Shown piece by piece: positions 1-64,000 of a DNA stretch of 64,000 nucleotides; positions within the stretch are counted from its first letter, which is position 1; the number at the start of each line of letters is the position of its first letter. The position numbers and the translations under genes are program-made. The notes below the pieces were generated by a model. The model did no database searches. It saw only the letters and a program-made list of their open reading frames with translations, and was not told the origin of the DNA. The DNA is from an uncultured Pelagibacteraceae bacterium (GTDB lineage Bacteria; Pseudomonadota; Alphaproteobacteria; Pelagibacterales; Pelagibacteraceae): positions 1-64,000 of the forward strand of contig CABZGO010000006.1 in the NCBI GenBank assembly GCA_902525355.1, given 5' to 3'.

Positions 1-308
1 CCAAACAAACAAATTGAATTAGCCTTTGAATTTATTAAAGAAGAAATCATTGGATCGTTTTCAGCGCTATGATCAGATTTTTTGGTCATTCCAAAGGCAG
101 TTAATATTGAATGATGAAATGAATGTTTTTTATTAAAAAATTCAGTATCAGTAGGGTTTGCTCCTGGCCACCCACCTTCAATGTAATCAACACCAAGATT
201 ATCTAATGCTAAAGATATTTTTTCTTTGTCGTCTAAGGAAAAGTCAACACCTTGAGTTTGTGCACCATCCCGCAAAGTAGTATCAAATATGTATATTTTG
301 TCTGACAT
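1..308 (-). CDS. cimA: Citramalate synthase, N-terminal part (cut by window edge)
   Basis: My own translation of the reverse strand starts MSDKIYIFDTTLRDGAQTQG and runs off the window edge after about 102 residues, so it is not in the ORF track. DTTLRDGAQ is the metal- and substrate-binding motif of the HMGL-like / isopropylmalate synthase family. The following segment EGGWPGANPTD is typical of the CimA-type citramalate synthases (pyruvate plus acetyl-CoA to citramalate, a threonine-independent entry to isoleucine). The ATG directly abuts the cysS stop codon, so it should be co-transcribed with cysS. A LeuA-type isopropylmalate synthase is less likely from the motif but cannot be excluded from a fragment. 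Confidence 0.85.
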   Translation of the reverse strand, partial: MSDKIYIFDTTLRDGAQTQGVDFSLDDKEKISLALDNLGVDYIEGGWPGANPTDTEFFNKKHSFHHSILTAFGMTKKSDHSAENDPMISSLINSKANSICLF

Positions 309-1670
309 TTATTTAAATTTCCACGAGGTTTTACCATCTTTATCCTCTATTTGAACTCCTTTTTCCAAAAGTTCATTGCGTATTTTATCAGCTAATTTGT
401 AATTTTTATTATCTCTAGCCTTATTTCGTTCTTTAATTTTAGTTTCAATAAAATCGTCATTTAAAATTGATTTATTTTTTTTAAAATTTTCCCATTCATC
501 TTTAGTTTCAGTTAATAATCCAACAAAATTACAAGCCGAGACAAACTTTTTTTTATCCTCAAGATTGCCTGATTGAGATTTCTCGAATAATTTATGAAGA
601 TTGGCAATATACTTTGGTGTATTTAAATCATCATACAAAGGTAAAAGATCATTATCAGAAATTAGTTTAGGCTTATCTAAACCAACATAACTTTTATACC
701 ATTTGTCGATTGTCTTTTGACTTTCGTCTAAAAGCTTATCGTTCCAATCTAAAGGCTGTCTGTACTGTGCGCTAATTAAAGCTAGTCTTAAAGTCTGGCC
801 ACTAACCTTCTTTTTAAAGTCGCTTATTTTTAAAATATTACCATGTGATTTTGCCATTTTTTCATTTGATAAGGTAATAAATCCATTATGTACCCAATAA
901 TTTGAAAAAACTTCAGTTTCATTAGCACATCGTGATTGAGCAATTTCATTTTCGTGATGTGGAAATATTAAATCTCTTCCCCCTCCATGAATATCAAACT
1001 TATCACCAAGATATTTTTTGGACATTACTGAACATTCTAAATGCCAGCCAGGGCGTCCTCTGCCCCAAGGTGACTCCCAACCAGGTTCGTCCTCTATGGA
1101 TGGTTTCCATAGAACAAAGTCTTCTTGTTTTTTTTTATTCTTAGTTTCTTCAACTCTTGATCCTGAAATTAATTCCTCTTGTTTTTTATTTGACAATTTT
1201 CCATAATCTTTAAACTTGCTAACTTCAAAATAAACATGTCTATTACTTTCATATGCAAAGTTTTTCTTAATTAAATTTTCAACCATGTTTATCATTAAAG
1301 TGATATTATTTGTGGCTCTAGGCTCAAAATTTGGTTTATCACAATTTAAGTATTCACAATCCTTATGAAATCTATTTGTAATATCCTCAGAGAGTTTTTT
1401 AATCGAAATTTTTTTATTTTTAGATGCTTCTATTATTTTGTCATCAATATCTGTGATATTTCTGACATAGGTAACGTTTTTATTACCATACTTACATTTA
1501 AGAACTTTAAATAGAATATCAAAAATTACTAAAGGTCTCGCGTTTCCAATATGTGGGTCATCATATACTGTTGGACCACAAACATACATTCTAATTTTTT
1601 TGTCATCAATAGGTACAAAAATTTCTTTTTTATTCGTTAAAGAATTAGATAAGAGAATATCTTTATTCAT
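309..1670 (-). CDS. cysS: Cysteinyl-tRNA synthetase
   Basis: This class I aminoacyl-tRNA synthetase charges tRNA-Cys with cysteine. The zinc/substrate cysteine is at C31 (YVCGPTVYD), the HIGH-type motif is HIGN at residues 40-43, the segments WHLECSVMS and HHENEIAQS supply the other zinc ligands, and the KMSKS loop appears as KMAKS. The length of 453 residues is normal for the family. It sits between nadE (its ATG abuts the nadE stop) and cimA, with no gap on either side, so the three are probably one transcript. The plus-strand ORFs at 932-1206 are shadows. Confidence 0.97.
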
Positions 1671-3329
1671 CTAACTCCAATTTCTAAATCCGCTAGTTAA
1701 TGGAAATCTTCTATCGCGGCCAAATGCTTTTGCAGTAACTTTTGGTCCTGGCGCAGATTGAAATCTTTTATACTCTGATCTAGCAAGTAATCGAGCAGTT
1801 TTTTCTACAACTTCTCTCTCAAATCCTTTTGAAATTATTTTCTCAACAGAGATTTCTTGTTCTACCAAGCTTTTAAGTATTTCATCCAAAATATCATATT
1901 CTGGTAGACTATCAGTATCCTTTTGATCATTTCTTAATTCTGCGGTTGGTGGTTTATTTATAATATTATCTGGGATTACTTGACCCTTAGGGCCTTTAAA
2001 TAAAGTTGAAAAGTTTTTATTTCGCCACTCACAAAGTTTAAATACATCGGTTTTCCAAACGTCTTTTATAGGTGCATATCCACCACACATGTCTCCATAT
2101 AAAGTTGAGTAACCAACCGCGTATTCAGATTTATTTCCTGTTGCAAGAACCATATATCCGTATCTATTAGATAAAGCCATTAATAAAAGTCCTCTTAATC
2201 TTGATTGAATATTTTCTTCGGTAATGCCTTTAGCAAAATTCGAGTCATTAAATTCTCCTAAGATTTTTTCAATAATTTTCATAGCTTCATTTATTTTTAA
2301 ATTTGAATAATTTATATTTAATAAACTTGCTGCTTTTTTTGCATCATTTAAGCTTTCATCTCCGGTATATGGACTAGGTAACATAATCGCTTGTACTGAA
2401 CTAGATCCAAATGCATCAGTTGCAATAGCAGCCACTAACGCTGAATCTATTCCTCCAGATAAGCCTAATAATACTCCTTTAAAATTATTATTGTTCACAT
2501 AATCCCTTAAGCCAACAACTAGAGCTTTATATAAACTTTCTTGCTTGGAAAATTTACTTTCAGTTTTACCTTTACCTTTCCATATTTCATTTTCTTTATT
2601 TAATTCAATTATAGAAATTTGTTCCTCAAATTCTAAAGATGAAAAAAATTTATTCCCGTTAGAGTTTAATCCAAACGATGAACCATCAAAAATTAACTCA
2701 TCTTGTCCACCTGTTCTATTTAAATAAATTAATGGTAAGTTAGTTTCATTAACTCTTTGAGTTGCAACAAGATCTCTTTCATTTTTTTTTTGAGTAGTAT
2801 AAGGGGAAGCGTTAATTGAAATAATTATTTCAGCACCTTTGCTTGATAAATTTTCCACTACATGCTTTTCCCATATATCTTCGCAAATTGGTAAACCGAA
2901 ATTTACATTTTTAATTTTTACGCAATCCTCTAATTTACCTTGACTAAAAATTCTTTGTTCATCAAAAACTCCAGTATTAGGCAACTCATACTTGTCTTTA
3001 ATTGTCAAAATTTTTCCATTTTCAATAACAAAAACTGAATTTCTTATTGAATTATTATATTTTCTTGGAGCTCCAAGGATAATTGAGGATTTATTATCTT
3101 TTGAAATTGTAACTAAACGTTCAATTCCGCCAGATACTGAATTTAAAAAATCTTCTCTTAAAACTAAATCATCGATAGGATAGCCAGAAACATAAAGCTC
3201 AGGGGCTACCAAAATATCAATATCGTTTTTTAACTTTGATCTAATTTTAATTAACTTTGAGATATTTTTTTCTACATCGCCCACTAATGGACTTAACTGC
3301 GCTAATGCGATTTTAATTTTATGGGTCAT
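1671..3329 (-). CDS. nadE: Glutamine-dependent NAD+ synthetase
   Basis: This enzyme amidates nicotinic acid adenine dinucleotide to NAD+. It is the long, two-domain form. An N-terminal nitrilase-fold glutaminase (residues 1 to about 260) shows the Glu-Lys-Cys triad at E44 (VAPELY), K113 (DKYELPN) and C149 (GLPICED). The C-terminal synthetase has the ATP pyrophosphatase loop SGGIDSAL, so the cell can use glutamine rather than free ammonia. At 552 residues it has the usual length. No clear Shine-Dalgarno sequence precedes its ATG. Instead a 17-codon ORF with a good ribosome site overlaps the start by ATGA (separate entry). Confidence 0.97.
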   Translation of the reverse strand: MTHKIKIALAQLSPLVGDVEKNISKLIKIRSKLKNDIDILVAPELYVSGYPIDDLVLREDFLNSVSGGIERLVTISKDNKSSIILGAPRKYNNSIRNSVFVIENGKILTIKDKYELPNTGVFDEQRIFSQGKLEDCVKIKNVNFGLPICEDIWEKHVVENLSSKGAEIIISINASPYTTQKKNERDLVATQRVNETNLPLIYLNRTGGQDELIFDGSSFGLNSNGNKFFSSLEFEEQISIIELNKENEIWKGKGKTESKFSKQESLYKALVVGLRDYVNNNNFKGVLLGLSGGIDSALVAAIATDAFGSSSVQAIMLPSPYTGDESLNDAKKAASLLNINYSNLKINEAMKIIEKILGEFNDSNFAKGITEENIQSRLRGLLLMALSNRYGYMVLATGNKSEYAVGYSTLYGDMCGGYAPIKDVWKTDVFKLCEWRNKNFSTLFKGPKGQVIPDNIINKPPTAELRNDQKDTDSLPEYDILDEILKSLVEQEISVEKIISKGFEREVVEKTARLLARSEYKRFQSAPGPKVTAKAFGRDRRFPLTSGFRNWS

Positions 3330-3379
3330 ATTTTAGATATAATCACTTTTAACAAATATAATAGTTTAATAAATTTCAT
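3326..3379 (-). CDS. Possible 17-codon leader ORF coupled to nadE
   Basis: On the minus strand AGGAG (3386-3390) lies 6 bases before an ATG that opens a 17-codon frame, MKFIKLLYLLKVIISKI. Its TGA overlaps the nadE ATG as ATGA. The peptide is hydrophobic and basic. The arrangement resembles a translationally coupled upstream ORF: nadE itself lacks a visible ribosome site. It could be chance in such A+T-rich DNA, and no function can be given. Confidence 0.35.
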   Translation of the reverse strand: MKFIKLLYLLKVIISKI

Positions 3380-3411
3380 GATGAACTCCTAATTTCAATG
3401 AAATTAAGAAT

Positions 3412-4791
3412 TTAAGAGGCTTCTTTAATTGAAGTTTTGGCGTAATTTGTATTTTTTTTAATTTCATCAGAAATTAAAAAAGCTAATTCTAATGCTTGAT
3501 TTGCGTTTAGTCTTGGATCACATTGAGTATGGTATCTACTTGATAAATCAGTATCTGATATTTTTTGAGCTCCACCAGTGCATTCTGTCACATTTTGACC
3601 TGTCATTTCAATGTGAAGACCGCCAGCATATGATCCCTCACTCTGATGAACTCCGAAGACATTTTTCACCTCATTTAACACATTATTAAACGGTCTTGTT
3701 TTAAATCCAGTTGATGATTTAATTGTATTTCCGTGCATGGGATCACAAGACCAGATAACGTTTATACCTTCTTTTTTGATACCTCTAATTAATTTAGGTA
3801 GATATTTTTCAACTTGATCATGACCAAATCTAGATATTAATGTAATTTTTCCCTTATCATTTTTTGGATTTATTTTTTCACAAATTTTTGCAATTTCCTC
3901 AGGTTCTGATGTTGGACCACATTTGATTCCTATTGGGTTTTCAATTCCTCTACAAAATTCTACATGACCACCATCAATTTGTCTCGTTCTATCACCTATC
4001 CAAAGAAAGTGGGCTGATGTATCATGATGCTCTCCAGTTGTTGAGTCTATTCTAGTCATAACTTCTTCAAATGGTAAATGTAACGCCTCATGAGATGTCC
4101 AGAAATTAACAGTATATAATCTTCTGTTGAAGTCAGATGTAATTCCACAAGCTTCCATAAATGCTAAGGCATCAGCTATTTTATCTTCTAATTCTTTAAA
4201 TTTTTTAGCCTGAGCTGCAGATTTAATGTATCCTAAATTCCACATATGAACATTTTTTAAATCTGCAAAACCACCGTTCGAAAAGGCTCTCAATAAATTT
4301 AAGGTTGAGGCTGATTGTGAATAGGCTCTAAATAATCTCTTTGGATCATAAGCTCTTCCTTTTTCAGTAAAATCTATAGAATTGATATTATCTCCTAAAT
4401 AACTTGGCAGCTCCATATCTCCAATTTTTTCGGTTGGTGCGCTTCTAGGTTTTGAAAATTGACCTGCAATTCTTCCTAGCTTAACTACAGGTAAAGATGC
4501 TGAGTAAGTCAATACTAATGACATCTGAAGCATTAGTTTAAAGTAATCTCTAATATTATCTGGATGAAATTCTGCAAAACTTTCAGCACAATCTCCTCCT
4601 TGCAATAAGAAAGCTTTTCCATCAACTACATTTGCTAATTGATCCTTAAGATGTCTTGTTTCTCCAGCAAAAACTAAAGGAGGAAAATTTTTTAATTTGT
4701 TTAAAACAATATTTAGTTCTTTTTCATCCTTATACTCAGGAATGTGTTTTACAGGATAATTTCTCCAACTATTTGCTTTCCATTTTTTCAT
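3412..4791 (-). CDS. 3-deoxy-7-phosphoheptulonate (DAHP) synthase, class II
   Basis: This enzyme condenses phosphoenolpyruvate and erythrose 4-phosphate in the first step of the shikimate pathway. The sequence is the plant/actinobacterial class II type and not the E. coli AroG type: an N-terminal WRNYPVKHIPEY segment, LLQGGDCAESF with the metal-binding cysteine, SRFGHDQVEKYLP, and DPMHGNT. The 459 residues are full length for the class. It is on the same strand as its neighbours, with about 80 bases of A+T-rich spacer on each side. I see no separate regulatory (ACT) domain. Class II enzymes are usually annotated aroF, aroG or aroH, so I give no symbol. Confidence 0.95.
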   Translation of the reverse strand: MKKWKANSWRNYPVKHIPEYKDEKELNIVLNKLKNFPPLVFAGETRHLKDQLANVVDGKAFLLQGGDCAESFAEFHPDNIRDYFKLMLQMSLVLTYSASLPVVKLGRIAGQFSKPRSAPTEKIGDMELPSYLGDNINSIDFTEKGRAYDPKRLFRAYSQSASTLNLLRAFSNGGFADLKNVHMWNLGYIKSAAQAKKFKELEDKIADALAFMEACGITSDFNRRLYTVNFWTSHEALHLPFEEVMTRIDSTTGEHHDTSAHFLWIGDRTRQIDGGHVEFCRGIENPIGIKCGPTSEPEEIAKICEKINPKNDKGKITLISRFGHDQVEKYLPKLIRGIKKEGINVIWSCDPMHGNTIKSSTGFKTRPFNNVLNEVKNVFGVHQSEGSYAGGLHIEMTGQNVTECTGGAQKISDTDLSSRYHTQCDPRLNANQALELAFLISDEIKKNTNYAKTSIKEAS

Positions 4792-4872
4792 AATACAATC
4801 TCAAGATGTATATATATCTGATTTTAATTAAAAAAAGTAATTTTTTGATTAATTTAAATTTTTATGAATAAT

Positions 4873-5595
4873 TTAAGTATAACTTGTAATTTTGAAAGCA
4901 ATTATTCCAAGAATTTCTCTAAAAAAAGTATTAAATTTTGAAAGATTATTAGTTACATCAAAAACCTGGTAACTATTCAGTAAAGGTGTTGTTGATCCTG
5001 AGATAGGATTGACTGGGTAAGGTATGACGTTTACTCCTTGTTTTTCAGCAATCATCATAGATCTTTTCATGTGATAAGCAGATGTAATAAGAACTGTCTC
5101 TGAGTATTTTAAATTTAATTCTTTAATTTCTTTAAAATTTTCAATTGTATTCCTTGATTTACCAATAAAATTTATACGATCCATATCAAAATTAAGGTCA
5201 TAATAAAATTTTTTTGCAATGGTAAGATCATCATTGTTAATATCTTTAATTAAATAAGCATTTCCACCAACGTAAAAAATTTTTGCGTCTGGGTATTGAT
5301 AAGCTAAACTAATTGAAGCTATTATCCTGTCGTCAGCTCCAGACAATACTAAAATGTTTTTTATATTTTTATATTCTTTTTTAAATATGAAATCTTTTTC
5401 AAGATATTTAATACCTAATGAACCTGTAGGCAAAAAAGAAATTATTATTATTAGAAAAATATTTAGACTTAATATTTTTAAGAAAATTTTTCTTTTACTA
5501 ATGAGGTAATAAATAAATAAAATTCCTAAAATTATAAATAAAAAATTTGTTGGGTTTAATAAAGGACCCAAGAATTTTGATAAGTAATAATACAA
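4873..5595 (-). CDS. DUF218 (YdcF/SanA/ElyC-like) inner-membrane protein
   Basis: Two hydrophobic segments near the N-terminus (about residues 12-30 and 38-58) are followed by a soluble DUF218 domain with NILVLSGADDRI, KIFYVGGNAYL and VLITSAYHMKRSMMIAEK. This is the pattern of the ElyC/SanA/YdcF family, which is linked to envelope and peptidoglycan-precursor physiology, but the exact reaction is unknown. The first codon is TTG, 1 base after the glmS stop. No earlier start is possible in this frame because of a stop inside glmS, and the next Met is far inside the domain. Position after glmS and the GlmU domain fits a cell-wall role (inference). Confidence 0.75.
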   Translation of the reverse strand: MYYYLSKFLGPLLNPTNFLFIILGILFIYYLISKRKIFLKILSLNIFLIIIISFLPTGSLGIKYLEKDFIFKKEYKNIKNILVLSGADDRIIASISLAYQYPDAKIFYVGGNAYLIKDINNDDLTIAKKFYYDLNFDMDRINFIGKSRNTIENFKEIKELNLKYSETVLITSAYHMKRSMMIAEKQGVNVIPYPVNPISGSTTPLLNSYQVFDVTNNLSKFNTFFREILGIIAFKITSYT

Positions 5596-5596
5596 G

Positions 5597-7417
5597 TTAT
5601 TCTACTGTTACGGATTTAGCTAGGTTTCTCGGCTTATCAATATCATAACCTTTTTCCAAAGCTGAATAAAAAGCCAATTTTTGTAAAGGAATAGTTGTTA
5701 AAAATGGTACCAACTCATCGTTTAATTTATCAACTTCAATTTGCTCCCAAATGTTTTCGGAAATTATTTCATCCTTATTTTTATTTGTAATTAACAATAC
5801 CTTCGCTCCACGCGCAATAACTTCCTGCATATTAGACATTGTCTTTAAATAGTGCTCATCTCTTGGCGCTATAACCACAACTGGCATTCCCTCTTCAATC
5901 AAAGCTAAAGGACCATGTTTCATCTCACCTGCTGGATAACCTTCTGCATGAACATAAGCTAACTCTTTTAATTTTAATGCACCTTCTAATGCAATTGGAA
6001 AAGAATAACCTCTTCCTAAAAACATACATCCTTTAGCATTTGCAAAAACTTTACCAATTTTAAGAAGTTTGTGATCTAATTTAAGAGTTTTTTTTGCAGA
6101 ATTAGACAATGATAATAAATTTTTAATCTTTGACTGATATATTTTCTTTGTAATTTTTTTCTGGTCAAAAGAAATCTTCAAGGATAATACATAAAGCACT
6201 AACATTTGCCCAAGAAAAGCTTTAGTAGATGCTACTCCTATTTCTTGTCCACAATATATAGGTAAAACTAAGTCAGAGTCTCTCGCTATTGAGCTTTCTA
6301 CAACATTCACAACAGCACAGGTTTTCATTTTATTTTTCTTACACAGTTCTAAAGCAGCATACGTGTCAGCAGTTTCTCCAGATTGGGATACGAATACATA
6401 TAAACAATCTTTTTTAAATCTTACTTTTCTGTACCTAAACTCTGAGGCTATATCTGTACTTACATCTAAATTTGTATTTTGCTCTAACCAATATTTTGCA
6501 ACCAAGCATGAATGGTAGGCTGTTCCACAACCAATCAATACAATTGATTTTAAAGAGCTTATCTTCCATGGAAAATTATATATATTTATTTGATTGTTAT
6601 ATTTATCCACGTATTCGTTTATACAGTCATTGATAGTCGAAGGCTGTTCATCTATCTCTTTTTCCATAAAATATTTATAGTCGCCTTTGTCATAATTAAA
6701 CTCTTCTTGAGAAAGATTCATTACTTCTTTGTTTATTTTTACTCCATTTCCCTCAAAAAATTGAATTTGATCTCTTTTGATTATACAAAATTCACCATCA
6801 TCTAAATATGTGATTTTATTAGTCATAGATTTTAGAGCATAAGAGTCTGAACCAAGATAATTTTCGTTTGGACCATATCCAACTGCCAAAGGAGAACCTC
6901 TTCTTGCACCAATAATTAGATCATTTCTATTTTTAAAAATGATTCCTAAGGCAAAACTTCCATGAAGTTTTTTCAAAACTTTAATAATAGTATCTTTGAG
7001 TGAATTTTTTTTTAAGTAATCAGTAACAAGATGGGCAATTACTTCGGTATCAGTTTGTGATTTAAATATGTAACCTTTTTTTTCTAAAAATTTTTTTAAA
7101 ATAGTAGAATTTTCAATAATACCATTATGAACAACCGAAACTTGTTCTGATGAATGTGGATGAGCATTAATTTTACTCGGCTTTCCATGTGTTGCCCATC
7201 TAACATGACCAATACCAATATCTCCCTTAAGATTAAATTTTGATATATCTTTTTCTAATACATCAACTCTTCCCTCGCACTTTACCTCATTAATACTTCC
7301 ATCAACTAGTGTTGCTATTCCAGCAGAGTCATATCCTCTATATTCAAGTTTTTTAAGTGAATTTACTATTCTACTTGAAACTTCATTAGAACTGATTATT
7401 CCGATTATTCCACACAT
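5597..7417 (-). CDS. glmS: Glutamine-fructose-6-phosphate aminotransferase (isomerizing)
   Basis: GlmS makes glucosamine 6-phosphate from fructose 6-phosphate and glutamine, the entry to UDP-GlcNAc for peptidoglycan and lipopolysaccharide. The protein begins MCGIIGI, so Cys2 becomes the N-terminal glutaminase nucleophile. GHVRWATHG and the HNGIIEN loop of the glutaminase domain follow, then two SIS domains (SQSGETADT near residue 350) and a C-terminus ending NLAKSVTVE, close to the family consensus. Length 606 matches E. coli (609). Its start abuts the stop of the GlmU acetyltransferase-like gene, so two steps of the same pathway are adjacent. Confidence 0.97.
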   Translation of the reverse strand: MCGIIGIISSNEVSSRIVNSLKKLEYRGYDSAGIATLVDGSINEVKCEGRVDVLEKDISKFNLKGDIGIGHVRWATHGKPSKINAHPHSSEQVSVVHNGIIENSTILKKFLEKKGYIFKSQTDTEVIAHLVTDYLKKNSLKDTIIKVLKKLHGSFALGIIFKNRNDLIIGARRGSPLAVGYGPNENYLGSDSYALKSMTNKITYLDDGEFCIIKRDQIQFFEGNGVKINKEVMNLSQEEFNYDKGDYKYFMEKEIDEQPSTINDCINEYVDKYNNQINIYNFPWKISSLKSIVLIGCGTAYHSCLVAKYWLEQNTNLDVSTDIASEFRYRKVRFKKDCLYVFVSQSGETADTYAALELCKKNKMKTCAVVNVVESSIARDSDLVLPIYCGQEIGVASTKAFLGQMLVLYVLSLKISFDQKKITKKIYQSKIKNLLSLSNSAKKTLKLDHKLLKIGKVFANAKGCMFLGRGYSFPIALEGALKLKELAYVHAEGYPAGEMKHGPLALIEEGMPVVVIAPRDEHYLKTMSNMQEVIARGAKVLLITNKNKDEIISENIWEQIEVDKLNDELVPFLTTIPLQKLAFYSALEKGYDIDKPRNLAKSVTVE

Positions 7418-8038
7418 TTATTTTTTTCTTTTATAATTTTTAAGTTCAACTTGTTTAGCCCTTGTTAAAGCTAATGAATTTCCAGTCACTTTTTTTGTAA
7501 TTACTGATCCTGCGCCAACTGTACTTTTTTTTTCAAGCTTAATTGGGGCAACTAGTGATGAATTTGATCCAACAAATACCTCATCACCAATTGTTGTTTT
7601 ACTTTTTTTGATGCCATCGTAATTACATGTAATTGTACCTGCACCAATATTTACTTTTTTACCTACGTTTGAGTCACCTATATAAGAAAGGTGATTTAAT
7701 TTAGAGTCTTTACCTATAATACTTTTTTTTACCTCAACAAAATTTCCAACCTTAGATCCTGATTTAAGAACTGTTCCTGGTCTTAATCTTGCATATGGTC
7801 CAATATTTACATTATTTTCAATTTTCACTCCTTCTAAATGAGAGAAAGATAGAATTCTTACATTGTTTCCTATTGACACATTATCAGCAATTACAACGTA
7901 TGGTTCTATAGTTACATTTTTTCCAATTTTTGTATTTTTAGAAAAAAAAACTGTATCAGGTGCAATCATTTTGACACCTTTTTTAAGAAATTTATTTCTT
8001 AACTTTAATTGAATATTTATTAATTTTTTTTGTTTCAT
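7418..8038 (-). CDS. glmU: Stand-alone GlmU-type glucosamine-1-phosphate acetyltransferase domain
   Basis: At 206 residues this is less than half of a normal GlmU (about 450). It contains the linker and the left-handed beta-helix only. The N-terminal uridylyltransferase domain is absent and the ATG is the natural start. Acetyltransferase residues known from E. coli GlmU are kept: R86 in RLRPG (R333), K104 in GNFVEVKK (K351), H116 and Y119 in NHLSYIGD (H363, Y366) and the GAGTITCNYDG loop. It should therefore acetylate glucosamine 1-phosphate. A separate protein elsewhere must then supply the UTP-transferring activity. It lies directly upstream of glmS. Confidence 0.85.
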   Translation of the reverse strand: MKQKKLINIQLKLRNKFLKKGVKMIAPDTVFFSKNTKIGKNVTIEPYVVIADNVSIGNNVRILSFSHLEGVKIENNVNIGPYARLRPGTVLKSGSKVGNFVEVKKSIIGKDSKLNHLSYIGDSNVGKKVNIGAGTITCNYDGIKKSKTTIGDEVFVGSNSSLVAPIKLEKKSTVGAGSVITKKVTGNSLALTRAKQVELKNYKRKK

Positions 8039-8106
8039 TTGATATTTTTATATATTTGGGTATTAGTTTAATTAATTCACAATATATTTCTTAATAATAC
8101 TTTTAA

Positions 8107-8772
8107 ATGACGCAAAAATTTACCATTCTTTTTGATCTAGATGGCACCTTGATTGATACTGCTCCAGATTTAATTCGTGCACATAATCATGTTATGAAAA
8201 AATTTGGATATCCAACAAAAACTTTGGGTGAATTAAAAAATGCTGTTGGCAGAGGTGCAAAAGCAATGATGGCAAAAGCTAACGGTCAATGGAAATGGTT
8301 TGATGAAAAAATTCAAAACGAAATGACAAATGAATTTTTATCTTATTATGGAGAAAATATATACCATGAAAGTAAGTTAATAAATGGGGTAAAGGAATTT
8401 TTAAATTGGTGTAAAAAAGAAAATATTTCTATGGCAGTATGTACTAATAAAACTGAACATTTAGCAGTTGATCTTTTAAAAAAAATTGGAATTTATGATT
8501 ACTTTGAATATGTTGCTGGATACAATACTTTTGAATATTGTAAACCAGATCCAAGACATTTGACTACTATTATTGAAATTTTGGATGGTGACATAAATAA
8601 ATCACTTATGATTGGGGATAGTGAAACAGATGCAAACGCAGCTAAAGCCGCAGAAATTCCAATAATTTTGCTAAAATATGGATATACTGAAAAGAAATCT
8701 AGTGAAATATATCATAATCACTTAGTTAAAGATTTCGTGGGTATTGAGAAAATTATAAATGAATATCTTTAA
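8107..8772 (+). CDS. gph: Phosphoglycolate phosphatase-like HAD hydrolase
   Basis: A HAD-superfamily phosphatase of 221 residues. Motif I is FDLDGTLIDTAPDL (nucleophile and acid Asp), motif II the CTNKTE threonine, motif III the lysine in CKPDPRH, and motif IV GDSETDANAA. A helical cap lies between motifs I and II (about residues 17-85). This is the Gph arrangement, which removes 2-phosphoglycolate formed during DNA repair or oxygenase reactions. HAD substrate ranges overlap, so another small sugar phosphate is possible. It is divergent from the GlmU-type gene and precedes the methylcitrate genes by about 50 bases. Confidence 0.85.
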   Translation: MTQKFTILFDLDGTLIDTAPDLIRAHNHVMKKFGYPTKTLGELKNAVGRGAKAMMAKANGQWKWFDEKIQNEMTNEFLSYYGENIYHESKLINGVKEFLNWCKKENISMAVCTNKTEHLAVDLLKKIGIYDYFEYVAGYNTFEYCKPDPRHLTTIIEILDGDINKSLMIGDSETDANAAKAAEIPIILLKYGYTEKKSSEIYHNHLVKDFVGIEKIINEYL

Positions 8773-8824
8773 TATTGATTAATTTATTTTAACTATTAAA
8801 ACAAAATCAAAGCTAGGAGACATT

Positions 8825-10327
8825 TTGCTGTTAAACACTGTTAAAGTATACCCGTCAAAAATTAACTTTCCAAAGAAAAGGCAACTTGCATGGAAAATTG
8901 CAGAAATTGCAAGTGATAATTCAAAGTTAAATAAAGACTCAATAGAAATGGTTATCAATAGAATAATTGATAATGCATCAGTTGCTATTGCATCATTAAA
9001 CAGAAAACCAGTAATATCTGCTAGGGAAATGGCTAAAGGTCATTTAAGAAAGTCAGGATCAACCCTATTTGGTGTAAATTCTAAAATGAAATTTGATGCT
9101 GAGTGGGCAGCCTGGGCAAATGGAACTGCTGTTAGAGAATTAGATTTTCACGATACTTTTTTGGCAGCTGATTATAGCCATCCAGGTGATAACATTCCTC
9201 CTATACTAGCTGTTGGTGAAAAGCTTAAAAAAAGTGGAGTAGACCTTCTAAGAGGAATTATTACAGCTTATGAAGTTCAAGTTAATTTAGTTAAAGGAAT
9301 TTGCCTACATAAACATAAAATAGATCACATCGCACATTTAGGACCAAGTGTTGCTGCTGGAATTGGTTCTATGTTAAAATTAAATACAGAAACAATATAT
9401 CAAGCTGTTCAACAAGCTCTTCATGTAACAATTTCTACTCGTCAATCTAGAAAGGGTGAAATTTCGAGCTGGAAAGCTTATGCGCCCGCACATGCAGGTA
9501 AATTAGCAATAGAAGCAGTTGATAGAGCTATGAGAGGTGAAGGTGCTCCTAGTCCCATCTATGAGGGAGAAGATAGTGTTATTGCTAGAATACTAGATGG
9601 AAAAAATGCAAAATATAATGTTCCATTGCCTAAAAAGAATGAGTCTAAAAAAGCTATTCTAGAAACTTATACAAAGGAATATTCAGCTGAGTATCAAGCC
9701 CAAGCACTGATAGATCTTGGTAAGAAATTAAATAAAAAAATTTCCGATTTAAAAAATATAAAAAAAATTGATATTTACACTAGCCATCACACACATTTTG
9801 TAATTGGAACTGGAGCAAATGATCCGCAAAAAATGGATCCAAATGCCTCAAGAGAAACATTAGATCACTCAATTATGTATATATTCGCTGTGGCTTTAGA
9901 GGATGCGGATTGGCATCATGTAAAATCTTACACAAAAGCAAGAGCAAATAAGAAAAGTACTATAAAAATATGGAAATCGATAACTACTCACGAAGATAAA
10001 AAATGGACAAAAAAATATCATCATCCTGATCCGAAGAAGAAATCGTTTGGTGCAAAAGTAATCATTACCTTAAATAATGGTAAAAAAATATCTGAGGAGC
10101 TTGAAAGAGCTGATGCACATCCATATGGAGCAAGACCTTTTGAAAGAAAAGATTATATTAAGAAATTTTTAATTCTAACAAATAATATTATCTCGAAAGA
10201 AGAAAGTGATAGATTTTTAAAAACTGTTCAAAATTTAAAAAATTTAAAAAAAGGAAATCTAAATAAATTAAATATTGAAATAAGTAAAAATTACTTAAAG
10301 ACAAATAATAAGAAAGGTATTTTTTAA
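8825..10327 (+). CDS. prpD: 2-methylcitrate dehydratase (MmgE/PrpD family)
   Basis: PrpD dehydrates 2-methylcitrate in the methylcitrate cycle, which burns propionyl-CoA to pyruvate and succinate. The 500-residue sequence has the long MmgE/PrpD helical domain ([39 protein letters not shown]) and the smaller C-terminal domain. The start is TTG, supported by AGGAGA ending 4 bases before it (8815-8820). An in-frame CTG follows directly and the first internal ATG is about 40 codons in, inside conserved sequence. The next gene, prpB, begins at the base after its stop, and prpC follows, so prpDBC is one operon. Confidence 0.93.
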
Positions 10328-11224
10328 ATGCATTTTGTTGAAAAGGATTTGACCCAGAAAAGAATAGATTTAGATACTAAACTTAAATCTAATAAAATTC
10401 TAAGAGTTCCGGGAGCTTATAATCCTTTAACTGCCAAGTTAATAGAAGAAATCGGTTATGATGCAGTCTACGTGTCTGGTGGTGTAATGGCTAATGATTT
10501 AGGCTTTCCAGATATTGGTTTAACAACTCTTCAAGATGTTAGTACAAGATCTTATTTAATTTCTAGAGTAACAAATCTACCAACAATTGTTGATATAGAT
10601 ACTGGATTTAAATCATGCAAAGAAACTATTGAAACATTTGAAGAATTTGGTGTTGCTGCTGTTCATTTAGAAGATCAAATAGAACAAAAAAGATGTGGTC
10701 ATTTAGATAATAAAGAACTCATTTCTAAAGAAAAGATGGTTTCTAAAATAAAAGAATGTGTAAGCGCTAAAAAAGATAAAAATTTCAAAATTATTGCTAG
10801 ATCTGATGCAAATAGTGTTGAAGGTATAAATAGTATGATTGACAGATGTAAAGCATATGTTGATGCAGGTGCTGAAGTAATATTTCCTGAAGCTTTGAAA
10901 GATGAAAAAGAGTTTGAATTAGTTAGAAAATCGCTTGATTGTTACCTTTTGGCTAACATGACAGAATTTGGAAAATCTAAATTACTTAATTATAAACAAT
11001 TACAAGATTTGGGATATAATATTGTTATTTATCCAGTTTCTACCCAAAGATTAGCAATGAAAAATGTAGAGGATGGTTTACGTGCTATTTTTGCTGATGG
11101 ACATCAAAATAACATTATTGATAAAATGCAAACGCGGAAAAGGTTATATGATTTAGTTGAATACGAAAAATATAATTCTTTAGACGAAAAGATTTATAAT
11201 TTTAATACAGATGGGCACGAATAA
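10328..11224 (+). CDS. prpB: 2-methylisocitrate lyase
   Basis: A 298-residue member of the isocitrate lyase/PEP mutase superfamily that splits 2-methylisocitrate into pyruvate and succinate. It shows VYVSGGVMAN, the metal-binding VDIDTGF and HLEDQ segments, the catalytic loop KRCGH (cysteine of the K-K/R-C-G-H signature) and IARSDA. The length fits PrpB and is far shorter than isocitrate lyase. It abuts prpD, and its TAA shares a base with the prpC ATG, so translation is probably coupled. Confidence 0.95.
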   Translation: MHFVEKDLTQKRIDLDTKLKSNKILRVPGAYNPLTAKLIEEIGYDAVYVSGGVMANDLGFPDIGLTTLQDVSTRSYLISRVTNLPTIVDIDTGFKSCKETIETFEEFGVAAVHLEDQIEQKRCGHLDNKELISKEKMVSKIKECVSAKKDKNFKIIARSDANSVEGINSMIDRCKAYVDAGAEVIFPEALKDEKEFELVRKSLDCYLLANMTEFGKSKLLNYKQLQDLGYNIVIYPVSTQRLAMKNVEDGLRAIFADGHQNNIIDKMQTRKRLYDLVEYEKYNSLDEKIYNFNTDGHE

Positions 11225-12348
11225 TGAGTGACGAAATCAAAAAAGGATTACTTGGTATAGTTGTAGACGAAACAGAAGTTTCTAAAGTAATGCCAGAGAT
11301 TAATTCTTTGACTTATAGAGGATATGCGGCACAAGATTTATGTGCAAAATGTAAATTTGAAGAAGTTGCTTATCTTATCCTAAATGGTGAACTGCCAACT
11401 AAAAAGCAATTAAAAAAATTTGAAAAAGAAGAGAGAAAAGAAAGAAAATTATCCAAAACATTATTAGATGATATAAAAAAATTTCCTAAAAAGGCTCACC
11501 CGATGGATGTTGCAAGAACTGCAGTAAGTATTATGGGACTTGAAGATAAAGAGACCAAGGATAACTCCCCTAAAGCTAATATGAGAAAAGTCATGAGAAT
11601 TTTTGCAAAGATGCCTGTTGCATTAGCCGCATTTTATAGAGCAAGAAAAGGAAAAAAAATTATTCCACCGAAAATTAAACTTTCATTTTCTGAAAACTTC
11701 TTTTATATGTGTTTTGGAAAAGTTCCAAACAAAGAAATTGTTAAAGCATTTGATGTATCTCTTATTTTATATGCTGAACATAGTTTTAACGTTTCAACTT
11801 TTACAGCAAGAACTATAACAAGCAGTTTATCTGATATACATGGAGCAATAACTGGTGCAATAGCAAGTTTAAAAGGTCCTCTTCACGGAGGTGCTAATGA
11901 AGAAGTTATGCATATGATGAATAAAATAAAAAAACCTGAAAACGCTCTTAAATGGATAAATAAAGCTTTAGACAATAAAGATGTAGTTATGGGATTTGGT
12001 CACAGAGTTTACAAAAGTGGCGACTCAAGAGTCCCAACAATGAGAGAATATTTTGGAAAAGTTGCTAAAATCAAAAAAGATAAAAAATTTGAAAAAATTT
12101 ACGACATTGTAGAAAAAGTAATGATAGATCGAAAAAATATCTATCCAAACGTGGACTACCCAACTGGGCCTACTTACCATTTAATGGGATTTGATACTGA
12201 TTTCTTCACACCAATTTTTGTGATTTCAAGAATTACTGGTTGGTCAGCTCATATTATTGAGCAACATGCTGCTAATAAACTGATTAGACCTCTTGCGAGC
12301 TACAGAGGCAGCAAACATAGAAAAGTTCTTCAATTAAATCAAAGATAA
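11224..12348 (+). CDS. prpC: 2-methylcitrate synthase
   Basis: Citrate-synthase-fold enzyme of 374 residues that joins propionyl-CoA and oxaloacetate. Catalytic residues are visible: His in PLHGGANEEVM, His in GFGHRVYK and Asp in VDYPTGPTYHLMG. The short length without an N-terminal extension and the position after prpB support methylcitrate over citrate synthase, although many such enzymes do both. Its stop codon touches the stop of the convergent nitroreductase gene with no base between them, so there is no room for a separate terminator. Confidence 0.92.
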   Translation: MSDEIKKGLLGIVVDETEVSKVMPEINSLTYRGYAAQDLCAKCKFEEVAYLILNGELPTKKQLKKFEKEERKERKLSKTLLDDIKKFPKKAHPMDVARTAVSIMGLEDKETKDNSPKANMRKVMRIFAKMPVALAAFYRARKGKKIIPPKIKLSFSENFFYMCFGKVPNKEIVKAFDVSLILYAEHSFNVSTFTARTITSSLSDIHGAITGAIASLKGPLHGGANEEVMHMMNKIKKPENALKWINKALDNKDVVMGFGHRVYKSGDSRVPTMREYFGKVAKIKKDKKFEKIYDIVEKVMIDRKNIYPNVDYPTGPTYHLMGFDTDFFTPIFVISRITGWSAHIIEQHAANKLIRPLASYRGSKHRKVLQLNQR

Positions 12349-12912
12349 TTATAAATAAGAAATTACCTTTGAAGGATCTGGTCTTCTTCTCTCGTTTGGC
12401 TCTTCAATTTTATGACCTATGTAAATGAAACCTGAAATTCTATCAATACCAGGTCTTCCTCCCAAATATTCTAACATTTTAGCATTGTAAGCATACCACT
12501 CTGTTAACCATTGAGCTGCATAACCTAAAGATTGAGCACATGATAATAAATTCATACATACAGCTCCTGAAGATAATACCATTTCCCAGTTTGGTATTTT
12601 TGGATGCTCAACAGGTGTCGATAAAACTGCCAGTACTACAGAAGCTCTTTGAAGTCTTTTTGACTCAATTTCTAAACTTTCATTACTGGCCTCAGGGTTT
12701 TCTTTCTTAAATTCTTTAAATATTACATCTTCATCAATAACTTTTAATTTATTGTCTTTTATAACCTTTATTTTCCAAGGATTTAAGGCACCATGATCTG
12801 GAACCCTTATTCCAGCATTAATTATTATTTGAAGGTCATCATCTTTAATTGGATGATTTTTCATTTTTTTTGCTAAAACTGATCTTCTTCTCGAATAAAA
12901 ATTATCACTCAT
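12349..12912 (-). CDS. Nitroreductase-family FMN oxidoreductase (YdjA-like)
   Basis: A small (187 residue) nitroreductase-fold protein. The FMN-binding N-terminal RRRS motif, the PDHGALNPWK segment and GAVCMNLLSCAQSLGYAAQWLTEW match the YdjA-type subfamily, whose physiological substrate is not settled. It probably works as an FMN-dependent NAD(P)H oxidoreductase dimer in the cytoplasm. It follows nrdB on the same strand with 37 bases between and could be read through from nrdAB, but nothing else ties it to ribonucleotide reduction. Confidence 0.85.
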   Translation of the reverse strand: MSDNFYSRRRSVLAKKMKNHPIKDDDLQIIINAGIRVPDHGALNPWKIKVIKDNKLKVIDEDVIFKEFKKENPEASNESLEIESKRLQRASVVLAVLSTPVEHPKIPNWEMVLSSGAVCMNLLSCAQSLGYAAQWLTEWYAYNAKMLEYLGGRPGIDRISGFIYIGHKIEEPNERRRPDPSKVISYL

Positions 12913-12949
12913 GCTTATTCAGCTACTTTCTTCCGCACGTGTGGTTTTT

Positions 12950-13957
12950 TTAACTAAACGCTTCTGTCCAAGATCCTCTTGTGGATGCTTTTGAATATTC
13001 AGTTGCTCTACCTTCGAAGAAGTTCATATGTTCCACTGCATTCAACATGGTATCAAGCCAAGTTAGTGGATTTTTTTGAACATCATAAATAGGTTCTAAG
13101 CCTAACTGATCTAATCTTCTATTTGCAATAAACCTTATATATTCTTTAACCTCTTTTGCTGTTAAACCTTCCATAGGTCCCATTTCAAAAGCTAAATCAA
13201 TAAAAGAATCTTCATGCTCAACAATTGTTCTGCATGCCTCATAAAGTTCTTTTTTAAGTTTTAGTGTCCATATTTCAGGGTTCTCTTTAATAAACTCCTT
13301 AAAGATTCTAATCATTGAATTGCAGTGAAGTGTTTCGTCTCTTACTGACCAAGTAACAATTTGACCCATACCCTTCATCTTGTTATGTCTTGGGAAGTTA
13401 AGTAAGATTGCGAAACTTGCAAATAATTGTAAACCTTCAGTAAATGCACTAAATACGGCAACAGTTTTTGCAATATCTTCTTTTGAATTTACATTGAAGT
13501 TTTGCATGTAATCGTATTTGTCTTTCATCTCCTTATACTTCATGAACGCTGAATATTCGGACTCTGGCATTCCAATTGTATCTAAAAGATGTGAATAAGC
13601 TGCAACATGAACAGTTTCCATTGAAGCAAATGCAGTCATCATCATTAAAACTTCAGTTGGTTTAAATACAGTTGTGTAATGTCTTAAGTAACAATTATTT
13701 ACTTCGACATCAGCTTGAGTAAAAAATCTAAAAATCTGAGTTAATAAATTTTTTTCTGGTTGTGATAAGTTTTTTTGCCAATCTCTTACATCATCTCCTA
13801 ATGGAACTTCTTCAGGCAACCAATGAATTCTTTGTTGGGTTAACCATGCATCATAGCACCATGGATATCTAAAAGGTTTGTAAACTGGGTTTTCAACTAA
13901 CAGACCCATTTTTTTTGGTTGAATTATTTCTTTATTAATTTTTTCTGCTACTGACAT
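12950..13957 (-). CDS. nrdB: Class I ribonucleotide reductase, beta (radical) subunit
   Basis: Supplies the tyrosyl radical for dNTP synthesis with NrdA. The di-metal site is visible: Asp in FTQAD, Glu and His in SMETVH, Glu in EGLQLFASF, and Glu/His in RDETLH. The radical tyrosine follows as ETVHVAAY, matching E. coli ETIHSRSY. The track start is GTG at 13966, but GAGGAG lies just upstream of it and 8 bases before the ATG at 13957, so I choose the ATG (protein MSVAEKINKE). The start region overlaps the last codons of nrdA by 10 bases, so the two subunits should be translationally coupled. Confidence 0.96.
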   Translation of the reverse strand: MSVAEKINKEIIQPKKMGLLVENPVYKPFRYPWCYDAWLTQQRIHWLPEEVPLGDDVRDWQKNLSQPEKNLLTQIFRFFTQADVEVNNCYLRHYTTVFKPTEVLMMMTAFASMETVHVAAYSHLLDTIGMPESEYSAFMKYKEMKDKYDYMQNFNVNSKEDIAKTVAVFSAFTEGLQLFASFAILLNFPRHNKMKGMGQIVTWSVRDETLHCNSMIRIFKEFIKENPEIWTLKLKKELYEACRTIVEHEDSFIDLAFEMGPMEGLTAKEVKEYIRFIANRRLDQLGLEPIYDVQKNPLTWLDTMLNAVEHMNFFEGRATEYSKASTRGSWTEAFS

Positions 13958-15885
13958 GATAAACACTCCTCATAATCTTGTTGGTTATTACTTTCGTCTT
14001 TTGATTTATAAACGTTTGCTGCAATGTCAGTTGAGTTTGCATCATTAACATTTTCAGCACGTTGTATTGATTTAGACCTACAGTAGTAAAGACTCTTCAA
14101 TCCTTTCTTCCATGCTTGAAAGTGAATTTGATGTAAATCTCTTTTGTGCACATCTGCAGGTAAAAATAAGTTAATAGATTGAGCTTGAGAAATATGAGGG
14201 GTTCTATCTGCACTTAAATCTACAAGCCATCTTTGATCTAACTCAAAAGCTGTTTTAAAAACGTCTTTTTCATCTTGAGTTAAAAAATCTAAATGTGATA
14301 CTGATCCTTGGTTAGTAGTAATACTTGACCAAACTTCATCTGTATCTTTTCCGTGTTTTTCTAATAGCTGTCTTAAGTATTTATTTCGAACATTAAAAGA
14401 ACCGGACAATGTTTTGTGTGTAAAACTATTAGCTGCGATTGGTTCAACACCTGGAGATGTTCCACCACATATTATTGAGATAGAAGCTGTAGGCGCTATT
14501 GCGGTTTTGTTAGAAAATCTCTCCATGATACCATAGTCTGCAGCATCAGGGCAAGAACCTCTTTCCTCAGCCAAGTCTTTTGATGCTTTATCCACATTTT
14601 TATGGATATGCTCAAAAATCTTTTTATTCCAAGCTTTGCTCATTACAGATTCTATTGGAATCATCTTTTTTTGATAATAAGAATGTAATCCCATCACACC
14701 CAATCCTACACTTCGTTCTCTCATTGCTGAATATGTGGCATCGCTAAATTGTTCAGGTGCATTTTCAATAAAATCAGTCATAACATTATCTAAAAATCTC
14801 ATAACATCTTGTATAAAGTTTTCATCATCTTTCCACTCATCGTACTTTTCTACATTTAATGATGATAAACAACATACGGCAGTTCTATCTCTTCCATCTT
14901 TATCAATTCCTGTTGGAAGTGTAATCTCGCTGCAAAGGTTTGAAGTTTTAACAGTAAGACCAGCAAGCTTATGATGTTGGGGAATTTGTCTATTAACAGT
15001 ATCTATGAAAACAATATATGGTTCTCCTGTCTCAATTCTTGCTGTTAATAGTCTTATCCATAAATTTCTAGCAGAAACAGTTGCTTGAACAGCTCCATCT
15101 TTTGGACTTTTTAGTCCCCATTGTTCATCTAATTCGACAGCTCTCATAAAGGCATCTGAAACTAAAACACCGTGATGTAAATTTAATGATTTTCTATTCG
15201 GATCACCTCCAGTTGGTCTTCTCATCTCAATAAACTCTTCAATTTCTGGATGATCTATTGGTATATAACAAGCAGCTGAGCCTCTTCTTAATGAACCTTG
15301 ACTAATTGCCATTGTTAAAGAGTCCATTACTTTTATAAATGGAATTATTCCTGAAGTTTTACCCACTCTTCCAATTTTCTCACCTATTGATCTAAGGTTT
15401 CCCCAATAGCTTCCGATACCACCACCACGTGCTGCAAGCCAAACATTCTCACTCCAAAGATCGAGAATACCGTTAAGACTATCGCTCGCTTCATTTAGAA
15501 AGCAAGATATCGGTAATCCTCTTGTAGTTCCACCATTTGATAAAACTGGTGTTGCTGGCATGAACCATAGATTGCTAATATAGTTATATAATCTTTGAGC
15601 ATGTAAATTATCGTCGGCATAATGACTTGCAACTCTAGCAAATAAATCCTGGAAAGATTCATTGGCTCCTAAGTATCTGTCTTTAAGAGTAGCTTTTCCA
15701 AAGTCGGTTAAATTATCATCTCTGCCTCTATCAATTTTAATTGTTATGCCTTTTGAATTTTGAAATAGCTCTGTTTCACTATTAAGAGAAAATAAATCTA
15801 ATCTTTTATCTTTAAGATCTTGATTCACACTTGGTGTATAATCAGAGACAGCTTTCCTAATAGCTTGTGATAAAATCTTGTTCAT
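13948..15885 (-). CDS. nrdA: Class I ribonucleotide reductase, alpha (catalytic) subunit
   Basis: Reduces ribonucleotides. It has the catalytic cysteines in LPISCFLN (C128) and AVCCLSSLN, the NLCSEI triad (Asn, Cys, Glu), the tyrosine pair in SLYYCRS and the redox tail CLSC at the C-terminus. At 645 residues it is over 100 shorter than E. coli NrdA (761). The first catalytic cysteine comes at residue 128 instead of about 225, so the N-terminal ATP-cone (overall activity site) is missing. AAAAAAGGAG precedes the ATG by about 5 bases. A palindrome resembling an NrdR box lies upstream. Confidence 0.96.
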   Translation of the reverse strand: MNKILSQAIRKAVSDYTPSVNQDLKDKRLDLFSLNSETELFQNSKGITIKIDRGRDDNLTDFGKATLKDRYLGANESFQDLFARVASHYADDNLHAQRLYNYISNLWFMPATPVLSNGGTTRGLPISCFLNEASDSLNGILDLWSENVWLAARGGGIGSYWGNLRSIGEKIGRVGKTSGIIPFIKVMDSLTMAISQGSLRRGSAACYIPIDHPEIEEFIEMRRPTGGDPNRKSLNLHHGVLVSDAFMRAVELDEQWGLKSPKDGAVQATVSARNLWIRLLTARIETGEPYIVFIDTVNRQIPQHHKLAGLTVKTSNLCSEITLPTGIDKDGRDRTAVCCLSSLNVEKYDEWKDDENFIQDVMRFLDNVMTDFIENAPEQFSDATYSAMRERSVGLGVMGLHSYYQKKMIPIESVMSKAWNKKIFEHIHKNVDKASKDLAEERGSCPDAADYGIMERFSNKTAIAPTASISIICGGTSPGVEPIAANSFTHKTLSGSFNVRNKYLRQLLEKHGKDTDEVWSSITTNQGSVSHLDFLTQDEKDVFKTAFELDQRWLVDLSADRTPHISQAQSINLFLPADVHKRDLHQIHFQAWKKGLKSLYYCRSKSIQRAENVNDANSTDIAANVYKSKDESNNQQDYEECLSCQ

Positions 15886-15921
15886 TTAGCTCCTTTTTTG
15901 TACTATACTCAATTAAGTAAA

Positions 15922-15936
15922 ACAACTAGATGTTGT
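15922..15936. promoter_or_regulatory. Candidate NrdR box upstream of nrdA
   Basis: The 15-base perfect inverted repeat ACAACTAGATGTTGT lies 37 bases upstream of the nrdA start codon. Its arms (ACAAC/GTTGT) and A+T-rich centre resemble the NrdR operator, acaCwAtATaTwGtgt. NrdR boxes normally come in pairs about three helical turns apart. A second copy near 15951-15966 (TATACTATATGAC) is weak at best, so the assignment is tentative. Confidence 0.4.
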
Positions 15937-16044
15937 ATGATGGTTTGGTAAATATACTATATGACCAACAAATCAATAGAACATTTATAGAACTTAAGAA
16001 AAAAATTATCAATAAAAAAATAAACAAAATATAAAAATATTAAC

Positions 16045-17499
16045 ATGAAAAATTCAGTAAAAATTGATCCTTTTGGCTTTAGAGAGTACGACGCGCGATG
16101 GTTGTACCCTGATAATATCAATTTAGAAGGTGTGACAAATTTGGGGAAAGGTTTAGGCACGCAGATCATTAGTCATACAAATAAAAGTAATCCAAGAATC
16201 ATAGTTGGTCATGATTACAGATCTTATAGTGAAGAAATAAAATCAGCTTTGAAAAAAGGACTGATATCAACAGGTTGTTATGTTGAAGATGTGGGGTTAG
16301 CACTATCGCCAATGGTTTATTTTGCACAATTCAATTTAGAAAGTGATGCTGTTGCAATGGTTACAGCTAGTCATAATGAAAATGGTTGGACAGGTGTAAA
16401 GATGGGAATAAAGAAAGGATTAACTCATGCACCGGAAGAGATGAAAGAATTAAAAGATATAACCTTAAATAATAAATTTATAGAAGGTGAAGGAAATGAA
16501 AAAGAAATTAGTGATTTTCAAAGTGTTTATAAAGATGATCTTATAAATAAAAATAAAATTGAGAAAAAAATTAAAGCTGTAGTTGCCTGTGGCAACGGAA
16601 CAGCAGGTATATTTGCACCAGACATATTAAGAGGAATAGGATGTGAAGTAATAGAGCTAGATTGTAATTTGGACTATACCTTTCCAAAGTACAATCCTAA
16701 TCCTGAAGATCTTGAAATGTTACATGCAATAAGTAAATCTGTAAAAAAAAATAATGCTGATATTGGATTTGGATTCGACGGCGATGGTGACCGTGTAGGC
16801 GTAATAGATAACGATGGTAATGAAATTTTTTCAGATAAAATTGGGTTGTTGATCGCAAGGAACTTATCTTCAAACCACAAAGGGTCTAAATTTGTTGTAG
16901 ATGTTAAATCAACTGGGTTGTATTCAACTGATGAAGTTTTGAAAAATAACTCGTGTGAAACATTATATTGGAAAACTGGACATTCCCATATCAAAAGAAA
17001 AGTAAATAATGAAAAAGCACTTGCGGGCTTTGAAAAAAGTGGTCATTTCTTTTTTAACGAACCTTTAGGTTACGGATATGATGATGGTATAAATTCAGCT
17101 ATACAAGTTTGCCATTTACTAAATAATAATATTAAAAAAATGAGTGAAATCATAAGTGAATTACCTAATACCTTTCAATCACCTACCATGGCTCCTTTTT
17201 GTGAAGATAATGAAAAATATCAAGTTGTTGAAGAAATAATTAAACAAATTGAGGATTTAAAATCAAATAATTTTCAAATTGATAATCAAGAAATTGAGGA
17301 CATACTTACAGTAAATGGTATAAGATTTTCTTTTAAAGACGGCTCTTGGGGTTTAATAAGAGCCTCATCTAATAAGCCTTCTCTGGTAGTTGTTACTGAA
17401 AGTACAACATCTGATGAAAGAAAGAAAAAAATCTTTGAATTTATTGATGATTTACTGCAAAAAACGGGTAAAATAGGTGAATACGATCAAAAGATTTAA
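16045..17499 (+). CDS. Phosphomannomutase/phosphoglucomutase (AlgC/ManB-like)
   Basis: A phosphohexomutase of 484 residues converting hexose 6-phosphates and 1-phosphates for nucleotide-sugar and surface glycan synthesis. The phosphoserine loop is TASHNENGW (S109), the Mg-binding loop is GFDGDGDRVG, and the sugar-specificity loop is FEKSGHFFF. The C-terminal domain carries the phosphate-binding RASSNKPSLVV segment. The length and motif order match the AlgC/ManB type with dual specificity and not GlmM (GlmM has a different sugar loop). It is divergent from nrdA across a 159-base spacer, the longest gene-free stretch apart from tRNA DNA. Confidence 0.9.
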   Translation: MKNSVKIDPFGFREYDARWLYPDNINLEGVTNLGKGLGTQIISHTNKSNPRIIVGHDYRSYSEEIKSALKKGLISTGCYVEDVGLALSPMVYFAQFNLESDAVAMVTASHNENGWTGVKMGIKKGLTHAPEEMKELKDITLNNKFIEGEGNEKEISDFQSVYKDDLINKNKIEKKIKAVVACGNGTAGIFAPDILRGIGCEVIELDCNLDYTFPKYNPNPEDLEMLHAISKSVKKNNADIGFGFDGDGDRVGVIDNDGNEIFSDKIGLLIARNLSSNHKGSKFVVDVKSTGLYSTDEVLKNNSCETLYWKTGHSHIKRKVNNEKALAGFEKSGHFFFNEPLGYGYDDGINSAIQVCHLLNNNIKKMSEIISELPNTFQSPTMAPFCEDNEKYQVVEEIIKQIEDLKSNNFQIDNQEIEDILTVNGIRFSFKDGSWGLIRASSNKPSLVVVTESTTSDERKKKIFEFIDDLLQKTGKIGEYDQKI

Positions 17500-18330
17500 T
17501 TAGAGATCTAAAAACCTAATTAAAAACAAAGTCCCTATTACATATAAAAATACCCCAAACATTCTCTGAGTTTTATTTTTATCTGTGGTGTGAACCATAT
17601 TAGCTCCAACTCTAGCCATAAAAGATGTAATCGGAATAAATATCAAAAAGGCAGGAATATTTACAAAACCTATGCTTAAAGGAAGATTTGCATTTAGCAA
17701 AAAGCCAGATGTCAAAAAACCAATTGAGCCAATAGATGCTATAATAAAACCTATTGCAGCAGAGCTTCCTATTGCTCTACTTATTGGATATCCAAAATAT
17801 CTTAAAATTGGTACATTCATCATAGCTCCTGTGATACCCATAGGAGCAGATATAAAACCTGAAATGAAACCAAAGGTTGCTCTTGGTAGAAACTTAAATT
17901 TTTTATTTTTTTTTAATTCTTCATTTACTAGTAATAAATATCCACCAAAAAAATATACAACTACAGCAAAAAATAAAACCAAAGATTTTGTGTTTAATAA
18001 TGCTGCCATATACGTACCTAATAAAACTCCAAATATAACAAATAGACCATAAGTTTTTAAAATATTTATATCTACAGCTCTGTGTTTTCTATGAGTCATA
18101 ACTGAAACAAAGGCTGTAAAAATTGTAATAGAAAAAGCGGTTCCTACTGAAAGATGCATTAAATAAGATTTATCAACATCTGCTGTTTCAAAAATAAAAA
18201 AAAGCACAGGTACAGATATTAAACCTCCACCTATGCCAAAATACCCTGCAAAAAATCCAACCGGAAATGCAGTGACTATCATTAATAAAATTAGAAGATA
18301 ATACTGATTAGATAAAATAGTATTAATCAA
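17500..18330 (-). CDS. TauE/SafE-family membrane permease
   Basis: A 276-residue integral membrane protein with about eight hydrophobic segments and the family glycine motif GYFGIGGGLISVPVL near the start, repeated in weaker form as PMGITGAMMNVPIL in the second half. TauE/SafE proteins are thought to export sulfite, sulfoacetate or related anions. No substrate can be assigned here. It overlaps the end of dusA by 8 bases and ends next to the convergent phosphohexomutase gene. A second family member lies at 37420-38163, and the taurine-pathway gene xsc lies at the far end of the window. Confidence 0.85.
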   Translation of the reverse strand: MINTILSNQYYLLILLMIVTAFPVGFFAGYFGIGGGLISVPVLFFIFETADVDKSYLMHLSVGTAFSITIFTAFVSVMTHRKHRAVDINILKTYGLFVIFGVLLGTYMAALLNTKSLVLFFAVVVYFFGGYLLLVNEELKKNKKFKFLPRATFGFISGFISAPMGITGAMMNVPILRYFGYPISRAIGSSAAIGFIIASIGSIGFLTSGFLLNANLPLSIGFVNIPAFLIFIPITSFMARVGANMVHTTDKNKTQRMFGVFLYVIGTLFLIRFLDL

Positions 18331-19324
18331 TTCGACCTGCCGAATGTAATTTAGGAGACAGTCTAACCTTATCCATAATATGATCTATTTTTTTTACATC
18401 CGCATCTCTTACACACATATTTTCGCTTAAATATCTTTTCCAGTGGCTTGAACCTGTTTGTCCATGGAATAAACCTAGTGTATGTCTCATAACTTGATTT
18501 ACTCTTGTACCCATTTGTACTTGATCTTTAACATAATTAATCAACTCCTCAACAATTTCCTCCCGTTTTTTAATATCATGGTTATTGAATATCTCTTTTT
18601 CAATATCAGCTAAAAGGTAAGGAGAATGATAAACAGATCTTCCAATCATTGCACCATCTACTTTATCTAAATGATCTTTTAATTCTTCTATTGAAGTTAC
18701 TCCACCGTTAATTATTATTTCTAGATCTTTAAAGTCTTGCTTTAAGTTATATACGTAATCATACTTTAGAGGAGGTATGTTAAGATTTTGCTTGGGTGTA
18801 AATTTACCTAGCATAGCTTTTCTTGCATGTATTATAAAAGTTTTAACTCCAGTATCTTTTAAAGTTTTTATGAAATTATAAAAATGTTCGTAATCTTCTA
18901 CATTATCATAACCAATTCTAGTCTTAACTGTAACTGGCAAAGACGTTGAATTAATCATTTCTGATAAACAATCAGCCACTAAAGATGGTTCCTTGATTAA
19001 ACATGCGCCAAATCTATTTTTTTGAACTTTTTTACTTGGACACCCTAAATTTAAATTAATTTCGTCATATCCATAATCTTCACCAATTTTGGCAGAGTTT
19101 GCCAATAATTTTGGAGTGGAACCACCTAATTGTAAAGCGACAGGTTTCTCTCTTAAATCAAATGATAATAGCTTGTCTTTATCACCTCTATCAATTGCCT
19201 CTGAAACAACCATTTCAGTGTAAAGCAGAACATTTTTACTAATTAGTCTTAAAAAGTATCTTTCGTGTCTATCAGTGCAATCCATCATAGGGGCAACTGA
19301 TACCAATCTATTAATTTTAGACAT
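18323..19324 (-). CDS. dusA: tRNA-dihydrouridine(20/20a) synthase
   Basis: An FMN enzyme that reduces uridine 20/20a in the tRNA D-loop. It shows SVAPMMDCTDRHERYF, LQLGG, NLNLGCPSKKVQKNRFGACL with the catalytic cysteine, TVKTRIGYD and MIGRSVYHSPYL, which together mark DusA rather than DusB/C. The ORF track begins at 19369, but the family start corresponds to the internal Met at 19324 (MSKINRLVSVAPMMD). That start overlaps the malonyl-CoA decarboxylase stop by 8 bases, which fits this genome's packing. Protein length is then 333. Confidence 0.93.
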   Translation of the reverse strand: MSKINRLVSVAPMMDCTDRHERYFLRLISKNVLLYTEMVVSEAIDRGDKDKLLSFDLREKPVALQLGGSTPKLLANSAKIGEDYGYDEINLNLGCPSKKVQKNRFGACLIKEPSLVADCLSEMINSTSLPVTVKTRIGYDNVEDYEHFYNFIKTLKDTGVKTFIIHARKAMLGKFTPKQNLNIPPLKYDYVYNLKQDFKDLEIIINGGVTSIEELKDHLDKVDGAMIGRSVYHSPYLLADIEKEIFNNHDIKKREEIVEELINYVKDQVQMGTRVNQVMRHTLGLFHGQTGSSHWKRYLSENMCVRDADVKKIDHIMDKVRLSPKLHSAGRID

Positions 19325-20624
19325 GTTTTTTAACTTTATTTGAAATATTAACTTTCTTTTCGTTAACATACTCTTGGTGATTTTTCTCGATTTTTGCTAA
19401 CTCGTATCTATAGTTAACCATGACACCAAAAGACCTTTTAAAACCAACTTCAGAAATATTTGCATTCACTGCAATGTCATCAATATCAGCTCCATTTTTT
19501 AAATGAAATCTACAAACGTCATTTATTGGAAATCCAAAATCATTTTTTTGTTTTACTAAATAGTTTACTGCTAGCTTACTTATCAAAGCCTTATTGTCGG
19601 CAATTCTTTTGTCTCCTATTTTTAAATCGGAAGACTTTAAAAAATCTAAACTATTTTTGTTTGCCTCACCAAGAATTTCAGCGGCTTGAGCACTTTCCAT
19701 TTTTTTAAACCATTTGGCAAAACCAACCATTGGTGATAAGGTTCCAAAATATTTTACATCTGGAAGTTCTTCTTGAAGTTCATAAACAACTCTTTTTATT
19801 AAAAAATTTCCTAACGTTACTCTTGACAAACCTTCTTGACAATTACTGATTGAATAAAAAGTTGCTGTATCATAATTTATTATTTTTTCCTCTGAGGGTC
19901 TTGTTAATTCTTGTATTGACTGACCAAGACCTTTTGTTAGAGCAATTTCAACAAATATTATTGGTTCATCATCTAATGCTGGATGAAAATATGCAAAAAA
20001 TCTTCTATCTTTTCCAAGTCTTCTTTTAAGTTCATTCATATCTTTCATGGAATGTACTTTTTCGTACTTTAATAATTTTTCTAAAATATTGGCTTTTGTA
20101 TCCCATGTAATTTTTTTTAATTTTAAAAATCCTGGGTTAAACCAATTTTTAAATATATCAATTAAGTCATAATCTAAACTTTTAACTTCAGGATTTTCTT
20201 TTATTAAGTTTAATAAATCTTCTCTCAAGGAGACTATCTCCGATGTGCCATTTGGAGCCATATTTAGTCTTACAAATAGTTCTTTTCTTACTCCTGATGT
20301 AACTCTAGATAGATTTAAGATAGATGAAATATCTTTAGATTTGCTGTAACTTTTAATTGCTTCATCTATTTTTACTGAGTCAGGTTTATACTTATCATTT
20401 ACTTGAATTAAAAATTTATATTTGTCCTCTGTAGATAAGTTTTGATATCTGAACAAGATATCTCTTGCTAATGTTATTCCAAAGGCCGCACCTTTAGTTG
20501 ATAATAAATCATCACAAAGATCTATAAGATCTCTTTTTTTTGTAATACTTTTGATAGATTTTTTTTCTAAAATTTTTTGTCCAGCATCAGCTATAGTTTC
20601 AAAAATTCTTTTTATATTTAACAT
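19317..20624 (-). CDS. Malonyl-CoA decarboxylase
   Basis: Converts malonyl-CoA to acetyl-CoA and CO2. The sequence (435 residues) has the helical N-terminal domain and the GNAT-like catalytic domain of the MCD family, seen in EPIIFVEIALTKGL, TFYSISNCQEGLSRVTLGN and FGTLSPMVGFAKW. The catalytic His/Ser region FSIS is kept. It lies 15 bases downstream of a TRAP operon (dctPQM), and a class III CoA-transferase is divergent from that operon. This suggests a malonate-uptake and activation module (inference). A role in controlling malonyl-CoA for fatty acid synthesis is the alternative. Confidence 0.92.
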   Translation of the reverse strand: MLNIKRIFETIADAGQKILEKKSIKSITKKRDLIDLCDDLLSTKGAAFGITLARDILFRYQNLSTEDKYKFLIQVNDKYKPDSVKIDEAIKSYSKSKDISSILNLSRVTSGVRKELFVRLNMAPNGTSEIVSLREDLLNLIKENPEVKSLDYDLIDIFKNWFNPGFLKLKKITWDTKANILEKLLKYEKVHSMKDMNELKRRLGKDRRFFAYFHPALDDEPIIFVEIALTKGLGQSIQELTRPSEEKIINYDTATFYSISNCQEGLSRVTLGNFLIKRVVYELQEELPDVKYFGTLSPMVGFAKWFKKMESAQAAEILGEANKNSLDFLKSSDLKIGDKRIADNKALISKLAVNYLVKQKNDFGFPINDVCRFHLKNGADIDDIAVNANISEVGFKRSFGVMVNYRYELAKIEKNHQEYVNEKKVNISNKVKKHV

Positions 20625-20639
20625 GGTGTTTTTTATATA

Positions 20640-21971
20640 TTAAAAACCTAGGCTTTTGCCCATTATTTTATCAGGCAGCCAGGTAACAATTTCAGGGAAA
20701 ATGCACAATATTAATATAGCTAAAGCCATAATTATCATAAATGGAATAGATCCTTTTAATATTTCTGACAAACTTACATCTGGAGTAATACCTTTAATTA
20801 TATATAGATTTAATCCGACAGGTGGGGTAATAAGACCAATTTCCATATTTATAGTAAATACAATTGCAAACCAATATGGGTCAAATCCCAAGGTAGTTAT
20901 TACTGGTAATAATATTGCTGAGGTCATAACGATAACAGCTACCGGTGGTAAAAAGAAACCAGCTATTAATAAGAAAATATTTATTAATATAAATACTACC
21001 CATTTGTTAGAGCTTAACTCAACCATGCTCTGTGCTAATGATTGCGTCACATAAAGTTGGGATAATGTAAAAGCAAAAAGATAAGAGGCAGCAATGATAA
21101 ACATTATCATTACACTTTCCTTCATCGAAACTTTAACAATATTCCAAATCTTTTTTGGTTGATAAATTTTGTACACTACAGCGATCAATACAAAAACCAA
21201 GAATGCTCCTACACCTGACGCCTCTGAAGGTGTCGCAACTCCTCCGTATAGAACATACAAGACGCCAGCTATGATTGCTAAAAAGGGAAGAATTCTTGGT
21301 AATACTTCAATTTTTTCTTTGAAGGTTGGAGGGGTTCTATTTTTAAGTGCTTTTGCTGAATCCTTATCTATAAAATAACTATGTATAAGTGCCCACATTG
21401 CAAACATGCCTGCCAACATAAATCCAGGCACCAAACCACATAAAAATAATCTTCCAATTGATGTCCCCGTTGCTATTCCGTAAACAATTAAAACAATGCT
21501 TGGAGGAATTAAAACTCCTAGAGTACCTCCAGCAGCTATTGTTCCAGTTGCTATTTGATCTGAGTAACCTCTTTTTCTCATTTCAGGAATACCCATTGTT
21601 CCAATTGCTGCACATGTTGCAGGGCTTGATCCACTTAAAGCGGCGAAAACAGAGCATGCTCCAATATTAGATATTACCAATCCACCTGGAACCCTCCAAA
21701 GCCATCTATCTAATCCAGTGTATAAATCTTTTCCTGCAGGTGAATTAGCAACTGCCATTCCCATCAAAATAAACATTGGTATTGAAAGTAGAACAAAAGA
21801 ATTGAGACCTGCATAAAATGTTTCCGCAAAGACATCTAACATTTGAAATCCTTCAAATGCTACCAAAAGAGCTATAGAGACAAAGCTTAATCCAAATGCA
21901 ATTGGTATACCTGAAAATAAAACTATTAGTGTAAAAACTGCAACAATTACTGCTATTAATAAAGGGTCCAT
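20640..21971 (-). CDS. dctM: TRAP transporter large membrane subunit
   Basis: DctM forms the ion-coupled channel of a tripartite ATP-independent periplasmic transporter. The 443-residue protein has about 12-13 hydrophobic segments. Family markers are IPMFILMGMAVANSPAGKDLY, GSSPATCAAIGTMGIPEM, GTLGVLIPPSIVLIVYG, and LITPPVGLNLYIIKG near the end. The start overlaps the dctQ stop by 1 base, and malonyl-CoA decarboxylase follows after 15 bases, which suggests malonate or a related dicarboxylate as substrate. Confidence 0.93.
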   Translation of the reverse strand: MDPLLIAVIVAVFTLIVLFSGIPIAFGLSFVSIALLVAFEGFQMLDVFAETFYAGLNSFVLLSIPMFILMGMAVANSPAGKDLYTGLDRWLWRVPGGLVISNIGACSVFAALSGSSPATCAAIGTMGIPEMRKRGYSDQIATGTIAAGGTLGVLIPPSIVLIVYGIATGTSIGRLFLCGLVPGFMLAGMFAMWALIHSYFIDKDSAKALKNRTPPTFKEKIEVLPRILPFLAIIAGVLYVLYGGVATPSEASGVGAFLVFVLIAVVYKIYQPKKIWNIVKVSMKESVMIMFIIAASYLFAFTLSQLYVTQSLAQSMVELSSNKWVVFILINIFLLIAGFFLPPVAVIVMTSAILLPVITTLGFDPYWFAIVFTINMEIGLITPPVGLNLYIIKGITPDVSLSEILKGSIPFMIIMALAILILCIFPEIVTWLPDKIMGKSLGF

Positions 21972-22465
21972 TAATTATTATCCTCCTCATCAAAAAGTTT
22001 AATAATTTCAGCAATGTATTGAAGTATCATTAAAGCAGCACCGATCATCATAGATGAATAAGGTATCCATAAAGGGGGGTCCCAAACTGTTCCTGTTGAA
22101 TAATTTTTGGTAAAAGCTTCTTCGACCATGAGAAATCCAAAATAGAATAAAATTAAAAAAAATAATAAACTTATTAATGAGGTAAATATTTTAAGTCTTA
22201 AGATATTTTTTCTTGATAAAAAATCATATATCCATTCCATGCTAACATGAGCTTTTTCACTTAAAACATATGCACTTCCAATAAAAGTTGAAGCAACTAG
22301 CAACATTGTAACTAATTCTGTCTGCCATGTGATTGCTCTTTGAAAAAAATATCTTTCAAAGACAAGTTCCACAATTACTAAAATAGATAATATTAAAGCT
22401 AAAACAGCAAAAGCACCGCATGCTTTTGATGATAAATTGCAAAATTTTAAATATTTTTCTTTCAT
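21971..22465 (-). CDS. dctQ: TRAP transporter small membrane subunit
   Basis: DctQ-type protein of 164 residues with four hydrophobic segments and the family pattern AITWQTELVTMLLVASTFIGSAYVL and HVSMEWIYDFL. It supports the large subunit in the inner membrane. Its ATG lies immediately behind a terminator-like hairpin that follows the binding-protein gene. The only Shine-Dalgarno-like bases (AGGGG) are inside the 3' arm of that hairpin, so expression should be low relative to dctP unless the structure opens. Confidence 0.9.
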   Translation of the reverse strand: MKEKYLKFCNLSSKACGAFAVLALILSILVIVELVFERYFFQRAITWQTELVTMLLVASTFIGSAYVLSEKAHVSMEWIYDFLSRKNILRLKIFTSLISLLFFLILFYFGFLMVEEAFTKNYSTGTVWDPPLWIPYSSMMIGAALMILQYIAEIIKLFDEEDNN

Positions 22466-22470
22466 AAAAA

Positions 22471-22499
22471 AACCCCTATTTAATTTTTAAATAGGGGTT
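22471..22499 (-). terminator. Intergenic terminator/attenuator hairpin between dctP and dctQ
   Basis: Perfect 12-base-pair inverted repeat, AACCCCTATTTA / TAAATAGGGGTT with a 5-base loop. On the minus strand it is followed by five more T (seven with the stem end), then directly by the dctQ ATG. It has every feature of an intrinsic terminator, but the operon continues, so it probably attenuates. The 3' arm also holds the only AGGGG that could act as the dctQ ribosome site. Confidence 0.85.
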
Positions 22500-22514
22500 C
22501 TTTATATATCTTTT

Positions 22515-23525
22515 TTATTTAACTGCCAAAGCCATTTCCATCAGCTTATCGCCACCTGGAACTTTTTCAGCAAATGCTTTGTGTGAAGATTGTTTAGCTA
22601 TCTCAACCCATGCTGCGTGATCATTAGCATCCATATATACTAATTTTACTCCTGCTGCTTTATAAGCGTCTTCAAATTTTTTATCTAAATTTTCGACTTG
22701 CGCAGTCATATATTTTTCAGCAACTTTACCAGCTTTCATTAAAGCATCTTGTTGTTTTGAATTTAGTTTATCAAAACTCATTTTTGACATCAAAATTGGC
22801 TCATACATAAACCACAACCCAAATTTTCCTGGAGGTGTTGCACATGATACTTGCTCATAAATTTTATAACTTACAAAACTTCCAGAACTAGTATTTGCAC
22901 CTGTTAGTACTCCAGTTTGTAATCCGGTATAAATTTCTGAGGAAGGCATGCTCTGAATACCAGCACCAGCTGCTTCTAACATTTGGTTAAATGCTTTTCC
23001 AGCTGCTCTCATTACTTGTCCTTTAGCATCTGATGGATTTTTGATACATTTTGACTTTGATGCAAAACCGCCACCAAGCCATGCATCAGATAAAACGACA
23101 ACACCAGCATCATTAATAATTCTTTTAATCTCAGTCATCATTGGACCTTTATTAAATCTTAATGCATGATCATGGTTTTTAACTGTTCCTGGCATTAGAG
23201 TTGCATCAAATTCAGGATGAAATTTAGATGCATAAGCTAATGGAAATGCAGAAATATCTAACTGACCAGTTGTCATTGGTTTCCATTGTTCTTTTGGTTT
23301 ATATAATGATTTTGCTGGATAAATTCTAATATCTAAATCTACCCCTGCCTTTTTAACTTCATCAGCAATTATTTGAACCATTTCATGTCTTGGATCATAA
23401 GAACCATCAGCTCTAGGTGTCCCTGGCCATTGGTGACTTGCTTTGAGTGTAACAGCATATGCCGATCCAATTAATGAGAAAGCTAAAAATAATGTTGTGA
23501 AATAAAAACTTATTTTTTTAAACAT
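22515..23525 (-). CDS. dctP: TRAP transporter substrate-binding protein
   Basis: Periplasmic DctP-type receptor of 336 residues. A signal peptide ends near residue 24 (GSAYA before VTLKASHQW). The family core includes YPAKSLYKPKEQW, QVMRAAGKAFNQML with the conserved arginine that clamps a carboxylate, and AEKYMTAQVENLDKK. It is the first gene of dctPQM-mcd. The ribosome site GAGGG is strong. The substrate is probably an organic acid, and malonate is suggested by the malonyl-CoA decarboxylase downstream (inference). Confidence 0.92.
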   Translation of the reverse strand: MFKKISFYFTTLFLAFSLIGSAYAVTLKASHQWPGTPRADGSYDPRHEMVQIIADEVKKAGVDLDIRIYPAKSLYKPKEQWKPMTTGQLDISAFPLAYASKFHPEFDATLMPGTVKNHDHALRFNKGPMMTEIKRIINDAGVVVLSDAWLGGGFASKSKCIKNPSDAKGQVMRAAGKAFNQMLEAAGAGIQSMPSSEIYTGLQTGVLTGANTSSGSFVSYKIYEQVSCATPPGKFGLWFMYEPILMSKMSFDKLNSKQQDALMKAGKVAEKYMTAQVENLDKKFEDAYKAAGVKLVYMDANDHAAWVEIAKQSSHKAFAEKVPGGDKLMEMALAVK

Positions 23526-23612
23526 ATTTTCCCTCTTTAAATTAATTTAATAAACATATTAAATTGAACTTATGGGTAAGAGTCAATATAAGGAAATGTC
23601 GTATATTTTATT

Positions 23613-24755
23613 ATGGATGGACCACTAAAAAATTTATTAGTTGTTGATTTAACAAGGGTTTTGGTAGGACCTTATTGTACTATGATACTTTCAGATTTAG
23701 GCGCGAGAGTTATAAAAATTGAAGCACCTGAAACAGGTGATGATTCTAGAAAATTTGGACCTTTTGTTAAGGATTACTCTGCATACTTTATGTCATTAAA
23801 TAGAGGGAAAGAAAGTATAGCTTTGAATTTAAAGAATGATGAGGACAAAGAAATTTTTGATAAAATTCTATCTAAGGCAGATATTTTAGTAGAAAATTTT
23901 AAGCCTGGAACATTAGACAAATGGGGTTTTGGTTGGAAAGACGTAAATAAAAAATACCCTAAATTAATTTATGCATCAGCATCAGGATTTGGCCAAACTG
24001 GACCTTTAAAAGAGCTGCCTGCATATGACATGGTCGTTCAAGGTATGGGTGGTTTGATGAGTGTTACTGGTCATCCCAATTCTGAACCAACAAGGGTAGG
24101 AACTTCTATCGGTGATATTACTGCAGGTTTATTTACAGCAATTGGAATAAATGCAGCTTTATATGATAGACAAAAAACAGGAAAAGGATCATTCATAGAT
24201 GTGTCTATGCTAGATTGTCAAATAGCAATTTTAGAAAATGCAATTGCAAGATATCTTTCCAAAAATGAAATTCCAGAACCCATGGGTTCAAGACATCCTT
24301 CTATTGCTCCCTTTGAAGCTTTTAAAACAAAAGATAGTTACATAATTATTGCTGCAGGAAATGATAAACTTTTTGGAAAACTTTGTGAAGTATTAAAAAT
24401 TCCAGAAACTACAAATGATGAAAGATTTAATTCAAATTCGTTAAGATGTGAAAACATGAATCAATTAAAAGAAATTTTTGAAAAACAGTTAAGTTCAAAA
24501 TCTACAAATGAATGGATAAGAGAAATGGAGGCATTGAAAATTCCATGTGGACCAATTTTTAACATAAAACAAGCTGTAGAAAATCCTCAAATTAAAGAAA
24601 GAAATATGATTGTAAAATCTTACCACAAAATTATTGGTGAATTTAAATCTGCAGGAAACCCAATTAAAATGTCCACCTATAAAGATGAAACTACTAGGGG
24701 TAATATTCCTGATTTAGATGAGCACAGGGAAAAAATAATTAAGGAATTTACTTAA
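23613..24755 (+). CDS. Class III (CaiB/BaiF) CoA-transferase
   Basis: A 380-residue family III CoA-transferase. It has the N-terminal VVDLTRVLVGPYCTMILSDLGA, the active-site aspartate D168 in TSIGDITAG (equivalent to D169 of formyl-CoA transferase), and the ENFKPGTLDKWG and RQKTGKGSFIDVSM segments. These enzymes move CoA between carboxylic acids. It is divergent from the TRAP-malonyl-CoA decarboxylase operon across 87 bases, so it may activate the imported acid (for example succinyl-CoA plus malonate). That is inference: family III substrates cannot be read from sequence. Confidence 0.9.
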   Translation: MDGPLKNLLVVDLTRVLVGPYCTMILSDLGARVIKIEAPETGDDSRKFGPFVKDYSAYFMSLNRGKESIALNLKNDEDKEIFDKILSKADILVENFKPGTLDKWGFGWKDVNKKYPKLIYASASGFGQTGPLKELPAYDMVVQGMGGLMSVTGHPNSEPTRVGTSIGDITAGLFTAIGINAALYDRQKTGKGSFIDVSMLDCQIAILENAIARYLSKNEIPEPMGSRHPSIAPFEAFKTKDSYIIIAAGNDKLFGKLCEVLKIPETTNDERFNSNSLRCENMNQLKEIFEKQLSSKSTNEWIREMEALKIPCGPIFNIKQAVENPQIKERNMIVKSYHKIIGEFKSAGNPIKMSTYKDETTRGNIPDLDEHREKIIKEFT

Positions 24756-24756
24756 T

Positions 24757-25275
24757 TTATTCTTGATTTTCTGTTTCGTCAGATACAGTCTCTTCTTGAT
24801 CTTTCATTTCGTCTAATGAAACATCAGCCTCTTCATCTTGGATTTCTTCAACAGGATCTGAAGCGGGTTGTTCGGCTGTATTTTGTAACTCAGCTAAATC
24901 ATCTTTAGAAACTTGAATTTTTTCTGGAATTTTTCTAGCTCTCTTAGATGGAAGAATTGGTACACCGCTTTTTGAAATTTCACCTTTGTAAAGATTTTCA
25001 AAATCATCGCCAATATCATCTTCGTCCTCTGAAGTATCATCAATTTGCTCGACATGTTTTCTTAACTTGTAAACTGCAGCGTCTGTTAAATCAGGAACTT
25101 TAATTGTTTCCTCAGCTATTTCTCTTAATGCTATGACAGTGTTTTTGTCATTATCTCTATCTAAAGTGGGTTCTAATCCTGAATTAAGTTGGGTTGCTCT
25201 CTCCTTTGCAACTAATACTAATTCGTAAGGACTATCAACTTTATCTATACAATCTTCAACTGTAACTCTTGCCAT
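24757..25275 (-). CDS. rpoZ: RNA polymerase omega subunit with long acidic tail
   Basis: The first 60 or so residues ([42 protein letters not shown]) are the omega fold that helps assemble the beta' subunit. The protein is 172 residues, compared with 91 in E. coli. The extra C-terminal half is strongly acidic ([30 protein letters not shown]) and should be disordered. Tails of this kind are common in alphaproteobacterial omega but this one is long. It is convergent with the CoA-transferase gene (1 base between stops). Confidence 0.92.
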
Positions 25276-25317
25276 GAACGGTTAAATACACCCCGAATAT
25301 AAAAAAATCAAGGGGTA

Positions 25318-26526
25318 TTAAAGATAAACTGGATTTAATTTTTTTCTGATAGTGAAAAGTAAGGCTATAGAGCATGCAATTGCAATTGCTGCAATTAGTG
25401 CGATTTTTTCAATTGAAAATCCAGCATCAATAAAAAGACCAAATAATGCTGTGCCAAAAGCAGTTGCAAATACCATTAAAGCAGTAGTTAAAGCTTTAAT
25501 AGATCCAATATATTTTACACCATAAATTTCTGCCCATGTTGATGATCCTAGTAAATTGGCTAGACCGTTTGATATTCCAACCAATCCAAGAAATAAAAAT
25601 GCAGTTTGTGGAGCATCAAAATATATGATGACTAAAGTTCCTAAGAATAATGGAATATTCATATAGATTAGTAATTTTCTACTTGTAAATTTATCAATCA
25701 AATAACCAGCCACAATTAAAGTGATTACAGAAAAAAATGAGTAAGACATAAAAGATTGCGCAATTGTATATTCACCCCACCCTTTTGAATTAGTAACAAA
25801 TGATTGATATACAAATACTCCTGTTGCAATCCAGGGCATTGCTAACATATTTAATGAAACAATGTAAAATCTATAATCTCGAAGAACTTCGATTCTTTTC
25901 CAGTTTTTAATATTTTCCTCTTTTAATTTTTCATTTTGGCTACTCTCTCTGGTATCTAATTTCACATCTTTAACTAAAATGTAAGAAGCCAAAGGTAAAC
26001 AAATTAAAACTATTAAAGAAAAGATTACCCATAAATCTTGCCAAATAACAATTGTTAAAAGATAAACAATTAATACAGGCATTATAAATTCTGCAGAAGA
26101 TAAACCAAACCAAATAATGCTTAACGCTTTACCCCTCGATTTCGTAAAATATCTTGAAATAGTAGTTGAAGCTGTGTGAGACATTAATCCTTGTCCAGAA
26201 AACCTCATTAAAAATATTGCAACAAATAAAAAAGCTACTGACGATGTTTTGGAAAAGAAAAATGAGGAAAAAGATAAAAGTATCGTAACAAAGATTGCAA
26301 ATTTTATCACATTTACATCATCAATTTTTTTTCCAATCCAAATAAGAAGTAAACTACTAAAAAGAGTTGCTGATGCATAAATCGTGCCAAATTGTCCATG
26401 TGTTATAGAAAGGGTTTCTCTGATGCTTGAATTGAATAAACCTATAAAAAAACTCTGTCCAAAACACGAAAAAAATGTAAAAATAAAACCGAAAATAATT
26501 ACTTTTAAACTTAAACTTTTAAACAT
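25318..26526 (-). CDS. Major facilitator superfamily transporter
   Basis: A 402-residue polytopic protein with about 12 hydrophobic segments, split by a charged loop near residues 195-212 (KDVKLDTRESSQNEKLKEE). HGQFGTIYASATLFSSLLLIWIGKKIDD in the first half is the MFS signature region, with a similar SYSFFSVITLIVAGYLIDKFTSRK in the second. The architecture resembles oxalate/formate- or monocarboxylate-type MFS carriers, but no substrate can be assigned. It is divergent from the dehydrogenase gene at 26538 (11 bases), so shared control is possible. Confidence 0.85.
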   Translation of the reverse strand: MFKSLSLKVIIFGFIFTFFSCFGQSFFIGLFNSSIRETLSITHGQFGTIYASATLFSSLLLIWIGKKIDDVNVIKFAIFVTILLSFSSFFFSKTSSVAFLFVAIFLMRFSGQGLMSHTASTTISRYFTKSRGKALSIIWFGLSSAEFIMPVLIVYLLTIVIWQDLWVIFSLIVLICLPLASYILVKDVKLDTRESSQNEKLKEENIKNWKRIEVLRDYRFYIVSLNMLAMPWIATGVFVYQSFVTNSKGWGEYTIAQSFMSYSFFSVITLIVAGYLIDKFTSRKLLIYMNIPLFLGTLVIIYFDAPQTAFLFLGLVGISNGLANLLGSSTWAEIYGVKYIGSIKALTTALMVFATAFGTALFGLFIDAGFSIEKIALIAAIAIACSIALLFTIRKKLNPVYL

Positions 26527-26537
26527 ATAAATAATTT

Positions 26538-27410
26538 ATGACTTGTAATGTTGCTTTCATAGGTCTCGGGGTAATGGGTTATCCGATGGCTGGTTATATA
26601 TCAAAAGCTGGGCACAATGTAACTGTTTTTAATAGAACAACTGCTAAAGCTGAAAAATGGATTACTGAATATAAAGGTAAAATAGCATCAACACCAAAAG
26701 ATGCTGCAGAGGGTGCTGATTTTATTTTTACTTGTGTAGGTAATGATGAGGATTTGAAACAAGTTACTTTAGGTGAAAATGGATTATTTCATAGTGCTAA
26801 GGAAGGTTCAATCTACGTAGATAATTCAACTGTATCTGCAGAAGTATCGAGAGATCTTTATAGTAAAGCAAAAGAAAAAGGATTTGCATTTTTAGATGCA
26901 CCAATTTCTGGAGGTCAATCAGGTGCTGAAGGAGGAATTCTTACAGTTATGGTTGGAGGTGATGAAGAGGTTTTTAAAAAAGCAGAACCAGTAATTGATT
27001 GCTATAGTAAAAAAGTAAAATTAATTGGTCCATCAGGAAGTGGTCAACTGACCAAAATGATGAATCAAATGTGTATTGCAGGAGTTGTTCAAGGTTTATC
27101 AGAGGCTATTAATTTTGGAATAAATGCTGGTTTAGACATTGATAAAGTAATGGAAACAATATCAAAAGGTGCAGCACAATCTTGGCAAATGGAAAACAGA
27201 TATAAAACTATGGTTGAGGATAAATTTGATTATGGTTTTGCAGTTGATTGGATGAGAAAAGATTTAAAAATAGTTATTGAAGAAGCAAAAAGAAATGGTT
27301 CACCTGTCCCAATAACAGAAATTGTTGACGAATATTATGCAGATGTTCAAAAAATGGGTGGTAATCGTTGGGATAGTTCTAGTCTGATCGCTAGACTTAA
27401 AAAAAAATAA
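26538..27410 (+). CDS. 3-hydroxyisobutyrate dehydrogenase-family oxidoreductase
   Basis: A beta-hydroxyacid dehydrogenase of 290 residues. The Rossmann motif is GLGVMGYPMAG at the N-terminus, the substrate-binding motif is DAPISGGQSGAEGGILTVMVGG, and the catalytic lysine lies in TKMMNQ. The family includes 3-hydroxyisobutyrate, tartronate semialdehyde and glyoxylate/succinic semialdehyde reductases, which are hard to separate by motif. The FMN-binding gene downstream starts 7 bases after the stop. Confidence 0.88.
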   Translation: MTCNVAFIGLGVMGYPMAGYISKAGHNVTVFNRTTAKAEKWITEYKGKIASTPKDAAEGADFIFTCVGNDEDLKQVTLGENGLFHSAKEGSIYVDNSTVSAEVSRDLYSKAKEKGFAFLDAPISGGQSGAEGGILTVMVGGDEEVFKKAEPVIDCYSKKVKLIGPSGSGQLTKMMNQMCIAGVVQGLSEAINFGINAGLDIDKVMETISKGAAQSWQMENRYKTMVEDKFDYGFAVDWMRKDLKIVIEEAKRNGSPVPITEIVDEYYADVQKMGGNRWDSSSLIARLKKK

Positions 27411-27417
27411 TAAACCA

Positions 27418-28023
27418 ATGTCAAATACTGTCCCATACTATGAGGACTTCTCTGAAATAAAGAAAAAAATTTGGTCAATGCTTGATGATGCGGTAACTAA
27501 TAGGTCATCACCTTTTCGAATTCCAGTTTTTGTTTGTGGTGATCAATCAGACTTTGATGGAAGAATTGTTGTTCTTAGAAAATCTGACCAATCAAATAAT
27601 CTTCTTCAGTTTCATAGCGATATAAGATCTGACAAAATTCCAAAATTAAAAAAAAATAAAAGTGCTGCTCTAATATTTTACGATAAAGAAGAAAAAATTC
27701 AGCTACGTGTTAAAGTTAATTGCATAGTCAATCATGATAATGAAATCACAGAGCAATCATGGTCAAAAACTGCTCACGTAAGTCGAAAATGTTATTTAGT
27801 AAACAATGGACCAGGAACAGAAACGGATGAACCAAGCTCAGGTTTAAGTGAAGATATTGAAAAATCAGGCTTTACGATGGAGCAAAGTGAAGAAGGTTAT
27901 AAAAACTTTACAGTAATACAATGTAATATTGAAAGTATTGAGTGGCTTTATCTTGCAGCAAAAGGTCATAGAAGAGCAAGATTTGATATTACAAATAATA
28001 ATCAAAACTGGCTAATTCCATAA
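27418..28023 (+). CDS. Pyridoxamine 5'-phosphate oxidase-fold FMN-binding protein
   Basis: The 201-residue protein fits the Alr4036-like split-barrel flavin-binding family: RSSPFRIPVFVCG at the start, GRIVVLRKSDQSNNLLQFHSDIRSDKIPKL, AALIFYDKEEKIQLRVK, and a C-terminal WLYLAAKGHRRARFD. It probably binds FMN and acts as a small oxidoreductase. It is not a clear PdxH, since the PdxH C-terminal signature is not recognisable. Likely co-transcribed with the dehydrogenase upstream and the small membrane protein downstream (2 bases). Confidence 0.75.
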   Translation: MSNTVPYYEDFSEIKKKIWSMLDDAVTNRSSPFRIPVFVCGDQSDFDGRIVVLRKSDQSNNLLQFHSDIRSDKIPKLKKNKSAALIFYDKEEKIQLRVKVNCIVNHDNEITEQSWSKTAHVSRKCYLVNNGPGTETDEPSSGLSEDIEKSGFTMEQSEEGYKNFTVIQCNIESIEWLYLAAKGHRRARFDITNNNQNWLIP

Positions 28024-28025
28024 AA

Positions 28026-28229
28026 ATGTTAAGTGGATTTATTATTGCTGTAGCACTTGTATTAGGTGGCTTAGCTGTAATGAGATTTGGTATTTTCCAA
28101 ATCAGAAAGTTTAAAAAAGGTGAAACTAGAGTTACTAAGAAAGTTAGTGAACAAATAGCTTTTTTAATATTTTTTGTAATTATTTTAGGATTAATTGTTT
28201 ATTCTGTTAATGATTTGCTTTTTAGATAA
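28026..28229 (+). CDS. Small two-helix membrane protein, unknown
   Basis: 67 residues with one hydrophobic helix at the N-terminus (residues 3-24), a basic loop (RKFKKGETRVTKK) and a second helix (about 46-62). It starts 2 bases after the FMN-binding gene and converges with the secreted protein gene at 28231. The tight spacing and clean two-helix pattern support a real gene, but I recognise no family. Confidence 0.6.
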   Translation: MLSGFIIAVALVLGGLAVMRFGIFQIRKFKKGETRVTKKVSEQIAFLIFFVIILGLIVYSVNDLLFR

Positions 28230-28230
28230 A

Positions 28231-29220
28231 TTAGTTTTCCTGATAAATTTCTAACTCATCTTCCCAAGATGCAGTAACATCTCTTCTAGCATAAAAACAT
28301 TGATATCCAATACCTTCTTCAGGTTCAAATTTATTATAGTCTTGTATGGTAACTTTCCATTTATCTTTTGAGAGGCAGGTAACTTCAAATGGGTCAAAAG
28401 GAGTATCTGAAGTAGGAGTAAAATAAACACTATCTTGCATATCTGGACAACTTTCAATGTCATGACCCCAATAATCATCATTCTTTGGATCTAAAGTATG
28501 ATTTGTTCCATCGCCTGACCTGCTCATCATATCTTTTGTTTTTTTAGTATTATGTCCTTCAATATAATTTGGCGAACATGTATAAATTCCTCCCATAGCA
28601 TGTAAAACCTCGTGTAAAATAAAATATCCAACCTCTTTTTTATTAAGTGGCCATTTTTTTTGATGTTTAGAAAATACATTGAATATTGGAAACCCACCGG
28701 AAAATGGCCAATCTTTATAACTAAAATCTCCAAAGTTAAAATAAATTTTTTTAGGATTATTCATACCACTGTTAATTATAGATCTTCCGAATACATTTGC
28801 ACAACTTCCCCATTTTGATTTTTTCATATCTTTTTTGGTTCTATTAACTCTAAGAAATGTAATATCTAGCTTTCCATCTTCACGTCTATCCCATTTTAAT
28901 TTCTGACCTTCACCATTATTAAAATTTGATTTTTTATTTGCTTTTGCAGTTTTCTTCAAAATCCAATTATCTGCAATTTCTACCCATTTTTCTACATCTC
29001 CATTTATATCCCCTTCTTTATCTTTAGAGTCCTTTAATAAAGTGTAAACAACATGAACTTGAAAATCATCATTAACATCTGGTTGATCCTCAAAAAATCT
29101 GCCCGGTTTTTTATCGCTATCTAAGACTACTGGAGTTGTGTTACTATCATAACATTTATCAGCATATGCATTTGAAATTATTAAAATAAATGAAGTAAGT
29201 ATTATTAATATCTTTTTCAT
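28231..29220 (-). CDS. Secreted putative HExxH metallopeptidase, paralogue 1
   Basis: Not a family I can name. A signal peptide (residues 1-20, NAYA before DKC) indicates export. The zinc-type motif HEVLHAMGG has H203, E204 and H207, with a glycine where metzincins have one. The third metzincin ligand (His/Asp three residues after the glycine) is absent: the position is Tyr. A histidine in EGHN and a possible Met-turn DMMS follow. It shares the blocks DQPDV, DINGD/DINGK and PTSDTPFDP...C with the next gene, so the two arose by duplication. Six or more cysteines suggest disulfides. Catalytic activity is inferred only from HExxH. Confidence 0.6.
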   Translation of the reverse strand: MKKILIILTSFILIISNAYADKCYDSNTTPVVLDSDKKPGRFFEDQPDVNDDFQVHVVYTLLKDSKDKEGDINGDVEKWVEIADNWILKKTAKANKKSNFNNGEGQKLKWDRREDGKLDITFLRVNRTKKDMKKSKWGSCANVFGRSIINSGMNNPKKIYFNFGDFSYKDWPFSGGFPIFNVFSKHQKKWPLNKKEVGYFILHEVLHAMGGIYTCSPNYIEGHNTKKTKDMMSRSGDGTNHTLDPKNDDYWGHDIESCPDMQDSVYFTPTSDTPFDPFEVTCLSKDKWKVTIQDYNKFEPEEGIGYQCFYARRDVTASWEDELEIYQEN

Positions 29221-29222
29221 CT

Positions 29223-30089
29223 CTAGAAATTATTGAACTCTTTATATCTATTATATGTACACCAAGTTCTTTTCTTTTTAATTTTTTTTAGTTTTTTATG
29301 AGAATATCTATCTCTCCATTCATAATTACTATCAGGAGAAATACCTCGCCCAACCTCTGCAGCCATTGCACATTTTAAGTAAACAGGATTAAATGGTGTA
29401 CTAGAAGTCGGTTCTAAAAAAACAGAGTCTTTAAAATCAGGACAAGTAGGATCTTTATGATTATATAATGATGAGCCCAAATTATACTTGTCTCCCCCAT
29501 CAGGCCCTCCAATTATTGTTCCAGACTTGTGTGATTTTTTAGCTCCTTTTGTGCATGGCCAAGCAAATCCATTTACATGCATTAATTCATGTAAGGTAAT
29601 TAGAATTCTTTTATTTTTACTTGGGTTATGTTTACTTTTTAAAAAAATATATCCATGATGCACGCTCCCTTGTCCACCATCCCTATGCCCTACATCTACC
29701 CATGCAAAATACAATTTATTTGGACTATTAAATCCTAATTTTGTTAAATAAGCGTCAGGATAGTTCATTCCATAATTTCCTTTATATTGTTTATCAAATC
29801 TAACAAAAGAAATATCCATTTTTCCATCTTCCCTTAAGTCATACCTAAACTTCTGATTACCCTTTGTCATTTCAAACATTTTTTCATTTGCTTCTAATAA
29901 CTCTTTCTCCATTTTTCCATTGATGTCCCATTCTCTATCCTCGCTATCTTTGTTTAAGAGATAAATAAAATGAACTTGAGGTTCATTAGTAACATCTGGT
30001 TGATCTTTAAAATATCTTCCAGCTTTTTCATCTGATGAAAAAACGGCATTTGAAAATAGGGAAAATACTATAATTAATATTTTAATCAT
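29223..30089 (-). CDS. Secreted putative HExxH metallopeptidase, paralogue 2
   Basis: A 288-residue exported protein (signal peptide about residues 1-18) paralogous to its downstream neighbour: GRYFKDQPDV, DINGKMEK, REDGKMDISFVRF, CPDFKDSVFLEPTSSTPFNP. The zinc-type motif is HELMHVNGF (H167, E168, H171). As in the paralogue, the usual third ligand position after the glycine is aromatic (Trp) and not His or Asp. No convincing Met-turn is visible here, so the second half differs. It overlaps the upstream secreted protein gene by ATGA and is followed 2 bases later by paralogue 1. Confidence 0.6.
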   Translation of the reverse strand: MIKILIIVFSLFSNAVFSSDEKAGRYFKDQPDVTNEPQVHFIYLLNKDSEDREWDINGKMEKELLEANEKMFEMTKGNQKFRYDLREDGKMDISFVRFDKQYKGNYGMNYPDAYLTKLGFNSPNKLYFAWVDVGHRDGGQGSVHHGYIFLKSKHNPSKNKRILITLHELMHVNGFAWPCTKGAKKSHKSGTIIGGPDGGDKYNLGSSLYNHKDPTCPDFKDSVFLEPTSSTPFNPVYLKCAMAAEVGRGISPDSNYEWRDRYSHKKLKKIKKKRTWCTYNRYKEFNNF

Positions 30090-30676
30090 TTAGATATGTT
30101 TTTATCATTCAAGCCTACCATCGCTTTTCCTGGAGCAAAAGTATAATCATTATCATCCATTAATTTTCCATTTTTTAAATTATATAATTTCCAATTAAAT
30201 TTAATATTGCTATTTTGTTTTTTTCCTAATTTTAAAATTGTTAATTCAATTTTTCTAGGTTTCCCTCCAGAAGACCCTTCAAAAGACCTAGTTTCTCCCT
30301 CTTTCCAAATTCCCAAGGGAAATTTACATCCATTTTCAATTATTCTACCACCACGTCTACTATCCCAAATTCTTCCTATGCATTGTCCATCGTTAGTTAT
30401 AGTAAATAGCTGGGTTTTGAGACCACTTTGCCCTTTTCTTGTTCTTTTATAAACTTTTATTTTTTCTCCAGTTTCTGGATGATACCAATCTTCAGGACCT
30501 ATAATTTCCTTTTTTTTCTTTTCGCCAAATATCAAATTAGCTTTTGTAAATTTAATTTCTGTATCATTTCTAATTTTTCCACCTGTGAAAAGCTCTAAAG
30601 GTATAAATCTTTCAAAGGCCTGAGAGAATTGAGTTGATAAAACTAATATTAATAAACTATAAAAAAGTTTTTTCAT
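30086..30676 (-). CDS. Secreted protein of unknown function
   Basis: The ORF track starts at 30706. I prefer the ATG at 30676, which overlaps the stop of the gamma-carbonic anhydrase-like gene as TAATG and leaves a clean signal peptide (MKKLFYSLLILVLSTQFSQA). The mature part (about 175 residues) has DWYHPETGEKIKVYKRTR, an NDGQCIGRIWDSRRGG segment and a beta-rich C-terminus. Two cysteines could form one disulfide. No family recognised. Overlapping starts and stops place it in one operon with the two HExxH proteins. Confidence 0.6.
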   Translation of the reverse strand: MKKLFYSLLILVLSTQFSQAFERFIPLELFTGGKIRNDTEIKFTKANLIFGEKKKKEIIGPEDWYHPETGEKIKVYKRTRKGQSGLKTQLFTITNDGQCIGRIWDSRRGGRIIENGCKFPLGIWKEGETRSFEGSSGGKPRKIELTILKLGKKQNSNIKFNWKLYNLKNGKLMDDNDYTFAPGKAMVGLNDKNISK

Positions 30677-31188
30677 TAAAATATAGACTTTAAATATTTT
30701 TTCCAATTTTCTTGGTACCTAATAGCATTTTGTTTTACTGCTTCAATTTCATCATCAGTTAACTGACGAATAATCTTTCCAGGTGATCCCATTACTAAAG
30801 AATTGTCGGGAATTTCTTTATTTTCTGTAATTAATGATTTAGCTCCAATGATACAATTTTTTCCAATTTTTGCTTTATTGAGAACTACAGCTCCAATACC
30901 AATTAAAGAATTGTCATCAATCGTGCAGCCATGCAGCATTACTAAATGACCTATGGTTACATTCTTCCCAATTATTAATGGGTAACCTGGGTCAGTATGC
31001 AAAACACTTCCGTCTTGAACATTTGACCCCTCTCCTAAATGAATATTTTCTATATCACCTCTTAATGTTGCATTAAACCAGACACTAGAGTTTTTTTCTA
31101 ATGTTACATCACCAATTATAACAGCGTTTGGCGCTACCCAATTTTCGCCAAGGTTTTTTGGTTTTTTATCTTTTAAATCGTAAAACAT
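30676..31188 (-). CDS. Gamma-carbonic anhydrase-like hexapeptide protein
   Basis: A 170-residue left-handed beta-helix protein of the YrdA/CaiE/PaaY group. The metal-binding histidines of gamma-carbonic anhydrases are present in VLHTD and TIGHLVMLHGC. The C-terminal helix has PGKIIRQLTDDEIEAVKQNAIRY. These proteins bind zinc or iron, but many lack measurable carbonic anhydrase activity, so the reaction is uncertain. It is the first gene of the operon with three secreted proteins, and is divergent from the thioredoxin-like gene (20 bases). Confidence 0.85.
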   Translation of the reverse strand: MFYDLKDKKPKNLGENWVAPNAVIIGDVTLEKNSSVWFNATLRGDIENIHLGEGSNVQDGSVLHTDPGYPLIIGKNVTIGHLVMLHGCTIDDNSLIGIGAVVLNKAKIGKNCIIGAKSLITENKEIPDNSLVMGSPGKIIRQLTDDEIEAVKQNAIRYQENWKKYLKSIF

Positions 31189-31208
31189 AAATTATATAGT
31201 CTTTTAAC

Positions 31209-31763
31209 ATGGCATTAACTAAAACACCAATATGTGACTTCGGCAAAAAAGCTGACAACTTTGAACTCAAATCTATAGATAATAAAATAATTTCCTTGAA
31301 TGATGCAAGGGGTGAAAATGGAACACTAATAATGTTTATCTGTAATCACTGTCCATATGTTTTGGCTGTTATAAAAAATGTTGTAGAAGACTGTAAAGAG
31401 TTAGAAAATGATGGAATTAAATCTATTGCAATAATGTCAAATGACCCCAGTAGATATGAAGAAGATTCATTTGATAACATGATTAAATTTTCAAAAAATA
31501 ATGATTTTAATTTTCCATATTTAATAGATGAAACTCAAGAGGTGGCTAAAATTTATGGTGCAGTCTGCACTCCAGATTTTTTTGGTTATAATAAAAATCT
31601 TGAACTTCAATACAGAGGTAGAATTAGAGAATTAAAAAATTTAAAACCTATTCAGACTGGTGATAGTGAACTTAAAAATGCTATGAAAATGATTGCAAAA
31701 ACTGACAATGGTCCAAATGAACAATTTCCTAGTATGGGCTGTAGTATTAAATGGTTTAAATAA
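31209..31763 (+). CDS. Thioredoxin-fold redoxin (AhpC/TSA-like)
   Basis: A 184-residue redoxin with the CxxC motif CNHCP (C45, C48) at the start of the first helix, followed by the characteristic APR-like NDPSRYEEDSFDNM and a cis-proline region GAVCTPDFFGY. This is the thioredoxin-like PRX-type family that often carries CNHCPYV. It lacks a signal peptide, so a cytoplasmic thiol reductase or peroxidase role is likely. The GT4 gene begins 3 bases after its stop. Confidence 0.85.
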   Translation: MALTKTPICDFGKKADNFELKSIDNKIISLNDARGENGTLIMFICNHCPYVLAVIKNVVEDCKELENDGIKSIAIMSNDPSRYEEDSFDNMIKFSKNNDFNFPYLIDETQEVAKIYGAVCTPDFFGYNKNLELQYRGRIRELKNLKPIQTGDSELKNAMKMIAKTDNGPNEQFPSMGCSIKWFK

Positions 31764-31766
31764 TTA

Positions 31767-32849
31767 ATGTATTTAATAATAACTAGAACTTTTCCTCCTG
31801 AATTAGGAGGTATGCAAAATCTCATGTGGGGATTAACAAGGTCTCTTTCAAAACTAAATCTTATAAAGGTTTTTGCAGATTATCATGAAAATCATGAGGA
31901 GTTTGATAGGTCAGTTTCATTTTCAATTGAAAGAGTAAGTGGAATGAAGCTTATTAGAAAATATAGAAAATCTTATTTAATTAATGATTATCTTGAACAA
32001 AATAATAATGTTGAGTGTATTATTGCTGATCATTGGAAAAGTTTAGAACTAATTAAAACAATTAAAAAAAAAATCTGTTTAATTCATTCTAAGGAAATCA
32101 ATCATCCAAAAAGTTCTATATTAAATAAGAAAGTTTTATCAGTTTTAAATAATGTGGATCATATTGTTGCTAATTCAAATTTTACAAAAAATTTGGCTGT
32201 TGATCTAGGAGTAGATGAAAAAAAAATTGTTGTTATAAACCCAGGGATTGATCCTGTAGTTGAAGTTCCAAAAAAATATTTAGATGAAGCTGAAGAAATA
32301 TTAAAAGGTAAGAAAAATAGACTAATTACGGTGTCAAGATTTGATAAAAGAAAAAATCATGAAAAAGTAATTATGGCTATTAGAAACCTTAAAGAAATTT
32401 ATCCAGATATAATTTATACATGTGTAGGATATGGTGATGAGGAAGAGAAATTAAAAAAATTAGTTATAGAACTTAATCTTAATGATCAAGTAACTTTTCT
32501 TAAAGATATACCAATAAATTTAAAGAATGCTCTAGTAGCTAAATCAAATATTTTTGTAATGCCATCGATAATTCACAAAAAATCTGTAGAAGGTTTTGGT
32601 ATAGCTTATGTTGAAGCTGCCCAATATGGCATACCATCTATAGGAGGTAAAGATGGAGGAGCTTCGGATGCAATAATTCATGAAAAAACTGGTTTAATAT
32701 GCGATGGTAACAAACTAGAGGAAATTTACTCAAGTATAGACTCTCTTTTTAAAGAAAATAAATATGTAGAATTCGGCAGAGAAGCAAAAAATAATTCTGT
32801 AAACTTTCTCTGGGATAAGGCAATTGAAAAATATAAAAGAATCCTATAA
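31767..32849 (+). CDS. GT4-family glycosyltransferase
   Basis: A GT-B fold glycosyltransferase of 360 residues. It starts ITRTFPPELGGMQNLMWGL (acceptor-side glycine-rich loop), has TVSRFDKRKNHEKVI at the beginning of the donor domain, and the GT4 E-x7-E motif region EGFGIAYVEAAQYGIPSIGG. It probably adds a sugar to a lipid or surface glycan at the inner membrane. Acceptor and donor are unknown. It lies between the redoxin and a four-helix membrane protein on the same strand. Confidence 0.88.
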   Translation: MYLIITRTFPPELGGMQNLMWGLTRSLSKLNLIKVFADYHENHEEFDRSVSFSIERVSGMKLIRKYRKSYLINDYLEQNNNVECIIADHWKSLELIKTIKKKICLIHSKEINHPKSSILNKKVLSVLNNVDHIVANSNFTKNLAVDLGVDEKKIVVINPGIDPVVEVPKKYLDEAEEILKGKKNRLITVSRFDKRKNHEKVIMAIRNLKEIYPDIIYTCVGYGDEEEKLKKLVIELNLNDQVTFLKDIPINLKNALVAKSNIFVMPSIIHKKSVEGFGIAYVEAAQYGIPSIGGKDGGASDAIIHEKTGLICDGNKLEEIYSSIDSLFKENKYVEFGREAKNNSVNFLWDKAIEKYKRIL

Positions 32850-32858
32850 AATTTATTT

Positions 32859-33281
32859 GTGATAGATAAATTTAATAATGTTTGGTATTTACTTATATTT
32901 CTAGTCCATTTTATTGGTATTGGAGCTTACGCTTATCAAACAATTTTTCAAACTAGAAAATTTTGCACAAAGTTTGAAATTGATGATTCAGCATTTACAA
33001 TTGTTAGATTTGTTGGAGCAATGTTTTTAGGTCAATTAATTATGGCTCTTTATATATTATTTTTAAGAAGGAATGGTGTTGTTGCAGCTGGGTCCTTTTT
33101 TAATTTAGTTTTTCTAACAAATCTGTGTATTTATCTTGTAAATTCATATTCAATATTGATTGATAAAACTGGCATAAAATCACCCGAGAGAGCCAGAGAA
33201 GGAATCATAGCTCCATTGTTTTTTTCAGCAACCAGCGCAATTTTATGTTATGGGCTTGCTGATAAGATTTACGGATATTAA
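32859..33281 (+). CDS. Four-helix membrane protein, unknown
   Basis: 140 residues with four predicted membrane helices (about residues 8-28, 48-70, 73-95 and 112-134). The start is GTG, 9 bases after the glycosyltransferase stop. No closer ATG exists. I recognise no family. It could be an accessory of the upstream glycosyltransferase (inference from position only). It converges with tctA, leaving 6 bases between. Confidence 0.6.
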   Translation: MIDKFNNVWYLLIFLVHFIGIGAYAYQTIFQTRKFCTKFEIDDSAFTIVRFVGAMFLGQLIMALYILFLRRNGVVAAGSFFNLVFLTNLCIYLVNSYSILIDKTGIKSPERAREGIIAPLFFSATSAILCYGLADKIYGY

Positions 33282-33287
33282 TCAAAT

Positions 33288-34781
33288 TTATTTTTTTAAA
33301 CTTTTAAATAATTGCCAGCATACAATACTCAATGTAAGTATTAATATTATAAGTGTTAAAGGTCTACCCCATAAAAATTCCCATGATCCGTTGCTTAACA
33401 ATAAAGATCTTCTTAAATTCTCTTCCATTAAACCTCCAAGTACAAATGCGAGTATTAAAGGTGGCATTGGGAAATCATAAAGCCGCATAAAAGTTGCAAC
33501 AACTGCAATTCCAATCATTAAATAAATATCAAAATTATTAAATGACATTACGTAAATTCCTGTAATTGAAAAAAATAATATTAAAGGAATTAAGTAATTT
33601 TTTGGAACTGCTAAAATTCTTGCTATATATGGAATAAGAGGAAGATTTAATATTAATAATATAACCATACCTATATACATTGACATTATTATTGACCAAA
33701 ATATCTCTGGATTTGTCATATATAATCTTGGACCTGGTTGAACTCCAAAACCTAATAGTGCGCCCAACATGACTGCAGTAGTACCACTTCCTGGTATACC
33801 TAACGTTAACATGGGAACAAATGAGCCTGAGCATGCTGCATTATTTGCAGTTTCGGGAGCTGACAAACCATTTACACTTCCTTTACCAAATTTTTCTTTT
33901 TCTTCATCGTTAACTACATTTCTTTCCATTCCATAAGCTAAGAAAGATGCAATTGTTGCACCAGCGCCCGGTAATACACCAATTAAAAAACCTATTATTG
34001 ATGATCTAGGAATTGTTTTATACATTTTTGATCTTTCTTCTTTGTTAATTTTAATCGAACCAAGTTCTGTTAATGAAACTTGTTTAGCTGCGCTAGTTGG
34101 ATCATTTCTTTTTAATATAATTGTAAGTGCTTCACTCATTGCAAATGTTGCCATAACAATAAGAACAAAGCTAATTCCATCTGTTAAATTCATGTTATTA
34201 AATGTAAATCTGGTAATATCTGATAAGCTATCTTGACCAACAGATGCTAGCATTAAACCAAGTACTACCATCATCATAGCCTTTAAAAACTGTCCCTTAG
34301 AAGAAAACGCAGCTATAGCAGTCAGACCTAAAATCATTAACGCGAAATAATCAGGAGATCTAAAAGATAAGCTTACTTTAGATAAACTTGGAGCCATAAA
34401 TAATAAATATATTGCTGACAACGTACCACCAGCAAATGAACTCCAGGCGGCTATGGCTAAAGCTTTCCCTGCCTTTCCTTGTTGAGCCATTGGGTAACCA
34501 TCAAATGATGTTGCTACAGTTCCTGGAACACCAGGTGCGTTTAACAGTATTGATGATGTAGAACCTCCAAATACTGCACCATAGTAAACTCCTGCCATTA
34601 AAATTAAACCAGTTGCTGGATCAAAACCATAAGTAATTGGTATCATTAAAGCTATCGCTGTCATTGGACCAAGTCCAGGTAACATTCCAATAATTGTTCC
34701 AAAAAAACAACCAATCATTACCATTAAAATATTTTGAAGAGTAAGAGCTGTTGTTAAACCAATTAGTATCCCTTCAATCAT
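33288..34781 (-). CDS. tctA: Tripartite tricarboxylate transporter, large membrane subunit
   Basis: TctA of 497 residues with about 12 membrane segments. Family markers are the N-terminal GTIIGMLPGLGPMTAIALMIPITYG, the APGVPGTVATSFDGYPMAQQGKAGKAL block, and the internal repeat GVLPGAGATIASFLAYGMERN followed by ANNAACSGSFVPMLTLGIPGSGTTAVMLGAL. It drives cation-coupled uptake of the ligand caught by TctC. Its start overlaps the tctB stop by 4 bases. Confidence 0.95.
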   Translation of the reverse strand: MIEGILIGLTTALTLQNILMVMIGCFFGTIIGMLPGLGPMTAIALMIPITYGFDPATGLILMAGVYYGAVFGGSTSSILLNAPGVPGTVATSFDGYPMAQQGKAGKALAIAAWSSFAGGTLSAIYLLFMAPSLSKVSLSFRSPDYFALMILGLTAIAAFSSKGQFLKAMMMVVLGLMLASVGQDSLSDITRFTFNNMNLTDGISFVLIVMATFAMSEALTIILKRNDPTSAAKQVSLTELGSIKINKEERSKMYKTIPRSSIIGFLIGVLPGAGATIASFLAYGMERNVVNDEEKEKFGKGSVNGLSAPETANNAACSGSFVPMLTLGIPGSGTTAVMLGALLGFGVQPGPRLYMTNPEIFWSIIMSMYIGMVILLILNLPLIPYIARILAVPKNYLIPLILFFSITGIYVMSFNNFDIYLMIGIAVVATFMRLYDFPMPPLILAFVLGGLMEENLRRSLLLSNGSWEFLWGRPLTLIILILTLSIVCWQLFKSLKK

Positions 34782-35248
34782 CCCATTACTCCAATTGATT
34801 GTAGAAATGGATCTCTTAGATAAATATCAAGAACACCATGAAGCAAATACATAAACGCAGCTACAAAAGGGAAAGACAATAAAAACATTAAAAACCATCT
34901 TCTCTCTCCTAAAAAATAATATGATGAGAACAAAAATAATGATGTAGTTAAAAAATAACCAACTTTTAAAATTGTAGCACCATAAATTATCGCAATAACA
35001 ATAAGTAGCGCTGTCTTTTTATATTCTAAAGTTTTATGCTGAACTTTTATTGTATTTGGATCTGGTAAAATTAGTTTTAATCCTGAAAAAAAAAGGCCTG
35101 CATAACCTAGATAAATTGGAAATGTTCTTGCATTAAAGGGAGCATTTTCATCGAATGCAAAAACTTGAATTTGATAAGCTGTGTATAAATAAAATGCGGA
35201 AAATATAAAAAAGAGCAGTGATATAACTTTTGTAGTATTTATATTCAC
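34778..35248 (-). CDS. tctB: Tripartite tricarboxylate transporter, small membrane subunit
   Basis: A 156-residue protein with four hydrophobic segments in the TctB order (N-terminal helix, then APFNARTFPIYLGYAGLFFSGLKL, then two close helices GATILKVGYFLTTSLFL and FLMFLLSFPFVAAFMYLLHGVL). The start is GTG and lies inside the 5' arm of a terminator-like hairpin. No ATG is available near the N-terminus. This placement should lower its translation relative to tctC. Confidence 0.85.
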   Translation of the reverse strand: MNINTTKVISLLFFIFSAFYLYTAYQIQVFAFDENAPFNARTFPIYLGYAGLFFSGLKLILPDPNTIKVQHKTLEYKKTALLIVIAIIYGATILKVGYFLTTSLFLFSSYYFLGERRWFLMFLLSFPFVAAFMYLLHGVLDIYLRDPFLQSIGVMG

Positions 35249-35254
35249 TGCTCT
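35206..35254 (-). terminator. Terminator-like hairpin between tctC and tctB, overlapping the tctB start
   Basis: On the minus strand AGAGCAGTGA and TCACTGCTCT form a 10-base-pair stem, extended after a one-base bulge by TATAA/TTATA. Six T residues follow the stem. The tctB GTG start is inside the 5' arm (AGCAGTGAAT) and the T run lies within tctB codons. It has the form of an intrinsic terminator placed so that both transcription and translation of tctBA are reduced. Confidence 0.75.
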
Positions 35255-35275
35255 AATATTTAATAATCGTTAAGA

Positions 35276-36256
35276 TTATATAACTCCTAATTTCTTCATA
35301 AGAGCCGTCATTTCTTCAGTTTGTTTTTCTAAAAAAGAGACAAACTTACCCTCTGGATTGTAAATATTAACCCATGCATTTCTTGCTCTAACAGCCTCCC
35401 ATTCAGAAGTCTTTTGTACATCGCCTAACATTTTTGCAATTTTAGATTTATCCGCATTGCTCATTCCTGGAGGTCCAAAGAAACCTCTCCAGTTAACAAA
35501 TTGTACATCATAACCCTGTTCTTTAAGAGTTGGTGCATCTGGAGCATCAGAAACTCTTGACGGAGCTGTAATACCAATAATTCTTACTTGGTCTCTTGCA
35601 CCCATTAGTTCACCTAAACCAGTTGAGATAATTTGTGTTTCTCCAGATAATAGTCCGGCTAAAGCTTTTCCACCAGCGTCATAAGGAATATAAGCAACAT
35701 CATTTGGATTAGCACCAGCAGCTTGGAAAGCTAAAGCACCAATTAAATGGTCCATACTACCTCTTACTGATCCGCCAGCCATTTTAATAGAGCTTGCATC
35801 TTTTTTATACGCATCAACTACATCTTTGAAATTTTTATAAGGTGAATTTTTAGCAACTGCTATCGCACCGTAATCACCAATAACGCCAGCTATTGGCACA
35901 ACATCTTTGTATGATAATGTTCCACTTCCACTTACATAACCTTTATGTCTTGTAATTGATCTTAAAACTAATGGTGTTGATTGAACTAATACTGTATTAG
36001 CAGGCTTATTATTAATCATATAAGCTAATGCTTTTCCACCACCACCACCTGACATATTTTCAAATGATGCACTTTTTAACATTCCGGCTTTTGTTAAAGC
36101 TTCTCCAGTACCTCTAGCAGTTCCATCCCAACCACCACCAGCACCACCACCAATTACAAAGTGCAATTTATCAATTGCTATTGAACTAGTTGTTGTTGCT
36201 GAAAGTATAAGAATTGCAGAGAATAAAACTGAAATTATAGATTTAATTAGTTTCAT
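35276..36256 (-). CDS. tctC: Tripartite tricarboxylate transporter binding protein (Bug family)
   Basis: A 326-residue periplasmic receptor with a signal peptide ending near residue 27 (TTTSSIA before IDKLHFVIG). The Bug-family core is visible: GGGAGGGWDGTARGTGEALTKAG, the ligand-binding GGSVRGSMDHLIGALA, YIPYDAGGKALAGLLSGE and VNWRGFFGPPGM. Bug proteins bind carboxylates or amides, and the ligand here is unknown. AGGAG precedes the ATG. It heads tctCBA and is divergent from an AbrB-family gene. Confidence 0.92.
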   Translation of the reverse strand: MKLIKSIISVLFSAILILSATTTSSIAIDKLHFVIGGGAGGGWDGTARGTGEALTKAGMLKSASFENMSGGGGGKALAYMINNKPANTVLVQSTPLVLRSITRHKGYVSGSGTLSYKDVVPIAGVIGDYGAIAVAKNSPYKNFKDVVDAYKKDASSIKMAGGSVRGSMDHLIGALAFQAAGANPNDVAYIPYDAGGKALAGLLSGETQIISTGLGELMGARDQVRIIGITAPSRVSDAPDAPTLKEQGYDVQFVNWRGFFGPPGMSNADKSKIAKMLGDVQKTSEWEAVRARNAWVNIYNPEGKFVSFLEKQTEEMTALMKKLGVI

Positions 36257-36344
36257 TATTTTTTCTCCTATTATAATTATAATTAGTTATTAAACATAAA
36301 TTAAAATTCAGTGTCAATGAGGATTTATTATTTAAATATTAAAC

Positions 36345-37427
36345 GTGATTCCATTTAAAAGATTATTAAATGAGCTTAACATTAGTTATAAGGCTTTAAT
36401 CATAGGGGTAATAGGAGGTTATATTGGAACTCTGATTAGTCTTCCTTTACCATGGTTACTTGGTGCTTTAGGTTTAAATCTTTGCATTGCTTTCACCAAT
36501 TTTAAAATTAAATTTTCAACAAAATTACTTAATCCAGTTTTTCTAATGGTTGGTATTATTTTAGGCGGAACGTTGAATGTATCTTTATTATATAAAATTC
36601 ATTTATGGATATTCTCATCTATGGCTATGATTGTTTGTACTGTAGTCAGCACTGTTTTAGCAGGATATTATTTTATTAAAGTTTGTAAATTTGATAAGTT
36701 TATTGCTACACTTGCTGCACTACCTGGGGCATTTGTCCCAATAGCTGGAGCACTTTTAGAGTATGGAAAAAAAGAAAATCATAAACAAGTTTTAATTCCT
36801 CAGGCTACAAGAGTCATTTTTATTGTAAGTTTTGTGCCTATATTATTTATTAGCAAGTTAGGATTTTCTGAAATAGCAGGATACAATTATGAAAATATTT
36901 ACGATCTAAGATATTTTTTAGAAATTATTTTTTTAATAGTTATTTGTTATTTATTTTCTAAATTGCTCAAAAAATTTAATATCCCTTCACCTATACTTGT
37001 TGGTGCAATGGCCTTATCTGGCTTATTTTATACTTTTGAAATTGTTAACTCTAGATTCCCAGATACGGTAATAAATATAGCTTTTATTTTTTTGGGCACT
37101 GCTCTTGGAAGTAGATTAAATGGATTAAAACTTAAAGAATTATTTTTTTATATTTTTCATGGAATAATTGTTTGTTCTATTTTAGTTATTGTTGCGATGA
37201 TTACAGCTTACTTTCTTCAATATTTAGGATTTGATTTTATTCCAACTTTTTTGAGTTTTGCTCCAGGAGGAATTCATGAAATGGTTGTGATTAGCGTTGC
37301 ATATAATATTGATCCTATTTTTGTAAGTTATCATCATTTTTTAAGAATATTAATAATTGTAGCTTTTTTACCATTTTTGCTAAAAAAATTTGGGAACAAC
37401 TCTAATAAAAATACAAAGTTCAAATAA
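36345..37427 (+). CDS. AbrB-family membrane protein
   Basis: A 360-residue protein with about ten hydrophobic segments and two tandem AbrB-type repeats: GGYIGTLISLPLPWLLGALGLNL, then LPGAFVPIAGALLEYG, and in the second half FIPTFLSFAPGGIHEMVVISVAYNIDP. The family was first named in connection with ammonia monooxygenase but is better viewed as putative transporters. The start is GTG at 36345. It is divergent from tctCBA, a common neighbourhood for this family, so it may handle the same ligand (inference). Confidence 0.82.
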   Translation: MIPFKRLLNELNISYKALIIGVIGGYIGTLISLPLPWLLGALGLNLCIAFTNFKIKFSTKLLNPVFLMVGIILGGTLNVSLLYKIHLWIFSSMAMIVCTVVSTVLAGYYFIKVCKFDKFIATLAALPGAFVPIAGALLEYGKKENHKQVLIPQATRVIFIVSFVPILFISKLGFSEIAGYNYENIYDLRYFLEIIFLIVICYLFSKLLKKFNIPSPILVGAMALSGLFYTFEIVNSRFPDTVINIAFIFLGTALGSRLNGLKLKELFFYIFHGIIVCSILVIVAMITAYFLQYLGFDFIPTFLSFAPGGIHEMVVISVAYNIDPIFVSYHHFLRILIIVAFLPFLLKKFGNNSNKNTKFK

Positions 37428-38163
37428 AATCAAATATTAATTTTGTACTGCTGACAAGAATTAAACCATAGATAATGTTATAAAACAAATTTTCCTCTAT
37501 AATTTTAAGCAATTGATAACCAATAAATATTCCAATTAAAGCCAATGGAAAAAGTGAGACAGATTGAAATAAGGTATCAAAATTCATCATTGATAGATAA
37601 ATATACAAAGGTAGCTTTATTAAGTTAACACAACTAAAAAAGATAATTCTCGTTCCTACATATATTTCTTTTTTTAACCTTAATGGAAGTAAATAAAGAC
37701 TAGTGGGTGTTCCACCAGCATGCACACAAAAACTAGAAAATCCTGCAATAGATGAACAAATTGCACCCTTCAAAAAATTTTGGTTGGCTGGAACTGTTTT
37801 TTCTTTTTTAAACAAGAAGTATTGCCCAGCAAATATAAATCCCATTATTCCAACTATTAATTTAAGTAAATCCTCAGAAAAATGATTGAATGTTAAGGAA
37901 CCAATTACAATCCCTATTGCCGCAAACGGTATAATTACTCTCAATATACTAAAATTAAACTCTCTTCTAAATCTGTAAACAGCAATCATGTCTGAAAAAA
38001 TTAAAATAGGTAGAATAATTGCTAATGCCTGCTGTAATGGCATTACAACTGTCATCAATGGGACTGATATTAATGATATAGAACCACCTAAACCTGATTT
38101 TGCAATACCATACAAAATAATTGCTGGAACTACACTTATGAAAAAAAGGAAATTGATTTCCAT
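37420..38163 (-). CDS. TauE/SafE-family membrane permease
   Basis: A 247-residue integral membrane protein with about eight helices. The family motif appears as GIAKSGLGGSISLISVPLM near the N-terminus and SSIAGFSSFCVHAGGTPTSLYLLP in the second half. Likely an anion exporter, with no substrate assignable. It overlaps the 3' end of the convergent AbrB-family gene by 8 bases and its own start shares a base with the stop of the GT9 gene. Confidence 0.82.
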   Translation of the reverse strand: MEINFLFFISVVPAIILYGIAKSGLGGSISLISVPLMTVVMPLQQALAIILPILIFSDMIAVYRFRREFNFSILRVIIPFAAIGIVIGSLTFNHFSEDLLKLIVGIMGFIFAGQYFLFKKEKTVPANQNFLKGAICSSIAGFSSFCVHAGGTPTSLYLLPLRLKKEIYVGTRIIFFSCVNLIKLPLYIYLSMMNFDTLFQSVSLFPLALIGIFIGYQLLKIIEENLFYNIIYGLILVSSTKLIFDFI

Positions 38164-39104
38164 TAATTTAAAGATTTTATAAAATATTCAAATACTTTTT
38201 CTGGAGATAATTTATTTAAGTCTGTTACTTGAATTGCTTTAAAATTTTCTCTCTCTATACTTACTTTGTAAGCAGTAGTATGAGAGCCGAATAAAGCTAA
38301 ACCATTAGAATCCAAGTGTGCTGCTATATGTGCAGGTCCAGTGTCATTTGCTACAACGAAAGAACTGTCTTTTATTAATGTAGCAAGCTCAGAAATATCT
38401 AAAGATCTATTTTCTTTTAAAATTGAAATCGCATTAATTTCTTTTGTCATATTAATTTCATCAGGACCTGGAGCTACAATAATTTTATATTCATCTTTAA
38501 ATTTATTCTTAATTAAATCTATAAGTTTATTATAATTAGGCCATTTTTTAATCTGTAAATGTGGAGAGCAAAAAGGAAATAAAATTATATATTTATTTAA
38601 ATCAAATTTTTTTTTTATATTTTCAATATTGGAACAAGCCCACTTAAAATTAGGAAACATAGTGTTTTTAGTATTAACTCCAGATGTTTCTAATTGATGT
38701 TTAAATCTGTCTAAAACGGGATTTTTATCAAATTCATCCTTGGATTTATATTTTGGCAAAGTGGTTTCAGAAGACGACCAAACAAGATTACTAGCATTTG
38801 GGAACAATATTTTCTTATAGAAATTTGAACGAGAAGAATTTTGTAAATCAAAAACTTTTATAAATTTATATTTTTTTAATTTGCGCATGAGATTGAATAA
38901 ATAAATCAGATTAAATTTTGATAATCTCTTATCCAAAATTATGTCCTCTAAATATGGATTTTTTTTGAAAAGATCAATGTAAGGCTTTGATGTTAATAAA
39001 TAGACTTTATCATCTTTGTGAAAATCAGAAATATCTTGAATTGCACCGCTCGCTTGGGCTATATCACCTAAAGATCCATGTTTAATTATAAGAATATTAG
39101 ACAT
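38163..39104 (-). CDS. GT9-family (heptosyltransferase-like) glycosyltransferase
   Basis: A 313-residue GT-B enzyme of the ADP-heptose:LPS heptosyltransferase family. It starts ILIIKHGSLGDIAQASGAIQDI (nucleotide-sugar glycine loop), has FPFCSPHLQIKKWPNYNKLIDLI, and the donor site VVANDTGPAHIAAHLDSNGLALFG. It probably adds a core sugar to lipopolysaccharide at the inner leaflet of the membrane. Whether the donor is ADP-heptose is unknown. The DUF6165-like gene is divergent, 32 bases away. Confidence 0.88.
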   Translation of the reverse strand: MSNILIIKHGSLGDIAQASGAIQDISDFHKDDKVYLLTSKPYIDLFKKNPYLEDIILDKRLSKFNLIYLFNLMRKLKKYKFIKVFDLQNSSRSNFYKKILFPNASNLVWSSSETTLPKYKSKDEFDKNPVLDRFKHQLETSGVNTKNTMFPNFKWACSNIENIKKKFDLNKYIILFPFCSPHLQIKKWPNYNKLIDLIKNKFKDEYKIIVAPGPDEINMTKEINAISILKENRSLDISELATLIKDSSFVVANDTGPAHIAAHLDSNGLALFGSHTTAYKVSIERENFKAIQVTDLNKLSPEKVFEYFIKSLN

Positions 39105-39136
39105 ATTTTTAACAACTTAACACACTATGTTTATAT

Positions 39137-39526
39137 ATGAATAAAATTTTAGTTGAAGTATCTGTAGGTGAACTTTTAGATAAAATCTCAATTTTAGAAA
39201 TCAAAAAAGAAAAAATTAAAGACTCAGATAAATTAATATTTATTAATGATGAATATCTAGTTTTAACAAAACAATTAGATGAAAACATAACTTTAAAAGA
39301 TGAATTAAAAAAACTTTATGAAGAATTAAAGGCAATAAATGCAAAACTTTGGGATATTGAAGATAAAAAAAGAATGTGTGAAAAAGATAGTGATTTTGGT
39401 GAAAATTTTATAAAACTATCAAGAGATGTTCATTTTCTAAATGATGATAGAGCAAAAATTAAATTAGCAATAAACAATAAAACTGGTTCAAAGATAAAAG
39501 AGATTAAACAATACACAAACTATTAA
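39137..39526 (+). CDS. DUF6165-like small soluble protein
   Basis: A 129-residue, highly charged helical protein with the N-terminal signature ILVEVSVGELLDKISILEIKKEKI, which I recognise as DUF6165. It has long amphipathic helices (probably coiled coil) over residues 20-80. The function is unknown. Proteins of this family are often near surface-polysaccharide glycosyltransferases, and here a GT9 gene is divergent. Its stop overlaps that of the convergent amidase gene by 4 bases. Confidence 0.65.
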   Translation: MNKILVEVSVGELLDKISILEIKKEKIKDSDKLIFINDEYLVLTKQLDENITLKDELKKLYEELKAINAKLWDIEDKKRMCEKDSDFGENFIKLSRDVHFLNDDRAKIKLAINNKTGSKIKEIKQYTNY

Positions 39527-40308
39527 AGCATACTTGGAATAACTTTTCTTAAATCCATAGCTATTTTTGGAATTATATTTGAATATATAATTCCTTTACC
39601 AACTTTCTTGAGAGCCATTATTTTACCATCGGGTGAAATAATAACTGTATGCCCAAAAGTTTCTCTTTTAATCGTATTTTTTCCTGTTTGATTAGGTGCA
39701 AAAATATAGCAAAAGTTTTCAATTGCTCTTGCTTGTAATAAAGTTAACCAATGTCTTTGACCAGTTGTTTTAGTGAATGCAGATGGAACAGTGATAAAAC
39801 TTAGATTTCTTTTTGATAAGTTTCTATAAAGTTCTGGAAATCTTAAATCATAACAAATTGAAAGACCTATATTTCCCCAGGGTAATTTAGCCGATACTAA
39901 TTTTTTACCTGCCTTAAATACTTTGCTTTCTTTATGTTGTTCTTTTTTTGAAACTTTTACATCAAACATATTTATTTTATCATAATAAGTAATTATTTTA
40001 CCCTTAGGTCCAATAAGAATTGATCTGTTTCTTAATTTGCCTTTTTCTTTAATGCACATTGAGCCAAGAAGTATCCATTTCTTCTTTGTTTTAGCTATAA
40101 TTTTTACTTTTTTTATTATTGGATCATTTTTCATTTCATATGAATATTTAAATAAATTATTTTTGTCAGCAGACATCAATGAAGAAGTTTCTGGAGTAAT
40201 TATTAAGTCTGCTTTATTTACAATTGCTTGATATATATATTTTACAATATCTTTAAAATTTTTATTATAATCTTCCCCGCTAGACAATTGAATACAAGCT
40301 ACTTTCAT
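39523..40308 (-). CDS. Carbon-nitrogen hydrolase (nitrilase superfamily, Nit1/Nit2-like)
   Basis: The 261-residue protein has the Glu-Lys-Cys triad: E40 in IITPETSS, Lys in YYDKINMFDV, and Cys in GLSICYDLRFPELYR. The last block and DKINMFDV are typical of the Nit1/Nit2 branch, which repairs deaminated glutathione or hydrolyses omega-amides such as alpha-ketoglutaramate. The start overlaps the ABC permease stop by ATGA, so it is translated with the amino-acid transporter operon. Confidence 0.88.
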   Translation of the reverse strand: MKVACIQLSSGEDYNKNFKDIVKYIYQAIVNKADLIITPETSSLMSADKNNLFKYSYEMKNDPIIKKVKIIAKTKKKWILLGSMCIKEKGKLRNRSILIGPKGKIITYYDKINMFDVKVSKKEQHKESKVFKAGKKLVSAKLPWGNIGLSICYDLRFPELYRNLSKRNLSFITVPSAFTKTTGQRHWLTLLQARAIENFCYIFAPNQTGKNTIKRETFGHTVIISPDGKIMALKKVGKGIIYSNIIPKIAMDLRKVIPSML

Positions 40309-40982
40309 GTTTGAAATCCGTATTTTTTTTCTAAATACTTTATAATATTGTGAATTATAAATGTAATAAATAAATAAATTATTCCTGCTGTAATAAAAGC
40401 CTCAAAAGGTTTAAAAGTTAAAACATTTACTTTTCTAGCTTCACCCATTAAATCCATAATAGTTATAACACTTGCAAGTGAAGTTCCTTTAAGCATTAAT
40501 ATTATTTCATTCCCATATGCTGGAAGTGATTGTTTTATAGCTATTGGCAATTGAATTCTGTAAAAAGTTATTTTTTTTGTTACTCCTAAACTTTGAGCGG
40601 CTTCAATGTAACCTTTTTTAATTGTTTGAAATGCTGATCTTAGTATCTCAGACGTATAAGCTCCTGTATTTAAAGAAAATGCAATTATTGCACACCAATA
40701 TGGTTCCTTTATTATTACCCAAAAAAATGAATTTCTTAACAACTCTATATTAGCTAATCCATAATAAATTAAATATAATTGAACTAGTAATGGTGTTCCT
40801 CTAAAAAAATAAGAATATCCATAAGCAAAATTATTAATTATTGGATTTTTATTAATTCTTAAAATTGCAAAAATTAAACCTATTATTAATCCAAAAAACA
40901 TTGAAGCTACTAAGAGTTGAAGAGTGATAACTGCACCATTTAACAAGCCTGGAAAAATACCAATCATTAATTTTATATCCAT
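40305..40982 (-). CDS. Amino-acid ABC transporter permease (HisM/ArtM-like)
   Basis: A 225-residue permease with five hydrophobic segments and the cytoplasmic EAA loop EAAQSLGVTKKITFYRIQLP that contacts the ATPase. SYFFRGTPLLVQLYLIYYG is the usual N-terminal signature of polar amino-acid permeases. Its ATG shares a base with the stop of the partner permease. The operon has no ATP-binding subunit, so one must come from elsewhere in the genome. Confidence 0.9.
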   Translation of the reverse strand: MDIKLMIGIFPGLLNGAVITLQLLVASMFFGLIIGLIFAILRINKNPIINNFAYGYSYFFRGTPLLVQLYLIYYGLANIELLRNSFFWVIIKEPYWCAIIAFSLNTGAYTSEILRSAFQTIKKGYIEAAQSLGVTKKITFYRIQLPIAIKQSLPAYGNEIILMLKGTSLASVITIMDLMGEARKVNVLTFKPFEAFITAGIIYLFITFIIHNIIKYLEKKYGFQT

Positions 40983-41674
40983 CAGTATCCTTTGCTATAT
41001 TTTATTTCTAATTTATTAATTAATTTCATACTTAGGAAAGTAAGCATTAAGTATAATACAGCTGCTACTGAATAAAAAAATAAAGGATCTCTAGTTGAGC
41101 CAGCAGCAATATAAGACTGCCTCATTATTTCTACTAATCCTGTAACAGAAATTAAAGAAGTATCTTTTAAAGTTATTTGCCAAACGTTACTGAGGTTTGG
41201 AATTGATAACCTCAACATTTGTGGGAAAATAATTTTGTAAAATTGAATATGTTTTTTTATACCCAAAACTTTTGAAGCCTCAAATTGACCTTTATCTATT
41301 GATAAAATTGCACCTCTAAAAACTTCAGTGGAATAGGCTCCAGAAATAATTCCAATTGCAAGAGCACCGGTTATAAATGCATTTATTTCAATATAACCAT
41401 CATACCCAAAAATTGAAGCCACATACATAGCAGCTCCTGTTCCTCCAAAAAATAACAAGTATATTACTAATAATTCTGGAACACCTCTAATAATAGTAGT
41501 GTAACAATTTCCAATTACATTTAGTGTTTTATTTTTAGATAATTTTAAAGGAGTAAATATTAAAGCAAATACAAATCCGATTGCCATTGCAGCAATAGAT
41601 ACAGCAATCGTAATTAGGGTTGCAAAAAACAGTTCGTCTCCCCAACCAGTATCTCCAAATGATAGAAGTTCCAT
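40982..41674 (-). CDS. Amino-acid ABC transporter permease (HisQ/ArtQ-like)
   Basis: A 230-residue permease, five to six hydrophobic segments, with TTIIRGVPELLVIYLLFFGG and the EAA loop EASKVLGIKKHIQFYKIIFP. It pairs with the downstream permease in a HisQM-type heterodimer. Its start lies 6 bases behind a strong hairpin that separates it from the binding-protein gene, and no Shine-Dalgarno sequence is visible, so expression should be well below that of the binding protein. Confidence 0.9.
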   Translation of the reverse strand: MELLSFGDTGWGDELFFATLITIAVSIAAMAIGFVFALIFTPLKLSKNKTLNVIGNCYTTIIRGVPELLVIYLLFFGGTGAAMYVASIFGYDGYIEINAFITGALAIGIISGAYSTEVFRGAILSIDKGQFEASKVLGIKKHIQFYKIIFPQMLRLSIPNLSNVWQITLKDTSLISVTGLVEIMRQSYIAAGSTRDPLFFYSVAAVLYLMLTFLSMKLINKLEIKYSKGY

Positions 41675-41680
41675 AAAGAT

Positions 41681-41705
41681 TGGCGACTATATATTATAGT
41701 CGCCA
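41681..41705 (-). terminator. Hairpin between binding-protein gene and permease gene
   Basis: A perfect 11-base-pair inverted repeat, TGGCGACTATA / TATAGTCGCCA with a 3-base loop. It sits 13 bases after the binding-protein stop and 6 bases before the permease ATG. The T run after it (ATCTTTATG) is poor, so it may act as an mRNA-end stabiliser or translation block rather than a full terminator. Confidence 0.7.
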
Positions 41706-41718
41706 TATCTAAAATTAA

Positions 41719-42546
41719 TTACATAGAAGCATCAAAGCCGAACCATTTAATGGCAATTCTGCTTATGTGCCCATCTTTTCTTGCTTTATCGATTGCTTTG
41801 TTAAAAGCTTTTAAGAGTTTAGTATCGTCTTTTCTAATACCTACCCCTACACCATTACCAAATGCACCACCAGAAAAAGTCGGTCCCACAAGTACAACCG
41901 CTTCACCAGATTTTTCTGCATAGTCAGTAAATGCTACCGCAGCAGCTAAAGCAACATCACATCTACCATTACTTAAATCAAGATTAACCTCATCTTGAGT
42001 TTTATAAGTTTTCAAATTTATTTTTCCAACATCACCAGATTCTAAGAAATTTTGGTGGATTGTTCCAATTTGAGTACAAACTGTTTTACCTGATAAAGCT
42101 GATGTTAAAGTTTTCATAGCTTTATTTACAGACGAACCACCTAAATTTAAATTCACAGCTTCTGGGGTATCTATTCCCTCTAAGTCTGAACCTTTCATGA
42201 CAGCCAAAGATGCAACTTCATCAGCATATCCTTGTGAAAAATTAATTGTTTTCATTCTTTCATCAGTGATTGACATTCCAGCCATTATAGCATCAAATTT
42301 TTTTGATGTTAAAGCTGGTATCATGCCATCCCAATCTTGCTCAACGATTTCACATTGCTGTCCTATGTATCTGCAAAGTGTCCATGCAAGTTCTACCTCA
42401 AATCCAATAAGTTTACCTGAAGCATCTTTTGAATTCCAGGGTGGGTATGCTCCCTCCGTTCCAATCTTAATTTTATCGGCATTAGAATTACTAATTAAAA
42501 ATAAAGATAACAAAACTGTTAAAAATATATTTTTTATTACATTCAT
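41719..42546 (-). CDS. Amino-acid ABC transporter binding protein (His/Arg/Lys/octopine type)
   Basis: A family 3 periplasmic receptor. The track starts at 42558, but GGAGGA overlaps that ATG and is spaced correctly for the ATG at 42546, which also gives a standard signal peptide (MNVIKNIFLTVLLSLFLISNSNA). The mature part has IGTEGAYPPWNSKDASGKLIGFEVEL, DWDGMIPALTSKKFDAIMAGMSIT, and C-terminal KDGHISRIAIKWFGFD, as in LAO/HisJ/octopine receptors for cationic amino acids. Located 58 bases after the SpeD-SpeE gene, so a polyamine-precursor ligand such as arginine or ornithine is possible (inference). Confidence 0.9.
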   Translation of the reverse strand: MNVIKNIFLTVLLSLFLISNSNADKIKIGTEGAYPPWNSKDASGKLIGFEVELAWTLCRYIGQQCEIVEQDWDGMIPALTSKKFDAIMAGMSITDERMKTINFSQGYADEVASLAVMKGSDLEGIDTPEAVNLNLGGSSVNKAMKTLTSALSGKTVCTQIGTIHQNFLESGDVGKINLKTYKTQDEVNLDLSNGRCDVALAAAVAFTDYAEKSGEAVVLVGPTFSGGAFGNGVGVGIRKDDTKLLKAFNKAIDKARKDGHISRIAIKWFGFDASM

Positions 42547-42604
42547 TATTTCCTCCATTAAAACAATAATTATTTCATAATTTTTGAGATTTAAAAAGAA
42601 GTTT

Positions 42605-43648
42605 CTAGTGATTTATTGATGAAGAAAAATTCCAAGAACAATCAAAACTTGGTATATAAACTCTAGATAATTTAGTATTACCAAAATTTTCATTAAATAT
42701 GTTTAGCCAATTTTCTACTTGTTTAGGTTTTTTATCTTGGCTTCCAACCTGAGCTGTAATTACTCCTTTTGGCTTTAAAATTCTTACAAGTGAATTCATA
42801 TTTTTAGCAGCCAAATCTATACAGTATTGGTCATCATTTAAATCAACATATATTTGATCATATGTATCATCTTTAACTGATTTAATGCTTTCAAATGCGT
42901 CTCCCCAAATACATTTAACTGAATTTTTCTCTGTTGCTTTCTCACCAATTTTGCCTAGATGTTTATCACAAATCTCAACTACTTCAGGATCCAACTCATA
43001 CCAATCAATAAAACTAAAATTTTTTGATATACATTCTCTTGCTACACCTCCATCTCCACCACCTATAATTGCTGCTTTTTCTTTACTTGAATTTAAGTCA
43101 AGTCCTGATTTTACAAAAATAGAGCTATAAAGATATTCATCTTTTTCTGATACCTGAATTTCATTATCTATAAACAAGGCTTTTCCAAATTGTTCTAGTT
43201 CGAGTATCTCTATGTGTTGGCCTACTTTTGATTTAAAGTTTTCGATTACATTATTTACTACATACGATTTTTTTAAACCAGGTGAACTATAATTGTCATG
43301 ATAGAGGTCTACTGTATCTCTATTAAATTTTTTCTTAATTATATGAGTATGCTCTATTTCATCTTTAATGACATCCAAAGCAACAGAAGGTGAAATTTTT
43401 GCACATGTAAAAAAGTCAAAACTAATAATTCCTTTTTCGGGAAATGTATGGAAACTTATGTGGCTTTCCGCAAGAAGTGCAACTAAAGTAAAACCTTGTG
43501 GTTCAAACTTATATTTTGATATTTCTAATACAGTTACTTTTGCAATTTTTGCAATTTTGTAAACTAATTTTTCAAAAAAAACAGGATCATACTCTTTTTT
43601 AGCACCTATTATATCAAGTGTTATATGTTCACCAACTTTTGTAATCAT
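42605..43648 (-). CDS. Fused S-adenosylmethionine decarboxylase - spermidine synthase (SpeD-SpeE)
   Basis: One 347-residue chain with two enzymes. Residues 1-115 are a class 1b AdoMet decarboxylase: LLAESHISFHTFPEKG gives autocleavage between E61 and S62 (pyruvoyl Ser), with H67 and C82 (FFTC) kept. Residues 135-347 are an aminopropyltransferase: QVSEKDEYLY, AAIIGGGDGGVAREC, YELDPEVVEI and YVDLNDDQ. The usual YHEM after the gate region is YSSI here, and VDSTDP is VDLNDD, so the diamine acceptor may differ from putrescine. Together they turn decarboxylated AdoMet and a diamine into a triamine plus methylthioadenosine. Confidence 0.9.
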   Translation of the reverse strand: MITKVGEHITLDIIGAKKEYDPVFFEKLVYKIAKIAKVTVLEISKYKFEPQGFTLVALLAESHISFHTFPEKGIISFDFFTCAKISPSVALDVIKDEIEHTHIIKKKFNRDTVDLYHDNYSSPGLKKSYVVNNVIENFKSKVGQHIEILELEQFGKALFIDNEIQVSEKDEYLYSSIFVKSGLDLNSSKEKAAIIGGGDGGVARECISKNFSFIDWYELDPEVVEICDKHLGKIGEKATEKNSVKCIWGDAFESIKSVKDDTYDQIYVDLNDDQYCIDLAAKNMNSLVRILKPKGVITAQVGSQDKKPKQVENWLNIFNENFGNTKLSRVYIPSFDCSWNFSSSINH

Positions 43649-43649
43649 A

Positions 43650-44279
43650 CTAATCTCTTTTATACGTTTTACTTTTAGATAAAACTTTTTTCATTTGATT
43701 TAAACTTAAAAGTTTAGGTCGTCCTAAAACGAGAGATTTGATATATTGTTTAGCAAGATTGTCAACTTCTTCAGCTAGTTCAAATGCATCCGCAAGATTT
43801 TGTCCAAATGCAATCTGCCCATGATTTGCTATTAAACATGCCGACCTATTGGTCAGGGCTTTAAGGATATTTTTTGAAAGTTCTCTTGTTCCATATGTTG
43901 CATATTTTGCACATTTTATATCAGTGCCACCTGCTAAAGCGACCATGTAATGAAATGAAGGTATTTTTTTATTATGAGTTGATAAAGCAGTAGCGTTTGT
44001 AGAATGAGAATGAACTATTGCTTTTGCGTTTTTTTTTGAATTATATATATCTTGATGAAATCTCCATTCAGATGATGGTTTTTGATTCTCATCATATTCG
44101 CCATTAAGGTTTATATAAACAATATCTTTTTCCTTTAACGATGAATATTTTTGTCCTGAAGGTGTTATTAAAAAACCATTTTTGTATCTTAATGAAATAT
44201 TACCAGATCTTAATGCTGATAGTTTTTTATCATTAAGCATTTTGGCAAATTTAATGACTTCTTTTTTTGATGAATTCAT
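43650..44279 (-). CDS. Class II aldolase, FucA-like (possible DHAP-shunt aldolase)
   Basis: A 209-residue zinc aldolase very similar in motifs to E. coli L-fuculose-1-phosphate aldolase: SGNISLRY, catalytic E71 in PSSEWRFH, zinc ligands H90 and H92 in VHSHS and H153 in ANHGQ, and YATYGTRELS. MtnB dehydratases belong to the same superfamily, but the FucA-type blocks favour an aldolase. No fucose genes are nearby. It starts the SpeD-SpeE transcript (1 base between them), which makes methylthioadenosine, and FucA-like Ald2 acts in the DHAP shunt, so that role is a good candidate (inference). Confidence 0.85.
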   Translation of the reverse strand: MNSSKKEVIKFAKMLNDKKLSALRSGNISLRYKNGFLITPSGQKYSSLKEKDIVYINLNGEYDENQKPSSEWRFHQDIYNSKKNAKAIVHSHSTNATALSTHNKKIPSFHYMVALAGGTDIKCAKYATYGTRELSKNILKALTNRSACLIANHGQIAFGQNLADAFELAEEVDNLAKQYIKSLVLGRPKLLSLNQMKKVLSKSKTYKRD

Positions 44280-44323
44280 TTTATTAAGTATACTAAATTT
44301 TTAATTTTTATTAGATTGAATTT

Positions 44324-45109
44324 ATGGCCTTTTTTCAACCAGATAAATTACCTAGTTTAATGGTAGCTCCAAATGGGGCAAGAAAAGTTAAGAAAGATCA
44401 CCCTGAGGTACCTTTAACAATTAAAGAAACAGTTGAAGTTGCTAAAAACTGTTTTAAGGCAGGAGCAGGGGCTATTCATCTACATGTAAGAAATGATAAA
44501 GGAGAACACGTTTTAGATGCTGGACTTTATAAAGAAGCGTTAAATGAATTAGAATATCAAGTTCCGAAAATGCATATTCAGGTCACTACAGAAGCAGTTG
44601 GAAAATATTCGCCAGAGGAAATGAGGAAACTTGCTTATGATGTTACTCCACCAGGAACATCAATTGGTATAGCTGAAATGATACCCTCAAGAAATCCCAC
44701 AGATGAAGATATAAAATTATACAGATATTTGACAGAAGCTGGAACTAAAATACAACATCTTTTATATAATCCAGACGATATAAGTTTGCTCGTTAATTTA
44801 CTAAATAAAGCTGAGATCCCTTCAGATGGTGCTTGGTGCTTGTTTGTGATTGGTCACTACTCAGGTAAAATTAGTTACCCAGAAAACATTCCAATGTTTC
44901 TAGAAAAAATGAGAGAGAATAATATTAATTTAGACTGGGCAATCTGTGCTTTTGCAAAAGAGGAAATATCCTGTCTAGAAAAAGCAATAAATCTAGGTGG
45001 TAAAATAAGAGTTGGGTTTGAAAATTCTTTATTTATGCCTAATGGTGAGATAGCCCCAAATAATCACTCAAAGATCAAAGCAGTAAATGAAATTTTTAAA
45101 TTATCTTAG
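44324..45109 (+). CDS. BKACE-family (DUF849) beta-keto acid cleavage enzyme
   Basis: A 261-residue TIM-barrel protein of the 3-keto-5-aminohexanoate cleavage family: MVAPNGARKVKKDHPEVP, the zinc-binding HLHVRND pair of histidines, IQVTTEAVG, and VGFENSLFMPNGEIAPNN near the end. BKACE enzymes transfer the acetoacetyl-type part of a beta-keto acid to acetyl-CoA. Members cover many substrates, and this one cannot be assigned. It is divergent from the aldolase gene and overlaps the convergent FAD-monooxygenase gene by 9 bases. Confidence 0.88.
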   Translation: MAFFQPDKLPSLMVAPNGARKVKKDHPEVPLTIKETVEVAKNCFKAGAGAIHLHVRNDKGEHVLDAGLYKEALNELEYQVPKMHIQVTTEAVGKYSPEEMRKLAYDVTPPGTSIGIAEMIPSRNPTDEDIKLYRYLTEAGTKIQHLLYNPDDISLLVNLLNKAEIPSDGAWCLFVIGHYSGKISYPENIPMFLEKMRENNINLDWAICAFAKEEISCLEKAINLGGKIRVGFENSLFMPNGEIAPNNHSKIKAVNEIFKLS

Positions 45110-46561
45110 AATTTCAGAATATTTTTTTAACAGTAAATTTATTTTATGATTTGATTTTGCTGAGCCCAAAATAAATCGATCGGGCCTTACAATAATTGCC
45201 TTCGAATTTATATTTTTTAAGTAGACTGACAATTTCTTAAATTTTTTTGAATTTATGAAAGGATATTTTTTTAAAGCCTTTGTTTTGATATTAGAAGACA
45301 ATATTAAAATTCCTTTTTTTGAAAAATTATCATCTAAACTTATATTTTTGTTTAATTTAAATTGAGGAAATATTTTTCCTCTATTTTTATCCCTTAGGTT
45401 TCCTAAGCCTTTTCCTAGTTTAGGTTTAATTGATTGCATCCTTTTAATACCTTGATTATCAGATTTTATATTGTCAGTTATTTGAATGGACTCAACAGCA
45501 TTTACAAATTCTCCCATCCTCATAGTGGTTTCAATATATTCTTTAACATTGAGAGATCTTTCTGATTGATATGTATTTAAAAGTGTTTCATCAAATTTAT
45601 TTCTTATACAATTGGCAATTTTCCATGCTAAATTTGATGCATCCCTTATCCCAGCACACATTCCTTGACCCATAAATGGAGGCATTAAATGAGCGGCATC
45701 ACCAGCTATAAAAACTCTACCTTTTCGCCATTTTCTAGCAATAGCAGATTCAAATGTATAAATTGTTTTTCTCTCAATAATTGCTTCACTTTTATTTAGC
45801 CAAGGTTTTAGAAAATTCCAAATATAATTTTCTGATAAAACTTTTTTATCACTATGATTTTTCTTAATTGCAAACTCCCATCTTCTACGTCTACCAACAT
45901 TTCTACAATATGTTGCTGGTTGTTTTGGATTTGAATATTGAATTGTTCTATCTGGTAAATTATTTTTTTTCTTTTTCAATATCAGATCAACTACTGCCCA
46001 TTTTTGAGTAAAACCTAAATTATCCATTTTTGTTTTCATTTGTTTTCTAGTTATAGAGTTGGCACCATCACAGCCAATTACATAATTTGACCTTATGAGA
46101 TGCTCATTGTGATTATTAATATTTAAATAAGTTATATCCACATGATTTTTTGAATTTTTAATTTTTATAACTTCGGAATTTTGTTCTATTGAGACTTTTG
46201 TATAATTTTTTAATTTTTTTCTAAGTTTTTTTTCTAGATCAGGTTGATGAAATCTATAACTTGGATACCATCCATTATCAGTAATTTTTTTTGGTCTTGG
46301 CCAATCTAATATTACTTTATTTTTAGAATTAACAAATTTAGTACCTTTATTAATTATAGTATGTTTCAAAAAATCTTTTGTAATTCCTATTGTTTGAAAT
46401 ACTCTCATTATTTCATCATCAAAATGAACTGCTCTAGGTAGTGGGTAAAAACTTTTTTCTTTATCGAGAATTAATATTGAAAAGTCATGCATTGCCAGAA
46501 GGTTTGCTAAGGTTCCACCTGTAGGTCCTAATCCTACTATTGTGACATCAAATTCTTTCAT
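45101..46561 (-). CDS. FAD-dependent aromatic hydroxylase (MhpA/PHBH-like)
   Basis: A 486-residue class A flavoprotein monooxygenase. It has the FAD-binding GLGPTGGTLANLLA, the NAD(P)H/FAD DG motif YVIGCDGANS, and the GD motif FIAGDAAHLMPPFMGQGMCAGIRDASNLAWKI. PLPRAVHFDDEIMRVFQTIG is typical of MhpA-like 3-(3-hydroxyphenyl)propionate hydroxylases. It probably hydroxylates a phenolic acid to a catechol. An extradiol dioxygenase gene lies 15 bases upstream on the same strand, which would open such a catechol ring. Confidence 0.88.
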   Translation of the reverse strand: MKEFDVTIVGLGPTGGTLANLLAMHDFSILILDKEKSFYPLPRAVHFDDEIMRVFQTIGITKDFLKHTIINKGTKFVNSKNKVILDWPRPKKITDNGWYPSYRFHQPDLEKKLRKKLKNYTKVSIEQNSEVIKIKNSKNHVDITYLNINNHNEHLIRSNYVIGCDGANSITRKQMKTKMDNLGFTQKWAVVDLILKKKKNNLPDRTIQYSNPKQPATYCRNVGRRRRWEFAIKKNHSDKKVLSENYIWNFLKPWLNKSEAIIERKTIYTFESAIARKWRKGRVFIAGDAAHLMPPFMGQGMCAGIRDASNLAWKIANCIRNKFDETLLNTYQSERSLNVKEYIETTMRMGEFVNAVESIQITDNIKSDNQGIKRMQSIKPKLGKGLGNLRDKNRGKIFPQFKLNKNISLDDNFSKKGILILSSNIKTKALKKYPFINSKKFKKLSVYLKNINSKAIIVRPDRFILGSAKSNHKINLLLKKYSEILR

Positions 46562-46576
46562 TGATATTTTTAAAAA

Positions 46577-47548
46577 TTATTTTTTTTTTATATTTGAATA
46601 TAACCAAGGACAATCAATTAACAATGGAGCTTGTTTTCCTTGAGAAGCAGTTTCTAGTCTTTTATTTCTAAATTTCATTCTCTCATCATCAGGTAAATAA
46701 AGTCTCTCGTGCCCCCAAAAACTAGGTCCCTCAAATGTTTCAATTGGCTCCCATGTGTCCGGATTAATAATCCTCCCACCCCATCCATTTTCAATAAAAA
46801 ATCCTGAAGGTGTAATTGAATAAAATGAAGTCATATAATCATTGGTATGCCGTCCCATTGTATAAGCAATTGCATTATCCTTGTATTGTAACAAGTCATA
46901 ACCTTGACCTACATCGTCTAGGTTATTGTATTCAACCATAAAATGATGGAAACCAGTTCCACCTGAACCAAATAAAGCTAAACTATGATGTCTGCCGTTA
47001 ACATGAAAAAAGCATAAAGATATTGGAGTATGACTATAATCACTTATCTTGAAACCCATTACATCTCTGTAAAATGGAATTAAATCATCAATATTTTTAA
47101 CATGTACAACTGCATGTCCCATTCCTAGTGCCCCAGTCTTAAATCCTGAAATTGGCCTACCTGGTTTAAAAGGATCTGTATCTAACATAGGCTTATAAAC
47201 GAGTTCAATGCGATTACCTTGTGGGTCGTTAAAATATATTAAATCTTCAACAAAACGTTTGTCAGCAAAAGAAGTCTTTCCATGATTTACTACTATTTTA
47301 TTTTCTTCTAATTTATTTGCAAAAGTTTGAAGATCTTCCTTGTTCTCAACTTCCCATCCTAAAAATCCTAATCCATCTCCTTTTTCACCAGTTATTGTTA
47401 ACCTTTGTTTTTGGTCATCCATTCTAAAAGATAAAATTTCTTTTCCATGGTCTATCTGTTGCATACCAAGGTATTTTTGAGAATATTCTGACCAATCCTC
47501 AAATTTATCTGAATTAACTCCAATATAACTTAAAGCTTTTACCGCCAT
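46577..47548 (-). CDS. Type I extradiol ring-cleavage dioxygenase (two-domain VOC)
   Basis: A 323-residue enzyme with two vicinal-oxygen-chelate domains. The iron ligands of BphC-type dioxygenases are present in the C-terminal domain: H145 (GMGHAVVHV), H202 (GFHHFMVE) and E253 (FFIENGWG). The catalytic second-shell residues match too (RHHSLALF, GRHTNDYMTSFY). It should cleave a 2,3-dihydroxyaryl compound next to its hydroxyls using Fe(II) and O2. With the hydroxylase gene after it and a TRAP binding protein and FAH hydrolase upstream, it forms a ring-degradation set. Confidence 0.88.
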   Translation of the reverse strand: MAVKALSYIGVNSDKFEDWSEYSQKYLGMQQIDHGKEILSFRMDDQKQRLTITGEKGDGLGFLGWEVENKEDLQTFANKLEENKIVVNHGKTSFADKRFVEDLIYFNDPQGNRIELVYKPMLDTDPFKPGRPISGFKTGALGMGHAVVHVKNIDDLIPFYRDVMGFKISDYSHTPISLCFFHVNGRHHSLALFGSGGTGFHHFMVEYNNLDDVGQGYDLLQYKDNAIAYTMGRHTNDYMTSFYSITPSGFFIENGWGGRIINPDTWEPIETFEGPSFWGHERLYLPDDERMKFRNKRLETASQGKQAPLLIDCPWLYSNIKKK

Positions 47549-47573
47549 TTTTTTATTATACTTAATTTTGAAA

Positions 47574-47599
47574 GAGCCCGCTATGAAATTAGCGGGCTC
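47574..47599 (-). terminator. GC-rich hairpin after the TRAP binding-protein gene
   Basis: A perfect 10-base-pair inverted repeat, GAGCCCGCTA / TAGCGGGCTC with a 6-base loop, 11 bases after the dctP stop. It is strikingly G+C-rich for this genome. The following CTCTTTC is only a partial T run. It should reduce read-through from dctP into the dioxygenase and hydroxylase genes or stabilise the dctP mRNA end. Confidence 0.75.
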
Positions 47600-47610
47600 G
47601 AATTTAACTA

Positions 47611-48624
47611 TTAACCATCTATTTTAGAAATTACTTCTCTTGCTCTTTTTAATACAGCATCTCCATCAAGACCTTTACCTTTCATTTCTGCTAACCAGTC
47701 AGATTCGATTGGAGCCAATATTTTTTTGTATTCAGCTAAAACTGAGTCTGATGCAACAGTTATCTCGTGTCCTGGAGTATTTTCTACTTGAACTCTCATC
47801 TTGGCATTCTGAGTATCAATTAAATTAGATGCCCAATCGCCAAACCATTGACCAGAATGTTTATCAACACATCCTTTTGCTGCTGAAGAAAGACCGTTAT
47901 ATTTCCCCTCATTCATTATTAGTCCAAATGTAGCGTTAGTAATGTTAACTTCTGTGTGATATTTAGTGACATCAAATAATCTAAATGAACCAATTGCAGT
48001 ATACGGGAACGGTGTTCCATCTATAACACCTTTATTTAAGGCTTCTGAAGTCCCTGGTGCTGGTACTTTAACTCCAGTTGCTCCTAAAGTTTTAAGAATA
48101 GTTCCCGCTATTTTGCTTGGAACTCTCATTTTTTTACCTTTAAAGTCTGCGGGCTCAACTACTTTAGTATCCTTCATATGGATTTGATATCCTGGGTTCG
48201 AATGAAGTCCTATCAATTTAATTCCTGCCATTTCTTTATCTAGGTAGCCTTCTTCAAAAAGAGTATTTAAAGCTCTAGATCCAGCTTTTGAAGTTTTGGT
48301 CAAGAATGGTAGTTCTACAACTGAACTTAATGGAAATTGACCACCAATATATCCAAGAACTGTCCAAGATATATCTGCAACACCTGAGGTTACTATATCA
48401 TATTGTTTGGGAGGACTTCCTAATACTCCTCCTGCATACATTTTTACGTTTAAAGCACCATTTGAACATTTGTTAACTTTATCTGCCCAAGCAGCTAAAA
48501 TTTTACTTGCTATAAATGCTTTTGGTGGTTCAAAAGTTGCTAACTTTAATTCTGTAGCTGATGCCGTGCTAATAATGCTTAAGGAAAAAATTCCTATAAC
48601 AAAACCAATTATTTTTTTTTTCAT
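47611..48624 (-). CDS. dctP: TRAP transporter substrate-binding protein (aromatic module)
   Basis: A 337-residue DctP receptor with a signal peptide ending near residue 23 (STASA before TELKLATFE). Family core: KMYAGGVLGSPPKQYDIV, KKMRVPSKIAGTILKTLGA with the carboxylate-binding arginine, and TPFPYTAIGSFRLFDVTKYH. AGAGGGG precedes the ATG. The membrane genes dctQM are not downstream but on the other strand at 49594-51392, beyond an FAH gene. The neighbourhood suggests an aromatic or aryl-derived acid as ligand (inference). Confidence 0.9.
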   Translation of the reverse strand: MKKKIIGFVIGIFSLSIISTASATELKLATFEPPKAFIASKILAAWADKVNKCSNGALNVKMYAGGVLGSPPKQYDIVTSGVADISWTVLGYIGGQFPLSSVVELPFLTKTSKAGSRALNTLFEEGYLDKEMAGIKLIGLHSNPGYQIHMKDTKVVEPADFKGKKMRVPSKIAGTILKTLGATGVKVPAPGTSEALNKGVIDGTPFPYTAIGSFRLFDVTKYHTEVNITNATFGLIMNEGKYNGLSSAAKGCVDKHSGQWFGDWASNLIDTQNAKMRVQVENTPGHEITVASDSVLAEYKKILAPIESDWLAEMKGKGLDGDAVLKRAREVISKIDG

Positions 48625-48674
48625 GTTAATCCCCTCTTATTATTAAATAATTAAAAGAAAGTTTAACTTGAAAA

Positions 48675-49526
48675 TTAGATTATTTCATCCTTAATTGTAT
48701 TAGATAAAGTGCCAATTTCCGTAATTTCTATTTCAACATTATCGCCAGGCCTCATAAATATTGGCGGATTTCTTTTAAACCCTACTCCACCTGGCGTACC
48801 AGTAACAAGCACATCACCAGCTCTCCAAGCCATCGCTTTAGAGACATAAGAAATTAAAATTGGAATATCAAAAATAAGCTGACTTAATTTTGCATTTTGC
48901 ATCACTTCACCATTCAATCTTGTTTCAATAGTTAGTTTTTTATAATCTTTAATATCTTCTGCTAAAACCATATGTGGACCAAAACTTCCTGTTTTTTCAA
49001 AGTTTTTACCCATTCCGAATTGTCTAGTATGTCTCTGCCATTCTCTGATTGTGCTTTCATTATAACAAGAGTACCCAATAATATTTTTTAAAGCATTCTC
49101 AGGTTTGATATGTTTGCCACCTTCGCCCATAATTACTGCCATTTCACCCTCAAAATCTAAACTTTGTGAGACAACGGGTCTTTGAATTGGTTGCAGGTGC
49201 GCAGTTTGACTCTCTGGAAATCGATGAAATATTACTGGATTTTCTTCTACTGTTCTGTTGGTTTCTTTAACATGTTCGCTATAATTTAAACCTACACAGA
49301 TAATTTTTCCAGGGTTTGGGATTAATGGTAAATACTCAATTTCTGAAATATTAATATTACCTGGATTGTTCTTTGCATAAGATTTTGCTTCTTCAATTCC
49401 TTGGTTTGAAATTAAATCTTTTAAAGAGTTTGAGTCCGAAACTTTTCCAGTCAGATCTGTAATTTTATCATCACTTATAACACCGAACTTATGTTGTTCA
49501 TTGTGTTTAAAAGAAATAAATTTCAT
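48675..49526 (-). CDS. Fumarylacetoacetate hydrolase-family protein
   Basis: A 283-residue FAH-fold hydrolase/isomerase. It has IICVGLNYSEHVKETNRTVEENPVIF, the metal-binding acidic set in SLDFEGEMAVIMG with the two Glu/Asp ligands, and DVLVTGTPGGVGFKRNPP. Family members hydrolyse or decarboxylate ring-cleavage products such as fumarylpyruvate or 5-carboxymethyl-2-oxohex-3-ene-dioate. Sitting between a TRAP system and an extradiol dioxygenase, it probably acts after ring opening. About 50 bases separate it from dctP on the same strand. Confidence 0.88.
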   Translation of the reverse strand: MKFISFKHNEQHKFGVISDDKITDLTGKVSDSNSLKDLISNQGIEEAKSYAKNNPGNINISEIEYLPLIPNPGKIICVGLNYSEHVKETNRTVEENPVIFHRFPESQTAHLQPIQRPVVSQSLDFEGEMAVIMGEGGKHIKPENALKNIIGYSCYNESTIREWQRHTRQFGMGKNFEKTGSFGPHMVLAEDIKDYKKLTIETRLNGEVMQNAKLSQLIFDIPILISYVSKAMAWRAGDVLVTGTPGGVGFKRNPPIFMRPGDNVEIEITEIGTLSNTIKDEII

Positions 49527-49593
49527 AATTAATACTTTCTATTTTTGAAACTACTTATATGTTAATGTTTAAATAATTTGAAGCAAGATTTTT

Positions 49594-50082
49594 ATGATTT
49601 CTAAAGTCAGTAGAGTTTTTGATTATTCAGCAATAGCTTCAGGTCTTATTTTATTTTTATTAGCTGTATTAACTTTTTGTGACGTATTTGGAAGACGGTT
49701 TTTAAACTCTCCAGTAACAGGTACAATAGAGTTAGTTGAAATAGGAATGGCATTAGTAGCTTTCCTTGCAATGCCAAGAGCATTTTATTTAAATGCTAAT
49801 GTTTCAGCAGATTTTATAAATAATTTAAATTTGGGTATATTTAAAACTTATTTAGTAATTTTAAAATTTGTTTTAATGATAACGATTATGTCTTTGATGG
49901 CATACTCAACTACTTTAACATCATATAAATTTATGAACAATCAAAGAGTAACGATTGACTTAGAGCTTTATTTTTATCCTTTTTATTTCATATGCTCTAT
50001 TGGGATGTGGTTGAGTGTATTTGCTATCATCATATGGTTTATTAAAACTATTTTTAAAAATAACTCATCTGAGAATTTATAA
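49594..50082 (+). CDS. dctQ: TRAP transporter small membrane subunit
   Basis: A 162-residue DctQ-type protein with four hydrophobic segments. FCDVFGRRFLNSPVTGTIELVEIGMALVAFLAMPRAF is the family signature region. It is divergent from the FAH gene (67 bases) and its stop shares a base with the dctM start. The cognate receptor is probably DctP at 47611-48624 on the opposite strand. Confidence 0.88.
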   Translation: MISKVSRVFDYSAIASGLILFLLAVLTFCDVFGRRFLNSPVTGTIELVEIGMALVAFLAMPRAFYLNANVSADFINNLNLGIFKTYLVILKFVLMITIMSLMAYSTTLTSYKFMNNQRVTIDLELYFYPFYFICSIGMWLSVFAIIIWFIKTIFKNNSSENL

Positions 50083-51392
50083 TGGGACTAGAAGCTGTAA
50101 TTAATGGTGGATTGTCTTTTGCTGCTGTATTAATTTTGATGGTGTTAAATGTACCAATTGGAATTGCAATGTTGGTAGTTGGTTTTACTGGCTTTGCAAT
50201 GATTTCAGGATTTGATCCTGCAATATTTGTTTTAGGAACTGCTCCTTTTGATGCTGTCTCAAAATATACATTATCAGTGTTACCTTTATTTGTTCTAATG
50301 GGAAATCTTGCCAACAGTTCAAATTTATCAAGAAATTTATATGACGCAGCCTATGCAATAGTAGGTCATTACAAAGGTGGTTTAGCAATGTCTACGGTGG
50401 GAGCATGTGCGGGATTTGGAATGATTTGCGGATCTTCAATTGCAACGGCTGCAACGATGTCTCAAATGGCCGGCCCCGAAATGAGAAGACATGGTTATAG
50501 TGATGCATTAATAAGTGGATCAATTGCATCTGGCGGAACACTTGGAATAATAATTCCTCCTAGTGTTATTTTAGTGATATATGCTTATTTAACAGAACAA
50601 TCTGTTCAAGAATTATTCTTTGCAGCGCTTATACCTGGAATAATAGCGGTAGTTCTGTATATGATGGCTATTAGAATTTATCTTTTAATTTATCCGTCAC
50701 AAGGTGGTTATGGAACAAAAATGCCTTTGAAGGAACGAATTTCAGCATTATCAAAAGTTTTTCCAATTTTTTTAATATTTACAATTATGATGGGTGGACT
50801 TTATCTAGGTTTTTTCACAGCGACAGAAAGTGCTGCTGTAGGTGTAATATTAGTTTTAATATTTATTTTTTTTAGAGGTCAATTAAAATTAAGATTATTG
50901 AAAGATGCTTTATGGACCACTATAAAAACTGTTGGTTCTTTGTATTTAATTGTTATTGGTGCAAGTATATTTAATTATCTTATAACTGTCACACAATTAC
51001 CTTTTGCAGTTGTTGATTTTATAAATTATCTTGAGCTTACTCCATTAGGAATAATTTTAGTAATTTGTGCAATTTATTTAGTTCTTGGTACTGTAATGGA
51101 CTCTTTGGCAATGTTATTTTTAACTATTCCAGTATTTTATCCTGTAATTGTAGATGCTGGAATTGATCCAGTATGGTTTGGTATATTTGCAGTAATAGTT
51201 GTTGAATTTGGATTGATTTCACCTCCTGTAGGAATGAATTTATTTGTTATTAAAGGTGTAATGCAAAAAACACCTTTACAAACTATTTGGTTTGGGACAC
51301 TTCCATTTTTAATGACTGATGTAATTAGACTCGCTTTAATTATTTCTTTTCCTGCAATTTGTTTGTATTTGCCTAGTCTGATGGCTCAATAG
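50082..51392 (+). CDS. dctM: TRAP transporter large membrane subunit
   Basis: A 436-residue DctM with about 12 membrane segments: VLPLFVLMGNLANSSNLSRNLYDAAYAIVGHYKGGLAMSTV, GSSIATAATMSQMAGPEM, GTLGIIIPPSVILVIYA, and LISPPVGMNLFVIKG. It provides the ion-coupled path for the substrate bound by the nearby DctP. Its last 20 bases overlap the track version of the convergent small membrane gene. No separate terminator is visible. Confidence 0.92.
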   Translation: MGLEAVINGGLSFAAVLILMVLNVPIGIAMLVVGFTGFAMISGFDPAIFVLGTAPFDAVSKYTLSVLPLFVLMGNLANSSNLSRNLYDAAYAIVGHYKGGLAMSTVGACAGFGMICGSSIATAATMSQMAGPEMRRHGYSDALISGSIASGGTLGIIIPPSVILVIYAYLTEQSVQELFFAALIPGIIAVVLYMMAIRIYLLIYPSQGGYGTKMPLKERISALSKVFPIFLIFTIMMGGLYLGFFTATESAAVGVILVLIFIFFRGQLKLRLLKDALWTTIKTVGSLYLIVIGASIFNYLITVTQLPFAVVDFINYLELTPLGIILVICAIYLVLGTVMDSLAMLFLTIPVFYPVIVDAGIDPVWFGIFAVIVVEFGLISPPVGMNLFVIKGVMQKTPLQTIWFGTLPFLMTDVIRLALIISFPAICLYLPSLMAQ

Positions 51393-51711
51393 TATTTTTT
51401 ATTTTTTTTATATAATTAAAATAAATAAAGCCAAAAACTGCACCTACAATCATTAAAATATATTGATAAAATTTTAATAATACAAACACTATTGGCAGTT
51501 CTTTACCTGGATTCTGGGCATAAAAATTATCTGTACCATCTTTATATAAATCCATTGGACCTAAAGTTGCATACAAACCAAAGATAAATATATAAATACA
51601 GGGCAATAAAGAAATAATTAATAAAATTCTATTTCCACGAATTAATTTTATTAAATTTGCAGATACTCCGACTGAAACTAGACAAATTAGCGACAATATT
51701 AAAGGGTTCAT
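51373..51711 (-). CDS. Small membrane protein, unknown, last gene of the mtnP operon
   Basis: The track begins with TTG at 51717, but the ATG at 51711 overlaps the sulfatase stop as TAATG, which is the pattern used throughout this operon. That gives 112 residues with three hydrophobic segments (about residues 3-22, 28-48 and 83-103). FGLYATLGPMDLYKDGTDNFYAQNPGK forms the main extramembrane loop. I recognise no family. It is the fifth gene after mtnP, the PhyH gene, mtnA and the sulfatase. Confidence 0.65.
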   Translation of the reverse strand: MNPLILSLICLVSVGVSANLIKLIRGNRILLIISLLPCIYIFIFGLYATLGPMDLYKDGTDNFYAQNPGKELPIVFVLLKFYQYILMIVGAVFGFIYFNYIKKIKNTIEPSD

Positions 51712-53294
51712 TACCAAACTCCTATCATAATTCCATCATCTTTTGTATAATCTCTTTCTTTTAAAACAAATTCATCTGTTGCTGCAACCCTATTTTTTCT
51801 ATCGGTAATTCTTTTAAGTAGAATATCCTTCATTTCATCAATAATTTTTTTATGATCTGGTGATTGTCCTAAATCATTGAATTCATCTGGATCATTTTTT
51901 AAATCAAATAATTGAGATGGGAAACCTTTGTAATAAATATACTTCCATCTATCATTTCTTATCATATATGCTCTTGCATCTGATGCTCCTATATTAAGAA
52001 TTTTTCTTGCTTCATTAAATGAGTAATCTATTTCACTAAACACACTGTTTTTCCAATTAGGGGCTTCATTTCCTCTTATAATTGGTAGCAATGATTGACC
52101 CTCAAGACGATGTTTGCTTACTTTACTATCTACAGATTCCAAAAAAGTTGGGAGTAAGTCTATAGCCTCCACAAACCTTTTTTCTCTTACTCCCCTGTTA
52201 TTATCTGACAAATTGCTTGGATCATAAATTATCATTGGAACTTTAACAATTTGTTCATGAAAAAGCTCTTTTTCTCCTAGCCAATGATCGCCCTGATAGT
52301 CACCATGATCTGATGTAAAAACTATCATTGTATTCTTCATATAATTTTTTTCTTTAAGAAAATTAAATAGTCTTCCAAGATTATCATCTATTTGCTTTAT
52401 CAATCCCATGTATCCTGAAAGAACAGTGTTTCTCACTTCTTCTCTTGAAAAAGTTTTTGAAATATTATTTTCCATGAAAGCTTTATAGACTGGATGATTT
52501 ATTTCTTTTTCAGCATCACTTCTATGAACTGGTAAAAATTGATTTGAGGAGTACATATTATGATAAGGGGCAGGAGCAATGTATGGCCAATGTGGTTTAA
52601 TATATGATAAATGTAAAAACCAAGCCCCCTCTCCACTTTCTTGAATAAATTCCATTGATCTATTTGTCATAAATGCAGTTTCAGAATGTTCTTCTTTAAC
52701 TCTTGCTGGTTTATTTGAATTTCTTAACCTCCACCCACTCAAAATATTTCCATTTTCATCCTCTGATGAATTTGCCCAACTATCCCAGGGATTATCACCC
52801 TCATATCCAAGTTTGTTTAACCAATCATTGTAAGATAGTTTTTTAGTTGAATTTTTAATGTGGTTATTAGGATGAAGTCCGTCATCTCTCTCATAAGGAT
52901 CAAATCCTGGTTCACTAACCGTCAGACCTATTTCTGTATCTTTTGAAATTCCAAGTCTATTCATTCCTTCTATATCGGGTCTCATATGTGTTTTACCAAC
53001 AACTCCAGTCCTAATTCCGGATTGCCTCAGATAATCTCCAATAGTTAATTCACCGATTGGTAAGGGTATTTGGTTCCAAGTTGATCCATGGCTAAATACT
53101 GTTCTTCCTGTATAATAAGATGCCCTTGATGGGCCACAAACAGGAGCTTGAACATAAGCCGACTCAAATATAACTCCTTTTTTTGCTAAACCGTCTATGT
53201 GAGGTGTTTTAAGGTGCGGATGACCATAACAAGAAAGATAATCAAATCTAAGTTGATCAGCCATTATAAATAAAATATTTTTAACTTTATTCAT
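51711..53294 (-). CDS. Type I sulfatase / phosphonate monoester hydrolase-like enzyme
   Basis: A 527-residue alkaline-phosphatase-superfamily hydrolase. The formylglycine motif is C53-GPSR (CxPSR), so a maturation enzyme must convert the cysteine. Metal-binding DQ at residues 13-14 and SDHGDYQGDH are kept. IAPAPYHNMY, SGYMGLIKQIDDNLGRLF and the overall layout resemble phosphonate monoester hydrolases and arylsulfatases more than choline sulfatase. No signal peptide is visible, so it acts in the cytoplasm. It lies between mtnA and a membrane protein in a five-gene operon, with 1-base overlaps on both sides, which is an unexpected place for a sulfatase. Confidence 0.85.
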   Translation of the reverse strand: MNKVKNILFIMADQLRFDYLSCYGHPHLKTPHIDGLAKKGVIFESAYVQAPVCGPSRASYYTGRTVFSHGSTWNQIPLPIGELTIGDYLRQSGIRTGVVGKTHMRPDIEGMNRLGISKDTEIGLTVSEPGFDPYERDDGLHPNNHIKNSTKKLSYNDWLNKLGYEGDNPWDSWANSSEDENGNILSGWRLRNSNKPARVKEEHSETAFMTNRSMEFIQESGEGAWFLHLSYIKPHWPYIAPAPYHNMYSSNQFLPVHRSDAEKEINHPVYKAFMENNISKTFSREEVRNTVLSGYMGLIKQIDDNLGRLFNFLKEKNYMKNTMIVFTSDHGDYQGDHWLGEKELFHEQIVKVPMIIYDPSNLSDNNRGVREKRFVEAIDLLPTFLESVDSKVSKHRLEGQSLLPIIRGNEAPNWKNSVFSEIDYSFNEARKILNIGASDARAYMIRNDRWKYIYYKGFPSQLFDLKNDPDEFNDLGQSPDHKKIIDEMKDILLKRITDRKNRVAATDEFVLKERDYTKDDGIMIGVW

Positions 53295-54367
53295 TATCTA
53301 TTAAACATTTGATTTATACCAACAGTTGATGCCTGACATATACCTTTCTCAGTAATTAAGCCTGTTACATATTTTGCTGGAGTTATGTCAAATGCCAAAT
53401 TCATCGATTTACTGTTTTCAGGATAGATTAAAACTTTCTTGATATTATTTTTATCGTCTTTTCCTTCTATATGGGATAGTTCCTCAGAATTTCTTTCTTC
53501 AATAGGTATCTTATTATAATCTTTAGTTTCCCAATCAATTGTGGAGCTTGGTAAAGCCACATAAAAGGGCACATTATTATCATGTGCTGCTAATGCTTTT
53601 AAATATGTACCAATTTTATTACAAACATCTCCAGTTGATAAAGTCCTGTCAGTTCCAACTATGCACATATCAACCTGACCTCTTTGCATTAAAATACCAC
53701 CAGTATTATCTGTAATAATTGTATTTGGTATACCCTCTTCATTTAATTCAAATGAAGTAAGATTTGCTCCTTGATTTCTTGGTCTTGTTTCATCGACCCA
53801 TACATGAATTGGTATTCCTTTTCTATGTGCTTGATAAATTGGTGATGTTGCTGTCCCCCAATCTATAGTTGCTAACCAACCTGCATTACAATGAGTTAAG
53901 ATATTAACAGTTTTATTGTCTTTATTAAAAATTTCTTGAATTATTTTAAGCCCATTAAATCCTATATTCTCACAAAATTTGACATCTTCATCACATATTA
54001 ATTTTGCTTCTTTTAATGCCACATCCAATAACTTATCAGACTTCACAAATGATAATTTATTATTCATTCTATGAATTGCCCATTGTAAGTTTATAGCTGT
54101 AGGTCTTGAATTAACTAATTCTTCTGAACTTTTTTTAATGAAATCTAAATTTTTATTTTCTTGTATTGCCAACACTATTCCATAAGCAGCAGTTACACCA
54201 ATAAGAGGTGCTCCTCTTACCTCCATAGTTTTTATTGCTTTTACTGCATCTTTTATTGTCTTCAAATCTTTAATAATAAACTGATGTGGAAGTTTGGTTT
54301 GATCAATTATTTTTACTACATTATTTTCATACCAAATTGTTCTATATTTTTTTCCATTTATTTTCAT
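53294..54367 (-). CDS. mtnA: S-methyl-5-thioribose-1-phosphate isomerase
   Basis: MtnA (357 residues) opens methylthioribose 1-phosphate to methylthioribulose 1-phosphate. It shows VRGAPLIGVTAAYGIVLA, the catalytic cysteine in THCNAGWLAT, WVDETRPRNQGANLT, and the catalytic Asp in IVGTDRTLSTGDVCNKIGTY. C-terminal FDITPAKYVTGLITEKGI matches the family. It is adjacent to the PhyH gene (0 bases) and overlaps the sulfatase start by 1 base. MtnP, the enzyme before it in the pathway, is two genes upstream. Confidence 0.95.
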   Translation of the reverse strand: MKINGKKYRTIWYENNVVKIIDQTKLPHQFIIKDLKTIKDAVKAIKTMEVRGAPLIGVTAAYGIVLAIQENKNLDFIKKSSEELVNSRPTAINLQWAIHRMNNKLSFVKSDKLLDVALKEAKLICDEDVKFCENIGFNGLKIIQEIFNKDNKTVNILTHCNAGWLATIDWGTATSPIYQAHRKGIPIHVWVDETRPRNQGANLTSFELNEEGIPNTIITDNTGGILMQRGQVDMCIVGTDRTLSTGDVCNKIGTYLKALAAHDNNVPFYVALPSSTIDWETKDYNKIPIEERNSEELSHIEGKDDKNNIKKVLIYPENSKSMNLAFDITPAKYVTGLITEKGICQASTVGINQMFNR

Positions 54368-55159
54368 TTAATTACCCCAAACCACAGGAAACCAATCCTT
54401 TCTCATTTTATCTCCTGAATTTAAATCTATTCCTTCAAAAGGTGGAGAAGTTTCTCCTTTTCTATCAATGTATCTTACATCGTCTCCAATAAATCTTGCA
54501 GAGAAAGCTTTACGGCTTTTTTTGTCACTATTTCCTGAAGATGAATGTAAAACTTTAAAATTAAATAATATTGCATCTCCTATATTCATCTCTGTACTAA
54601 AAATATTATTTTTATCTATATTTGGCACGTCCATAAAATTTTTGTTATTTCTATACCAAGAAGAGTCATTTGACCATTTGGTAGGCTTTACTAGCATTGG
54701 TAATTTATGGGATCCTTTCAAAACTTTCAGGCAGTTATCTTTTGACACATTATCTAATGGTATCCAGAAACTTCCTGTATCATTTCCATCTACACAATAA
54801 TAAGGAAGATCTTGATGCCATGGTGTTTCCATTTTTGTTCCAAGTTCCTTTAAGAAAATGTGTTCATGAAAAACTTGAATTTTACTGGATTGAGTTGATT
54901 GAGCAACAATTTCTGCTGCTGGAGAATTAAAAATAAAATCTTTAAATTCCTCAATTCTTTCCCAGTTACAATAATCTTCAAAAAATCTTCCTTCCTGTGG
55001 ATTTGAAATATTTTCTCTTCCGTATGGACTTGGGTTATTCAATACTTTCTGAAATCCGTTTTTAAGTTTATCAATCCAAGGTAAAAAAGCTTCTTTGATT
55101 AAAATTACACCATCATTTTTATAATTTGAAATTTGTATATCAGATAGTTTTACTGTCAC
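54368..55159 (-). CDS. Phytanoyl-CoA dioxygenase (PhyH) family Fe(II)/2-oxoglutarate oxygenase
   Basis: A 263-residue double-stranded beta-helix oxygenase. Iron ligands are H115 and D117 in PWHQDLPYYCVDG and H205 in FKVLHSSSGN, with an arginine (R216 or R222) in SRKAFSAR for 2-oxoglutarate. SFWIPLDNVSKDNCLKVLKGSH is characteristic of bacterial small-molecule PhyH enzymes (ectoine hydroxylase or PhnY-like). The substrate is unknown. It overlaps the mtnP stop by ATGA and abuts mtnA, so it is firmly in the methylthioadenosine salvage operon. Confidence 0.88.
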   Translation of the reverse strand: MTVKLSDIQISNYKNDGVILIKEAFLPWIDKLKNGFQKVLNNPSPYGRENISNPQEGRFFEDYCNWERIEEFKDFIFNSPAAEIVAQSTQSSKIQVFHEHIFLKELGTKMETPWHQDLPYYCVDGNDTGSFWIPLDNVSKDNCLKVLKGSHKLPMLVKPTKWSNDSSWYRNNKNFMDVPNIDKNNIFSTEMNIGDAILFNFKVLHSSSGNSDKKSRKAFSARFIGDDVRYIDRKGETSPPFEGIDLNSGDKMRKDWFPVVWGN

Positions 55160-56028
55160 TTATTTAAAACTCTTCCTGCTACTGTTTTTAGTTTATCTTT
55201 TGTTTTTTGTGATCTTTTTTCTGGATCAGTAATTATAGCAACATCTAAGCAATTATTTGTTGGGTCATCTGGGTCAATATGATTATCAAAATTATCAACA
55301 AGATTTTTAATCATACTTTTTGCTTTAGAGGCATTATCTAATAATACTTTTATCACTTGTTGGACATCAACATTTTCATGATCTGGATGCCAACAATCAT
55401 AATCAGTCACCATAGAGACAGATGCATATCTAATTTCTGCTTCTCTTGCTAATTTGGCTTCCGGCATATTTGTCATTCCAATCACATCGGCTTTCCATGA
55501 TCTGTAAAGATTCGACTCAGCCAATGTTGAAAATTGTGGACCTTCCATTACCACATAAGTTCCTCCTTTTTGATAATCTATTCCTTCTTTTTTAATTGCA
55601 TTCTCACATGCATTCATTAAACCCTTAGAAGTTGGGTGTGCCATTGATACATGAGCAACTATTTCCTCATCAAAAAAAGTTTTATTTCGAGCAAATGTTC
55701 TGTCTATAAATTGGTCAATAATAACAAATTTACCAGGAGGCAAATTTTCTTTTAAAGAACCAACCGCAGAGACAGAGACAATATCTGTTACACCCAATTG
55801 TTTTAATGAGTCGATGTTTGCCCTAAAATTTATCTTTGATGGTGATATAAAGTGCCCCCTACCATGTCGTGGTAAAAAATAAACTTCTTTATTTTTATAA
55901 ACTGTTTTTAAAATCTGATCTGATGGTTTTCCCCAAGGAGTGTTTAAATCTATTAATTCTCTATCTTTAAACTCCTCAACATCGTAAAGACCACTTCCTC
56001 CAATTATTGCTAATTTATTATTTGCCAT
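55156..56028 (-). CDS. mtnP: S-methyl-5'-thioadenosine phosphorylase
   Basis: MtnP (290 residues) splits methylthioadenosine into adenine and methylthioribose 1-phosphate. It has the phosphate loop IGGSGLYDVEEF, LPRHGRGHFISPSKINFRAN, VVMEGPQFSTLAES and the MTA-type base pocket VTDYDCWHPDHENV. It leads an operon with PhyH, mtnA, the sulfatase and a small membrane gene. apt, which reuses the adenine released, is divergent with only 37 bases between, so shared control is likely. Confidence 0.95.
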   Translation of the reverse strand: MANNKLAIIGGSGLYDVEEFKDRELIDLNTPWGKPSDQILKTVYKNKEVYFLPRHGRGHFISPSKINFRANIDSLKQLGVTDIVSVSAVGSLKENLPPGKFVIIDQFIDRTFARNKTFFDEEIVAHVSMAHPTSKGLMNACENAIKKEGIDYQKGGTYVVMEGPQFSTLAESNLYRSWKADVIGMTNMPEAKLAREAEIRYASVSMVTDYDCWHPDHENVDVQQVIKVLLDNASKAKSMIKNLVDNFDNHIDPDDPTNNCLDVAIITDPEKRSQKTKDKLKTVAGRVLNK

Positions 56029-56065
56029 GTAAAAAGTAATTATATTGTATTTATAAATAACTATT

Positions 56066-56593
56066 ATGGATTTAAAAGATTATATTCGCTCAATTAAAGA
56101 TTATCCTAAAAAGGGTATTTTATTTAGAGATATAACTACTTTAATAAAAAATGAGACTGCTTTTGAGGAAACAATTAATCAAATCGTTGAGAGATCCAAA
56201 AAATTTAAGGTAGATAAGATAGCTGCAATTGAGTCACGTGGTTTTGTATTTGGATCTGCTGTTTCCTACATATTAAAAAAACCATTTATAATGCTAAGAA
56301 AAAAAAACAAACTTCCTGCTGATGTGCACTCAATTGATTTTATACTTGAATATGGAACAGCAACAATAGAGGTTCATAAAGACTCAATTTCAGAAAATGA
56401 TTCTGTTCTTATAATAGATGATTTGATAGCAACAGGAGGAACCGCAGAAGCTGCAGCTAAACTTATAGAAATTTCTGACGGAAATGTTGCAGCTTTTATA
56501 TTTGTCATAAATCTTTTTGACTTAGGCGGTTGTGATAATCTTATAAAAAAGGGATATAAAGTTGAAAATTTAATGGATTTTCCAGGTCATTAG
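56066..56593 (+). CDS. apt: Adenine phosphoribosyltransferase
   Basis: Converts adenine and PRPP to AMP. The 175-residue sequence has the family start DLKDYIRSIKDYPKKGILFRDIT, AAIESRGFVFG, and the PRPP loop VLIIDDLIATGGTAEAA. Length is normal. It is divergent from mtnP and so completes the adenine half of methylthioadenosine salvage. The tRNA-Met gene follows on the other strand. Confidence 0.96.
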   Translation: MDLKDYIRSIKDYPKKGILFRDITTLIKNETAFEETINQIVERSKKFKVDKIAAIESRGFVFGSAVSYILKKPFIMLRKKNKLPADVHSIDFILEYGTATIEVHKDSISENDSVLIIDDLIATGGTAEAAAKLIEISDGNVAAFIFVINLFDLGGCDNLIKKGYKVENLMDFPGH

Positions 56594-56595
56594 TT

Positions 56596-56672
56596 TGGTA
56601 GCGGGAAGTGGGATCGAACCACTGACCTCGGGCTTATGAGTCCCGCGCTCTAACCAACTGAGCTACCCCGCC
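56596..56672 (-). tRNA. tRNA-Met (anticodon CAT)
   Basis: The reverse strand folds as a complete 77-base tRNA: acceptor GGCGGGG paired with TCCCGCT (two G-T pairs), D-arm AGCTCAGTTGGTTAGAGC, anticodon arm GGGACTCATAAGCCC with CAT in the loop, T-arm GGTTCGATCC, and an encoded CCA end. The strong first pairing and body resemble elongator tRNA-Met of alphaproteobacteria. Ile2 (lysidine-modified CAU) is the alternative. It is intergenic between apt and the GST gene. Confidence 0.95.
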
Positions 56673-56686
56673 ATAAATTCCTGAGT

Positions 56687-56714
56687 GTTATAATAGAAAT
56701 TTTATATAACGCAA
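56687..56714 (-). promoter_or_regulatory. Candidate sigma-70 promoter of tRNA-Met
   Basis: On the minus strand TTGCGT (-35) is followed 16 bases later by TATAAC (-10), and the tRNA 5' end begins 14 bases after the -10 box. The spacing and matches fit a housekeeping promoter. The short distance means the tRNA leader is only a few bases. Confidence 0.5.
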
Positions 56715-56728
56715 TCAACTATTAAAAA

Positions 56729-57415
56729 TTAGGTTTTTTTAACTCCTGTTGGATGTGGAAACCCATCAATTACTAATTTCGGTTCAACACTTACATCAAT
56801 CAATTCAGGGCGTTTATCCAAATAAGATTTAACACTTTCGATATGCATTATGTCTTGCAAAAATTTTTCTAACCTAGGAAATTTTTTTATTATTGAGGGA
56901 TCAAGCATTTTAGATAAATCTAAATGATGAAACGCAACAAAATCACATGCTCTAGGCTCATCATAGATAAAAAATTTTTTATCATTATTATTCATGGCTT
57001 TTTCAAGATCTTCAAATCTTGACAATAAAAATGGCATCATGTCATTTTTTTTCTTTATAAATTTCTCACCTATTGCAAAATTTACTGTTGGGTTAAGAGG
57101 CATAAAAAGTTCCTGTGCACTCTGCATGATAGCATTTGCTTTAGCATTTAATATTGGATCAGTAATATTAATACCTGCTAAATTTTCAATAAATGTCATG
57201 ATTGCCATGCTTTGACAAATCTCATGCTTCTTATCTATAACCAACATAGGTAATTGTTTAAATGGTATATTAGGTTTTACCTCATACCATTCCTTATCAT
57301 AATAATCCCATGACATAATATCTTCATATTGAATATTTGTGTAATGAAATAATAAACGAGGAGCTTCTGCTAGTGCTCTCATTTTGAAATAAATTAATTC
57401 CAATTTATGTTTCAT
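56729..57415 (-). CDS. Glutathione S-transferase family protein
   Basis: A 228-residue GST: thioredoxin-like N-terminal domain with LELIYFKMRALAEAPRLLFHY, PFKQLPMLV with the cis-proline, and the glutathione gamma-Glu binding QSMAIMTFIE, followed by an all-helical C-terminal domain. The Tyr in LIYF could be the catalytic residue, as in sigma/alpha classes. Substrate unknown; a detoxification or thiol-transfer role is likely. It follows the small envelope genes on the same strand. Confidence 0.82.
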   Translation of the reverse strand: MKHKLELIYFKMRALAEAPRLLFHYTNIQYEDIMSWDYYDKEWYEVKPNIPFKQLPMLVIDKKHEICQSMAIMTFIENLAGINITDPILNAKANAIMQSAQELFMPLNPTVNFAIGEKFIKKKNDMMPFLLSRFEDLEKAMNNNDKKFFIYDEPRACDFVAFHHLDLSKMLDPSIIKKFPRLEKFLQDIMHIESVKSYLDKRPELIDVSVEPKLVIDGFPHPTGVKKT

Positions 57416-57424
57416 ATGAATTTT

Positions 57425-57607
57425 TTAGGAAGCTATAAATTTTATTAAATAATAGAGAATGCCAGTGATTATTGTTGCGTAAATGAAACCAATCACAAAT
57501 AACTTTATGATAGTTTTATTATCATCATACTTAGACTTTAAATAAACATAAATAATTGTATATATTCCAACGATTGCAATACTTAGCAGAATATCAGTTG
57601 GGTTCAT
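57425..57607 (-). CDS. Small two-helix membrane protein, unknown
   Basis: 60 residues, MNPTDILLSIAIVGIYTIIY then a short KSKYDDNKT loop and a second helix FVIGFIYATIITGILYYLI. Its ATG overlaps the stop of the upstream secreted-protein gene as ATGA, which supports it as a real gene. Function unknown. Confidence 0.6.
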   Translation of the reverse strand: MNPTDILLSIAIVGIYTIIYVYLKSKYDDNKTIIKLFVIGFIYATIITGILYYLIKFIAS

Positions 57608-58062
57608 TGGATTTCATCAAAAAATAATTTTTTTTGTTTGTATGTAAAAGGATATTCTTTTCCGATTGGTTGAAATTTTGTTTTAATAACCATTAAATTT
57701 TCTTTTCCTATTTTTATTTTCCAGGTGAGTTTTACATCACCATTAAATAATCTTAAAGCTCCTAATTTTGAAAATCTCCATCCATCTTCAGATATGATAT
57801 TGCCATTCTTATATCTTTTGTAATTCTCACTATCGAAAATATAGGTAACCTCCCCGTCGGTCCTTTCATCTTTAAGTGTAATTGCATAATTATTTAAAAA
57901 TTCAGCAGTTTGATTTTTGTTTAGTCCCCTTTTTGAAACAGACTTTAAAAAATCTGTAGTTTTGTCAACAGCTTCATCTATTTTGGTTTCGCTATAAGAA
58001 TAATTTGAGAATAAAAGCAGAAAAAAAAGCACAAAAAGGCTTTTTGATAATTTGTGAATCAT
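57604..58062 (-). CDS. Secreted protein of unknown function
   Basis: The track starts at a TTG (58074). The ATG at 58062 gives a standard signal peptide, MIHKLSKSLFVLFFLLLFSNYSYSETK, so I prefer it (152 residues). The mature part, about 125 residues, has a helical N-terminal segment and a beta-rich C-terminus (GDVKLTWKIKIGKENLMVIKTKF). No cysteines are present, so it is not a lipoprotein. I recognise no family. It is translationally coupled to the small membrane gene below. Confidence 0.65.
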   Translation of the reverse strand: MIHKLSKSLFVLFFLLLFSNYSYSETKIDEAVDKTTDFLKSVSKRGLNKNQTAEFLNNYAITLKDERTDGEVTYIFDSENYKRYKNGNIISEDGWRFSKLGALRLFNGDVKLTWKIKIGKENLMVIKTKFQPIGKEYPFTYKQKKLFFDEIQ

Positions 58063-58175
58063 GGTTTCGATCAATATAACATTTAGACCTTATTATTCAA
58101 ATTTAAGCAGTTTTATTTTGATTGTTTTAATTGGTTCAAAATAATAAGATTATTTAAAAAAAAGAGAGGGAAAAT

Positions 58176-59192
58176 ATGAATAAAACAAAAATATTATCAA
58201 AAAGTTTTGTTAGCTTTTTATTAGTTATTTCATTTGTAATTTCTTCAACTGTAGCTTTTGCTGAGATTGTTGGACGTCTATCTGTTCATTGGAGTCCAAA
58301 ACATCACAGTGCAAAGCATGCTCAAATTTTTGCAGATGAAGTAAATAAAAGAGCAAATGGAAAACTTAAAATCGAGGTGTATCCATCTAAACAACTTTTC
58401 GGAATTAGAGAAGTAATGGGCGCAGTAACTTCAGGAGCTGTTGAATTAGGAGGAATTGTTGGTGTTGTAAGTTTTCCACCAATTAATAAGAACTTTAATG
58501 TTGCCTCTTTTCCTGGACTATTTAATTCTTGGGAACAACAAAGAGGTTTTTTTCAAAATTCTTCAAAAGGAAAAGAAATTTGGGGTGAATTAACAAAAAA
58601 AACAAATTCAACTTTGGTCATGTACAACCCTGTTGGACCTGTAATGTCAATTTCAAGTGCGCGAGAATTAACAGGTATAGATGCTATGAAAGGTCTTAAA
58701 GCTAGAAGACTACTTAAAAGTGAAGAACCTATGTGGGATGCTCTTGGAGCAAACCGTGTATCTTTAAAGACTGGAGAGGTATACAATGCTTTACAGTCTG
58801 GGATGATTGATACGATTAATAGTCCCCCAGGAAGTATTAAAGCTTATAGTTGGTGGGAATTTTTAAAGTACGCACAAAAACCATATCAGTATTATGCTGA
58901 CGCTTATATAATGGCAAATTCTACCTGGTTTAATAGCTTACCAGCTGACTTACAGAAAATAATTATGGATGTTGGTAAAGAAGTGGGAACACTTTCAACA
59001 GACAGAATTATGGATCATGGTGAAACTGTTCTTAAAGAATTCCAAGACAGAGGCGGTGTAGTAACAACTCTTTCAGGAGCTGAGAAAGCAAAATTTGACG
59101 AGTTAATGAAAGATAAAGTTATGCCTGCAATGGCTAAAATGATTGATGCTGATGCTTTAAAAGCAGCACAAGATTACGCAAAAAGTAATTAG
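58176..59192 (+). CDS. dctP: TRAP transporter substrate-binding protein
   Basis: A 338-residue DctP receptor with a long signal peptide (to about residue 29, VAFA before EIVGRLS). Family core: IEVYPSKQLFGIREVMGAV, GLKARRLLKSEEPMWDALGANRVSL with an arginine in the carboxylate position, and NALQSGMIDTINSPPGSIKAYSWWEF. GAGAGGG is a strong ribosome site, similar to the one before the dctP at 23525. dctQ and dctM follow directly. The ligand is unknown. Confidence 0.92.
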   Translation: MNKTKILSKSFVSFLLVISFVISSTVAFAEIVGRLSVHWSPKHHSAKHAQIFADEVNKRANGKLKIEVYPSKQLFGIREVMGAVTSGAVELGGIVGVVSFPPINKNFNVASFPGLFNSWEQQRGFFQNSSKGKEIWGELTKKTNSTLVMYNPVGPVMSISSARELTGIDAMKGLKARRLLKSEEPMWDALGANRVSLKTGEVYNALQSGMIDTINSPPGSIKAYSWWEFLKYAQKPYQYYADAYIMANSTWFNSLPADLQKIIMDVGKEVGTLSTDRIMDHGETVLKEFQDRGGVVTTLSGAEKAKFDELMKDKVMPAMAKMIDADALKAAQDYAKSN

Positions 59193-59220
59193 AATAAAGT
59201 TATTTGCTTAATCTAATAAA

Positions 59221-59724
59221 ATGAAAGCGTTGCGAGCAGTTAATAATTTTTTAGCTTCGGCTTCATTAGCTCTCGCAATGTTCATCATTTTTATAATGGT
59301 TGCTGCTTTATTTTTAAGTGCAGCCACACGTTTTATAACTGGAACCGGATTTGCTTGGTTTATAGAATTACCGCCTGTATTAGTTAGTTGGTTAGTATTT
59401 CCATTATTAGGACCTCTTTTAAAAAAAGGACAACATATAAAAGTTGATTTTTTGACTCCTTTATTATCAAAAAAAAATAAGGAGATATTGTTTTTAATTG
59501 TAAATATAGTTGCACTTATATCTGCTTGTATATTCTTTAAAGCTGGTCTTGATGCAACAATCATGTATTTCAATTTAGGTCAAGTAATGGAAATTGAAAT
59601 TAGCATTCCTATATGGTGGATGTTTTTAGCATTCCCTATAGGTTTCTTGATATTAGCTTTAACTTCTTTGGAGTTACTATTCGATAACATTTCAAATTTA
59701 ATAAAAATTAAATGTTTGCATTAG
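59221..59724 (+). CDS. dctQ: TRAP transporter small membrane subunit
   Basis: A 167-residue DctQ with four hydrophobic segments, including ATRFITGTGFAWFIELPPVLVSWLVFPLLGPLLKKGQHIKVD, the family block with KKGQHIKVDFL. The ATG is 28 bases after dctP, with only a weak A+T stem (ATTAGA/TCTAAT, 59188-59217) between. Its end overlaps the dctM start by 13 bases. Confidence 0.88.
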   Translation: MKALRAVNNFLASASLALAMFIIFIMVAALFLSAATRFITGTGFAWFIELPPVLVSWLVFPLLGPLLKKGQHIKVDFLTPLLSKKNKEILFLIVNIVALISACIFFKAGLDATIMYFNLGQVMEIEISIPIWWMFLAFPIGFLILALTSLELLFDNISNLIKIKCLH

Positions 59725-60977
59725 CATCTATTCTTTCTTTGGTAGCATTAATAATTTCTGTTCCTATTTTTTTGGTATTTGGTTTAGGTAGCTCTATAGC
59801 TGCTATTGGTGGACTAAATCTTCCTTGGTCTGTTTTAATTCAAGTATCTTTTGGAGCTCTAACAAAACATGTGCTGATAGCAGTACCATTATTTATTTTT
59901 AGTGGGATGGCAATGCTTAAAGGTGGTGCAGCACTTAGGCTTGTAAGATTTGCAACAACTTTAGTTGGTCATTGGCCAGGAGGTCTAGGTGTTGCAATGG
60001 TTATTGCTATGGGTTTCTTCGCAGCGTTTTGTGGATCTATATTAGCTGCAATAACTGCAATTGGTACAATCATGATGCCTAAAATGATTGAACAAGGTTA
60101 CCCTACTCCATTTGTTGTAGTACTAGCTGCATCAGCAGCTTTACTTGAAGCCTTAATACCTCCATCTAACGCAGCAATATTATTTAGTGCGCTTACATAC
60201 GTGCCAGTTTCAAAAACTTTTGCAGCAGGTGTAATACCAGGTATTATACTTTTAATTTTAATGGTTCTATTGGTCCTATTTAAATGTAGACATATAAGAG
60301 CAGATAAAAAAGCGACATTAAAAGAAAGAATAAATTCATTTATTGCAGCACTTCCAGCATTGATAACCCCAATAATTATTTTAGGTGGTATATATGCAGG
60401 TTTTTTAACACCATCAGAGTCTGCAGCAATTGCTGGAGTTTATGCAGTAACAATAGGATTTTTAATTTATAGAGAATTAACTTTTTCATCTCTATTAAGT
60501 TGCTTGAAAGATACCGCAATAATTACCGCTGTTATTTTTTCAATAATCGCGACAGCTACTTTTTTAAGTGTTGTTCTTACCTATACTCAAGCCCCTCAAA
60601 AAATTATAACTTATTTTACAGATATGGGAGTAAGTGTGAATTTATTCTGGATAATGTTGGGAGCGATATGTTTAATTTTAGGAACATTTATAGAAATAGT
60701 TCCAGTATTTTATTTAACTGTTCCAATATTTGCTGCATTGACATTATCTTTTGATCAAAGCCTGCTTCACTTATATGTAGTATTTGTTGCTTTTGCTGGG
60801 ATAGGTATGATTACTCCACCAGTTTGTGTAGGAATATATACTGCTGCAGGTGTAATTAAAGAAAATCCTGCTAATGCGTTTAAGGAAGTCCCTTTATTTA
60901 CAATTGTTGGTATTATTTATGGAATATTAATGATTTTATTTCCATTTTTTTCAACTTGGTTACCAAGTCTTCTTTAA
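59712..60977 (+). CDS. dctM: TRAP transporter large membrane subunit
   Basis: A 421-residue DctM with about 12 membrane segments. HVLIAVPLFIFSGMAMLKGGAALRLVRFATTLVGHWPGGLGVAMVIAM, GSILAAITAIGTIMMPKM, LIPPSNAAILFSALTYVPVSKTF, and MITPPVCVGIYTAAGV are the usual blocks. It is slightly shorter than the other two DctM proteins here. Its stop abuts the stop of the convergent small gene at 60978. Confidence 0.92.
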   Translation: MFALASILSLVALIISVPIFLVFGLGSSIAAIGGLNLPWSVLIQVSFGALTKHVLIAVPLFIFSGMAMLKGGAALRLVRFATTLVGHWPGGLGVAMVIAMGFFAAFCGSILAAITAIGTIMMPKMIEQGYPTPFVVVLAASAALLEALIPPSNAAILFSALTYVPVSKTFAAGVIPGIILLILMVLLVLFKCRHIRADKKATLKERINSFIAALPALITPIIILGGIYAGFLTPSESAAIAGVYAVTIGFLIYRELTFSSLLSCLKDTAIITAVIFSIIATATFLSVVLTYTQAPQKIITYFTDMGVSVNLFWIMLGAICLILGTFIEIVPVFYLTVPIFAALTLSFDQSLLHLYVVFVAFAGIGMITPPVCVGIYTAAGVIKENPANAFKEVPLFTIVGIIYGILMILFPFFSTWLPSLL

Positions 60978-61178
60978 TTATTCTAGTCGTTCCCTAATTT
61001 CCTTTTCACAAATAATTCTAGCTTCTTGTGGAGTGATTTCTTTAAGTATTTTACCTTTGGCTATAACACAGGCTGATATAGATTTTTGAAGACTAAATTC
61101 TTCATATTTTCCTACACTTAAATAAAGAAAAATTACAGCTGCACCTAAGAACAATAATAATTTATAGTTTTTATACAT
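60978..61178 (-). CDS. Small membrane-anchored protein, unknown
   Basis: 66 residues: an N-terminal membrane helix (LLLFLGAAVIFLYLSVG), then a short charged helical tail with two cysteines. Its ATG shares a base with the desaturase stop (TAATG), which is the usual coupling here and supports a real gene. No family recognised. A partner role for the desaturase is only suggested by position. Confidence 0.6.
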   Translation of the reverse strand: MYKNYKLLLFLGAAVIFLYLSVGKYEEFSLQKSISACVIAKGKILKEITPQEARIICEKEIRERLE

Positions 61179-62179
61179 TAAGAAGCTTGTTTTTCTGGTA
61201 AAGAAATATCTAAATGATAATCAGGCTCATCTCTTTGTTTTCTAAGAGCTGGAATTATCTCTTTATAAGTATCAAATAATCCATTTTTAATTTCAGGTAA
61301 CTGATCTTTTAAATGATAATGTAATTTTTCTAAATTATAAGCTGGAACAGTTGGAAACATATGATGTACACAATGATATTCCATTTTCCAATATAAAAAG
61401 CTCAATATTGGATTTAATCTCATATCTCTAGCTGACAATCTATGATCTTTTACATCTCTCGCTAATCCAGCATGTTGTGTAAATGCAACTAACTTGTGTA
61501 ACCCCTTACCATAATAATGTGGTAACAAGAGATATAATACTGGAAGCCATGATGATATTAGGAGAGACCAAATAATTATAGAAAACCAAATACCAACATA
61601 AATTCTTGAAATCAAAATAGCTCTTGGTCTTGCGTTTTCAGGAATACTATCAATCATTACTTTAGTTTTTATACCAAGAGCATGTTTAACAACTTCGAAA
61701 GCAATACTTTTTTTAAAAAATAACAATTCACCAAAGGGAATTAAATTCATTATTAATTTTTTGGGAGTATCTTTATGATTATTGTCATATTCAATTTCAT
61801 GGTCATAAGGATTTTTTGTTGAATATGTATTTCCATGGTGAACAAAATGGGTAAATCTCCATCTCGTAGGCTCAAAATAAGCCATGAAACATGAAATATA
61901 ATAAAATATTTCATTTAAAAATTTACTTTTGAATGCTGTTTTATGACCTGTTTCATGCCAAATTGGATTACAAAAACAAAAAATATTTCCATAAATATAA
62001 AACCAAAATAATGACCACCAAGTGCCCCAAGTAAGATAAGCTAAAACTCCAACACAACTTAATAAGCTAAAATAAAAACCAACGTGTATCAGTCCTTTGA
62101 TATCTGATTTTTTTGTAAGCTCTTTTAAGATATCTTGATCAATGCTAGGTCTGAACCACTTTTCTAATTTAACGTCCAT
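61178..62179 (-). CDS. Membrane fatty acid desaturase-family protein
   Basis: A 333-residue di-iron membrane enzyme. The three histidine boxes are HETGH, HFVHH and HCVHH, in the order expected for fatty acid desaturases and related hydroxylases, and there are four or so membrane segments between them. A C-terminal YNLEKLHYHLKDQLPE follows the last box. It probably acts on acyl lipids in the inner membrane. The regiochemistry cannot be told from sequence. Beta-carotene hydroxylases and ketolases share similar boxes, but a desaturase fits best. Confidence 0.85.
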   Translation of the reverse strand: MDVKLEKWFRPSIDQDILKELTKKSDIKGLIHVGFYFSLLSCVGVLAYLTWGTWWSLFWFYIYGNIFCFCNPIWHETGHKTAFKSKFLNEIFYYISCFMAYFEPTRWRFTHFVHHGNTYSTKNPYDHEIEYDNNHKDTPKKLIMNLIPFGELLFFKKSIAFEVVKHALGIKTKVMIDSIPENARPRAILISRIYVGIWFSIIIWSLLISSWLPVLYLLLPHYYGKGLHKLVAFTQHAGLARDVKDHRLSARDMRLNPILSFLYWKMEYHCVHHMFPTVPAYNLEKLHYHLKDQLPEIKNGLFDTYKEIIPALRKQRDEPDYHLDISLPEKQAS

Positions 62180-62246
62180 AATTAATTAATTTATCTATAA
62201 TATTTAAATTATATAGTAATAAAAATTTAATAAAATATTTTATTTT

Positions 62247-63374
62247 ATGAGAAAATATATTCTTCTTATTATTTCTGTTCTTCTAATTGATTTAATATTA
62301 AGCAGTCTTATTTTAAAAAAAACTAAATTTTGGGTAAATAGTTCTTGGGAAAATAAGTGGTGGAGAATATCATCTCAAGTTTATCATCATAAAATACTTC
62401 CAAATATTAAAAAAAAGGAGAAATGGGGAGGCAAAATTGAAAGAGAACTAATTACCAATTCAATTGGTTTTCGCGATAAAGAGGTCCGAAAAATTGAAAA
62501 AGTTAATTTAGATAAAAAAAGAATTTTATTAATTGGAGACTCATTTATTGAGGGTGTTGGCTTAAACTATGAAAATACAATCTCTGGGCTTTTAGATGAA
62601 TATTTAAAAGATGATTATGAGGTTCTGAATTCTGCAGTTGGTTCATATTCTCCTAGTATTTATTATAAAAAAACTAAGCATTACCTCGACCAAGGTTATA
62701 AATTTGATCAAGCTTTAATTTTTTTAGATGTTTCAGATGTATTTGATGAATTATTTATAAAATTTAATGCGGATGGAGAAATACTTACTTATGAGGAAAC
62801 TAAACAAAGAAGTGTTCCAAAAAAACTATTTTATGCAACCGGAAAAATACTAAGGGATAACTTTTCCATATTTAGGTTTGTTTATATGCTATCCGATAGA
62901 ACTGAAATAATTAAAAATTATATAAAATTAAAATTAAAAACATCTAAAGAATTAAATAAAAGCTTTTTCAATACTACAAGGGATGAAGTAATATTTTACA
63001 GAATGACTCATATTGATAGAGGTTTTTGGACATATAATGTGGAAAAATTTAGCAAAATATCAAAAGGACTTGAGCAATCTGAAAAATATCTAATAAAATT
63101 ATTCAATTTATTAAATAAAAATAATGTAAAATCTACATTGATTATCTATCCTTGGCCAACTCAAATTTTCTATGGTGATAAATATCACGAAAAACATTGG
63201 AAAAAATTTGCACAAATAAACAAGATCAACTTTTTAAGTACTTACAACGTATTTAAGTCTGAGGATAATAAACAATTTATATTTGACAACTTTATATATG
63301 GAGATGTTCACTGGAATAATAAAGGTACTAAAATTATATTTGAAGAATTATTGAAACGGATTAATTTTTTTTAA
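62247..63374 (+). CDS. SGNH/GDSL-type hydrolase or acyltransferase-like protein
   Basis: A 375-residue protein with an N-terminal membrane or signal helix (LLIISVLLIDLILSSLIL), the SGNH block I GDSFIEGVGL and a C-terminal block V GDVHWNNKGTKIIFEE, giving Ser and His-Asp catalytic residues. The long helical middle is unlike classic esterases. Members of this kind may add or remove O-acetyl groups on surface glycans. Function here is unknown. It is divergent from the desaturase gene (67 bases). Confidence 0.75.
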   Translation: MRKYILLIISVLLIDLILSSLILKKTKFWVNSSWENKWWRISSQVYHHKILPNIKKKEKWGGKIERELITNSIGFRDKEVRKIEKVNLDKKRILLIGDSFIEGVGLNYENTISGLLDEYLKDDYEVLNSAVGSYSPSIYYKKTKHYLDQGYKFDQALIFLDVSDVFDELFIKFNADGEILTYEETKQRSVPKKLFYATGKILRDNFSIFRFVYMLSDRTEIIKNYIKLKLKTSKELNKSFFNTTRDEVIFYRMTHIDRGFWTYNVEKFSKISKGLEQSEKYLIKLFNLLNKNNVKSTLIIYPWPTQIFYGDKYHEKHWKKFAQINKINFLSTYNVFKSEDNKQFIFDNFIYGDVHWNNKGTKIIFEELLKRINFF

Positions 63375-63402
63375 TTATAATTTTAAAATAAATGCACCTA
63401 AC

Positions 63403-64000
63403 TTAGTTCACCAAAGATTTTTGTGGTTTCATATCACTTTTTTCAATTCCTGCTACTTCAACTGGTTTCTTCATTGCATCTCTTCTAAACGGTTCACCAA
63501 GTTCCTGATTTAAAATCACCTCTATAAATGTTGTAATTCCTTTCTTTTGATCCTCACAAGATTGTTTTATTGCTGCTGTTGTTTCTTCCATGGTTTTAAC
63601 TGCTATACCTTTCAATCCGCATGCATTTGCAACTTTAGCGTAACTTAAATCTGGATCAAGTTCTGTCCCAATAAAATTATCATCAAACCATAGGATAGAA
63701 TTCCTCTTTTCTGCTCCCCATTGATAATTTCTAAATATTACCATAGTTATTGCAGGCCATTCCTCTCTAGCACAAGAACTCATCTCATTCATACTTATAC
63801 CAAAAGCACCGTCACCAGCAAAACCAATTACAGGAGTGTCTGGGCATCCAATTTTAGCACCTAATATTGATGGAAAACCGTATCCACATGGACCGAATAA
63901 ACCTGGTGCTAAATATTTTCTTGGTTTCTCAAATGTTGGATAAGCATTCCCTATTGCACAATTATTTCCAATATCACTTGAAATAATTACGTCATCAGGC
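63403..64000 (-). CDS. xsc: Sulfoacetaldehyde acetyltransferase, C-terminal part (cut by window edge)
   Basis: The ORF track shows 63403-63792, but the same frame stays open to the window edge. My translation of the extra part includes GPCGYGFPSI and the thiamine-diphosphate site GDGAFGISMNEM, so the true start is beyond 64000. NYQWGAEKRNSILWFDDN and LNQELGEPFRRDAMKKPV are Xsc signatures. Xsc converts sulfoacetaldehyde (from taurine or other sulfonates) and phosphate to acetyl phosphate and sulfite. Other ThDP enzymes do not carry this C-terminal block. Confidence 0.93.
   Translation of the reverse strand, partial: PDDVIISSDIGNNCAIGNAYPTFEKPRKYLAPGLFGPCGYGFPSILGAKIGCPDTPVIGFAGDGAFGISMNEMSSCAREEWPAITMVIFRNYQWGAEKRNSILWFDDNFIGTELDPDLSYAKVANACGLKGIAVKTMEETTAAIKQSCEDQKKGITTFIEVILNQELGEPFRRDAMKKPVEVAGIEKSDMKPQKSLVN

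Follow-up and report, generated by a model that had tools for sequence, protein, structure and literature searches.

A conserved terminator-like hairpin between dctP and dctQ exemplifies a receptor, hairpin and membrane-gene layout across SAR11

The window analysed here, a 64,000 nt stretch of DNA from an uncultured Pelagibacteraceae bacterium (contig CABZGO010000006.1, positions 1 to 64,000; assembly GCA_902525355.1), carries on its minus strand a TRAP transporter operon of which dctP (22515..23525; PF03480, E 1e-39), encoding a matP-like solute-binding protein (SBP), is the 5′ gene. The dctP reading frame ends in TAA (22517-22515) and is followed on the same strand, after a gap of 49 nt, by the small membrane subunit gene dctQ (21971..22465; PF04290), whose ATG at 22465 is kept in 130 loci, the large membrane subunit gene dctM (20640..21971; PF06808) and, 15 nt past dctM, the malonyl-CoA decarboxylase gene mcd (19317..20624; PF05292 and PF17408). 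The upstream neighbour of the operon is divergent; a family III CoA-transferase gene lies at 23613-24755 on the plus strand, divergent from dctP. The nearest solved sequence to the receptor is 4mco/4mev, which we take to be a malonate complex. Together, dctP-dctQM, mcd and the CoA-transferase gene suggest a malonate-use cluster, by which malonate would be taken up, activated through CoA transfer and decarboxylated.

The dctP-dctQ gap contains a hairpin (22499-22471, minus strand) separated from the dctP stop codon by an AT-rich spacer of 15 nt (22500..22514) that holds TATATAAAG. The 5′ arm AACCCCTATTTAA (22487..22499) and the 3′ arm TTAAATAGGGGTT (22471..22483) enclose an AAA loop (22484..22486), and the base of the stem is formed by G-C pairs (CCCC/GGGG). 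A run of seven T residues (22472-22466), the U tract of the putative terminator, directly abuts the dctQ ATG. The original prediction had the coordinates, the bases and this arrangement of T run and start codon right, as re-reading of the minus strand confirmed; the stem is perfect, as it had stated, although 13 rather than 12 bp long, since the two outermost pairs take up the first two T residues of the run. With a predicted energy of -15.5 kcal/mol, a stable GC-based stem and an adjoining U tract, the element has the sequence features of an intrinsic (Rho-independent) terminator, and it is the top terminator-like site in the 17 kb scanned. Within a 101-nt context the fold reaches -20.0 kcal/mol, compared with -8.8 ± 2.5 kcal/mol for shuffled sequences (z -4.4; none of 200 shuffles was as good), and pairs of the core stem have a probability of at least 0.97 in a 501-nt context.

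We extracted the corresponding gap from 130 loci, the window included, which were found by protein search and, being related, are not independent samples. In every one of them the hairpin is retained together with 5-9 T (7-9 in 119) and a dctQ ATG within 0-3 nt of the T run; the ATG follows without any intervening base in 118 loci, after one base in nine and after three in three. The spacer between stop codon and stem is 14-15 nt long in 121/130 loci and TATATAAAG is conserved within the main clade, while its A-rich extension is not retained in the clade L116-L122. Loop length varies among relatives. Compensatory changes are found in the stem, for example TA/TA to TG/CA and TAC/GTA, AACCCC/GGGGTT to AAGCCC/GGGCTT (L123 and L043) and AACCCC/GGGGTT to TACCCC/GGGGTA (L116-L122). 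Among 26 varied sequences 97.3% of cells are paired and both sides have changed in 6 of the 12 pairs; the covariation score was matched by none of 500 shuffles and the signal was destroyed by sliding the partners. Loss of the stem in close relatives would have spoken against a terminator-like element; its retention in all 130 loci, together with the covariation and the conserved U tract, upholds that reading, and the comparative evidence indicates that the hairpin is under selection as RNA. Loci from the family's other genera (L223-L228) all carry a strong hairpin, but the U tract is missing from three of them (L226, L227 and L228), and farther out in the class an unusually stable fold occurs within the 60 nt after the gene for 14 of 27 dctP relatives.

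The same arrangement recurs after other receptor genes. In a 99%-complete relative (G155), scanned as stretches, no more than 19 out of 925 codirectional neighbour pairs have a terminator-like hairpin between the two genes. Sixteen of these hairpins are strong, and ten of the strong ones sit after an SBP gene (Fisher p 2e-16). These ten genes comprise four DctP, two SBP_bac_3 and one each of SBP_bac_8, Peripla_BP_6, OpuAC and NMT1, and the remaining strong hairpins include those after genes for rhodopsin and outer-membrane proteins and after metK and recA. The hairpin in the dctP-dctQ gap of this genome has a loop of more than 9 nt and internal mismatches, and was detected by an energy-based scan. 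When a T run was not required and gaps of 35-130 nt were considered, hairpins were present in 11 of 13 gaps after SBP genes versus 11 of 148 other gaps (p 1.4e-9), and some of the latter 11 resemble tRNAs. We then surveyed eight SAR11 genomes for five SBP families, using a simple gene caller, a codirectional gene within 130 nt (some downstream gene calls being doubtful in longer gaps) and a cut-off of -12 kcal/mol. These genomes are related and the counts are not independent; hairpins at or beyond the cut-off occupy 58 of the 64 SBP gaps, and 50 of 56 when matP is set aside (30 of them with at least five T). At least four T follow the stem in 41 of the 58, whereas the other 17 have no run of four T. 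At least five T are present in 37, and in 20 of these the run stops 0-4 nt short of the following start codon. The layout is also present in SAR11 ABC operons. The dctP-dctQ hairpin is thus one case of a SAR11-wide arrangement of receptor gene, hairpin and membrane genes, and not a device specific to dctQM-mcd.

Variants of the layout are found elsewhere in the window and among its relatives. A second TRAP-type receptor gene (47611-48624, minus strand) is followed by a strong hairpin, CGAGCCCGCTAATTTCATAGCGGGCTCT (47600-47573), which has only three T after the stem and represents a T-poor form, the next open reading frame (46577-47548) lying 24 nt further on. A third TRAP receptor gene (58176-59192, plus strand) is an exception, in that the 28 nt separating it from the next open reading frame (59221-59724, plus strand) contain no hairpin. 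SBP_bac_3 loci from four genomes (L300-L303) share a conserved T-less hairpin with the core GGCGACT...AGTCGCC, and the hairpin ends no more than about 1 nt from the start codon that follows.

At dctQ the terminator overlaps the translation start. The region from -15 to +3 has a predicted mean unpaired probability of 0.10; the 816 unambiguous starts of G155 average 0.51 and none of them is as low, and the predicted value averaged over 129 relatives is 0.13. Seven T immediately 5′ of an ATG occur at 1 of the 816 starts, and G155 dctQ has this feature. In the predicted fold the A-rich end of the spacer can pair with the T run, and this AAAGAA/U-tract pairing extends to the AUG. Burial of the dctQ start region in the hairpin, as originally proposed, is therefore well supported in silico. 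The accompanying suggestion that AGGGG, the Shine-Dalgarno-like bases of the 3′ arm (22473..22477, minus strand, seven bases 5′ of the ATG), forms the hidden ribosome site fares less well, even though the motif lies at a workable distance from the ATG in 117/130 loci and close variants occur in the rest. Strict Shine-Dalgarno 4-mers precede only about 10% of starts in G155 against a background of 4-5%, and in sister SBP operons, G000 L274 and G155 L131 among them, a T run likewise reaches or comes close to the ATG, with a pyrimidine-rich 3′ arm and no Shine-Dalgarno sequence. A G-rich 3′ arm is moreover found in 5 of the 6 ordinary gene-end terminators available in G155, an equal polarity that led us to reject selection of this arm for Shine-Dalgarno function. 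Since such motifs are rare in SAR11, are lacking from the sister operons and a G-rich 3′ arm is generic, the case for AGGGG as the dctQ Shine-Dalgarno is weak, though at its distance from the ATG it may still have some role. SAR11 genomes are compressed, which is why the dctQ ATG comes straight after the U tract, and compaction explains the overlap of terminator and start codon with no selection for translational control being required.

The element is likely to be a constitutive, leaky intrinsic terminator that sets an excess of receptor over the products of dctQM-mcd. As polymerase leaves dctP, the hairpin would form 15 nt downstream of the stop codon, and in most cases release would follow at the U tract, yielding a dctP message that ends in the hairpin and would be shielded from 3′ exonucleases. 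A minority of polymerases would read through to produce the dctQM-mcd message, so that the receptor would greatly outnumber the transporter; in this read-through RNA the dctQ start region would be folded into the hairpin, either as a by-product or as a second, weak brake. The sequences support the logic of the receptor excess proposed at the outset, the ratio itself being what we infer from it. Of the suggested control at both transcription and translation, the terminator part stands, and the predicted burial may add a translational brake.

It is highly improbable that the hairpin marks a true operon end, with dctQM-mcd a separate unit served by its own promoter. The strong terminator shape would suit such an end and TATATAAAG, 5′ of the stem, is similar to a -10 element, but a scan for sites listed no strong promoter-like site at the dctP-dctQ gap. 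The T run touches the ATG, in 118/130 loci without a spacer, and no promoter could serve dctQM-mcd unless its transcript crossed the hairpin: one upstream of the terminator would still have to pass it, and the -10 box of a leaderless transcript beginning with the ATG would fall in AGGGGT. We therefore rejected a dctQ promoter, and the dctQM-mcd message must be either read-through or a full-length message trimmed later. The latter would apply if the hairpin were a barrier to mRNA decay alone, with even transcription of the operon, cleavage downstream and a 3′ exonuclease halting at the hairpin to leave a stable dctP mRNA. Decay has been described as the source of excess SBP mRNA in the case of malE and a further four ABC operons (PMC5927463), and the hairpin outlasts the U tract, being T-less at matPQ in L226-L228 and at 17 of the 58 SBP gaps. 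A decay barrier needs no T tract, yet 5-9 T are kept at the stem in all 130 loci, and we consider decay alone an unlikely explanation. Leaky termination accords with these T runs, although the T-less hairpins imply that termination is not the sole function of the class, and the T-less SAR11 members suggest that protection of the 3′ end is part of the job and perhaps its older part.

About equally doubtful, if not slightly more so, is a regulated double lock, in which the hairpin hides the dctQ start until it is opened by some factor, by temperature or by a ribosome upstream, which would turn on dctQM-mcd. The modelled inaccessibility of the start, which is extreme relative to G155 and holds on average across the 129 loci, speaks for such a lock, as does the pairing that reaches the AUG. 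Against it, this A-rich pairing is not kept in L116-L122, and Shine-Dalgarno use is weak in the group, whose terminators ordinarily have a G-rich 3′ arm. The stem begins 14-15 nt past the stop codon, just outside the footprint of a terminating ribosome, which would thus presumably not melt it. A permissive E-value search against Rfam gave no family at gathering score, only sub-threshold, chance-like matches, and we rejected a riboswitch or other known RNA family accordingly. An attenuator was also rejected, as there is no aptamer and no antiterminator or competing fold was found in the 501-nt context. The proposal of a regulated switch for the membrane and decarboxylase genes is left unsupported by these searches. 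A broader idea, that SAR11, with few regulators, have receptor excess built into almost all their uptake operons through a two-level hairpin combining leaky termination with a next start folded into the terminator, such that a 49-nt gap would set both transcript and protein ratios, is somewhat less improbable than the lock, and we put it forward only tentatively.

SAR11 cells depend on binding solutes that are scarce, and at least one of their solute-binding proteins, PotD, often ranks with the most abundant proteins detected. There are few explanations, to our knowledge, of how receptor comes to exceed transporter by far in genomes with few regulators. The survey offers a simple, testable one, in that nearly all the receptor genes checked are followed by a fixed hairpin: most transcription probably stops after the receptor gene, giving more receptor than transporter. 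A literature search covering non-subscription papers found none on a hairpin rule for SAR11 SBP genes or on the dctP-dctQ hairpin.

The device is of a known type, to which TRAP operons and SAR11 can now be added, and it is the breadth rather than the mechanism that is notable. Wu et al. (2022; PMC9045158) used Northern blots and reporters to show that internal terminators set SBP/translocator ratios in clostridial ABC importers, and reported that, in clusters with a 5′ SBP gene, 87% of the gaps longer than 50 bp contain a stem-loop. As in the internal terminators of Ruminiclostridium cellulolyticum, the SBP gene comes first, the SBP-translocator gap holds a stem-loop of -10 kcal/mol or better (-15.5 kcal/mol here) with a U-rich tail, and an excess of SBP message is predicted. 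In contrast to that class, the present operon encodes a TRAP rather than an ABC system (PF03480/PF04290/PF06808), belongs to an alphaproteobacterium, has a perfect U tract of seven and, where gaps over 50 bp were studied there, has a gap of 49 nt in which the next ATG abuts the U tract. By analogy, the dctP-dctQ hairpin probably works like this class, extended to TRAP transporters. In ABC operons of Escherichia coli that are regulated by decay, Dar and Sorek (PMC5927463) showed that it is always the SBP gene that is stabilised. Differential decay of malE-malF mRNA likewise gives more SBP message than membrane-gene message from one operon, as predicted here, but those operons were chosen to lack an intrinsic terminator, whereas the U tract at dctP-dctQ is conserved. 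The rhtB-type element of Candidatus Pelagibacter ubique (Meyer et al. 2009, PMC2704228) is also a single covarying SAR11 hairpin, followed in about half of cases by 6-9 U and sometimes located near liv transporter genes; it is bulged, with a conserved loop and bulge, unlike the matPQ hairpin, which has a variable loop and no bulge. Overlap of a terminator with the start region is shared with ribosome-binding-site-sequestering hairpins and terminator attenuators, the expression platforms of riboswitches, from which the dctP-dctQ hairpin differs in that no aptamer, alternative fold or known ligand was found.

Strong intrinsic terminators are scarce in a genome such as G155 and lie mostly inside transporter operons. 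Twenty with at least six T follow a gene in this genome (L131-L196), and 14 of these lie before a codirectional gene, which suggests that operons ordinarily end in some other way. An internal terminator after a non-transporter gene is also present in G155, where a bacteriorhodopsin-like gene (L155, 14937-16109; PF01036) is followed by a hairpin of -20.9 kcal/mol with nine T and, 20 nt past it, a 2Fe-2S ferredoxin gene.
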